Assembly: GCA_021785175.1 (NCBI GenBank)
Contig: JAJYGH010000074.1
Span: 1 to 33,817 of the forward strand
Direction: 5' to 3'
Length of the DNA: 33,817 nucleotides
Source: Chloroflexota bacterium
GTDB taxonomy: Bacteria; Chloroflexota; Limnocylindria; Limnocylindrales; CSP1-4
Position 1 is the stretch's first letter. The number at the start of each line of letters is the position of its first letter. The notes beneath the pieces were generated by a model that saw nothing but the letters and a program-made list of their open reading frames with translations, ran no database searches and was not told the DNA's origin. The position numbers and the translations under genes are program-made. This document shows, piece after piece, positions 1 to 33,817 of this stretch.

Positions 1-1001
1 CCCTGGGGCTCGGATCGGAACTCGCTCCCGACACGGCATACGACGGTCTGATCGCCAACCTGGACGTAGGCGAGCGCGTCTGCGCCCAACCGTTCCACCA
101 GCGCGAGGTGTCCCTGAAGCATGACGTGCTCCGGTCCGGCACGATCCTCGCTCTGCCCGACAGAAGTGATGCGGGTCGCCTCCGGCCGCAGGCCGCAGAC
201 AATGTCACCGACCGCGCCGGCCGGTGCGGATATGGTCGTCCCACCCAGTCGATACCCGCTTCCGTCGCGGGCACATCGGAAGACGTTGATCGGCGGGCTT
301 CCGACGAAGCGCGCGACGAACAGGTTGGTCGGGCGCTCGTAGAGATCGAGCGGGCCGCCGAGTTGCTGCAGACGGCCATCGTGCAGCACGGCGACGCGGT
401 CGCCCATTGTCATCGCCTCAACCTGATCGTGGGTGACGAAGATCGAGGTGGCGTTCAGCTGCCGATGCAGCGAGACGAGTTCCGATCGCATCTGCGTCCG
501 CAGTTGGGCGTCCAGAGAAGACAGGGGCTCGTCGAACAGGAACACACGGGGCTGGCGGGCGAGCACGCGCCCAAGGGCCACGCGCTGGCGTTGCCCTCCC
601 GACAGCTGACGAGGCCGACGCTCCAGCATCTCGCCGAGGCTCAGGCGGCGGGCCACGTCGACCGCGCGCGTCTCGGCCTCCCTTCGCGACACTCCTCGAC
701 GACGCAGGCCGTACGCGATGTTGCCGAGAACGGTCATGTGCGGGAAGAGCGCGTAGCTCTGGAAAACGAAGCCGCACCCGCGGTCACGGGCTGGCACGGA
801 GGTGACATCCTGGCCGTCGATCAGGACGCGTCCGGCGCTCGGCTGCTCCAGTCCCGCGATCAACCGGAGCAGCGTGCTCTTGCCGGAACCGGACGGACCC
901 AGGATCACCAGGAACTCGCCGTCGAAGATCTCGAGGTTGAGGTCCCGGATGGGAGCGACGGCTCCGAACGTCTTGCTGAGACCCCTGACTTCGACGGCCA
1001 C
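1..1001 (-). CDS. ABC transporter ATPase with TOBE-like C-terminus (partial, runs off window)
   Basis: This is the ATP-hydrolysing subunit of an importer. Translating the minus strand gives a clear nucleotide-binding domain: Walker [10 protein letters not shown] (about residues 35-43), Q-loop glutamine near 81, signature LSGGQRQR (133-140), Walker B VFLFDEP (153-159) and a downstream VTHDQ switch histidine. Roughly 100 residues follow, including GLRPEATRI, which resembles the TOBE extension of MalK/PotA/FutC-type ATPases; polar amino acid importers normally carry a short GlnQ-type ATPase of about 240 residues. The 3' end lies outside the window, so 333 codons are visible. The start is uncertain: GTG at 1001 ([13 protein letters not shown]) fits the family N-terminus best, but in-frame GTGs at 1034 and 1091 are open and none has a strong ribosome site. 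It lies 99 bp downstream of the permease, as the third gene of the operon. Confidence 0.88.
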
Positions 1002-1100
1002 CGGTCGCCCGGGCGCAGATCCCTCCGGGGTCACGGCACGCTCGCCGCTGTGACCGAGTCGCGCCCTGCTGATATCACGCGCGTGCTCCACATCTCGCGG

Positions 1101-1745
1101 TCAGGCCAACACGAGGAGGTGCCGCTCGGCGTAGTCGCCGAGGAACGTCAGGAGCGTGACCATGATCAGGTACCCGGCCGCCACGCCGATGTAGATCGGA
1201 AGGTCCTGGAACGTCGACGAGATGATGTTCTGGCCGACCAGGAAGAGTTCGGTGACGCCGACGAACGCAACCAGCGACGAGTTCTTCAGCGACATGATGA
1301 TCTGGTTCATGAGCGGGGGCACCATCCGGGCGCTGGCCTGCGGGAAGATCACGAGGGCGAGGGTGACCGAGCGCCTGCTCTCCATGTCGCCCGCCTCCCA
1401 CTGCTCCTTGTCGATCGACAGGATGGAGGCTCGCATGATCTCTGCGAAGAACGCCGCGGTGTTCAGTCCGAGACCGATGATGGCCGACGTCCACGGGGAC
1501 AGCGTGAGGATGTTGGCGGTGGCCAGCCCGAAGTAGATCAGATAGAGCTGGATGATCAGCGGAACGCCCCGCCAGAACCAGATGTAGGCCCGGGCTGACC
1601 AGTCGAGGAATGCGAGGCCGGAGAGCCGCATGGCGACCAGAACAAGCGCCACGACCGTCGCCAGCAGGATCGCCTCGAACGTCACCTCGGCGGTGACGAC
1701 AGCCCCCCGGGCAAGCTCTGGCAGGTTGGAGACAAGGACTCCCAA
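1101..1745 (-). CDS. ABC transporter permease, polar amino acid (HisM/GlnP) type
   Basis: This 214-residue integral membrane subunit should form the channel of the importer whose binding protein lies just upstream. The N-terminal stretch (ARGAVVTAEVTFEAILLA), FWRGVPLIIQLYLIYFG and IIGLGLNTAAFFAEIMRAS are typical of the amino acid permease family, with about five hydrophobic segments. The cytoplasmic EAA loop is present (QWEAGDMESRRSV, then IFPQA), but the usual conserved glycine is replaced, so coupling to the ATPase may be unusual. I take the TTG at 1745 as the start: GAGGGG sits five bases upstream and the frame is the conserved one. The ATG five bases earlier (1750) is in another frame. 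It starts 45 bp after the binding-protein stop. Confidence 0.9.
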   Translation of the reverse strand: MGVLVSNLPELARGAVVTAEVTFEAILLATVVALVLVAMRLSGLAFLDWSARAYIWFWRGVPLIIQLYLIYFGLATANILTLSPWTSAIIGLGLNTAAFFAEIMRASILSIDKEQWEAGDMESRRSVTLALVIFPQASARMVPPLMNQIIMSLKNSSLVAFVGVTELFLVGQNIISSTFQDLPIYIGVAAGYLIMVTLLTFLGDYAERHLLVLA

Positions 1746-1790
1746 GTCATCCCCTCGCCCTGAACGCGCGGGATCGACGCCCGTGGGCCC

Positions 1791-2660
1791 TTACGGGGCA
1801 GCGGATGCCGAAGCAGGGGCAGCCGAAGCAGGGGCAGCCGAGGCAGGGGCAGCCGAGGCAGGGGCAGCGGACGCTCCCGAGATCGTTCCCAGCCACTTGG
1901 CAAAGTCCGACTTGATGAACCCATTGGCCTGGAGCGTCGCGAGCGCGCCATTGATGTCCGACAGCAGGCTCGTCTCGTCCTTGGAGACCGCGATCCCCAG
2001 CTGGTTGTGCTGGAGGTAGATTGGAGTCTGGTTGCCACCCACGATCATGACGTTGGACTTGGTGTCCTTCAGGAACGCCAGGGTATTCAGATAGTCGTTG
2101 AGCACCACGTCGACTCGGCCGGCGATCAGGTCATGGAAGGACGACAGGGTGTCGGTGTAGACGACGGCCTGGGCGCCCGTCTGGTTGTTCGTGAGGTACG
2201 CCTGACCGGTGGACCCGGACTTCACGCCCACCTTCAGACCCTTCAGGTCCGCCGCCGAATGAATGTTCAGGCCTGGACGTTCGACCATCACCAGACCGGT
2301 CTGGAGATACGGCGTCGCGAACGAGACGACCTTCTCGCGCGCGGGGGTGATGTACATCGCCGCGATGACCGCGTTCACCTTGTGCGCCTGCAGGTCGGGG
2401 ACCAGCGCGCTGAACTGGCCGACCTGGTACGTGACCTTCCTGTGCAGCATGGACCCGATCTCGTTCATGAGGTCGATATCGAAGCCGACCAGTTGCTGGC
2501 TGGAGTTGTAGAACTCGAAGGGGGCGGTGACGGCGGTGCCGACCGTCAGGACCGTGGGTGCGGCGCTCGCGGGAGCTTGACTTGCTTGCGACGAACAGGC
2601 CCCGGTCGCGGTCAGGACCAGGACCGCGATGAGTGCGATGGCCCGTGTGCGGGTGTTCAT
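1791..2660 (-). CDS. Family 3 extracellular solute-binding lipoprotein
   Basis: This 289-residue protein captures a small solute, probably an amino acid, outside the membrane and hands it to the permease. Residues 1-22 form a signal peptide ending in a lipobox-like TGAC, so Cys22 would be lipidated. The mature part follows the SBP_bac_3 plan: PFEFYN...GFDIDLMNEIG near the start, a central ITPAREKVVSFATPY, KVGVKSGSTG, and a second lobe with AGRVDVVLND and GIAVSKDE. The C-terminus is a low-complexity tail of repeated Ala-Pro-Ala-Ser-Ala units, not needed for the fold and absent from typical homologues. ATG at 2660 is preceded by a purine-rich GGAAGCAGG. It is first gene of a three-gene operon. 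The exact ligand cannot be read from the sequence. Confidence 0.93.
   Translation of the reverse strand: MNTRTRAIALIAVLVLTATGACSSQASQAPASAAPTVLTVGTAVTAPFEFYNSSQQLVGFDIDLMNEIGSMLHRKVTYQVGQFSALVPDLQAHKVNAVIAAMYITPAREKVVSFATPYLQTGLVMVERPGLNIHSAADLKGLKVGVKSGSTGQAYLTNNQTGAQAVVYTDTLSSFHDLIAGRVDVVLNDYLNTLAFLKDTKSNVMIVGGNQTPIYLQHNQLGIAVSKDETSLLSDINGALATLQANGFIKSDFAKWLGTISGASAAPASAAPASAAPASAAPASASAAP
1795..1875 (-). repeat. 15-bp tandem repeat coding an Ala/Pro/Ser tail
   Basis: About five copies of a 15-bp unit (ggggcagccgaagca and close variants) lie head to tail in the 3' end of the binding-protein gene; the copies at 1816, 1831 and 1846 are nearly identical and the first has a 6-bp insert. In protein this gives repeated APASA units. 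The unit length is a multiple of three, so copy-number change would lengthen or shorten the tail without a frameshift. Confidence 0.9.
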
Positions 2661-2734
2661 CCTGCTTCCACTCCTCCACCTGGACGCGACGCCCGACCTG
2701 CACGCCGTTGCCCCCCGGCGCTGACCATCGCGAC

Positions 2735-2755
2735 GTCAGACGGTCGTCGTCTGAC
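2735..2755. promoter_or_regulatory. 21-bp perfect palindrome, candidate repressor operator
   Basis: The arms GTCAGACG (2735-2742) and CGTCTGAC (2748-2755) are exact reverse complements around a 5-bp centre. The site overlaps the end of the -10-like box and the expected transcription start of the ABC importer operon, the classic position for a repressor. A transcript hairpin is the alternative explanation. Confidence 0.45.
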
Positions 2756-2780
2756 CTTACCGCACCTTTCAATACGGCAA
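2754..2780 (-). promoter_or_regulatory. Candidate promoter of the ABC importer operon
   Basis: Reading the minus strand, TTGCCG (2780-2775) is followed after 15 bp by TAAGGT (2759-2754), an AT-richer stretch in a GC-rich gap. The spacing is short, so the -35 call is weak; the -10-like box is better. Transcription would start around 2747, giving a leader of about 85 bases before the binding-protein ATG. Confidence 0.35.
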
Positions 2781-2938
2781 CCGAGTGCCGGTCGACCCAC
2801 GCGCATCGGGCCGTTCAGCCCGGCGAGCCGGGCGCCCGGCGGTTCTCGGCTCAAGGGAGGGTCCTCGAAGTCATGGCTTGTCAGCGCGTTGACGAACCGC
2901 CCTCGAAGGTCCGGAATGCAGGCCATGGGATATGGTCG

Positions 2939-3523
2939 ATGCGTCGACGCATGAAGCTCGGCCCCCGCGCGCTCGTGGCGGTGGTGCTCGCCGCCACGGC
3001 CGGCTGCACAGGCATGGCGCCGAGCAGCGCGCCGAGTGCCTCCGCCCCTGCCTCGGCCGCCGCGGCGATGCCGTCGACGCCGATCACCGCGCGGCCGACG
3101 GTCAGGCACACGGCCGCACCGGTGGCCGCCTGTCGGCCCACCGACCAGGACCGCTACATCTACCATCCGGCACGCCTGGCGGTGCTCGAGGCCTGCATCA
3201 AGGTCACGGGCACGATTGCCTTCGTGCGGGATGAGGCAGACGGCGACCTGCACCTGGGCCTGGCGCTCGATCCCCCCTACGCGCACCTCGTGGTGGCCGC
3301 CAACGCGGGGGCCGAACGCGGCGACCTCGTCATCGAGCCGGTCTGCGAACTGCGCGTCACGCAGGCCGACGCGATCTCCACCTGCGCGGCCGACCGCGAC
3401 CCGCTGCGCGGGCTGCCGAGCCTCGGCGAGCACGTCTGGATGGAGGGTCGCTACGTGGCCGACCTGCAGCATGGCGGCTGGCGCGAGCTGCACCCCCTGT
3501 ATCGCTGGGGCGTCCTGCGGTAG
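2939..3523 (+). CDS. Secreted lipoprotein with probable OB-like domain
   Basis: This 194-residue protein has a short signal peptide ending in the lipobox TAGC (around residue 22), then a Ser/Ala/Pro/Thr-rich linker of about 40 residues. The globular part begins near ACRPTDQDRY and contains CIKVTGTIAFVRDEADGD, LGLALD, a block DLVIEPVCELRV, then LGEHVWMEGRYVADLQHGGW and a final ELHPLYRW. This pattern of beta strands with VTGTI and V.MEGRYV resembles small OB-fold, nuclease-like proteins that lack catalytic residues; I infer a binding rather than an enzymatic role. Starts at 2939 or 2951 are both possible. An in-frame open stretch reaches far upstream but lacks a signal peptide context. It converges with the helicase gene 69 bp downstream. 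Confidence 0.75.
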   Translation: MRRRMKLGPRALVAVVLAATAGCTGMAPSSAPSASAPASAAAAMPSTPITARPTVRHTAAPVAACRPTDQDRYIYHPARLAVLEACIKVTGTIAFVRDEADGDLHLGLALDPPYAHLVVAANAGAERGDLVIEPVCELRVTQADAISTCAADRDPLRGLPSLGEHVWMEGRYVADLQHGGWRELHPLYRWGVLR

Positions 3524-3592
3524 GCGCGCGGCGGCGTCGTCCTGTTCCGCGGTGCCACGCCCTGGCCGACGCGACGCCGGCGGCCCGCTCCC

Positions 3593-5194
3593 CTACCCCG
3601 CGAATCGTTCGCCGGGCAGGACGATGCGCCGCCCGCGCTGCGGCATCACGCCGGCACCGATCGAGGCGCCGGGCACGCGGCGCTGCTCGCCGGGCCCAGG
3701 GTGCCGTTCGTCACGGGCGCGGCGTTGCTCCCCGGGGCTCCGGCCCTGCTCCGGATGCGCTCCCGCCGGGCCAGACCGCTGGCGGCTGCTGGGCCGGTCG
3801 GCTTCGCGGCGAACGGGGGCTTCGCGCGGGGCGCGCGGGCCGGCGGTCTGACGGCCCACCGGAGCGGGGTGCATCGACGACGGGGCCTCATGGTTCGCCC
3901 TCTGCGGCGCCGGGCGCTCGCGGCCGCTCTCGTGGATCGGGCGACGCCAGGCAGCACGGTCGCCCTCCGGCACGCGACGCGGCTGTGTTCCGGCCCCGCC
4001 GCTCCGGAGCCGGATGGGCTGGGGTCGCTCATTCCGGTCTGGCTCGAAGCCCGCGACGACCTCGGCTGGGATCCATCGGCCGAGCAGGACCTCGATCTCA
4101 CGGAGCAGCTTCGCCTCGTCCACGCACACCAGCGAGATCGCCTCGCCGGGTGAGCTCGCCCGTCCGGTCCGTCCGATCCGGTGGATGTAGTCGGCGGCGA
4201 CCGTCGGGAGATCGTAGTTGACGACGTGCGGCAGCGATTCGATGTCGAGCCCGCGGGCGGCGAGGTCGGTCGCCACGAGCACCGGGACGCGCCCCGACTT
4301 GAAGTCGGCGAGCGATCGGACCCGCCGCGACTGGCTCTTGTTGCCATGGATGGCGGTCGCGTCGATGCCGTCGGCCACCAGTTGCTCGGCGAGCCGGTTC
4401 GCGCCGTGCTTCGTCCGCGTGAACACCAGCGCCTGGCCCACGCGCCCGGATCGGACGAGGTGCGACAGGAGTGCCCGCTTCCGGTCCCGATCAACCCGCA
4501 GCACCACCTGGGACACGAGGTCGGGGGGGACGTTGCGCGCCGCGACCTCGACCGTCGCCGGATTGCGCAGCAGCGCCGCGGCCAGCGAGCGGACGCCATC
4601 GGAGAACGTGGCGGAGAAGAGGAGGGTCTGCCGGCGACGCGGCACGAGCGCCACGATGCGCCGGATGTCCGGGATGAAGCCCATGTCGAGCAGCCGGTCG
4701 GCCTCGTCGAGGACGAGGATCTCGACCGCGGACAGGTCGACGGTCCCCTGCCCCGCGTGGTCCAGCAGCCGGCCCGGCGTGGCGACGACGATCTCCGGGC
4801 TCCGGCGCAGCGCGCGGACCTGCCCGTCGAACCCGACGCCGCCGTAGATGGCGGTCGTCCGAATCGACAGGTGCGCGCCGTACGTCCGGACGCTCTCGTC
4901 GACCTGGAGGGCAAGCTCGCGTGTGGGCTCGACGACGAGAACCCGGACCGGGCGGCGGCGCGCCCCGTCCTCGTGGCCCGAGGCGGCCGGCGACCGTGGA
5001 CCGGCGAGCAGCTGCAGGATCGGCAGGACGAAGGCTGCCGTCTTGCCGGTCCCGGTCTGGGCGGAGGCGAGCAGGTCGCGGCCCGCGAGCACGAAGGGGA
5101 TGGCCTCGAGCTGCACCGGGGTCGGGTCGAGGTAGCCCTCGTCGGCCACGGCATGGAGGAGCTCGGGCGCCAGCCCGAGGGCAGAGAAGGACAT
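3593..5194 (-). CDS. DEAD-box ATP-dependent RNA helicase (RhlE-like)
   Basis: This 533-residue enzyme unwinds RNA duplexes with ATP and probably helps ribosome assembly or mRNA turnover. All core motifs are visible: Q-motif region LGLAPELL...PTPVQ, motif I AQTGTGKT (45-52), PTREL (90-94), TPGR (139-142), DEAD (163-166), SAT (194-196), the second RecA lobe with [26 protein letters not shown] and HRIGRTGR (338-345). After about residue 385 the protein becomes an Arg/Pro/Gly-rich disordered tail, typical of RhlE-type helicases that bind RNA non-specifically. ATG at 5194 follows AGGAG by ten bases. A TATGCT box at 5313-5308 could give a leader of about 105 bases, as is common for cold-regulated helicase genes, but this is only a suggestion. 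The 268-bp gap to 5463 holds no other gene. Confidence 0.95.
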
Positions 5195-5462
5195 GTCGGG
5201 ATGCTCCTGGCTGGCCCTCCCGTCGGAACGGGGTCCGGTCAGGGCGTTGAGGGATCGAGAGGAGGGTGACGTGGCGCGGACCGGGGCGCCCCTCGTGGTT
5301 GAACACCAGCATACGCGATGTCCGGATCGACGGCGCCCCAGTCCGAGGCCGCCTTCAGGCCGCCGGAACCGGTACCCCGGCTGGCAGGTCAGCTGTCGAG
5401 TGCGCGCAGGCGGTCTTCCGGGGACGGTCGGTCACGACCCCTCCCCCGGGAACGCCGCGAGC

Positions 5463-6281
5463 TCACACGTTGGCGCCGGGCCCGACGTCTCGACCGCGGA
5501 TCATCTCCTCCGCGACCAGCACCTCGACGCCGGCCCGCTCGAGCCCGTGGGCGAAGTCCTCGTCGACGGGCCCATCGACGAGGACGTGGGTCACCTCGGA
5601 GAGCGCCGCGGTCACGACACCGGCGATGACGCCGAGTTTCGAACGATCGGCGAGCACGACGACCGGGCCGTGCGTGCGCTCGATCATGGTTCGCGCCACC
5701 TGGGCCTCCGTCTCATGGGGCGTGGTCAGCCCGAACTTGAGACTGAGCCCGTCGACGCCGATGAAGGAGCGGTGCGCGACGTAACCCGCGAGCGTCGCGT
5801 GTGCGGCCGGGCCGACGAGCGAGTTCGAGGGGACACGGACCTCGCCGCCGGTCAGCACGAGGCGGAGTGGGCCCGCGAGCTCGAGGTCGACGGCGGCCAG
5901 GTTGCTCGTCACCACGGTCGCGCGGAAACGCGACGGCAGGCGCCGCAACAGTTCCCGACAGGTCGTGCCGCTGTGGACGAAGACGGTGTCGTCCGGCTCG
6001 ATCATCGACGCCGCCGCCTGTCCGATCAGCGCCTTGGCGTCCGCGTGCCGCGAGGCCTTCTCCGTGAAATCCAGCTCGCGGATGAGCGCCGTCGAGGCGA
6101 CCGCCCCGCCGTACGTCCGCTCCAGGATCCCCTTGCGCTCGAGCAGGTCGAGATCGCGCCGGATCGTGGGCTCCGAGACCCCCAGCTGTTCCTGCAGGTC
6201 GCGCAGGCGAACGGACCCGGAGCGCTGCACCATCTCGGTGATCGTGCGCAGCCGTGCGGCGGGCAGCTGGGGCGAGGTCAT
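5463..6281 (-). CDS. DeoR-family transcriptional regulator
   Basis: This is a 272-residue sugar-phosphate-responsive repressor. The N-terminal winged helix-turn-helix is clear (residues about 8-60: LRTITEMVQRSGSVRLRDLQ, VSEPTIRRDLDLLERKGIL, ERTYGGAV), followed by the DeoR C-terminal sensor domain with VFVHSGTTCRELLRRL, VVTSNLAAVDLEL, GVDGLSLKFGLTTPHETEA and VLADRSKLG. The usual D.GTT phosphate-binding motif reads HSGTT here. The ATG at 6281 overlaps the stop of the upstream phosphatase gene (ATGA), so the two are translated together; a longer open frame upstream is just the overlap with that gene. Family members usually control a linked carbohydrate or phosphoester operon, here plausibly the phosphatase and the divergent MFS gene. 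Confidence 0.93.
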   Translation of the reverse strand: MTSPQLPAARLRTITEMVQRSGSVRLRDLQEQLGVSEPTIRRDLDLLERKGILERTYGGAVASTALIRELDFTEKASRHADAKALIGQAAASMIEPDDTVFVHSGTTCRELLRRLPSRFRATVVTSNLAAVDLELAGPLRLVLTGGEVRVPSNSLVGPAAHATLAGYVAHRSFIGVDGLSLKFGLTTPHETEAQVARTMIERTHGPVVVLADRSKLGVIAGVVTAALSEVTHVLVDGPVDEDFAHGLERAGVEVLVAEEMIRGRDVGPGANV

Positions 6282-7111
6282 GCCGACGGCGGCTCCCCGA
6301 ACGGGAGCAGCTGGCGCAGGTCGGAGACGACGAAATCGGCGGTCTCCGTGCCGTCCTCGGAGATGCCCGCGCCCGTCAGCGCCAGGGCAGACCACACGCC
6401 GGATGCGCGTGCCATTCCCACGTCCGTGCCGGTCCGATCACCGACCATCAGGCACGCGGAGGCGGGCAGTCCCAATCGCGCCAGTGCGGCGCCCATCATC
6501 CGCGACGAGGGCTTGCCCATGACGGCCGACACCTTGACGCCCGTGCTGCCCTCCAGCGCCCCGATCACGGCGGCCGCATCGGGCCAGAAGCCGTCCTCCA
6601 TCGGACAGGCCCGGTCCGCATGCGTGGCCACGAACGCAGCCCCGAGCTCGATCGCGCGATGTCCGAGCAGCAGCTTCTCATAGGTCAGATGCCGGTCGAA
6701 GCTCGCCACGACGCATTCCACGTCCTCCGGGCGCGTGGCGAACTCGAAGCCGGCTCCCCGGAGCTGGCGCCGCAGGGGCGCTTCGCCGATCGCGTGCACG
6801 CGCCGGAAGCCCCGTTCCGCGAGGTACTGGCACGTCAGTGCGGCAGGCGTGATGACATCCCGCGACGCGACCCGGATGCCCAGCGCGCGCAGGCGGTCGG
6901 CGTATGTGGCCGGGCTGTGGAGCGTGTTGTTGGAGACGAAGGCGAGGCGACGCCCGGCGGCGAGCACGGCTCGCACGGCTTCCACCGCGCCGGGGAGGGG
7001 CATGCCGTCGAGCCAGACCGTGCCGTCGAGGTCGAAGACGTAGCCCTGGAACCACGTCCGCGGCGGGCGGACCCTCACCGGTGCTCCATCGGCGATTGCT
7101 GAGTCCGTCAT
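6278..7111 (-). CDS. HAD-superfamily IIA phosphatase (NagD-like)
   Basis: This 277-residue cytoplasmic phosphatase removes phosphate from small metabolites. Motif I is FDLDGTVWLDG (nucleophile and acid/base Asp), motif II is FVSNNT, the C2-type cap follows, then GKPSSRMM (motif III lysine) and motif IV VGDRTGTDVGMA. This matches NagD, 4-nitrophenylphosphatase and glycerol/phosphoglycolate phosphatase relatives; the substrate is not readable. ATG at 7111 follows GAGGA by about ten bases. The open frame continues 93 codons upstream, but that part crosses the promoter region and has no homologous look. It is first gene of a two-gene operon with the DeoR regulator. Confidence 0.92.
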   Translation of the reverse strand: MTDSAIADGAPVRVRPPRTWFQGYVFDLDGTVWLDGMPLPGAVEAVRAVLAAGRRLAFVSNNTLHSPATYADRLRALGIRVASRDVITPAALTCQYLAERGFRRVHAIGEAPLRRQLRGAGFEFATRPEDVECVVASFDRHLTYEKLLLGHRAIELGAAFVATHADRACPMEDGFWPDAAAVIGALEGSTGVKVSAVMGKPSSRMMGAALARLGLPASACLMVGDRTGTDVGMARASGVWSALALTGAGISEDGTETADFVVSDLRQLLPFGEPPSA

Positions 7112-7202
7112 GTCGGCCGGTCCTCGTCGTCCCTGCGGCCCGTGGGCGGATCGGATCGCCGGTGCGGCGGTCCTCGCCCTGGGCGATTCCCCTGGACGAC
7201 GC

Positions 7203-7232
7203 ATTCTAGCCTTCTCCAGCACGCAGGTGCAA
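7203..7232 (-). promoter_or_regulatory. Promoter for phosphatase/DeoR operon
   Basis: On the minus strand TTGCAC (7232-7227) and TAGAAT (7208-7203) are separated by 18 bp. Both match the sigma-70 consensus well in an otherwise GC-rich gap. The expected transcript starts near 7196, about 85 bases before the ATG at 7111. Confidence 0.6.
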
Positions 7233-7282
7233 GGATCTTGATCGTGTCTGACTGGTCCATGGCTCCTGCGTGTCCCAATCTC

Positions 7283-7311
7283 TTGACACCGCTCATCGGC
7301 GCGCGTACGCT
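7283..7311 (+). promoter_or_regulatory. Promoter for the MFS operon
   Basis: A perfect TTGACA (7283-7288) is followed after exactly 17 bp by TACGCT (7306-7311). This is the best housekeeping-type promoter in the window. Transcription should begin near 7318, leaving about 36 bases before the GTG at 7354, with a good ribosome site inside. Confidence 0.68.
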
Positions 7312-7353
7312 CGCGATCCTCCAGGTTCAGACAACACCACGGAGGAAGTCGGC

Positions 7354-8736
7354 GTGACGCAGCTTGTCGGCTACGAAGCCCTGGACGCACGCGAGCTGCG
7401 TGGCTTCCACCTACGTCTGACGTTCCTCTCGGCAGCGGGCATGTTCCTCGACGGGTACGACCTGACGGTCATCGCCGTGGCCCTGCCGTTCGTCTCCAAG
7501 CAGTTCGCCATCCCCGCCGCCCTGCAGGGACTCGTCGGCTCCTCGGCCGTCATCGGCATGCTCGTGGGGTCGCTGTTCCTCGGTCGGCTCACCGACAGCA
7601 TCGGCCGACGCACGATGTACCTCGTCGACCTGCTGTTCTTCGTCGTCTTCGCCGTCCTGGCGGCGGTGTCGCAGAACGTCTGGCAGTTGATCCTGTTCCG
7701 GATCCTGCTGGGCCTCGGCATCGGCGCGGACTACCCGATCTCGTCCACGCTGCTGGCCGAGTTCAGTCCCACCGGGCGTCGCGGCCGGCTCGTGACCGCC
7801 CTCGGCGCCACGTGGTTCGTCGGGGCTCTGGTCGCCTATCTCGTCGGAATGGCGTTCCTGCCGCTGGGAGGCAGCGCCTGGCGGTGGATGCTCCTGATGG
7901 GCGCCCTGTTCGCCCTCGTCGTGCTGACACTCCGGCGCGAAATCCCGGAGTCGCCTCGATGGCTGCAGGCCCGCGGCCGGGACGAGGAGGCCAGCGCGGT
8001 CGTCCGGCAGGTCACCGGCCGCGCCGACGTCCAGCTCGACGTCGCGCCCAGTGCCCCCGGGCGGTCCTGGCTCGAGCTCTTCTCGAAGAGCCTGATCCGC
8101 GCCACGATCTTCGGCTGTGGGTTCTGGTTCGCCTACGACGTCGCGTTCTACGGCATCAGCATCTACACCCCGACGATCCTCAGCAGCTTCACGCACGGCT
8201 CGACGCTCAACGCCTACGCGGGGTCCGCCGCGGTGGCCCTGCTCGGGCTCATCGGCGCCGGCATCGGGCTCGTCCTCGTCGACGGCTGGGGGCGCCGGCC
8301 GCTGATCATCACGTCGTTCGCGGGCCTGACGGTCTCCCTCGTCGCCCTCGCCCTCTTCCCGTCGCCGGCCTTCATCGCCCTCGTGGTGCTGTTCGCCGCG
8401 GCCGAGCTGTTCGCGAACATGGGTCCCGGCGTGCTGGACTTCGTGTACCTGACCGAGCTGTTCCCGACCGGGCTGCGCGCGAGCGGGAGCGGACTCGGGA
8501 CCGCGGTCAGCCGCGTCGGCGCGATCCTCGGGATCCTCGTCTTCCCGAACCTCGTGAAGGCGTGGGGGCTCGGCGGCGCACTCTGGCTGTTCGTGGCGGC
8601 GGCCGTCCTCGGTCTGGTCGTCTCCGTGCTCCTCGCGCCCGAGACGAAGGACGTGACGCTGGAGCGGATCAGCGGAGGACCTTTCGGTGGCACGCGTCCC
8701 GTGGTCGCCCCGGAGGGTTCAGGGGCCACCCGGTGA
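7354..8736 (+). CDS. MFS transporter
   Basis: This 460-residue protein with about twelve membrane helices is a proton-coupled importer or exporter. The signature loop between helices 2 and 3 reads GRLTDSIGRRTMYL, and GLGIGADYPISSTLLAEF resembles the GGDYPLS motif of phosphate:H+ symporters (PHS family), although related sugar and organic acid porters look similar. A second half-signature occurs as DGWGRRPLI, and the C-terminal half has YLTELFPTGLRASGSG. I start it at GTG 7354, with GGAGGAAG (7341-7348) just upstream; the upstream in-frame codons lie in the leader. It overlaps the next gene by GTGA and is the first gene after a strong promoter. Substrate is unknown: phosphate, phosphoester or a carboxylate are all possible. 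Confidence 0.9.
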   Translation: MTQLVGYEALDARELRGFHLRLTFLSAAGMFLDGYDLTVIAVALPFVSKQFAIPAALQGLVGSSAVIGMLVGSLFLGRLTDSIGRRTMYLVDLLFFVVFAVLAAVSQNVWQLILFRILLGLGIGADYPISSTLLAEFSPTGRRGRLVTALGATWFVGALVAYLVGMAFLPLGGSAWRWMLLMGALFALVVLTLRREIPESPRWLQARGRDEEASAVVRQVTGRADVQLDVAPSAPGRSWLELFSKSLIRATIFGCGFWFAYDVAFYGISIYTPTILSSFTHGSTLNAYAGSAAVALLGLIGAGIGLVLVDGWGRRPLIITSFAGLTVSLVALALFPSPAFIALVVLFAAAELFANMGPGVLDFVYLTELFPTGLRASGSGLGTAVSRVGAILGILVFPNLVKAWGLGGALWLFVAAAVLGLVVSVLLAPETKDVTLERISGGPFGGTRPVVAPEGSGATR

Positions 8737-9584
8737 CCGCGAGTGAAGCACGGGCACCCCGGCCGGCGGCGGAGGGGCCTGACGCCGCGATCACGCTGAC
8801 CGTTCTCGGCTGCCGGTCTGGCGCGCCCGACGCCGGCTCGCCCTGTTCGGGATACGTCCTCACGTCGGGCGCGGGCTCGATCCTCGTGGACTGCGGGTCG
8901 GGAATCGCCGCCGCGCTCGCCCGGAGCGGGCTCGACGAAGGACTGCGCGGGGTCGTCGTCACGCACGTCCACGCGGACCACAGCCTCGACCTCGTCGCGC
9001 TCGCCTATGGCCGGCGGTTTCCCCGGCCGCACGCGGAGCGGCTGCCGCTCTGGCTTCCCGATGCGAGCCTCGACCGGGTCGACAGGCTCGACGACCTGTT
9101 CGGTATCCCGACGCTGCCGGACCTCGCCAGGCCGATCGCGCAGTCGTTCGACGTCCGTCCGCTCCGGCTGGACGGAGCGGACGAGATCGAGGTCATGCCG
9201 GGGCTCCGGATGGCGGCCTTCCCTGCCAGGCATGCCGTCCCCAGCGCCGCCCTGCGCTTCTCATGCGAGTCGGGGACGATCGCCTTCTCCTCCGACACCA
9301 GCTGGACCGAGGGGGTGCTGCAGGCTGCCGACCACGCCGACCTGTTCGTGTGCGAGGCGACCTACCTTGAGGCGACGGAGCAGGAGCTCGAGGGGCACGG
9401 CCACCTCACCGCCGAGCTGGCCGGGCGGCTCGCCGCAGAGGCGTCGGTGCGCCATCTGCTGCTGACCCACCTCAGCAGCTGGCGCGATGCGGAGGCGACC
9501 CTGGCCGTCGCTCGCTCGGCCGCCCCGGGCATGGCCCACATCTCCCTCGCGCGGCCTGGCGCCACCTGGACCGTCGGCGCCTGA
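8733..9584 (+). CDS. Metallo-beta-lactamase-fold hydrolase (RNase Z/phosphodiesterase-like)
   Basis: This 283-residue metal-dependent hydrolase starts at a GTG overlapping the MFS stop. It begins the fold with LTVLGCRSGAP, as in RNase Z and related cyclic phosphodiesterases, continues with ILVDCGSG, then the metal-binding HVHADH (78-83, with D82/H83), an AAFPARHAVPSAALRF strand region with a second-site histidine, FSSDTSW carrying the bridging Asp, CEATYLE, GHLTAELAGRLA and a final LLLTHLSSW. It lacks the long exosite arm of true tRNase Z, so I expect a phosphodiesterase or sulfatase-like activity on a small substrate. Translation is probably coupled to the transporter gene, which suggests that the hydrolase acts on what the transporter brings in. 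Confidence 0.88.
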   Translation: MTASEARAPRPAAEGPDAAITLTVLGCRSGAPDAGSPCSGYVLTSGAGSILVDCGSGIAAALARSGLDEGLRGVVVTHVHADHSLDLVALAYGRRFPRPHAERLPLWLPDASLDRVDRLDDLFGIPTLPDLARPIAQSFDVRPLRLDGADEIEVMPGLRMAAFPARHAVPSAALRFSCESGTIAFSSDTSWTEGVLQAADHADLFVCEATYLEATEQELEGHGHLTAELAGRLAAEASVRHLLLTHLSSWRDAEATLAVARSAAPGMAHISLARPGATWTVGA

Positions 9585-9614
9585 CGGCGCCAGCGCTGCC
9601 GGCCGGACGCCCGG

Positions 9615-10574
9615 ATGCTCGATGTTCTGCTCCTGGTAGTGGCGGCGCTCGCATTCGCCGTGGTCAGCGGCGCCAACGACGGCGCGACCCTCATCTCGCT
9701 GAGCCTGCCGAACGTCGCGTTCCGGCCCCTGCTCTCCGTGGCGATCCTCGCGCTCGCCGTGGCGACCGTCCCGCTCGTCGTCGGGGCCCGCGTGGCGGAG
9801 ACGCTCGCGCGTGGGCTCGTGCCGTTCGAGGGACGGGAGGGCAAGGCCCTGTACCTGGCGGCCGTGGTTGTCGCCCTCGTCGTCACGCTCACGCTCACGC
9901 GCCGAGGGCTCTCCACGAGCCTGATGCTTGCGCTGATCGGATCGATCATCGGGACAGGGCTCGGCCGGAACCTCGGTGTGGACTGGGGGACGGTCGGGCA
10001 CGTGATCGTGATCGGCCTCGCGGCGCCGATCGCGAGCGGGGTCCTGGGCCTGCTTGTGAGCCGGGCCCTCGCGTGGCTGCCGCGCGGGTGGCGGAACCTC
10101 CGCCTCGTCGGAGGCATGTCGTTCCTGCTCCAGTCCGCAGCCTACGCGACCAACGATGGTCAGAAGATGATCGCGATCTTCGCGATCGCGCTCGGGCTCG
10201 GACCGGGCGGCCGCGTGCTCGTCGCGCCGTGGTCGCAGGCGCTGCTCGGCCTCGCATTCGGCCTGGGGACGCTGCTGGGGATCGACCGGGTCGCCCGGCG
10301 CCTCGGGCTCGAGATCCTCCACGTCCGGACGCTGCATTCCGTCTCGTCCGAGGCGGCGTCCGCCGTGGCCGTGTTCGGCGGTGCGCTGCTCGGCGCGCCG
10401 GTGTCCATGACGCAGTCGGCGACGGCGGCGGTCATCGGTGCCGGCGTCAGCCAGACCTTCTGGCGGGTGCGCTGGGAACAGGCCGCGCGGATCGGCGCGG
10501 CCTGGGTGCTGACGCTTCCGACGGCGGTGCTGGTCGGCGCCGTGCTGGCGCGTGCGCTGATGTTCGTCCCATGA
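9615..10574 (+). CDS. Inorganic phosphate transporter, Pit (PHO4) family
   Basis: This 319-residue low-affinity phosphate permease has about ten membrane helices. The two PHO4 signature repeats are visible: SGANDGATLIS near the N-terminus and SAAYATNDGQKMIAIFAIAL in the second half, followed by LHSVSSEAASAVAVFG, a further conserved family segment. It is somewhat shorter than E. coli PitA, which has a large insert. ATG at 9615 lies 30 bp after the previous stop and lacks a convincing ribosome site, so coupling within a longer message is likely. Its stop overlaps the start of the PhoU-like gene (ATGA), the usual partner of Pit proteins. Confidence 0.93.
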   Translation: MLDVLLLVVAALAFAVVSGANDGATLISLSLPNVAFRPLLSVAILALAVATVPLVVGARVAETLARGLVPFEGREGKALYLAAVVVALVVTLTLTRRGLSTSLMLALIGSIIGTGLGRNLGVDWGTVGHVIVIGLAAPIASGVLGLLVSRALAWLPRGWRNLRLVGGMSFLLQSAAYATNDGQKMIAIFAIALGLGPGGRVLVAPWSQALLGLAFGLGTLLGIDRVARRLGLEILHVRTLHSVSSEAASAVAVFGGALLGAPVSMTQSATAAVIGAGVSQTFWRVRWEQAARIGAAWVLTLPTAVLVGAVLARALMFVP

Positions 10575-11239
10575 AGCTCAACCTGCTGCGCGTGATCCGC
10601 GACCTGGGCGGCGCATCCAGCCGCCGGTTCGTCGAGCTGCTGTCGGGCCATCTGGATGCGACCCTGGAGGGGGCGGTGCTCGCGGAGCGCGCGGTCCGGG
10701 GCGGTCTCTCGTGGGAGCAGGCGCGCGCCGAGATGGTCGACATCGAGCATCGCGGCGACGGATTGCGGCGCGAGCTGATCCTGGAGCTGTCGTCGGAGAT
10801 CGTGACGCCGCTCGACCGCGAGGATCTGTTCCGCGTGTCCCGCTCGATCGACGACGTGCTCGACAACCTCCGCGACTTCGTCCGGGAGTGCGACCTCTTC
10901 GCGGTCGAGGATGCCTTGCCGACCGCGCCGACGCTCGCCGCGATTCGCGTCGCCGTGCTCGAGCTGCGCGGGGCGATCGGGCTGATGGAGGACAGGCCGG
11001 AGCGGATGAACGGACAGGCGCTGGCGGCGCACAAGGCCGCGAACGCGATCCGCCGCTCGTACGAGGTCGCTCTCACGGAGCTGTTCCGCGGCCCGCTCAC
11101 GATGGAGGCGCTCAAGGTACGCGAGGTCCTGCGTCGGCTCGACGTGGTCGGGCTCCGCATCGGCGAGGCTGCGGACGCGCTGTCGGACGCGTCCGTGAAG
11201 CGGAGCGCCGGGGGCGTTGCAGTGCGGGGCCCGGGGTAA
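10571..11239 (+). CDS. PhoU-like DUF47 family protein, Pit accessory
   Basis: This 222-residue all-helical cytoplasmic protein belongs to the PhoU_div/DUF47 family that is almost always encoded next to a Pit transporter. Visible features are VDIEHRGDGLRRELILEL (an E.xxD metal-binding helix of PhoU proteins), TPLDREDLFRVSRSIDDVLDNL and a second helical bundle ending in VLRRLDVVGLRIGEAADAL. These match the family closely. The start ATG overlaps the Pit stop. The likely role is to gate or stabilise the transporter and sense intracellular phosphate or metal. No gene follows for 213 bp. Confidence 0.92.
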   Translation: MKLNLLRVIRDLGGASSRRFVELLSGHLDATLEGAVLAERAVRGGLSWEQARAEMVDIEHRGDGLRRELILELSSEIVTPLDREDLFRVSRSIDDVLDNLRDFVRECDLFAVEDALPTAPTLAAIRVAVLELRGAIGLMEDRPERMNGQALAAHKAANAIRRSYEVALTELFRGPLTMEALKVREVLRRLDVVGLRIGEAADALSDASVKRSAGGVAVRGPG

Positions 11240-11347
11240 CCGGCGTGGCCGCGCCGCGCGCGCCCGGCAGCGCGGTGGACAGGGCGGCCCAGCGGACGCG
11301 GCCGGGACGTCTTCTCGACCTGACCTCTCGCTTGCTGGCAATGGCGT

Positions 11348-11382
11348 CTCAAATTGTGAGGAAGCTGCCACGGTCATTACAG
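11348..11382 (+). promoter_or_regulatory. Candidate promoter/operator before DUF3311-SSS genes
   Basis: In the 213-bp gap 11240-11452 an AT-richer patch holds a near-palindrome with CTCA and TGAG arms (11348-11360) overlapping TTGTGA (11354-11359), and TTACAG follows 17 bp later (11377-11382). The -10 match is weak. Transcription would start about 65 bases before the ATG at 11453. Nothing else is seen in this gap. Confidence 0.3.
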
Positions 11383-11452
11383 CCGCGTCGATTGACCGGC
11401 AGCGGGCCTCGCCGCCACTCTCGTCTCCCGATCCGCCGAAACGGAGGCTGCG

Positions 11453-11674
11453 ATGCGTCCCCGCAACTGGCTCCTGGTCGTCCTCCTCATCCCCTTCGCC
11501 GCGGTGCTGTGGCCGCCGCTGTACGCGCACCCGAAACCGACGATCCTGGGGATGCCGATGTTCATCTGGTACCAGTTCGCCTGGGCCATCATCACCGCCG
11601 TGTTGACGATCGTCGTGTACGCGCTGCAGGAGCGCGGCGAGGCCGCGTCGACGGAGCGCGACGATGCACGCTGA
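11453..11674 (+). CDS. DUF3311 small membrane protein
   Basis: This is a 73-residue protein with two membrane helices: LLVVLLIPFAAVLWPPLY and MFIWYQFAWAIITAVLTIVV. The pattern LIPF...WPPLY, then GMPMFIWYQ and a closing short charged tail is the DUF3311 family, which is encoded beside sodium:solute symporters (as in the B. subtilis yhjC-yhjB pair). It is likely a small partner subunit for assembly or activity of the symporter. GGAGG (11443-11447) lies five bases before the ATG. The stop overlaps the symporter start by 11 bases. Confidence 0.88.
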   Translation: MRPRNWLLVVLLIPFAAVLWPPLYAHPKPTILGMPMFIWYQFAWAIITAVLTIVVYALQERGEAASTERDDAR

Positions 11675-13142
11675 CGAGATCCTCATCTTCGCCGCGTTCG
11701 GGCTCGTGGTGACCGGGATCGGGTTCTTCGCCGCGCGCTGGCAGCGGGGGGACCTCGACCTCATCGAGGAGTGGGGTCTCGCCGGTCGCCGGTTCGGGAC
11801 CGTGGTCACCTGGTTCCTGCTCGGTGGCGACCTGTACACCGCCTACACGTTCGTCGCGGTGCCGGCACTCGTGTTCGGGTCCGGCGCACTCGGCCTGTTC
11901 GCCCTCCCCTACACGATCATCGTGTACCCGCTCGTGTTCGTCGTGATGCCGAAGCTGTGGCAGGTGGCGCGCGACCACGGGCACGTCACCGCCGCCGACT
12001 ACGTGAAGGACCGGTTCGACAGCCGCGGCCTCGCGCTGCTCATCGCGATCACCGGGATCGTCGCGACGATGCCGTACATCGCGCTCCAGATCCTCGGCAT
12101 CGCCGTGGTCATCCAGGTCCTCGGCATCAACATCGAGGCGGCGCTGCTCATCGCGTTCCTGGCCCTCGCGGTCTTCACGTACGTCAGCGGGCTCCGGGCG
12201 CCGGCGCTCATCGCGCTCGTCAAGGACGCGATGATCTGGATCACCGTGCTCGTCGCGATCGTCGTGATCCCGGCGAAGCTCGGCGGGTTCCCGGCGATCT
12301 TCGCGAAGGTCCCCGCGTCGAAGCTGAACCTCCCGCCGGCCCTGTTCGCCGGCTACTCGACGCTCGCGCTTGGCTCCGCGCTGGCGCTGTTCCTGTACCC
12401 GCACGCGATCACAGGGACGTTCGCCTCGAAGAGCCAGCGCGTCATCAAGCGCAACAGCGCGTTCCTGCCCGCCTACTCGTTCCTGCTCGGGCTCATCGCG
12501 CTGTTCGGCTACATGGCGATCGCGGCTGGCATCAAGCCGGTCGCGCCGTACGGCGCCAACAGCGCCGTTCCGCTGCTCATCCAGTTCGCGTTCCCGACCT
12601 GGTTCGCCGGGTTTGCGCTGGCGGCGATCGCGATCGGCGCGCTGGTGCCCGCCTCGGTCATGTCGATCGCGGCGGCGAACCTGTTCACGCGCAACATCTG
12701 GACCGAGTACGTGCGGCCCCACGCGACCCCGCGCGAGGAATCCCAGGTGTCGAAGATCGTGTCGCTGCTCGTGAAGGTCGGGGCCGTCGGATTCATCCTC
12801 ATCCCGGGACTGACGAAGTACGCGATCACGCTCCAGCTCGCCGGCGGCGTGTGGATCCTGCAGACGCTGCCTGCGGTCTTCCTCGCGCTGTACGTACGCC
12901 GCCTCGATCGCTGGGCGGTCGGGCTCGGCTGGCTCGCCGGCATGGTGAGCGGCACGTACTGGCTGGTCGCGAACGGGTTCAGCAGCTCGCTGACGGCCTA
13001 CCCGATCGGGGGCGCCGCGGGCACGAAGATGTACATCGGGCTCGTGGCGTTTGCGATCAACCTGGTCGTGGTCGTCGCGGGCAGCGCCATCGCGATCGCG
13101 ACGCGCGGCCGGGAGGCGCGGCCGGAACGGACGATGGCCTGA
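11664..13142 (+). CDS. Sodium:solute symporter (SSS) family transporter
   Basis: This 492-residue transporter has about thirteen membrane helices and should import an organic solute with sodium. Family hallmarks: a short N-terminal helix, then DLIEEWGLAGRRFGTVVTWFLLGGDLYTAYTFV, where the GRR/GG.. pattern marks the first helix pair; HVTAADYVKDRF; a YVSGLRAPALIALVKDAMIW segment that corresponds to the conserved G.LRAV...D; and KRNSAFLPAYSFLLG, similar to the R.....P. core motif. SSS relatives with a DUF3311 partner carry carboxylates or unknown solutes. ATG at 11664 has GGAG upstream and the gene overlaps the DUF3311 gene, so they are co-translated. Confidence 0.92.
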   Translation: MHADEILIFAAFGLVVTGIGFFAARWQRGDLDLIEEWGLAGRRFGTVVTWFLLGGDLYTAYTFVAVPALVFGSGALGLFALPYTIIVYPLVFVVMPKLWQVARDHGHVTAADYVKDRFDSRGLALLIAITGIVATMPYIALQILGIAVVIQVLGINIEAALLIAFLALAVFTYVSGLRAPALIALVKDAMIWITVLVAIVVIPAKLGGFPAIFAKVPASKLNLPPALFAGYSTLALGSALALFLYPHAITGTFASKSQRVIKRNSAFLPAYSFLLGLIALFGYMAIAAGIKPVAPYGANSAVPLLIQFAFPTWFAGFALAAIAIGALVPASVMSIAAANLFTRNIWTEYVRPHATPREESQVSKIVSLLVKVGAVGFILIPGLTKYAITLQLAGGVWILQTLPAVFLALYVRRLDRWAVGLGWLAGMVSGTYWLVANGFSSSLTAYPIGGAAGTKMYIGLVAFAINLVVVVAGSAIAIATRGREARPERTMA

Positions 13143-13179
13143 CGTTCCGGGGCCGCCCGCGACCGCGGCGCCTCGCCAT

Positions 13180-13198
13180 CCGCCCGTGATGCGGGCGG
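13180..13198 (+). terminator. Hairpin after the symporter gene
   Basis: CCGCCCG (13180-13186), a 5-base loop and CGGGCGG (13192-13198) form a perfect 7-bp GC stem 38 bp after the symporter stop. There is no T-run, so it may act as a weak or Rho-assisted terminator only. Confidence 0.35.
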
Positions 13199-13288
13199 TC
13201 ATGGCGTGCATGAGCGGGCGGGCCACCAGCTGCCGGCGCTCGTCGCCGAGTTCGTGCGGCTCCGAGAGGCGATCCGCGGGCGCTCGGG

Positions 13289-13294
13289 TAGCCT
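13289..13294 (+). promoter_or_regulatory. -10-like box adjoining a start codon (leaderless candidate)
   Basis: TAGCCT lies six bases before the GTG at 13301, so transcription would begin at or next to the start codon. No ribosome site is present. Confidence 0.4.
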
Positions 13295-13300
13295 TGAGCC

Positions 13301-14101
13301 GTGAAGCGCACCTACTACACGCACCGATACGAAGGCTCGGAGAACGGCCCGTGCGAGGCACGTGGCACGGTGAGCGAACCCGTGCTGGGGCGCCCTGGAT
13401 ACCTGACGGTCGACGGCGTGCGGGTGAGCGACGCGCCATGCGGGCTCCCGCGGATCGTCCATGAACAGGGGCCGCTGGCCCATCACGCCACCACTCCCCG
13501 GACGGTTCGGGTCGATGACGTGGACCTGCGGCGGATGCGGCGCGCGGATGCCCCGGCCGGGCGGCGGATCCAGGAGGCACGCGCCGCCGCGCCGCCGCCG
13601 AAACGGCGGTCGAGCAGGTCGACGGTCGACGGCGTCGAGAGCCGCCCGGACGACATCCGCGTCCTCGTGCCCCGCGACGTGCTCGACCGGCTCGCGAGGC
13701 GGGGCAGCACGGAGCTCGTCACGGACCACTCGCGTCGCCTGCTCCGCACGCGCTCCGAGCATCCGTGGCCGCTGCTCGTCGTGGGCGAGCGCGACGCGGT
13801 CGTGGAGTTCGCGCAGCCACGGGAGGCGCTGCAGCTGCTGCGCGCGAGGCCGTCGCAACGGGCGCGACTGTCGGGCGAGCGGCGGTTGGTGGCGGAACGG
13901 CTGACGGCGGCCCTCGCTCGAGCGGCGCAGACCGACGACGCGGACACACGGACGCGGATCATGGTCGATGCGGTGCAGGCGGCCAGCGTGCGGCTGGGCT
14001 CGGCCGAGGCGCGCTCGTTCCGCCCGGAGCACCGGGAGCGGCCGCGCGAGTCCGTGCGGGTCGTGACCGGCGGCCTGCCCGCACTCCGTCCGCGCCGCTA
14101 G
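13301..14101 (+). CDS. Unrecognised protein (266 aa)
   Basis: I do not recognise this family. The frame shows strong third-position GC throughout and is longer and more protein-like than the opposite frame (13199-14032, minus), which is Arg/Pro/His-rich noise. The N-terminal part (about 1-60) holds short patches such as KRTYYTHRYEG and GYLTVDGVRV; residues 60-110 are a basic, Pro/Arg-rich linker; from about 118 there is a compact region starting DDIRVLVPRDVLDRLARRG, with a strand WPLLVVGERDAVVEFAQP and long helices including RRLVAERLTAALARAAQ. No signal peptide or membrane helix is seen. The GTG start has no Shine-Dalgarno but has TAGCCT six bases upstream. The product is likely cytoplasmic; I propose no function. 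Confidence 0.55.
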   Translation: MKRTYYTHRYEGSENGPCEARGTVSEPVLGRPGYLTVDGVRVSDAPCGLPRIVHEQGPLAHHATTPRTVRVDDVDLRRMRRADAPAGRRIQEARAAAPPPKRRSSRSTVDGVESRPDDIRVLVPRDVLDRLARRGSTELVTDHSRRLLRTRSEHPWPLLVVGERDAVVEFAQPREALQLLRARPSQRARLSGERRLVAERLTAALARAAQTDDADTRTRIMVDAVQAASVRLGSAEARSFRPEHRERPRESVRVVTGGLPALRPRR

Positions 14102-14280
14102 GCGTCGTCAGGACGCGGCGCCGTCGCGACGGCGAGGCGGGAGACCAGCCGATCGAGGTGTCGAGGCCGACGACGCCGCCGCCCCCGCCCTCGGTGGCGC
14201 GCTTCGCGTCTCACCCCTGATGATCACCGCCCGCGTGTCGCCGGGCTTGCCTCAAGATGCCGGGTCGCGGCGTGGTCCGG

Positions 14281-14286
14281 TACGCT
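14281..14286 (+). promoter_or_regulatory. -10-like box just before the EamA gene
   Basis: TACGCT lies nine bases before the ATG at 14296, and there is no ribosome site. It is the same hexamer as the -10 of the strong promoter at 7306-7311. A leaderless or nearly leaderless transcript is suggested. Confidence 0.4.
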
Positions 14287-14295
14287 GTGCGCCCG

Positions 14296-15264
14296 ATGAC
14301 ACGCCGCGCGCTCGTCCTGTTCGTCCTGATGGCCCTGATCTGGGGCATCCCTTACCTGTTCATCCGCATCGCGGTCACCGGTATCTCGCCCGCCGTGCTC
14401 GTCTTCGCACGCACCGCGATCGGCGCGGCCATCCTGCTGCCTCTCGCGCTGCTGCACGGCGACGTGCGGGCCGTGCTGTCGCGCTGGCGCTGGGTCGTCG
14501 CGTTCGCGGCGGCCGAGATCGGGATCCCGTGGGTCCTGCTCGGGTCCGCCGAGGAGCGCGTCACGAGTTCGCTGGCCGCGCTCCTCATCGCCGGCGTCCC
14601 GCTCGTCGGAGCGGTGCTCGGCGTCGCGACCGGCAGCCGCGAGCGCATCGGGAGGCGGGGCGCGGCCGGGCTCCTCGTCGGGCTGGCGGGCGTGTCCGCG
14701 ATCGTCGGCGTCGACGCCGACGCGGCGAACGTCGGGGCGATCCTCGAGATCGGCGTCGTCGTGGTCGGGTACGCCGTGGGCCCGGCGATCCTGGCGCGCC
14801 GCCTCGACGGCGCGCCCGCGCTCGGCGTGATGTCGCTGGCGCTCGCGCTCTGCGCCGTCGTGTATGCGCCGATCGCGGCGATCCAGCGGCCCGCGGCCCT
14901 GCCACCTGCCGACGTGCTCGCGTCGGTCGCGATCCTCGGTGTGGTGTGCACGGCGCTCGCGTTCGTGCTGTTCGGCGCCCTCGTGGCCGAGATCGGGGCG
15001 GTGCGCGGCACCGTGATCACGTACGTGAACCCCGCGGTGGCGGCCGTGCTCGGCGCGGCCGTGCTGCGCGAGCCACTCACGCTCGGGATGGGCGTCGGGT
15101 TCGGGCTCGTGATCCTCGGGTCGGCGCTCGCAACGTCGCCGGCGGCACCGTCACCGGCACCACTTCCACCGTCACCGGCACCACTTCCCGTGACGTCGGC
15201 GATCGGAGATCCATCTGCAGCACCGGGCCGGCCGGGGCCGGCCGTGGACGAGTCGGCGGTCTGA
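14296..15264 (+). CDS. EamA/DMT-superfamily transporter
   Basis: This 322-residue membrane protein, most likely a metabolite exporter, has ten helices formed by two EamA repeats: the first begins VLMALIWGIPYLFIRIAV with the typical WG.....K-type start, and the second begins AILEIGVVVVGYAVGPAIL. The end of repeat 2 is the conserved VITYVNPAVAAVLGAAVLREPLT. After about residue 280 comes a soluble Pro/Ala/Ser tail partly encoded by a 21-bp tandem duplication. I prefer ATG 14296 to the in-frame ATG at 14257 because the family N-terminus starts there and a -10-like box lies between the two. The substrate is unknown. Confidence 0.88.
   Translation: MTRRALVLFVLMALIWGIPYLFIRIAVTGISPAVLVFARTAIGAAILLPLALLHGDVRAVLSRWRWVVAFAAAEIGIPWVLLGSAEERVTSSLAALLIAGVPLVGAVLGVATGSRERIGRRGAAGLLVGLAGVSAIVGVDADAANVGAILEIGVVVVGYAVGPAILARRLDGAPALGVMSLALALCAVVYAPIAAIQRPAALPPADVLASVAILGVVCTALAFVLFGALVAEIGAVRGTVITYVNPAVAAVLGAAVLREPLTLGMGVGFGLVILGSALATSPAAPSPAPLPPSPAPLPVTSAIGDPSAAPGRPGPAVDESAV
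15146..15187 (+). repeat. 21-bp perfect tandem duplication in the EamA gene
   Basis: Two identical 21-bp copies (15146-15166 and 15167-15187, each starting caccgtcaccgg) encode a repeated Ser-Pro-Ala-Pro-Leu-Pro segment in the C-terminal tail. The unit is in frame. Confidence 0.9.
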
Positions 15265-15753
15265 CGCCGCCCATCCGATCCTCGGTCTTCGTCGCCTGGC
15301 GGCGGTCGATCACGCGGCGAGCGTCGAGCCCTCGCCGTCGTCCTCTGCCTGTTCGCGCGCCCACGCCTCGTCGTCGAGGTCCGGATCCGGGTCCCAGTGC
15401 GCGTCCAGGTCCTCCGGGAGATAGTCAGAGTGGTAAGGGTCCATGCGCCTGCCGTGCGAACGCCGCTTCGAGCCCGAGCGCCTCCCGTTGGGCCCGCGGC
15501 TGCGTCACGGTATGCCCGAGTGGATCGCGCGGTCGCCCCCACTCTTCGGGGCGGAGTGCATTCCGCGTGTCGGTTGGCAGCTGCGGCGGCCGCCGTTGCG
15601 CAGGGACCGGCAGCGCCAGGACCAGTGCCACGCCACGTAGGCGACAGGCAGCGCGCGGCGGACAGACGCGGACATGTGGCCTCCCCTGCACGGGTCGAGG
15701 GGGCGCTGGTCGTGCGACGCTCAGCCGATCGAGGGGCGGAGCGACGGCGAGGC
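15265..15753. other. 489-bp gap with only weak small-ORF candidates
   Basis: Between the converging EamA and KimA-like genes I see no recognised gene. On the minus strand an open frame from a GTG at 15631 to a stop at 15425 would give 68 residues beginning with a hydrophobic ALVLALPVPA stretch, and it overlaps by 20 bases a second small ORF (15310-15444, listed separately). Both have fair third-position GC but no clear ribosome site. A plus-strand ORF at 15443-15640 is Arg-rich and looks like antisense noise. Confidence 0.5.
15310..15444 (-). CDS. Possible small acidic protein (44 aa)
   Basis: ATG at 15444 opens a 44-residue frame starting MDPYHSDYLPEDLDAHW and dominated by Asp and Glu, with two Trp residues and no membrane segment. 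Codon third positions are mostly G or C, as in neighbouring genes. There is no strong ribosome site (GGCAGG is the nearest purine patch) and I know no homologue. It could be a real small protein or chance; it is the better of the two candidates in this gap. Confidence 0.28.
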   Translation of the reverse strand: MDPYHSDYLPEDLDAHWDPDPDLDDEAWAREQAEDDGEGSTLAA

Positions 15754-17730
15754 TCAGGCGCGATACGGGACGTCGAGGACGACGATGTCGCGACGGCCGA
15801 TGAGCGCGCGCCGGATGCGGTGCGTGTTCTGGTTGTAGAGCATCCGTTCCCACCAATGGCGTGGGACGTATTCGGGGAGGAGCACGACGGTGACGTCGTC
15901 CGGGTGCAGCTCCTGGTCGACCTCGAGATACCGAACGAACGGGTTCACGAGCGTTCGGTAGCGCGACTCGACGATGGTCACGGAGATTCCCGGCACCTGC
16001 TGTTCCGCGCGGCGCCGGAAGCGCTCGCCCTCGAGCAGGTCCGACGTCACGTGAACCACGTGCACGTCGGCGCTCATCGTCTGCCCGACGCGGATCGCCT
16101 GTACCACCGCGCGCGTGAACGACGGCGCCGCCACGATGACGTGCTGGACGCGATGCGGGCGCGGGATGACGGTCTCGGGACGGACGGCGAGGCGCCGGGC
16201 CTCGTCGACATACTCCCGATGCACGAACAGCATGAGCGCGACGAGCGCGGCGACGAGCACGATGACGGTCCATGCACCGAGCGCAAAGTTGGCCACCGCG
16301 AAGATCGCCGTGACGAGCGCGGTGACCGTCGCGCCGACGCCGTTGATCAGCGCGCTGCGTCGCCAGCCCGGTCCTCGCTCGACGAGCCAATGGTGGACCA
16401 TGCCGGCCTGCGACAGCGTGAACGCGGTGAACACCCCGATCGCGTACAGCGGGATCAGCGCGGTGATGCTGCCCCGGAACAGCACCAGCACGCCGATCGA
16501 GAGCAGCGCGAGCGCGACGATCCCGACGTTGAACGCGAGCCGCTCGCCCTGAAACGCGAACTGTCGAGGGAAGTAGCCGTCGCGCGCGAGGATCGAGGTC
16601 AGCCGCGGAAGGCCGTTGAAGCTCGTGTTCGCGGCGAGCAGCAGGATGCCCATCGTCGCGAACTGCAGGACGTAGTACGCGGGGCCGACGCCGAACGTGG
16701 CGCGGCCGACCTGCGAGAGCACGGATTCGCCGCTGGCCGCGGGCGTGGCACCGCTGACCAGGGCGAGGTAGCTGATGCCGATCAGGATGAAGGCAAGCAG
16801 CCCGGCAACGACGGCCATGGACGCCTGCGCGTTCTTCCACGCGGGCTCGCGGAACGCCGGCACTCCGTTGGCAACGGCCTCGGTCCCGGTCATCGCCGAG
16901 CAGCCGTCGGCGAACGCGCGGGCGAGAATGAGCACGCCGAAGGCCGCCGGTACCGTCGCGGCAGGCTCGACGTCGGTGACCTGGGGCGGGGAGCCGAGCG
17001 CGGTCCTCGCGAGCCCAACCCCGACCATGACGAGCCCCGAGAGCACGAACAGATAGGTCGGCAGGGCGAAGATGCCGCCGCTCTCGCGGATCCCGCGCAG
17101 GTTCACGCCCATCACGACCACGATGGAGGCGACCATCAGCGGGAGCATGAACGGTCGGAGCTCCGGGATGGCGGAGCCGAGCGCCACGATCCCCGCCGCC
17201 GTGCTCACTGCGGCCGTGAGCACGTATCCGGCGAGGAGCGCCGCCGCGGCGGCCAGGCCGGGCAGCACCCCGAGGTTCGAGTGGGCGACGATGTAGCTCC
17301 CGCCGCCGTCAGGGTACGCGCGGATGGTCTGCCGGTAGCTGAACGTGACGACGAACAGCACCGCCACGATGGCGAGCGAGATCGGCACGATGTGGACGAA
17401 CGCCGCCGTTCCCGCCGCGAGGAGCGTGAACAGGCTGGCCTCCGTCGCATATGCCACCGACGAGAGGACATCGGACGAGAAGACTGGCAGCGCCTTCCAG
17501 ACGGGCAGGCGCTCGACGACCTCCTCCTCGGACGAGAGCGGACGGCCGAACAGCAGGTACCGGGCGCGGGCCACGGCTCGGCCGCGCGCATCGTTCGGCT
17601 CCTCGGCCGCGAGCTTCGCGCTGTAGACGCCGGGGGCCTCGTAGCGGAAGAAGCGCGCACGCGGTCGCTCGAGGCGGATGCGGCGGTCGCCGAGCTTGAC
17701 CCCCGGGAGGACTTTGGGCGAGTCGCTCAC
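15754..17730 (-). CDS. APC-superfamily permease, KimA-like potassium importer
   Basis: This 658-residue protein would be a proton-coupled potassium (or amino acid) importer. After a soluble N-terminus of about 80 residues, the core matches KimA/YdaO: FGRPL, then LPVFSSDVLSSVAYATEA, FSYRQTIRAYPDGGGSYIVA, NLRGIRESGGIFALPTYLF and FADGCSAMTGTEAVANGVP, with about twelve helices. The C-terminal cytoplasmic part (from about residue 500) is the universal-stress-like domain of these proteins, ending with VLLPEYVPRHWWERMLYNQN and DVPYRA, a strongly conserved family ending. I start it at GTG 17730, seven bases after a TATGCT box, rather than at the ATG embedded in that box (17742). If leaderless, it lacks the c-di-AMP riboswitch that precedes many kimA genes. 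Potassium specificity is inferred from family resemblance. Confidence 0.88.
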   Translation of the reverse strand: MSDSPKVLPGVKLGDRRIRLERPRARFFRYEAPGVYSAKLAAEEPNDARGRAVARARYLLFGRPLSSEEEVVERLPVWKALPVFSSDVLSSVAYATEASLFTLLAAGTAAFVHIVPISLAIVAVLFVVTFSYRQTIRAYPDGGGSYIVAHSNLGVLPGLAAAAALLAGYVLTAAVSTAAGIVALGSAIPELRPFMLPLMVASIVVVMGVNLRGIRESGGIFALPTYLFVLSGLVMVGVGLARTALGSPPQVTDVEPAATVPAAFGVLILARAFADGCSAMTGTEAVANGVPAFREPAWKNAQASMAVVAGLLAFILIGISYLALVSGATPAASGESVLSQVGRATFGVGPAYYVLQFATMGILLLAANTSFNGLPRLTSILARDGYFPRQFAFQGERLAFNVGIVALALLSIGVLVLFRGSITALIPLYAIGVFTAFTLSQAGMVHHWLVERGPGWRRSALINGVGATVTALVTAIFAVANFALGAWTVIVLVAALVALMLFVHREYVDEARRLAVRPETVIPRPHRVQHVIVAAPSFTRAVVQAIRVGQTMSADVHVVHVTSDLLEGERFRRRAEQQVPGISVTIVESRYRTLVNPFVRYLEVDQELHPDDVTVVLLPEYVPRHWWERMLYNQNTHRIRRALIGRRDIVVLDVPYRA

Positions 17731-17737
17731 TGGCGGG

Positions 17738-17743
17738 AGCATA
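17738..17743 (-). promoter_or_regulatory. -10-like box adjoining the KimA-like gene start
   Basis: TATGCT on the minus strand lies seven bases before GTG 17730. No Shine-Dalgarno is present and no clear -35 is seen. A leaderless transcript is suggested. Confidence 0.42.
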
Positions 17744-17904
17744 CGGCCGCGCGTTCCCGTCCGCGAGCGTTCCCGGCGATTCCACGGCCCGCTCCGCGCG
17801 CCCGTGCGGACGCTCGCCGCGCGCCCGCGCGGTGCCCGTAGACTTGGGCGGGCCGGGGCCGCCCGGCGAGAGTTGATGCACCGCGGGCGAGGATCCGAGC
17901 CCGC

Positions 17905-18615
17905 GTGCCAGCAAGGAGTCGCGCGACGACGAGCGAACAGCCCCTCCCCGAGCGCCTGCACGAGATCGGCGTCGTGCCCGTCGTCGCGCTGCCCGACGCC
18001 GACACCGCGCTGCCCTTGATCGAGGCACTGCTCGCGGGCGGGATCGGCTGCGCCGAGATCACGTTCCGCACCACGGCGGCGACAGAGGCGCTGCCGCTCC
18101 TGCGCCAGCGCTTCCCCGAGCTGCTCCTGGGCGCGGGCACGGTCCTGACGGTCGCGCAGGCCGACCAGGCGATCGACGCCGGCGCGCAGTTCGTCGTCGC
18201 ACCCGGCACGAACCCGGCCATCGTCGAGCACGTGCTCGCACGCGGCGTGCCGATGCTGCCGGGCGTCGCGACGCCGTCCGAGATCGAGGCGGCCCTCGCG
18301 CGCGGCCTCGACGTCGTGAAGTTCTTCCCGGCCGAGCCGTTCGGCGGGATCGCCACGCTGCAGGCGTTCGCCGGCCCGTACCCGCAGGTCCGCTACGTGC
18401 CGACGGGCGGCATCTCGGCCTCGAACCTCGCGGCGTACCTCGCGCTCCCCACGGTGCTCGCCTGTGGCGGCAGCTGGATGGTGAGCAGGGACCTGCTCGC
18501 GGCACGCGACTTCGCGACGATCACCAGGCTCGCGGCCGAGGCGACGGCGATCGTGCGGAGCGTGCGGGGCGCCGAGTCCGACCGGGCGTCGGGCGCGCCC
18601 GGGACACGGCCATGA
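17905..18615 (+). CDS. eda: KDPG/KHG aldolase
   Basis: This 236-residue enzyme cleaves 2-keto-3-deoxy-6-phosphogluconate to pyruvate and glyceraldehyde 3-phosphate, the last step of the Entner-Doudoroff route and of uronate breakdown. The TIM barrel is complete: VVPVVALPDAD, the catalytic Glu51 in GCAEITFRT, GAGTVLT, APGTNPAIVEHV, LPGVATPSEIEAAL, the Schiff-base Lys139 in VVKFFPAE and the phosphate-binding PTGGISASNL and GGSWM. The C-terminus has about 30 extra residues. The GTG at 17905 has GAGGA about twelve bases upstream; a TAGACT box at 17839-17844 may be its -10. The stop overlaps the start of the kinase gene (ATGA), so the two form an operon that carries ketodeoxygluconate to central metabolism. 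Confidence 0.93.
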   Translation: MPARSRATTSEQPLPERLHEIGVVPVVALPDADTALPLIEALLAGGIGCAEITFRTTAATEALPLLRQRFPELLLGAGTVLTVAQADQAIDAGAQFVVAPGTNPAIVEHVLARGVPMLPGVATPSEIEAALARGLDVVKFFPAEPFGGIATLQAFAGPYPQVRYVPTGGISASNLAAYLALPTVLACGGSWMVSRDLLAARDFATITRLAAEATAIVRSVRGAESDRASGAPGTRP

Positions 18616-19727
18616 GCGCCCCCTCCCCCGCCCCGATCCTCCGGGTTCCCCCGCCGGAGGGGCGCCGCTTCGATCTCGTCGCGCTCGGGGAGGTCATGCT
18701 CCGCCTCGACCCCGGCGAGGGCCGCATCGCGACGACGCGCCACTTCCGAGCGTGGGAGGGCGGCGGCGAATACAACGTGGCGCGCGGGCTCGCGCGCTGC
18801 TTCAGGCTGCGCACGGGCGTCGTCACCGCGCTCGTCGACAACGCCGTCGGGCGTCTCGTCGAGGACCTCATGCGCCAGGGCGGGGTCGATCTCTCGCTCG
18901 TACGCTGGTTCCCCGACGACGGGGTGGGGCGGGCGGCCCGCAACGGGCTGAACTTCGTGGAGCGCGGCTTCGGGATCCGGGCGCCGCTCGGCGTGTCGGA
19001 CCGGGGGCACACGGCGGTCTCGCAACTCCGCGCCGGCGAGATCGACTGGGACGCGCTGTTCGGCGAGGGCGTGCGCTGGTTCCACACCGGCGGCATCTTC
19101 GCCGCGCTCTCCGACACGACGCCCGACGTCGCCCGGGAGGCGATGGAGGCCGCCCGCCGCCGCGGGGCGATCGTCAGCTACGACCTGAACTATCGCCCCT
19201 CGCTGTGGCGCTCGATCGGCGGCCAGGCCCGCGCGCAGGAGGTGAACCGTGCGCTCGCCCCGCATGTCGACGTCATGCTCGGCAACGAGGAGGACTTCAC
19301 CGCGGCCCTGGGCTTCGAGGTCGAGGGGCTCGATCCGGACCTCTCGGCGCTCGATCCGGCGAACTTCGGGCGGATGATCGAGCGTGCCGTCGACGCGTTC
19401 CCGAACCTCCGCGTCGTGGCGACGACGCTCCGGGTGGCGCGAAGCGCGACGCGCAACGACTGGGGCGCGGTGTGCTGGGCGGACGGCACGCTGTACCCGG
19501 CGACGCTGCGCCCCGATCTCGAGATCCTCGATCGCGTGGGCGGCGGCGATTCGTTCGCCTCGGGGCTCATCTACGGGTTCCTCACGGGCCAGGGCCCGGC
19601 CCGCGCGGTGGAGTACGGGGCCGCGCACGGCGCCCTCGCCATGACGACGCCCGGCGACACGTCGATGGCGACGCTCGCCGAGGTCGAGGCGGCCATGCGC
19701 GGTGGGAGCGTGCGGGTCGCGCGGTAG
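18612..19727 (+). CDS. PfkB-family sugar kinase, probably 2-keto-3-deoxygluconate kinase
   Basis: This 371-residue cytoplasmic kinase should phosphorylate KDG to KDPG, the substrate of the aldolase encoded just upstream. PfkB features: VALGEVMLRLDPGEGRI at the N-terminus, the sugar-binding GGGEYNVARGLAR, a lid, RGAIVSYDLNYRPSLW, MLGNEEDF, and the C-terminal ATP/anion-hole motif RVGGGDSFASGLIYGF, where the usual GAGD reads GGGD with the catalytic Asp retained. It is longer than the usual 300-340 residues because of about 20 extra N-terminal residues and an insert near residue 240. Its function is inferred mainly from the overlap with the aldolase; other PfkB sugars cannot be excluded. Its 3' end abuts degraded DNA. 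Confidence 0.88.
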   Translation: MSAPSPAPILRVPPPEGRRFDLVALGEVMLRLDPGEGRIATTRHFRAWEGGGEYNVARGLARCFRLRTGVVTALVDNAVGRLVEDLMRQGGVDLSLVRWFPDDGVGRAARNGLNFVERGFGIRAPLGVSDRGHTAVSQLRAGEIDWDALFGEGVRWFHTGGIFAALSDTTPDVAREAMEAARRRGAIVSYDLNYRPSLWRSIGGQARAQEVNRALAPHVDVMLGNEEDFTAALGFEVEGLDPDLSALDPANFGRMIERAVDAFPNLRVVATTLRVARSATRNDWGAVCWADGTLYPATLRPDLEILDRVGGGDSFASGLIYGFLTGQGPARAVEYGAAHGALAMTTPGDTSMATLAEVEAAMRGGSVRVAR

Positions 19728-19957
19728 TCGGCCGGCCCGCACCGCAGCCACGTGGCTTCGAACGGCGGGTGCGCCATCCGCGCTCGCTCGAAATCGACGA
19801 CGGCGACGACCCGCCCGTGGTCGACGAGGACGTTGACCGGCGCGAGGTCGCCGTGCGCGAAGACGGGCGGAGAGGGATCCCCGAGTGCACGGCGTACCCG
19901 GGTCCCTCGAAGACGTTCCGCCGGCCGCCCGCCGGCCCGAGCGCGTGACGAGCTGGG
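19728..19957 (-). pseudogene. Remnant of an aminoglycoside-phosphotransferase (APH)-fold gene
   Basis: One minus-strand frame reads ALGDPSPPVFAHGDLAPVNV, then LVDHGRVVAVVDFERARMA and PPFEATW. This is the APH/choline kinase catalytic core: the HGDLAP.NVL Brenner loop (around 19855) and the VVDFE metal-binding segment. Only about 75 residues remain of a normal 250-300. The downstream side runs straight into the end of the KDG kinase gene and the upstream side becomes low-complexity Arg/Gly sequence, with no start codon. I read it as a truncated relic, not a working gene; the intact motifs suggest fairly recent decay. Confidence 0.55.
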
Positions 19958-20006
19958 TCGGGTTCACGAAACGGAGGGCGATCACGGGCAGCACGAGCAT
20001 CGAGGC

Positions 20007-20120
20007 CGGCACACGGACGACGATGAACGCCGACTCGACATCGCCGAGCGCGCCGCCGAAGACGATCACGCCGGCGCGCACGAGCCGCTCGAAGTTCTCC
20101 AGGTGCGCGCGCCGCACCGG
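20007..20120 (-). pseudogene. Remnant of a YCII-like (YciI) domain
   Basis: A minus-strand frame gives RRAHLENFERLVRAGVIVFG, then GALGDVESAFIVVRVP, resembling the middle of small YCII-family proteins (a helix with RAHLE, a strand VIVFGGALGD, then a strand AFIVV). No N-terminal strand or start codon is visible upstream and the reading frame appears to shift after RVP: the next frame continues with AGLDARAARDRPPF, close to the expected helix. It is thus probably a broken gene. The family call rests on pattern memory only. Confidence 0.4.
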
Positions 20121-20203
20121 GCGCCGTCGTTGGACGCCGTCGTGCCGCGAATCATCCGGCGTTTCCGCTTCAGCGTCGCGTCGGCACGGTGGCGATCGCG
20201 GAG

Positions 20204-20899
20204 TCAGCGCTCCACGGCGGGCTCGGGCGGGAGGAGCCGGTAACCGGCGCCGCGGACCGTCTGCAGCAGCGGCGGGCATCCCGGCGCGTTCAGCTTGCGC
20301 CGCAGGTATCCCACGTACACGTCGACGATGTTGCTGCCAGGGTCGAAGTCGTACTCCCACACGCGGTCCAGGATCCGGGCCCGCGAGAGGACCTGGTGCG
20401 GGTGGCGCATGAGCAGCTCGAGGAGCGCCCACTCGCGCGGTGCGAGGTCGATGCGCCTGTCGCCCCGCCACGCCACCTTCGAGAGCAGGTCGAGGCGGAG
20501 ATCGCCGACCACGAGCATCGACGAGGTGGTCTGGTCACGCGCGCGGAGCGCGGCCCGGATCCGGGCGAGCAGTTCGTCGAAGTGGAAGGGCTTCGTCATG
20601 TAGTCGGCCGCGCCCGCATCCAGGCCCTCGACCTTCGAGTCCACGTCGTCGCGCGCGGTGAGGATGAGGATCGGGAGGGCCGGGAATCTCGCACGCAGCT
20701 CGCGGAGCACCGCGCGTCCGTCCGGACCGGGCAGTCCGAGGTCGAGCAGCACCACGTCGAGCCCCGCGCCCTCCGTGGCGGCAAGCGACATGGCCTCTTC
20801 GCCATCCCTGGCCACGAGCGTCGCGTAGCCCTCGGCCCGGAGACCCTTGGCGAGGAACGAGACGATCCGCTCGTCATCCTCGACGATGAGGACACGCAT
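20204..20899 (-). CDS. OmpR/PhoB-family response regulator
   Basis: This 231-residue DNA-binding regulator has a receiver domain with the acidic pair at 8-9, phosphoacceptor Asp53 (LLDLGLPGPDG), the conserved Thr in LILTARDD and Lys in YMTKPFHFDEL, then a winged-helix output domain (from about 130) with LAPREWALLELLMRHPHQVL, ILDRVWEYDFDPGSNIVDVY and VGYLRRKL, ending in TVRGAGYRL. It pairs with the kinase upstream, whose stop overlaps its start by one base. The regulated genes are not visible; the neighbouring glycan locus and the KimA-like gene are candidates by position only. Confidence 0.95.
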   Translation of the reverse strand: MRVLIVEDDERIVSFLAKGLRAEGYATLVARDGEEAMSLAATEGAGLDVVLLDLGLPGPDGRAVLRELRARFPALPILILTARDDVDSKVEGLDAGAADYMTKPFHFDELLARIRAALRARDQTTSSMLVVGDLRLDLLSKVAWRGDRRIDLAPREWALLELLMRHPHQVLSRARILDRVWEYDFDPGSNIVDVYVGYLRRKLNAPGCPPLLQTVRGAGYRLLPPEPAVER

Positions 20900-22398
20900 C
20901 AGTTGCGCGCTTCGGCCACGACCGTCCGACGCCCGCGCGCGTCGCGGGCCGAGCCCGACGAGGCCGTCGACACGACGCGATCCGCCGGCAGGACGATGCG
21001 GACGACCGTGCCGATGCCCGGCGCGCTCTCGAGCGCCGCCCTTCCCGAGTGCGCCTCCGCCACGGCCCGGACGATCGCCAGGCCCAGGCCGGCGCCGCGC
21101 GCGCGCCTGTCGCCGGACCGCGTGAACCGCTCGAACAGGCGCGGCTGCTCCTCGGGCCGGACCCCGCGCCCGCCGTCTGATACCGACAGGACGATGTCGC
21201 CGTCGATGCGGGCCTCGAGCGAGATGAAGTCGCCGGGCGCGGTGGCCTTCACGGCGTTGTCGACGAGGTTGAGCAGGGCGCCGCGCAGCTTGGCCGGGTC
21301 GACGCGGATGACGACGTCGGGCCCGGCGGAGAGCGACCAGCGCCGCGGTGCGAGGGCCTGCGCGGCCTCGAACAGGTCCGCCATGAACGATCGCAGGTCG
21401 ACGTCCTCCTCGGCGAGCGCCCCGGGCTCGAGGGCGCGTCCGAGCAGCAGCATCTGGTCGACGAGCGCGACGGTCCGGGTCAGCTCGTCCAGGACGAGCG
21501 CAACCGTCTCCTCGGTCTCCGCGGGATCGTCGTACCGGCTCCGTCGGAGGACCTCGAGATGACCGCGGATCACGGTCAGCGGCGTCCGGATCTGATGCGA
21601 CGTCTCAGAGAGCAGCTGCCGCTGCGCCGTGAACGCCTTTTCGATTCGGCCGAGCATGTCGTCGAACGTCCGGGCGAGCCGGCCGACCTCATCGTTCGGG
21701 CCGTGATAGTCCAGCCTCAGGCCGAGCTGGTCATGGGTGATCCCGTGCGCAGCAACCGTGATGCGGTCCACGGTACGGAGCGCGCGGCGGAGCAGCAGGT
21801 ACGTCCCGACGAGCGTGATGAGGAGCGCGAGCCCAGCCTCGAGCCCGGTCAGCGCGACGGTCTCGCGAGCCTGTGCCTGGAGTCCGGCCAGACTGGCGCT
21901 CGCGATGAGGACGCCGACCGGCCGGCCGTCGAGCCAGACCGGCGAGCCCAGCAGCCGGTACTGCTGGCCGCCGGCCTGCACCGTCGTGAGCGTCGTGGCG
22001 AGGGGTGGGTGCGCGAGCCACGACTCGACCTGCGGCACGGCCTGCGGCGCTCCCGGGCTCGTGACCGGCGGCGACCCCGGGAGCTCGATGATCAGCGCGG
22101 CGCCGCTCGCGAGGGTGTGCGTCAGGACGTACCGGCGGGCGAACGCGGCGAGTGTCTGCGTCGGGGGTCGCTGGGCGGCCGCGCCGCTGAACTCGGGGAT
22201 CTCCTCGCCGAGATCCGTGTCAAGGGACCGCGAGAGCTGTCCGACGAACAGCTGGCTGACGACGAGGAGCACGACGGCCAGAGCGAGGGCGAGGAGGAAC
22301 CCGTAGAGCAGCATCAGGCGCGGGACGAGCCCCCACCCGGCGAACGGGCGCGACGCCAGTAGCCGGATACGGCCGGCTCGCCGAGTTCCCCCGTGCAC
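20899..22398 (-). CDS. Membrane sensor histidine kinase
   Basis: This 499-residue two-component kinase has a first membrane helix at about 27-52 (LMLLYGFLLALALAVVLLVV), an extracytoplasmic sensor of about 130 residues with no recognised domain, a second helix (GLEAGLALLITLVGTYLLL), a HAMP linker (DEVGRLARTFDDMLGRIEKA), the HisKA H-box SETSHQIRTPLTVIRGHLEV with the phosphorylated His, and a HATPase domain with N-box LVDNAVKA, G1 SDGGRGV and G2 GAGLGLAIVRAV. I favour GTG 22398, which lies ten bases after a TATGCT box; ATG 22413 lies inside that box. The gene starts about 50 bp after the UDP-glucose dehydrogenase stop, so it may also be reached by read-through. Confidence 0.93.
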   Translation of the reverse strand: MHGGTRRAGRIRLLASRPFAGWGLVPRLMLLYGFLLALALAVVLLVVSQLFVGQLSRSLDTDLGEEIPEFSGAAAQRPPTQTLAAFARRYVLTHTLASGAALIIELPGSPPVTSPGAPQAVPQVESWLAHPPLATTLTTVQAGGQQYRLLGSPVWLDGRPVGVLIASASLAGLQAQARETVALTGLEAGLALLITLVGTYLLLRRALRTVDRITVAAHGITHDQLGLRLDYHGPNDEVGRLARTFDDMLGRIEKAFTAQRQLLSETSHQIRTPLTVIRGHLEVLRRSRYDDPAETEETVALVLDELTRTVALVDQMLLLGRALEPGALAEEDVDLRSFMADLFEAAQALAPRRWSLSAGPDVVIRVDPAKLRGALLNLVDNAVKATAPGDFISLEARIDGDIVLSVSDGGRGVRPEEQPRLFERFTRSGDRRARGAGLGLAIVRAVAEAHSGRAALESAPGIGTVVRIVLPADRVVSTASSGSARDARGRRTVVAEARN

Positions 22399-22408
22399 GG
22401 CGCCGCCG

Positions 22409-22414
22409 AGCATA
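22409..22414 (-). promoter_or_regulatory. -10-like box near the histidine kinase start
   Basis: TATGCT on the minus strand, identical to the box before the KimA-like gene, lies ten bases before GTG 22398. It suggests a separate promoter for the two-component genes at the end of the glycan locus. Confidence 0.35.
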
Positions 22415-22448
22415 GCATCGACCGCCCGTCCGGCCCCGCGACGGCGCG

Positions 22449-23864
22449 TCAGGCCCCAGCGACAGCCGGAGCGGCCGCGGCCACCGCGCCGGACCGAAGC
22501 GCCCACTCGATCGGTGCCCACACCACGGGGTGGAACGACGTGGGAGCGCCGCGCCCGACTCCGTACACGGTGAACCCGGCGTCGCGCCAGGCCTGTGACG
22601 GCAGCGCGTTGACGGCGTCGAAGATGATGCGGCGCGCCATCGCCCTGCCCACGATCTCCGGATCGAGCGCCGCGTACTCCGGCCAGCCCGTGGCGACCAC
22701 GAGCGCGTCCGCGTCGCGGGCCGCCTCGAGCGGCTCGTCGACCCGCGCCGCCGGGATGGTGACCGGCGAGGCGAGCGGATCCTGGGCGTGCACGATCGCG
22801 CCGCGCTCGACGAGCAGGCGGACCAGGTCGACTGCCGGCGAGTCGCGGGTGTCGTCGGTACCGGGCTTGAACGCGAGGCCGAGCACGCCGATGCGCGCGC
22901 CATTCAGGCCGCCCAGCGCCGTCTCGAGGCGGTCGATCACGGACCGTCGCGCGCGCGCGTTCGTCGCCTCGGCCGCGGCCGCCAGCGGCGCCTCGTACCC
23001 AACGGCCTCGCCGACGGCGAGCAGCCCCGACAGGTCCTTGGGCAGGCAGGAGCCGCCGTAGCCGGGTCCCTGGCTGAGGAACTGCGTGCCGATGCGGCTG
23101 TCGAGGCCGACACCCCGCAGGACCGGCGTCGCATCCGTCCCGAGCCGTTCGCACAGGCCCGCGATCTCGTTGGCGAACGAGATCTTGATCGCCAGGAACA
23201 CGTTCGACGCGTACTTCACGAGCTCCGCCCCGCGCCGGTCGCTCAGTACCACGGGGGTGCCCATTTCGTAGAGCTCGGCCACGCGACGCCCCGTCTCCGC
23301 GTCCTCCGCTCCCACCACGATCCGATCCGGGTGGAAGAAATCCTCCACCGCACGGCTCTCGCGCAGGAACTCCGGGTTCGACACCACGCTGATCCGCTGC
23401 CCGGGCGCCGCGTGTTCTTCGGAAAGGAGCTCCAGGGCTTCGCCGGTGCCCGGCGGCACGGTGCTCTTGTTCACGAGGATCAGGTCGCGACCCGTGCTCG
23501 TGACGACGTCGCGCGCGGCACAGGCGAGCTGGCCGAGGTCCGGCGTGCCGTCGGCGCGAGGCGGCGTCCCGACGCACATGAACACGATCGAGGCCTCGGC
23601 CATCGCCTCGTGGACGTCGTCCGTGAACGACAGCCGGCCCGCCGCAACGTTCCGCGCGACCAGCTCGTCGAGGCCGGGCTCGAAGATCGGGACGACCCCG
23701 CGGCGGAGCAGCCCGAGCCGGGCGGGGCTGGCCTCGAGGCAGCGCACGCGGTGGCCGAGGTCGGCGAAACAGGCGGCGGCCGTGAGGCCGACGTACCCGG
23801 CTCCGACGATGCAGAGGTCGGTGGGGCGCTCGGCGTGGCCGTGGGTGATCGAAGTCATGGTCAT
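22449..23864 (-). CDS. UDP-glucose 6-dehydrogenase
   Basis: This 471-residue cytoplasmic enzyme oxidises UDP-glucose to UDP-glucuronate with two NAD+. The Rossmann motif GAGYVGLTAAACFA (about 21-34), CVGTPPRADGTPDL, NKSTVPPGT, VSNPEFLREGxA-like SNPEFLRESRAVEDF, the central helix with KYASNVFLAIKISFANEIA, and the catalytic Cys273 in GPGYGGSCLPKD are all present, followed by the third domain with VLGLAFKPGTDDTRDSPA. The last 40 residues are extra and Ala-rich. ATG 23864 or the ATG two codons later is served by GGGAG. It lies 80 bp after the ABC exporter gene. Within the glycan locus it should supply the uronic acid donor, on which the linked epimerase could act. Confidence 0.95.
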   Translation of the reverse strand: MTMTSITHGHAERPTDLCIVGAGYVGLTAAACFADLGHRVRCLEASPARLGLLRRGVVPIFEPGLDELVARNVAAGRLSFTDDVHEAMAEASIVFMCVGTPPRADGTPDLGQLACAARDVVTSTGRDLILVNKSTVPPGTGEALELLSEEHAAPGQRISVVSNPEFLRESRAVEDFFHPDRIVVGAEDAETGRRVAELYEMGTPVVLSDRRGAELVKYASNVFLAIKISFANEIAGLCERLGTDATPVLRGVGLDSRIGTQFLSQGPGYGGSCLPKDLSGLLAVGEAVGYEAPLAAAAEATNARARRSVIDRLETALGGLNGARIGVLGLAFKPGTDDTRDSPAVDLVRLLVERGAIVHAQDPLASPVTIPAARVDEPLEAARDADALVVATGWPEYAALDPEIVGRAMARRIIFDAVNALPSQAWRDAGFTVYGVGRGAPTSFHPVVWAPIEWALRSGAVAAAAPAVAGA

Positions 23865-23944
23865 GCTCCCGGAGGTCGGCTGGGCGTGACAGGTGGCAGG
23901 GATGTTCCGTGCGGGACGCGGCGACCGGCGCAGGCCGGGGGCGG

Positions 23945-25798
23945 TCAGGCGCCCATGGCGTCGGCTCGGGCTGGTGGCGGGCCGAAGGCCGCAGCTGCGG
24001 CGGGGAGCGAGGCAGGTCGCGCTCCCGCACCTGCGGCGAGCCGCTCCGGCCCCGCGTCACGTGCTTCGCCGGCCACGCCGCGGCCGAAGACCCGCTCGAA
24101 CGCGTCCGCGGCGGTCCCCGTGGCCACGACTCTCCCGGACGCGATCGCCACCACGACGTCGGCCCATTCGACGACGCGTCGCTCGTGGCTCACCACGAGG
24201 GTCGTGCGTCCTCGCGAGACGCGCTCGAGCGCGTCGAGCAGCCACTGCTGGGCCTGCTCGTCCAGGCCCGTCGTGGGCTCGTCGAGCAGGATCACGCGGG
24301 GGTCGCGCACCATCGCGCGCGCCAGCGCGATGCACTGCCGCTGCCCGCCCGAGAGCGACGCGCCCCGCTCCGACACCACCGTGTCGTACCCGTCGGGGAG
24401 ACGTGCGAGCACCTCGTGCACGCCCGCGGCGCGCGCCGCGACGACGGCCGCTTCACGGGACAGCCCATGGCCGCCGTAGGTGATGTTCTCCCAGACCGGC
24501 CCCTGGAAGAGGTATGGCTCCTGCGGCACGTACGCCACCAGCTCGCGCAGGCCCGCGATCGTGAGGTCGCGCAGGTCGACGCCGTCGAGCTCGACACTCC
24601 CCTCGCACGGGTCATAGAAGCGCGGGACGAGCTGGAGCATCGAGCTCTTGCCCGATCCCGTCGCGCCGACGATCGCGACGCGCGCGCTGGCGGAGATGTC
24701 GAGAGAGACGTCGTCCAAGGCTACCGTCCCATTCGCGTATTCGAGGCTCACGCCCCGGAACGACAGCGCACCGAGAGGCTTGGCCGGCCGGCGGGCCGAC
24801 GGCCGCTCGGGGATCCGCTCGTCCGTCGAGAGCGTCTCGGCGAGCCGCTCCGCCGCGGCCATCCCGCGCGTGACGACGTTGCCGAGCTTCGCGAGCTGCC
24901 GGACGGGCGAGTACATGCCGCGGAGGTAGGCCATGAACACGAGCAGGTCGCCGGGCGTGAGCCGTCCGCTGAGGACGGACTCCGCGCCGAACCACACCAC
25001 GAGCACGGTCGCGGTCGTCATGAGGAACGTGACGGTCGGTGTGAACGCCGCCTGCATGGCGACGGCCTCCTGGCTCGCCTCGAGCGAGTGCGCGCTCGCG
25101 CGCCCGTACCGATCGGCCTCGTCATCCTCGCGACCGAACGCCTGCACCGCGGTGATCGACGTCAGGACCTCCTGCGCGACGCCCGTGGCCATGCCCTCCC
25201 AGCGGCGCGCGCGGCGCTGCTGCGACTTGATGCGGCCGAGGAAGCCGCGGACGGCGAGGTACAGGACCGGCGTGAGCGAGACCGCGACGAGCGTGTATCG
25301 CCAGTCGATCCAGAACATGATCGCGAGCATCCCGGCCAGCGCCAGAACGTTGTTCACCAGGACGGGGATCGCGTTGACCATGACGCCCTGGACGGACTGC
25401 ACGTCGCCGCCGAGGCGGCTCAGCAGGTCGCCGGTCAGCCGTCGCTCGTGGAAGCTGAGGGACTGGCTCTCGATGTGGCGGAACAGGTCGGACCGGATCG
25501 CGAAGACGACGCGCTGCCCCGCCTGCGCCACGAGACGATCGGCGACGTAGCGGAAGATTCCGAGCCACGCGGCGATGACGAGCATCGCCAGCGCGAGCAC
25601 GGTCAGCCGTCCGCCGGGACTGACCGGGAGGAACGCGAGGAACCCCGGCAGCGGATGCGTGCCGATGACGCTGTCGAAGATCAGCTTGAGCGGCCACGGC
25701 TCGAGCCACTGCATGGCGGCCTGGACGATGCTCGCGGCGAGGCTCGCCGCGAGCGCGCCACGGACTGGGCGCAGGTACGGCGCGAAGGTCCGGATCAT
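23945..25798 (-). CDS. ABC exporter (MsbA-like, fused membrane and ATPase domains)
   Basis: This 617-residue half-transporter should act as a homodimer. Residues 1-310 form a six-helix ABC exporter domain (FDSVIGTHPLPGFLAFL loop, VVFAIRSDLFRHIESQSLSF, FHERRLTGDLLSRLGGDV). The ATPase domain follows: Walker A GATGSGKSS, Q-loop YVPQEPYLFQGPVWENI, signature LSGGQRQ and Walker B VILLDEPTTGLD, plus the switch SHE (usually SH). The signature reads LSGGQRQCIALARAM. The end is an Ala/Pro/Gly-rich tail of about 40 residues. The ATG overlaps the stop of the preceding glycosyltransferase (ATGA). Its place in a glycosyltransferase operon suggests export of a lipid-linked or otherwise assembled glycan, but lipids or drugs are possible substrates. 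Confidence 0.93.
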   Translation of the reverse strand: MIRTFAPYLRPVRGALAASLAASIVQAAMQWLEPWPLKLIFDSVIGTHPLPGFLAFLPVSPGGRLTVLALAMLVIAAWLGIFRYVADRLVAQAGQRVVFAIRSDLFRHIESQSLSFHERRLTGDLLSRLGGDVQSVQGVMVNAIPVLVNNVLALAGMLAIMFWIDWRYTLVAVSLTPVLYLAVRGFLGRIKSQQRRARRWEGMATGVAQEVLTSITAVQAFGREDDEADRYGRASAHSLEASQEAVAMQAAFTPTVTFLMTTATVLVVWFGAESVLSGRLTPGDLLVFMAYLRGMYSPVRQLAKLGNVVTRGMAAAERLAETLSTDERIPERPSARRPAKPLGALSFRGVSLEYANGTVALDDVSLDISASARVAIVGATGSGKSSMLQLVPRFYDPCEGSVELDGVDLRDLTIAGLRELVAYVPQEPYLFQGPVWENITYGGHGLSREAAVVAARAAGVHEVLARLPDGYDTVVSERGASLSGGQRQCIALARAMVRDPRVILLDEPTTGLDEQAQQWLLDALERVSRGRTTLVVSHERRVVEWADVVVAIASGRVVATGTAADAFERVFGRGVAGEARDAGPERLAAGAGARPASLPAAAAAFGPPPARADAMGA

Positions 25799-27027
25799 GC
25801 CGCGACTCCCGCGAGCGGCTGCGCGGTGAGTGCTTCCGATCCGGGCTCGAATGGGTCCGCCGCGCCCGGCTCCGGCTCGAGCGCCGCGCCGAGCGTCCGC
25901 CGGACCACGGCGCCCCAGCCGTACGACCGGATGGCGCGCTCCCGGGCGGCTTCCGCGAGCGCGGGCGCCTGCGGGTCGTCGAGCACGGCCTCGATCGCGG
26001 TGGCGAGCGCCGGGACGTCCCCGGGCGGGACGAGATGGCCGTGCCCCGCGAGCAGGTCCTCGATCGGCGCGAACCGCGAGGCGACGACCGGCCGCGCGGC
26101 GGCCATTGCCTCGACGACCTTGAGCGGCGAGAAGTAGAAGCCGAGCTCGGTCGCTGCCTCACGATAGGGCGCGGCAGCGACGTCGAACGCACCGACGTAC
26201 GCGGGCACCGCGGCCGCGGGGACGGCGCCGAGGAAGTGGACGCGTCCTGCGAGCACGCCGGTTGCCTGTGCTTCCAGCGCCGCGCGTTCCGGCCCGTCGC
26301 CGACGATCAGGACGTGCAGTCGGGACCGCCGGCCGACCAGGGTCGCGGCGGCGTCGAGCAGCACGTCGACGCCGTGCCACGGCTTCAGGCTGCCGAAGAA
26401 GCCGACGACCTCGGCGCCGGCCAGGCCGAGCGACGCGCGTGCGGCGGTGGATGCGGCCGGGTCGGGCGCGAACCGCGCAACGTCGACCCCATTTGGCACG
26501 ACGCGGACGTGCGCGGCCCCGCGCTCGCGAGCCCAGGCCGCAAGCGGGGCGGAGACGGTGACAGCGCGAGCGCCGGACAGTGCGGCCCGTTCGAGCCGCT
26601 CGCCGGCCTCACGGTCGGCGACGCCGATCCGGCCCGCGCGCTCGTCGATGACGGGCGCGTTCACCTCGACGAGCCGGCGCGCGCCCGGTGCCGCGGCGAG
26701 AGCGGCGCCGCCGCCCGCGAACGCCGACAGACGCTCGTGGACCAGGTCGGGGCGGAAAGCGGCAAGGAGGTCGAGCGCGCATTCGAAGAACCGCTCCGCG
26801 GCCGCAACGCGCAGGGTGTCGTGCTGGGGGCCGTGCGGCAGCGGTCCGGGATCGAGGACCTCGAGCTGGACCCCGTCCGGGGCGGGCGCGGCCGCCCGCA
26901 TCGCGACCAGCAGCACCTCGTGGCCGGCCCGGACGTACGCGGCCGTGAGCTCGGCAACATGAACGGAAGCGCCCTTGGTGCCGCCGACCGGGATCCCTGG
27001 ATCGGGGAGCACGTATGCGATCTTCAT
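25795..27027 (-). CDS. Glycosyltransferase family 4-like (GT-B fold)
   Basis: This is a 410-residue cytoplasmic or membrane-associated sugar transferase. The N-terminal half starts KIAYVLPDPGIPVGGTKGAS, the glycine-rich acceptor loop of GT4 enzymes; the C-terminal donor half has RVVPNGVDVARFAP, VVGFFGSLKPWHGVDVLLDA, LIVGDGPERAAL, VHFLGAVP and a final donor site GFYFSPLKVVEAMAAARPVV, containing the E..ACG/P-type E.MA motif. The usual E-x7-E reads FYFSPLKVVEAM, so the first acidic residue may be lacking. Both its start and stop overlap neighbouring genes (ATGA), so it is co-translated with another glycosyltransferase and the ABC exporter. Donor and acceptor cannot be read. Confidence 0.9.
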   Translation of the reverse strand: MKIAYVLPDPGIPVGGTKGASVHVAELTAAYVRAGHEVLLVAMRAAAPAPDGVQLEVLDPGPLPHGPQHDTLRVAAAERFFECALDLLAAFRPDLVHERLSAFAGGGAALAAAPGARRLVEVNAPVIDERAGRIGVADREAGERLERAALSGARAVTVSAPLAAWARERGAAHVRVVPNGVDVARFAPDPAASTAARASLGLAGAEVVGFFGSLKPWHGVDVLLDAAATLVGRRSRLHVLIVGDGPERAALEAQATGVLAGRVHFLGAVPAAAVPAYVGAFDVAAAPYREAATELGFYFSPLKVVEAMAAARPVVASRFAPIEDLLAGHGHLVPPGDVPALATAIEAVLDDPQAPALAEAARERAIRSYGWGAVVRRTLGAALEPEPGAADPFEPGSEALTAQPLAGVAA

Positions 27028-28376
27028 CGCGCCGGCACCTCGGTCGCCATCGCCGGCGCTGCGGCCCCCTCTGCGTGTTCCGCCGCGACGCGCGACACGG
27101 AGGCCTGCGGCCGGCCGAGCGATGCGCCCGTGACGAGCGCCGCCATCGTACGGACAGCCGCACGACGGTCGAACCGGCCGAGGATCCGCGCCCGCGCGGC
27201 GTGACCGAGCGCCGAGCGGAGGGCGGGATCGGCCGCGAGTCGCGCGATCGCGGCCGCGAGCGCATCAGGATCGGAACTCGGCACGAGCAGGCCGGTCTCG
27301 CCGTCCGTCACCGCCTCGGGGATCCCGGCGACGTCCGAGGCGACGACGGGCAGGCCGCTTGCCATGGCCTCGAGCAGGACGTTCGGGATCCCGTCGCGGT
27401 CACCGTCGGGCAGCACCACGCTTGCCTGCACGAAGACATCCGTGAGCCCGTACGCGGCCGCGACCGCTTCGTGCGGCTGTGCACCCTCGAACGCGACGAG
27501 CGGCGCGATCCCGAGCGACCGGGCGCGGGAGGTCAGGCGTCCCGCGAGCGGACCGTCACCGATGATCCGGCAGGTGAACGTCGCCGACGAGGGATCGCCG
27601 GCCAGCCGGGCAAGCGCCTCGAGCAGGACGTCGTAACCCTTCTTCTCGACGAGGCGCCCGACCGCGAGGATGCGCAGCGGAGCTGCCTCGTTCCGGACCT
27701 CCGGGGCCGGCCGGAAGCGCACCACGTCCACACCGTGCGGGAGGAGACGGATCGTGTCCGCGCCTCCCGCCGCGGCCGTCACCAGCTCGTCTCGGGCGCT
27801 GCGAGAGCACGCCGTGACGAACGCGGCGTCGGCGATGCGGAGGGCGAGCTGCCGCGGGTCGGAGACGTAGATGTCCTTGGCGTGGCCGCCGAAGCTGAAC
27901 GGCAGCCCGGTCAGGAGATGGACCTGGTGGGCGATCGCCGCGGGCCCGTGGGCGAACGCGGCGTGCAGGTGCACGGCGCCTGCGCGCTCGAGCTCGACCG
28001 CCAGGCGCCCCGCGTCGACGAAGTGCGACAGCCTCGCCCGCCGCTTCGGTTGGCCGAGCGCGGCGAGCAGGGTGCGGGCGTAGGCGCGCGGGCGGCGAGC
28101 CGCCAGGTGGGCGTGACACGCGACCGTGGTGCCGAGCCACCGGAGCCGGTCGGGCACGGTCGGTTCGGGGCGGAGGTAGCGCACCTCCGACGCGACCCGT
28201 GCCACGTCGGGCTGGACCACGCGCTCGTGCGGGTCCCGGATCGAGTACAGCCGCAGCGGCACGCCCTGCGCCTCGAGGCCCAGGATCTCGTCGAGGATGA
28301 ACGTCTCGGAGAGCCGCGGGAACCGCTTGGTGAGGTAGCCCACGACGCCCTGCACGCCTTCTTCCCGTTCGGTCAT
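27024..28376 (-). CDS. Glycosyltransferase family 4, colanic-acid WcaL-like
   Basis: This is a 450-residue GT-B glycosyltransferase. The N-terminal VVGYLTKRFPRLSETFILDE is the hallmark of WcaL/ExoL-type exopolysaccharide transferases; HLHAAFAHGPA and FSFGGHAKDIYV continue the acceptor half. The donor half has LLPHGVDVVRFRP, LRILAVGRLVEKKGYDVLLE, IIGDGPLAGRL, VAFEGAQP and the E-x7-E motif GIPNVLLEAMASGLPVVASD. It matches the family over its full length. It overlaps both neighbours by ATGA. The best-known relatives build colanic acid and other secreted heteropolysaccharides, so this is good evidence that the locus makes an extracellular glycan. Confidence 0.93.
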   Translation of the reverse strand: MTEREEGVQGVVGYLTKRFPRLSETFILDEILGLEAQGVPLRLYSIRDPHERVVQPDVARVASEVRYLRPEPTVPDRLRWLGTTVACHAHLAARRPRAYARTLLAALGQPKRRARLSHFVDAGRLAVELERAGAVHLHAAFAHGPAAIAHQVHLLTGLPFSFGGHAKDIYVSDPRQLALRIADAAFVTACSRSARDELVTAAAGGADTIRLLPHGVDVVRFRPAPEVRNEAAPLRILAVGRLVEKKGYDVLLEALARLAGDPSSATFTCRIIGDGPLAGRLTSRARSLGIAPLVAFEGAQPHEAVAAAYGLTDVFVQASVVLPDGDRDGIPNVLLEAMASGLPVVASDVAGIPEAVTDGETGLLVPSSDPDALAAAIARLAADPALRSALGHAARARILGRFDRRAAVRTMAALVTGASLGRPQASVSRVAAEHAEGAAAPAMATEVPAR

Positions 28377-29632
28377 GCCGGCACCGCCAGCGACTCCTCG
28401 GCCTGGAGCTCGGCGTCCGCCGCGCGGCTTCCGAGCCGGATCGCCTGCGACGCCCGCGCCTCATCGAGCAGGACCTCCCGAAGACGCGGGAGCCCCAGCC
28501 GGTCGAACGTCGAGGCGTCGTGGCGTGCCGCGGCGAGTGCGGCGCGGAGTGCCCCCTCGAGCCGGTCTTCGAGCCCGGAACCGCCGTCCACGACCCGGAC
28601 CAGTCCGCGCGAGGCGAACCGTTCCGCGCGGATCTGCTGCTCGCGGCGCGGCCACGTGCGCGGCACGACGACGGTCGGCGTCCCGCTCGGGATCGCCTCC
28701 ATCAGCGAGTTGTAGCCGCCCATCGTGACGACGACACTCGCGGCCGCCATCGCCCCCTCGAGCCCGGGCACGAACTCCTCGAGGTGGCCCCCGTGGCTCG
28801 CCGCGACCCGGGTCTGCAGCACCGCCCGGTCCTCGCCGCTCATGAGCGGACCGGTGACCAGCAGGCTCGGCAGGCCGAGCCGCTCCGCCGCCTCCAGCGT
28901 GGCCAGCAGCACGTCGACGCCGTCGCCGCCGCCGCCGGCAGTACCGAGCACGACCCGCATATCCGGGGTCCAGCCGGGGATCGGCACGGCGGGCTGTGCG
29001 GCCGGCTGCCGGCAGAGGTACCCGCAGTATGTCGTCCGCTCGAGTGTCTCTTCCGGCATGCCGTAGCCCGCCAGGTCGACGAGGTCCGGGCTCCCGTACA
29101 CGACCACGCGGTCGTAGACCTCGCGCAGCGTCGTCGGGATGTCCTGCGCCTCCCATGTCCGGCGAACCACGGCCGGCTCGTCGACGACATCGCGCAGGCC
29201 GAGCACGATCCGGGTGGCCGGCGACCGGTGCCGGAGCGCGTCGAAGGCGCGCAGCAGTTCGGCCTTCATCCCCTGGGGTGCGTGATCGACGAGGAACACG
29301 TCGGGCTCGAAGCGGCGGGCGACATCGGCGATGATCGCCGCGCGCGCGCGCCACACGATCGAGAACGGCAGCCGGGGGTCGCGGGATGTGTATTCGTCGA
29401 CCCCGGTCTTCACGACCGGCGGCAGCGAGACCACGGTGAGGTTCTTCGGCAGGTCGAAACGCTCGGTGACCGTGGACCCGCTGAGCAGGACGACCCGGAC
29501 GCCGGGGATGTGCTGCAGGATGTCCTGCGCGATCAGGACGTTCCGGCGCAGGTGACCGAGGCCATACGTGTCGTGCGAGTACAGGAGGAGGCGCTGCAGT
29601 CCGGGACGTGTCTTCATCGTCATGTTCCCCAT
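28373..29632 (-). CDS. Predicted glycosyltransferase, MurG/COG4671-like
   Basis: This 419-residue protein is a GT-B fold transferase of the poorly characterised COG4671 type, related to MurG. The N-terminus LLLYSHDTYGLGHLRRNVLI carries the glycine/histidine loop; VFLVDHAPQGMKAEL and LGLRDVVDEPAVVRRTW are typical of the family; the donor half has VLGTAGGGGDG, SLLVTGPLM, VVVTMGGYNSLMEAI and GTPTVVVPR. MGGYNS with a following glutamate is the MurG-like nucleotide-sugar site. Three in-frame ATGs occur at 29632, 29623 and 29617; GGGGA lies within the first few codons and would best serve one of the inner ones. It overlaps the next gene by ATGA and follows the epimerase by 35 bp. Confidence 0.85.
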   Translation of the reverse strand: MGNMTMKTRPGLQRLLLYSHDTYGLGHLRRNVLIAQDILQHIPGVRVVLLSGSTVTERFDLPKNLTVVSLPPVVKTGVDEYTSRDPRLPFSIVWRARAAIIADVARRFEPDVFLVDHAPQGMKAELLRAFDALRHRSPATRIVLGLRDVVDEPAVVRRTWEAQDIPTTLREVYDRVVVYGSPDLVDLAGYGMPEETLERTTYCGYLCRQPAAQPAVPIPGWTPDMRVVLGTAGGGGDGVDVLLATLEAAERLGLPSLLVTGPLMSGEDRAVLQTRVAASHGGHLEEFVPGLEGAMAAASVVVTMGGYNSLMEAIPSGTPTVVVPRTWPRREQQIRAERFASRGLVRVVDGGSGLEDRLEGALRAALAAARHDASTFDRLGLPRLREVLLDEARASQAIRLGSRAADAELQAEESLAVPA

Positions 29633-29667
29633 GAGTCGTGCGTGGTGGAGACCTCGGCGGACTTCGC

Positions 29668-30663
29668 TCAGGCCGCCTTCGAGAGACCGGAGTCGGCGGA
29701 CGTGCGCGCGATGCTCACTGCTCGCCCGCGGAGCCGCCCCCGGACCCAGGCCACTTCTTCGGCGTATCCGTCGGCAAAGACGACCTGTGGCCGGAAGCCG
29801 AGCAGTTCCCGGGCCCGCGTCAGGTCGGCCTCCGTGTGCCGGACGTCGCCACGTGCCACCGGCTCGTGTCGGACACGGACGTTTCGCCCGACGAGACGCT
29901 GGAGCATCTCGATCGCCTCGAGGAGCGAAACGCGCGACCCGCCCCCGACGTTGACGGCCATGCCGGCGACGGGAGCCGAGGCCGCGAGGACCGTCGCCTC
30001 GACGATGTCGTCGACGTACGTGAAGTCTCGGCTCTGCGTTCCGTCACCGAGGACGTGCAGGTGGGCACCGCGCAGCGCCGCCTCGGCAAAGCGGCGCAGG
30101 GCCAGGTCGGGCCGCTGATCGGGTCCGTAGACGGTGAAGTAGCGGAGGGCCACGGTCTCGAGACCGATCGAGTTCGCGCCCAGGATCGCCTTCTCGGCCA
30201 TGAGCTTGGTCCGGCCGTACGGCGAGATCGGGGCCACCGGGGCGGTCTCGCTGAACGGGACCGGCGCGTTGCCGTAGAGCGAGGACGAGGAGGCGTAGAC
30301 GATCCGGCGGACGGAGGCCGCTCCCTGGGCCGCCGACACGAGTCGCGCCGACGCCTCCACGTTGTCGTGGTGGTACAGCCGTCCCTGCCGGAAGCTCGGA
30401 CGGACGCCGGGCCTGCCTGCGAGATGGAAGATCACCTCGGTGCCGCGCAGCAGCGACTCGAGCGGAGCGTCGACGAGATCCCCGGCGACGAGCCGGAACC
30501 GGCGGTGGCGGGAGAGGGCGGCGGCCCGCGCCAGCTTCTCGGACGGGTCGTACGTGTCGGTGAACCCGTCCACGCCGATGACGTTCCAGCCGCCATCCAG
30601 GAGCCGGGAGCTGAGGTGCGACCCGATGAACCCGGCTGCGCCGGTGACGAGACAGGTGGACAT
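29668..30663 (-). CDS. NAD-dependent sugar-nucleotide epimerase/dehydratase
   Basis: This is a 331-residue short-chain dehydrogenase-type enzyme. The NAD-binding motif is GAAGFIGS (8-15), followed by an Asp at the second strand (VDGFTDTYD), the catalytic pair Tyr149/Lys153 in SPYGRTK with the upstream YASSSSLYG, and RYFTVYGPDQRPDLALRRF, which resembles UDP-glucuronate 4-epimerases and other UDP-uronate-acting members. Since UDP-glucose dehydrogenase is encoded in the same run, conversion of UDP-glucuronate to UDP-galacturonate or decarboxylation to a pentose is a plausible role. ATG 30663 has a strong GAGGAGG a few bases upstream; the far longer open frame upstream belongs to the neighbouring gene's antiparallel frame. 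It begins 29 bp after the preceding stop. Confidence 0.93.
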   Translation of the reverse strand: MSTCLVTGAAGFIGSHLSSRLLDGGWNVIGVDGFTDTYDPSEKLARAAALSRHRRFRLVAGDLVDAPLESLLRGTEVIFHLAGRPGVRPSFRQGRLYHHDNVEASARLVSAAQGAASVRRIVYASSSSLYGNAPVPFSETAPVAPISPYGRTKLMAEKAILGANSIGLETVALRYFTVYGPDQRPDLALRRFAEAALRGAHLHVLGDGTQSRDFTYVDDIVEATVLAASAPVAGMAVNVGGGSRVSLLEAIEMLQRLVGRNVRVRHEPVARGDVRHTEADLTRARELLGFRPQVVFADGYAEEVAWVRGRLRGRAVSIARTSADSGLSKAA

Positions 30664-30692
30664 GTTCCTCCTCTTGCTTGCCCGTTCGGAGC

Positions 30693-31244
30693 TCAGGAAT
30701 CCGGGGCCGGCGTCGACGTCGCGTCGACGGGGTCCGTCAACGTGGGTTCGGGCGATGCGGCAGGCGTCGCGGTGGGCGCGGAGCCCGCGGTCGCCTCGCT
30801 GGTGGCCGTCGCCTCGACGGTCCCGGTTCCTTCCGCCGGCGAGGTGATGGCGGTGGACGTCGCCGATGGCTCGCGGGACGGCGTGGCGTCCGGCGCCGCG
30901 AGGGCTGCCGGAGTCGGATCGGGCGACGAACCGGCCGGGGACGGGCGGGGATGGGCGTCCGACGTCGGCGCGGCGGCCGACGTCGCGAGGTTCGTGACCT
31001 GCCGCCCGCCGGCGTCGGCCGGCGCCGCCACTTCCGACGTCCCGGGTGCGGCGAGCCCGGACGCCTGGCCGGGCGGCTCGTGTGCCGAACCGGTTCGCCC
31101 GCTGACGGTGGTCAGCATGACCGCCGGGGGAAATCGGGGGCGCGCGGGGACGGTCGTCACGAGGATCGCGACGACGAGGACGCCCAGCAGTCCTGTCGCA
31201 CCGACGAGGGCGGCCGTTGCCGGGTTGATCCGCCCTTGCCCCAC
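30693..31244 (-). CDS. One-pass membrane protein with long Pro/Ala/Ser/Thr-rich domain
   Basis: I do not recognise a family. Of 183 residues, 1-11 are polar and basic, 12-31 form one membrane helix (ALVGATGLLGVLVVAILVTT), and the rest is a low-complexity region rich in Pro, Ala, Ser and Thr with scattered Glu and Asp, predicted disordered and probably outside the membrane. Such regions in GC-rich bacteria often carry O-linked sugars. GTG 31244 is preceded by GGAGGT five bases away, one of the best ribosome sites in the window, which supports a real gene. It is the first gene of the run that continues into the epimerase, glycosyltransferases and exporter, so it may be the glycan's protein carrier or a structural partner; this is an inference. 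Confidence 0.7.
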   Translation of the reverse strand: MGQGRINPATAALVGATGLLGVLVVAILVTTVPARPRFPPAVMLTTVSGRTGSAHEPPGQASGLAAPGTSEVAAPADAGGRQVTNLATSAAAPTSDAHPRPSPAGSSPDPTPAALAAPDATPSREPSATSTAITSPAEGTGTVEATATSEATAGSAPTATPAASPEPTLTDPVDATSTPAPDS

Positions 31245-31334
31245 GCCGTACCTCCTGGTCCGGACGCTCGCGTCGGCGCGCGAGTCCGTGCCGGATGCCG
31301 GGAGGTTCAGGCCGGGAGATGAACGCCCGATGGA

Positions 31335-31362
31335 ACGCCCGTGAGAGAACTCTCACGGGCGT
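31335..31362 (-). terminator. Perfect hairpin downstream of hflX
   Basis: ACGCCCGTGAGAG (31335-31347) and CTCTCACGGGCGT (31350-31362) are exact reverse complements separated by two bases. It lies about 80 bp after the HflX stop and 90 bp before the GTG of the glycan-locus membrane protein. No T-run follows on the minus strand. It is likely a terminator that separates HflX from the glycan locus, or an operator of that locus. Confidence 0.55.
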
Positions 31363-31404
31363 CGTGGGGCCACGTGCAAGGCGTGTGCGGGCTCGGTCAG
31401 TCCC

Positions 31405-31440
31405 TCGGAGGCCGCCCGGGCGTCGGAGGCCGCCCGGGCG
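31405..31440. repeat. 18-bp tandem duplication abutting the hflX stop
   Basis: Two identical 18-bp units (tcggaggccgcccgggcg, 31405-31422 and 31423-31440) lie directly downstream of the HflX stop codon (31441-31443); a degenerate third copy continues into the gene end. Confidence 0.9.
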
Positions 31441-32730
31441 TCAGGAGGCGGGGCGGAGTCCGGCCGCGGCCTCCAGCTCCCCCGCCAGCTGCGGCGCGAC
31501 CCTCCCGCGCACCCGCACGTCCGTGCCGCGGTACTCGATGTCGACCGTGCCGCGCTCGCGGACCCGCGCGATCAGCTCGCCGGCGGTGTACGGCAGCACC
31601 GCGTCGACGTCGACCCAGAGGTCGGCCAGGAGGGCGGAGAGCCGGGCCCGCAGCGTGTCGAGGCCGTACCCGGTGAGCGCGGAGACAAGCACGGCGTCGC
31701 CGATCATCGGGGCGGGGCTCGAGCCCTCGCGCGCGCCCGACTCCAGCAGATCGGCCTTGTTGTAGACCACGAGACGCGGCTTCGCGCCTGCGCCGAGCTC
31801 GTCCAGCACCTGCTGCACCGTCGCGAGGTGCTCGGCGAAGTGGGGATCGAAGGCGTCGACGACCTCGAGCAGAACGTCCGCCCGCGTCACCTCCTCGAGC
31901 GTGGCCCGGAATGCGTCGACGAGCTGGTGGGGCAGCTTGTGGATGAACCCGACCGTGTCCGTGACGATCGCGGACTGCCCATCCCCCAGCTTGACCGCGC
32001 GGCTGGTGGGGTCGAGCGTGGCGAAGAGTCGATCCTCGGCGCGCGCCGCCTCCGAGCCGTACAGCCCGTTCAGCAGCGTCGACTTCCCGGCGTTCGTGTA
32101 GCCGACGATCGCGACGGTCGGCACGAGCCGGCGGTCGCGTGAGCGCGACGCGACCTCGCGCTGGCGTCGCACGTCGTCGAGCCGCTCGCGCAGCCGCCGG
32201 ATCCGCTCCCGGATCAGGCGGCGGTCGGTCTCGAGCTGGGACTCGCCCGGACCCCGCGTCCCGATGCCCCCGCCTGTGCGCGAGAGGTGCGTCCAGAGGC
32301 GCGTGAGCCGCGGAAGCTGGTATTCCAGCTGGGCGAGCTCGACCTGGAGCCGTCCTTCGTGCGTCTGCGCGTGCTGGGCGAAGATGTCAAGGATCAGGCC
32401 GCTCCGGTCGAGCACCTTGCAGCCGACGAGCGTCTCGAGCGCCCGCTGCTGGTTCGGCGTCAGCTCGTCGTCGGCGATCAGCAGCGTGAATCCCGTCTCG
32501 GACCGCGCCTGCACGAGCTCCTGCGCCTTGCCCTTGCCGAGATACCAGCTCGGGTCGGGCGTGCGACGGTTCTGCCACTCCGCCCCGACGACCTCGGCGC
32601 CTGCCGTGTCGGCCAGGGCCGCGAGCTCGTTCACCGATTCCTCCGCCGTCCAGCCGGGCTCATCACCCGTGTCGACGGCGACGAGGAACGCGCGCTCCCG
32701 GGACGGTTCGAGTTCGATCAGGCGGGCCAT
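31441..32730 (-). CDS. hflX: Ribosome-associated GTPase HflX
   Basis: This 429-residue translation GTPase splits stalled or stressed 70S ribosomes. The N-terminal ribosome-binding domain includes WYLGKGKAQEL, LTPNQQRALE, VLDRSGLILDIFAQHAQTHE and the diagnostic loop GGIGTRGPGESQLETDRR (154-171). The GTPase domain has G1 GYTNAGKST (210-218), G3 DTVGFIHKLPHQL with the neighbouring FRATLEE, and G4 YNKADL. Length and order match the family. ATG 32730 is preceded by GGAGGA. It is divergent from the BON-domain gene and probably a single transcription unit ending at the hairpin 31335-31362. Confidence 0.97.
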   Translation of the reverse strand: MARLIELEPSRERAFLVAVDTGDEPGWTAEESVNELAALADTAGAEVVGAEWQNRRTPDPSWYLGKGKAQELVQARSETGFTLLIADDELTPNQQRALETLVGCKVLDRSGLILDIFAQHAQTHEGRLQVELAQLEYQLPRLTRLWTHLSRTGGGIGTRGPGESQLETDRRLIRERIRRLRERLDDVRRQREVASRSRDRRLVPTVAIVGYTNAGKSTLLNGLYGSEAARAEDRLFATLDPTSRAVKLGDGQSAIVTDTVGFIHKLPHQLVDAFRATLEEVTRADVLLEVVDAFDPHFAEHLATVQQVLDELGAGAKPRLVVYNKADLLESGAREGSSPAPMIGDAVLVSALTGYGLDTLRARLSALLADLWVDVDAVLPYTAGELIARVRERGTVDIEYRGTDVRVRGRVAPQLAGELEAAAGLRPAS

Positions 32731-32851
32731 GCTCCTCCGTTCGGCGGTCTCCGCGCCACTCTACCGCACACGCGCCTGCAACCCAGATGCCGTCGCGCCC
32801 GCGTCCGTCGCAAGCGCGCGTGCCGGACGATGCCTGCGAGCACGTCAGCGA

Positions 32852-32872
32852 CGCACCGGCCTGGCCGGTGCG
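32852..32872. promoter_or_regulatory. 21-bp perfect inverted repeat in the hflX/BON divergent gap
   Basis: CGCACCGGCC (32852-32861), a single T, and GGCCGGTGCG (32863-32872) form an exact inverted repeat about 60 bp before the BON-domain ATG and 120 bp before hflX. It could be a protein-binding site or a leader hairpin. No convincing promoter could be placed in this 203-bp gap. Confidence 0.4.
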
Positions 32873-32933
32873 AACGCACGCGTCCGACGCGACCGGCGTC
32901 CGGTCGCCGGCCGCGGGAGCACAGGAGGTGGCG

Positions 32934-33608
32934 ATGGATCGGCCGAGCCGGGCGAACGGACCAGGGAACGACTCCGGGTCGAACCCGCCGCTGGAGCCGC
33001 CCGACGTCGAGGGTGCCGACAAGCTGCTCGAGCTCGAGGGCGAGCGTCCGGTCGACGAGCAGGTGGCATGGATCGACCACACGGACACCGACGACCTCGG
33101 CCGGATCACCGACACGGCGATCCTGGAGGGCGACCTGACGGCCCGCGTCGGCGACCAGCCAGACGAGCCGCAGGTCGAGAACCTCGAGCTGCTGGTCGAG
33201 CGGGAGCTGCGCGCCGGTGAGACGGCCAACCCCGACGAGGCCGCCGAGGAAGGGATGACGTGGGTGCCGCCGAGCGACCCGCCGGTCGTGCCCGACGACG
33301 TGCCCGGCGGGGCATCCGTCGCGGCCGGTTTCGGGACGACAGCCGAGGACGAGCCGTTCGACGCCGACCACCACCAGGAATCGCTGCCGGACGAGGAGGA
33401 GATGGTGGCGCGGGTGCGGGAAGCGCTTCGGGCAGACGCGTCCACGAGCCGCTACGCCGATGACATCGCGATCGCGACGCGCGGCGGCACCGTCGCCCTG
33501 CGCGGGGTCGTCGACGACATCTCCGACACGGACGACCTGCTGGCGGTGGCACAGATGGTGAACGGCGTCGATGAGGTCATCGACGAGCTCGATGTGCGCG
33601 GCGTCTGA
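32934..33608 (+). CDS. Acidic BON-domain protein
   Basis: This 224-residue protein has a long acidic, Pro/Asp/Glu-rich N-terminal part (about 1-155), with no signal peptide or membrane helix, and a C-terminal BON domain (about 158-224: VARVREALRADA, IAIATRGGTVALRGVVDDIS, AVAQMVNGVDEVIDEL). BON domains bind phospholipid or other cell-envelope components, and in cytoplasmic proteins are often linked to stress or potassium responses. An embedded stretch (about 60-95) with DTDDLGRITDTAILEGDLTA recurs in actinobacterial-type BON proteins as far as I recall. I start at ATG 32934, where AGGAGGTG lies just upstream; the 49 in-frame codons upstream lie in the promoter gap. Confidence 0.8.
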   Translation: MDRPSRANGPGNDSGSNPPLEPPDVEGADKLLELEGERPVDEQVAWIDHTDTDDLGRITDTAILEGDLTARVGDQPDEPQVENLELLVERELRAGETANPDEAAEEGMTWVPPSDPPVVPDDVPGGASVAAGFGTTAEDEPFDADHHQESLPDEEEMVARVREALRADASTSRYADDIAIATRGGTVALRGVVDDISDTDDLLAVAQMVNGVDEVIDELDVRGV

Positions 33609-33682
33609 GCCTGAGAGGCTGATCCGAGAGCTCCGGACCGTGAGGAGCGGCCGCCCGGCCCGCAGCCGCACGCACGGTCTTC

Positions 33683-33701
33683 CGGCGCCTTCCCGGCGCC
33701 G
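33683..33701 (+). terminator. Weak hairpin after the BON gene
   Basis: CGGCGCC (33683-33689), a 5-base loop and GGCGCCG (33695-33701) form a 7-bp GC stem about 75 bp after the BON stop. There is no T-run. Confidence 0.3.
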
Positions 33702-33746
33702 CGTCGACGTCGACTGGCTTGCGGGGAGCCGCTGACGCCACCCGCC

Positions 33747-33803
33747 TTCCTGCCCGATTCCCGGCTTCTCGACGCATTCCCGTGGTTTCCTGCCGGATTC
33801 CCG
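33747..33803. repeat. Phased ATTCCCG repeats at the window edge
   Basis: Two 17-bp copies (33747-33763 and 33787-33803) differ at one base, and the core ATTCCCG also occurs between them, at 33757, 33776 and 33797, so roughly every 20 bp. No gene is seen from 33609 to the end of the window. Confidence 0.6.
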
Positions 33804-33817
33804 CGGGGTGTCGGGTA

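Follow-up and report, generated by a model that had tools for sequence, protein, structure and literature searches.

A nine-gene unit with a linked two-component system and a predicted operator that may make and export a uronic-acid-containing envelope glycan in Limnocylindria and its relatives

The window, by which we mean the whole 33,817-nucleotide stretch of Chloroflexota DNA that was analyzed, carries on its minus strand a run of seven genes between positions 31244 and 22449, all of whose open reading frames lie where the original prediction had placed them (Table 1). Five junctions of 80 bp or less, three of them overlaps, had been counted there; the three 4-bp overlaps are present, but all six junctions are in fact this short, the other three being gaps of 29, 35 and 80 bp. 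The run also extends past the dehydrogenase gene, since a histidine kinase gene starts about 35 bp beyond it and is followed by a response regulator gene (22413-20204), so that the unit comprises nine genes; as described below, these two additional genes are members of the conserved unit. Upstream of the operon, hflX ends at 31441. Scans of the locus for sigma-70 promoters and terminators found nothing, and a search for an RNA element at the promoter returned only one sub-threshold chance match.

Table 1. Coordinates of the genes and of the predicted operator in the window
Feature	Coordinates	Strand	Basis or remark
Predicted operator, GTGAGAGTTCTCTCACGGGCGTTCCATCGGGCGTTCAT	31319..31356	-	Inverted repeat TGAGA/TCTCA plus 11-bp-spaced YTCA direct repeats
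Leader, 183 aa, one TM segment, Pro/Ala/Ser/Thr-rich tail, lineage-specific	30693..31244	-	GTG start
NAD-dependent epimerase, probably UDP-glucuronate 4-epimerase	29668..30663	-	Pfam Epimerase; activity inferred
GT-B glycosyltransferase, GT28/GT1 superfamily (GT28)	28373..29632	-	Pfam Glyco_tran_28_C
Glycosyltransferase GT4a, EpsE/WcaL-like	27024..28376	-	Pfam, NCBIfam
Glycosyltransferase GT4b	25795..27027	-	Pfam, NCBIfam; absent in many Acidimicrobiia loci
MsbA-like ABC half-transporter, membrane domain fused to ATPase	23945..25798	-	PF00664 + PF00005
UDP-glucose 6-dehydrogenase (UGD)	22449..23864	-	Three UDPG_MGDP_dh Pfam domains; TuaD-like
Membrane histidine kinase	20899..22413	-	HAMP, HisKA, HATPase_c; start uncertain, 22413 or 22377
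OmpR/PhoB-family response regulator, PrrA/PhoP-like	20204..20899	-	Domain and relative matches

Pfam and NCBIfam matches back every enzyme call made for the seven genes earlier, namely UDP-glucuronate synthesis, an epimerase, three glycosyltransferases and an ABC exporter. The dehydrogenase translation contains the catalytic GGSCLPKD, its PDB matches are UDP-glucose dehydrogenases, and it matches the NCBIfam TuaD model with an E value of 1.2e-115 and 387 bits (equivalog cut-off 700). The best solved relatives of the epimerase are MoeE5 (3.1e-62) and 6zl6 (3.1e-58), both of which we take to be UDP-glucuronate 4-epimerases, and it is closer to these than to annotated UDP-glucose 4-epimerases (7ys8, 2.4e-41); this kinship makes conversion of UDP-GlcA to UDP-GalA the likely route. 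The GT28-like protein, which presumably belongs to COG4671, has MurG as the best PDB match of its profile, and the profile also matches UgtP (a processive diacylglycerol glucosyltransferase) and MGDG synthase. Its AlphaFold model (pLDDT 88) has a GT-B fold, and a fold search with this model ranked GT1 antibiotic glycosyltransferases first, not lipid-acceptor enzymes, so the structure search was set aside as uninformative about the acceptor. The ABC protein has PF00664 and PF00005 in one chain and is thus not a two-gene exporter of the ABC-2 (Wzm/Wzt) type. Its PDB matches are of the ABCB family, and its best NCBIfam match is TIGR02203 (MsbA), below that model's cut-off; the PglK model gives a weaker match (E value 3.9e-37, 128 bits, cut-off 1000).

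How widely is this gene set conserved? When 84,980 species genomes were scanned once, with the GT28 protein as query, 24 loci were recovered. The gene order epimerase, GT28, GT4a, (GT4b), ABC, dehydrogenase is found again in Limnocylindria, Dormibacterota, Acidimicrobiia and one MAG named Acidobacteria, and its conservation extends over several classes (class names being taken from a reading of MAG names), with identities that are mostly 40-88%. The set varies at its edges: Ktedonobacterales keep the glycosyltransferases, the ABC protein and the epimerase and are missing the dehydrogenase, some loci have the epimerase gene shifted to the opposite strand, and many Acidimicrobiia have no GT4b and have a second GT28 gene after the dehydrogenase gene (about 30% identical; seen at L055, L056, L058, L059, L061, L062, L064 and L069). 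GT28 is present in 28 of 400 sampled Chloroflexota genomes, and in the distant Chloroflexota GT28, GT4a, GT4b and the ABC protein are mostly found together with neither dehydrogenase nor epimerase nearby. Since these deeper lineages have neither UGD nor epimerase near the core, uronic acid is not an inherent part of the module; the three glycosyltransferases and the exporter look like an older module to which a uronic-acid supply was added. Two further neighbors were seen. A gene of the histidine phosphatase superfamily (two members were tested and both have PF00300), which in some cases diverges from the epimerase gene, adjoins the operon in Chloroflexota and Acidimicrobiia (L051, L052, L059, L062, L064, L065, L067, L069, L070, L071, L074 and L100) and is absent at this place in the window, and APH-family phosphotransferase genes (PF01636), in more than one copy in several cases, often lie by the GT28-GT4-ABC core of distant Chloroflexota (L150, L154, L155 and L158-L161).

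The nearness of the epimerase to MoeE5 of moenomycin synthesis and of the GT28 fold to natural-product glycosyltransferases, together with the APH-family kinases just mentioned, could indicate that the glycosyltransferases and ABC protein make an exported natural product, for example a moenomycin-like phosphoglycolipid, with the exporter serving as a self-protection pump. The conserved set has no scaffold-making genes (polyketide, peptide or prenyl), however, and conservation this wide, together with a regulator, is more usual for envelope functions; we consider a natural product very improbable.

Comparison of upstream regions revealed the element listed as the predicted operator in Table 1, which lies upstream of the leader gene. 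We scanned for it with a matrix and then with the template TGAGAnnnnTCTCAYn6YTCAYn6YTCA. The window copy is the sole site in its own genome at two or fewer mismatches, and shuffles of the window gave an expectation of 0. The element is conserved upstream of the operon across phyla: it is present in the window and in L048, L050-L054, L063, L065-L068, L073, L074 and L082, where template scores are 17-21 of 21 versus 13-17 in the shuffled loci, and weaker copies lie 66-68 bp ahead of the epimerase gene in L146 and L147. In G008, G017 and G421 the epimerase gene stands apart on the opposite strand with its own copy of the element, and L052/G161 has a second copy ahead of the dehydrogenase gene. 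The template matched 15 times in 61 relatives versus 0 times with the reversed control, and about 75 times versus 16 control matches in 400 Chloroflexota genomes, so real sites exist elsewhere; this last scan rules out an element unique to the present system. Among the sites read, others precede genes for PepSY-like, DoxX-like and FMN-binding-like proteins (names assigned by reading the sequences) and two-component systems, and the element is thus not specific to glycan genes. G017 also has two copies on two contigs (L101:7889 and L102:8327) ahead of near-identical proteins, and the one tested contains DUF6812.

The kinase gene occupies the same place downstream of UGD in L050, L052, L068, L073, L074, G001 and G003, and a kinase of at least 47% identity is present in 8 of 61 genomes, all 8 of which have operon genes. 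G011, G013 and G060 have less similar kinases (32-41%), which are members of other pairs, and in G002 the operon lies without a kinase on a short contig of an assembly that is 76% complete. The congener G006 (L075; 95% complete) keeps hflX, and both GT28 and the kinase are absent from its genome, which suggests that the whole unit was lost or transferred.

The element co-varies with the type of the linked regulator. Regulators of the window's subtype (subtype A) share the segment GSN(V/I)VDVYV in the DNA-binding domain, and this segment is found in all operator-bearing loci whose linked regulator was read except L061, where a partial copy of the element lies ahead of the regulator gene. All loci with a linked subtype-A regulator have the element upstream of the operon with 17-20 of 20 positions matched, whereas loci with the other linked subtype (YERVIDSHV) have an operon upstream region without it, most matching only 11-14 of 20 positions. 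Five loci of Acidimicrobiia type (L059:586, L060:8909, L062:7965, L064:2162 and L069:5069) have in common another upstream sequence, which contains TTTTCTYA and GAAACA blocks and may be the site recognized by the other regulator subtype. Direct repeats spaced 11 bp apart upstream of the regulated genes are what a tandem-repeat operator of the OmpR/PhoB family is predicted to show, and the spacing is in keeping with tandem binding by regulators of this family, for which PhoP gives a precedent of 11-bp tandem sites (PMC4832192) and PmrA one of action through tandem direct repeats (PMC3973317). We infer that the linked regulator binds the element and that the element is its operator. A regulator of the CutRS type was also considered and was rejected, as the published CutR site, TAWATAAA (PMC12802291), differs from the element. 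Phosphate-starvation control by a PhoP-like regulator was considered from the tua and glycolipid precedents described below, and no evidence for that signal was found.

The leader protein has no family match. It is a one-pass, Pro/Ala/Ser/Thr-rich protein, as originally described, with a single hydrophobic segment at about residues 12-32 followed by a low-complexity tail of 22% A, 17% P, 15% T and 12% S. The open reading frame is kept in the same place in G000, G001, G002, G007 and G028, a similar one lies ahead of GT28 in L052/G161, and wherever it is present it lies downstream of the operator and ahead of the first enzyme gene. Simple NG86 estimates on these short, diverged sequences gave dN/dS values of 0.95 for the tail, 0.37 for the TM part and 0.11 for the epimerase between G000 and G002, and of 0.68 for the tail and 0.31 for the membrane part between G007 and G001. 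The tail values are near neutral, so its composition is kept and not its sequence. The leader is a genuine gene, since relatives keep its open reading frame and purifying selection acts on the membrane segment.

Its distribution is nevertheless patchy. The leader is missing from G008, G017, G421, L051, L063, L146, L147 and all Acidimicrobiia loci with a readable upstream region. The leader in L052 was found by an operator-anchored screen, a screen of third-position GC alone having missed it. In leaderless loci that have the operator, it lies 66-203 bp from the first biosynthetic gene, which leaves no room for a leader. The leader is, then, a lineage-specific, local addition to a more widespread module. 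Similar proteins occur behind the element elsewhere: G190 (91% complete) has the operator, then a one-TM Pro/Ala/Ser/Thr-rich open reading frame and then a kinase and regulator, and no GT28 was found in this genome. In G011 (77% complete) a perfect element near a contig end is followed by a one-TM open reading frame with a long Asp/Ala/Pro/Thr-rich tail (L103:537-1294), and glycan genes are not adjacent to it.

Is the leader the carrier of the glycan, as was originally proposed? That proposal expected the leader and the glycosyltransferases to occur together constantly, and held that it would fail if homologous loci lacked the leader or if the leader were found unlinked to glycosyltransferases. 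The gene-order search found the leader not to be constant, most homologous loci being without it, and the G190 protein, without GT28 and directly before a kinase-regulator pair, is a leader-like protein unlinked to glycosyltransferases. Since both results were seen, the idea of an obligatory carrier fails, and we reject it on the distribution of the leader across homologous loci. The less demanding reading, that the leader is an acceptor whose Ser/Thr-rich tail is O-glycosylated with a uronic-acid glycan, draws on its position as first gene of the operon in the genus, in G028 and in L052/G161, on a tail that keeps composition but not sequence as mucin-like regions do, and on two PMT-family matches in the window's own genome. 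The same patchy distribution and the G190 arrangement count against it, and so does the fact that cytoplasmic glycosyltransferases with an ABC exporter require a separate enzyme for transfer to a protein that has been exported, and there is none in the operon. We regard this reading as improbable, and a glycosylated leader could still occur in the Limnocylindria lineage alone. The tail would suit a spacer or stalk, glycosylated or not, and is unlike an obligatory carrier for the whole system.

Could the leader act on the kinase instead? DbfQ is a small protein that is exported and is encoded together with a kinase-regulator pair controlling surface matrix and biofilm (PMC12714742), and the leader and similar one-TM low-complexity proteins may be two-component accessories that modulate the kinase outside the membrane as DbfQ does DbfS. 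The G190 protein directly before a kinase and regulator and under the same element, a PepSY-like protein under the element beside a kinase-regulator pair in G384, the one-TM Asp/Ala/Pro-rich protein behind the perfect element in G011 and the precedent of small proteins that are coded with, and tune, a two-component system (PMC12714742) all point this way. On the other hand, the tail evolves almost neutrally in sequence, which would not be expected of a binding partner, most loci with the kinase and regulator retained have no leader, and the window leader differs from DbfQ in being membrane-anchored and of low complexity. An accessory role is in our judgment unlikely, though it would agree with what we favor for the remainder of the operon (below).

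The original prediction also noted the lack of a Wzx/Wzy-type flippase or polymerase at the locus, and this observation can be widened. None is present in the operon, and in the window's own genome, which is 92% complete, there are no matches to PF04932 (Wzy_C), for which control genomes did give matches, or to PF02397 (Bac_transf, the PglC/TuaA-type initiator). The genome does contain two PF00953 proteins, one MraY and one perhaps of WecA/TagO type, and two LCP proteins, which would allow a wall-attached, undecaprenyl-linked polymer. Such a teichuronic-acid-like polymer would be started on undecaprenyl phosphate by the WecA/TagO-type enzyme, extended by the glycosyltransferases, flipped by the ABC protein and attached to peptidoglycan by LCP ligases, and the TuaD-like dehydrogenase would fit it as well. 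The genome is without a TuaA-type initiator and Wzy_C, however, and no initiator or LCP gene was seen in the recurrent neighborhood. This is the main rival to the explanation given below, and we hold it possible but rather doubtful.

PhoP controls the Bacillus teichuronic acid (tua) operon, and ugd is controlled by PmrAB and PhoPQ. The present locus resembles the tua operon in having a TuaD-like dehydrogenase with glycosyltransferases under the predicted control of an OmpR/PhoB-family regulator, and differs from it in that its genome is without a TuaA-type initiator or a polymerase, an ABC exporter replaces the flippase, and a dedicated kinase-regulator pair lies inside the operon. With PmrAB/PhoPQ control of ugd and arn it shares a membrane kinase, a regulator of the same family and tandem direct repeats (PMC3973317), but the repeat sequence differs, and the product would be made by glycosyltransferases and an ABC exporter and not by aminoarabinose transfer to lipid A. 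A fused-ATPase half-transporter beside glycosyltransferase genes is also found in MsbA/PglK-type flipping of lipid-linked oligosaccharides; here the exporter falls below both curated cut-offs and the genome has no PglC-type initiator. Finally, Caulobacter makes anionic glycoglycerolipids in phosphate starvation (PMC6445935), a precedent for regulated, on-demand synthesis of anionic glycolipids by glycosyltransferases. We have no evidence for a phosphate signal in the present case, and an exporter with three glycosyltransferases suggests a longer glycan than those.

The explanation that we favor, and in which our confidence is about evenly balanced, is that the nine genes form an operon under two-component control for the synthesis and export of a short envelope glycoconjugate that contains uronic acid, as follows: the dehydrogenase would oxidize UDP-glucose to UDP-GlcA, from which the epimerase, judged by its family, would yield UDP-GalA; the GT28-like enzyme would start a chain, or extend one, on a membrane-bound acceptor that is most likely a lipid; the two GT4 enzymes would complete an oligosaccharide of fixed length; and the MsbA-like half-transporter would flip the lipid-linked product once complete, which would account for the absence of Wzx/Wzy at the locus. 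The kinase would sense an envelope condition, and the phosphorylated regulator would bind the 11-bp-spaced repeats upstream and turn the operon on. The leader would be a co-regulated, lineage-specific, membrane-anchored stalk and not an obligatory carrier of the glycan. A short lipid-linked glycan that is flipped whole by the ABC protein appears to fit the gene set best.

In a broader and quite tentative view, this may be a cross-phylum envelope-response system, in which the dedicated kinase-regulator pair acts through a shared tandem operator to turn on an acidic-glycolipid module of three glycosyltransferases and an MsbA-like protein, and fast-evolving one-TM low-complexity proteins under the same operator serve the glycan or the kinase as partners at the surface. 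We found no paper on COG4671 glycosyltransferases or on such a locus in the open-access literature; the parts are known, and their arrangement with its own operator is apparently undescribed there. The low-complexity leader, earlier thought to carry the glycan, is better seen as a local addition to a wider module. One regulator and one DNA fragment would suffice for a direct test of the predicted operator, which also offers a handle for the rest of each regulon, and the system as a whole provides a concrete, testable link from an envelope sensor to a surface glycan in uncultured Limnocylindria, Dormibacterota and Acidimicrobiia.
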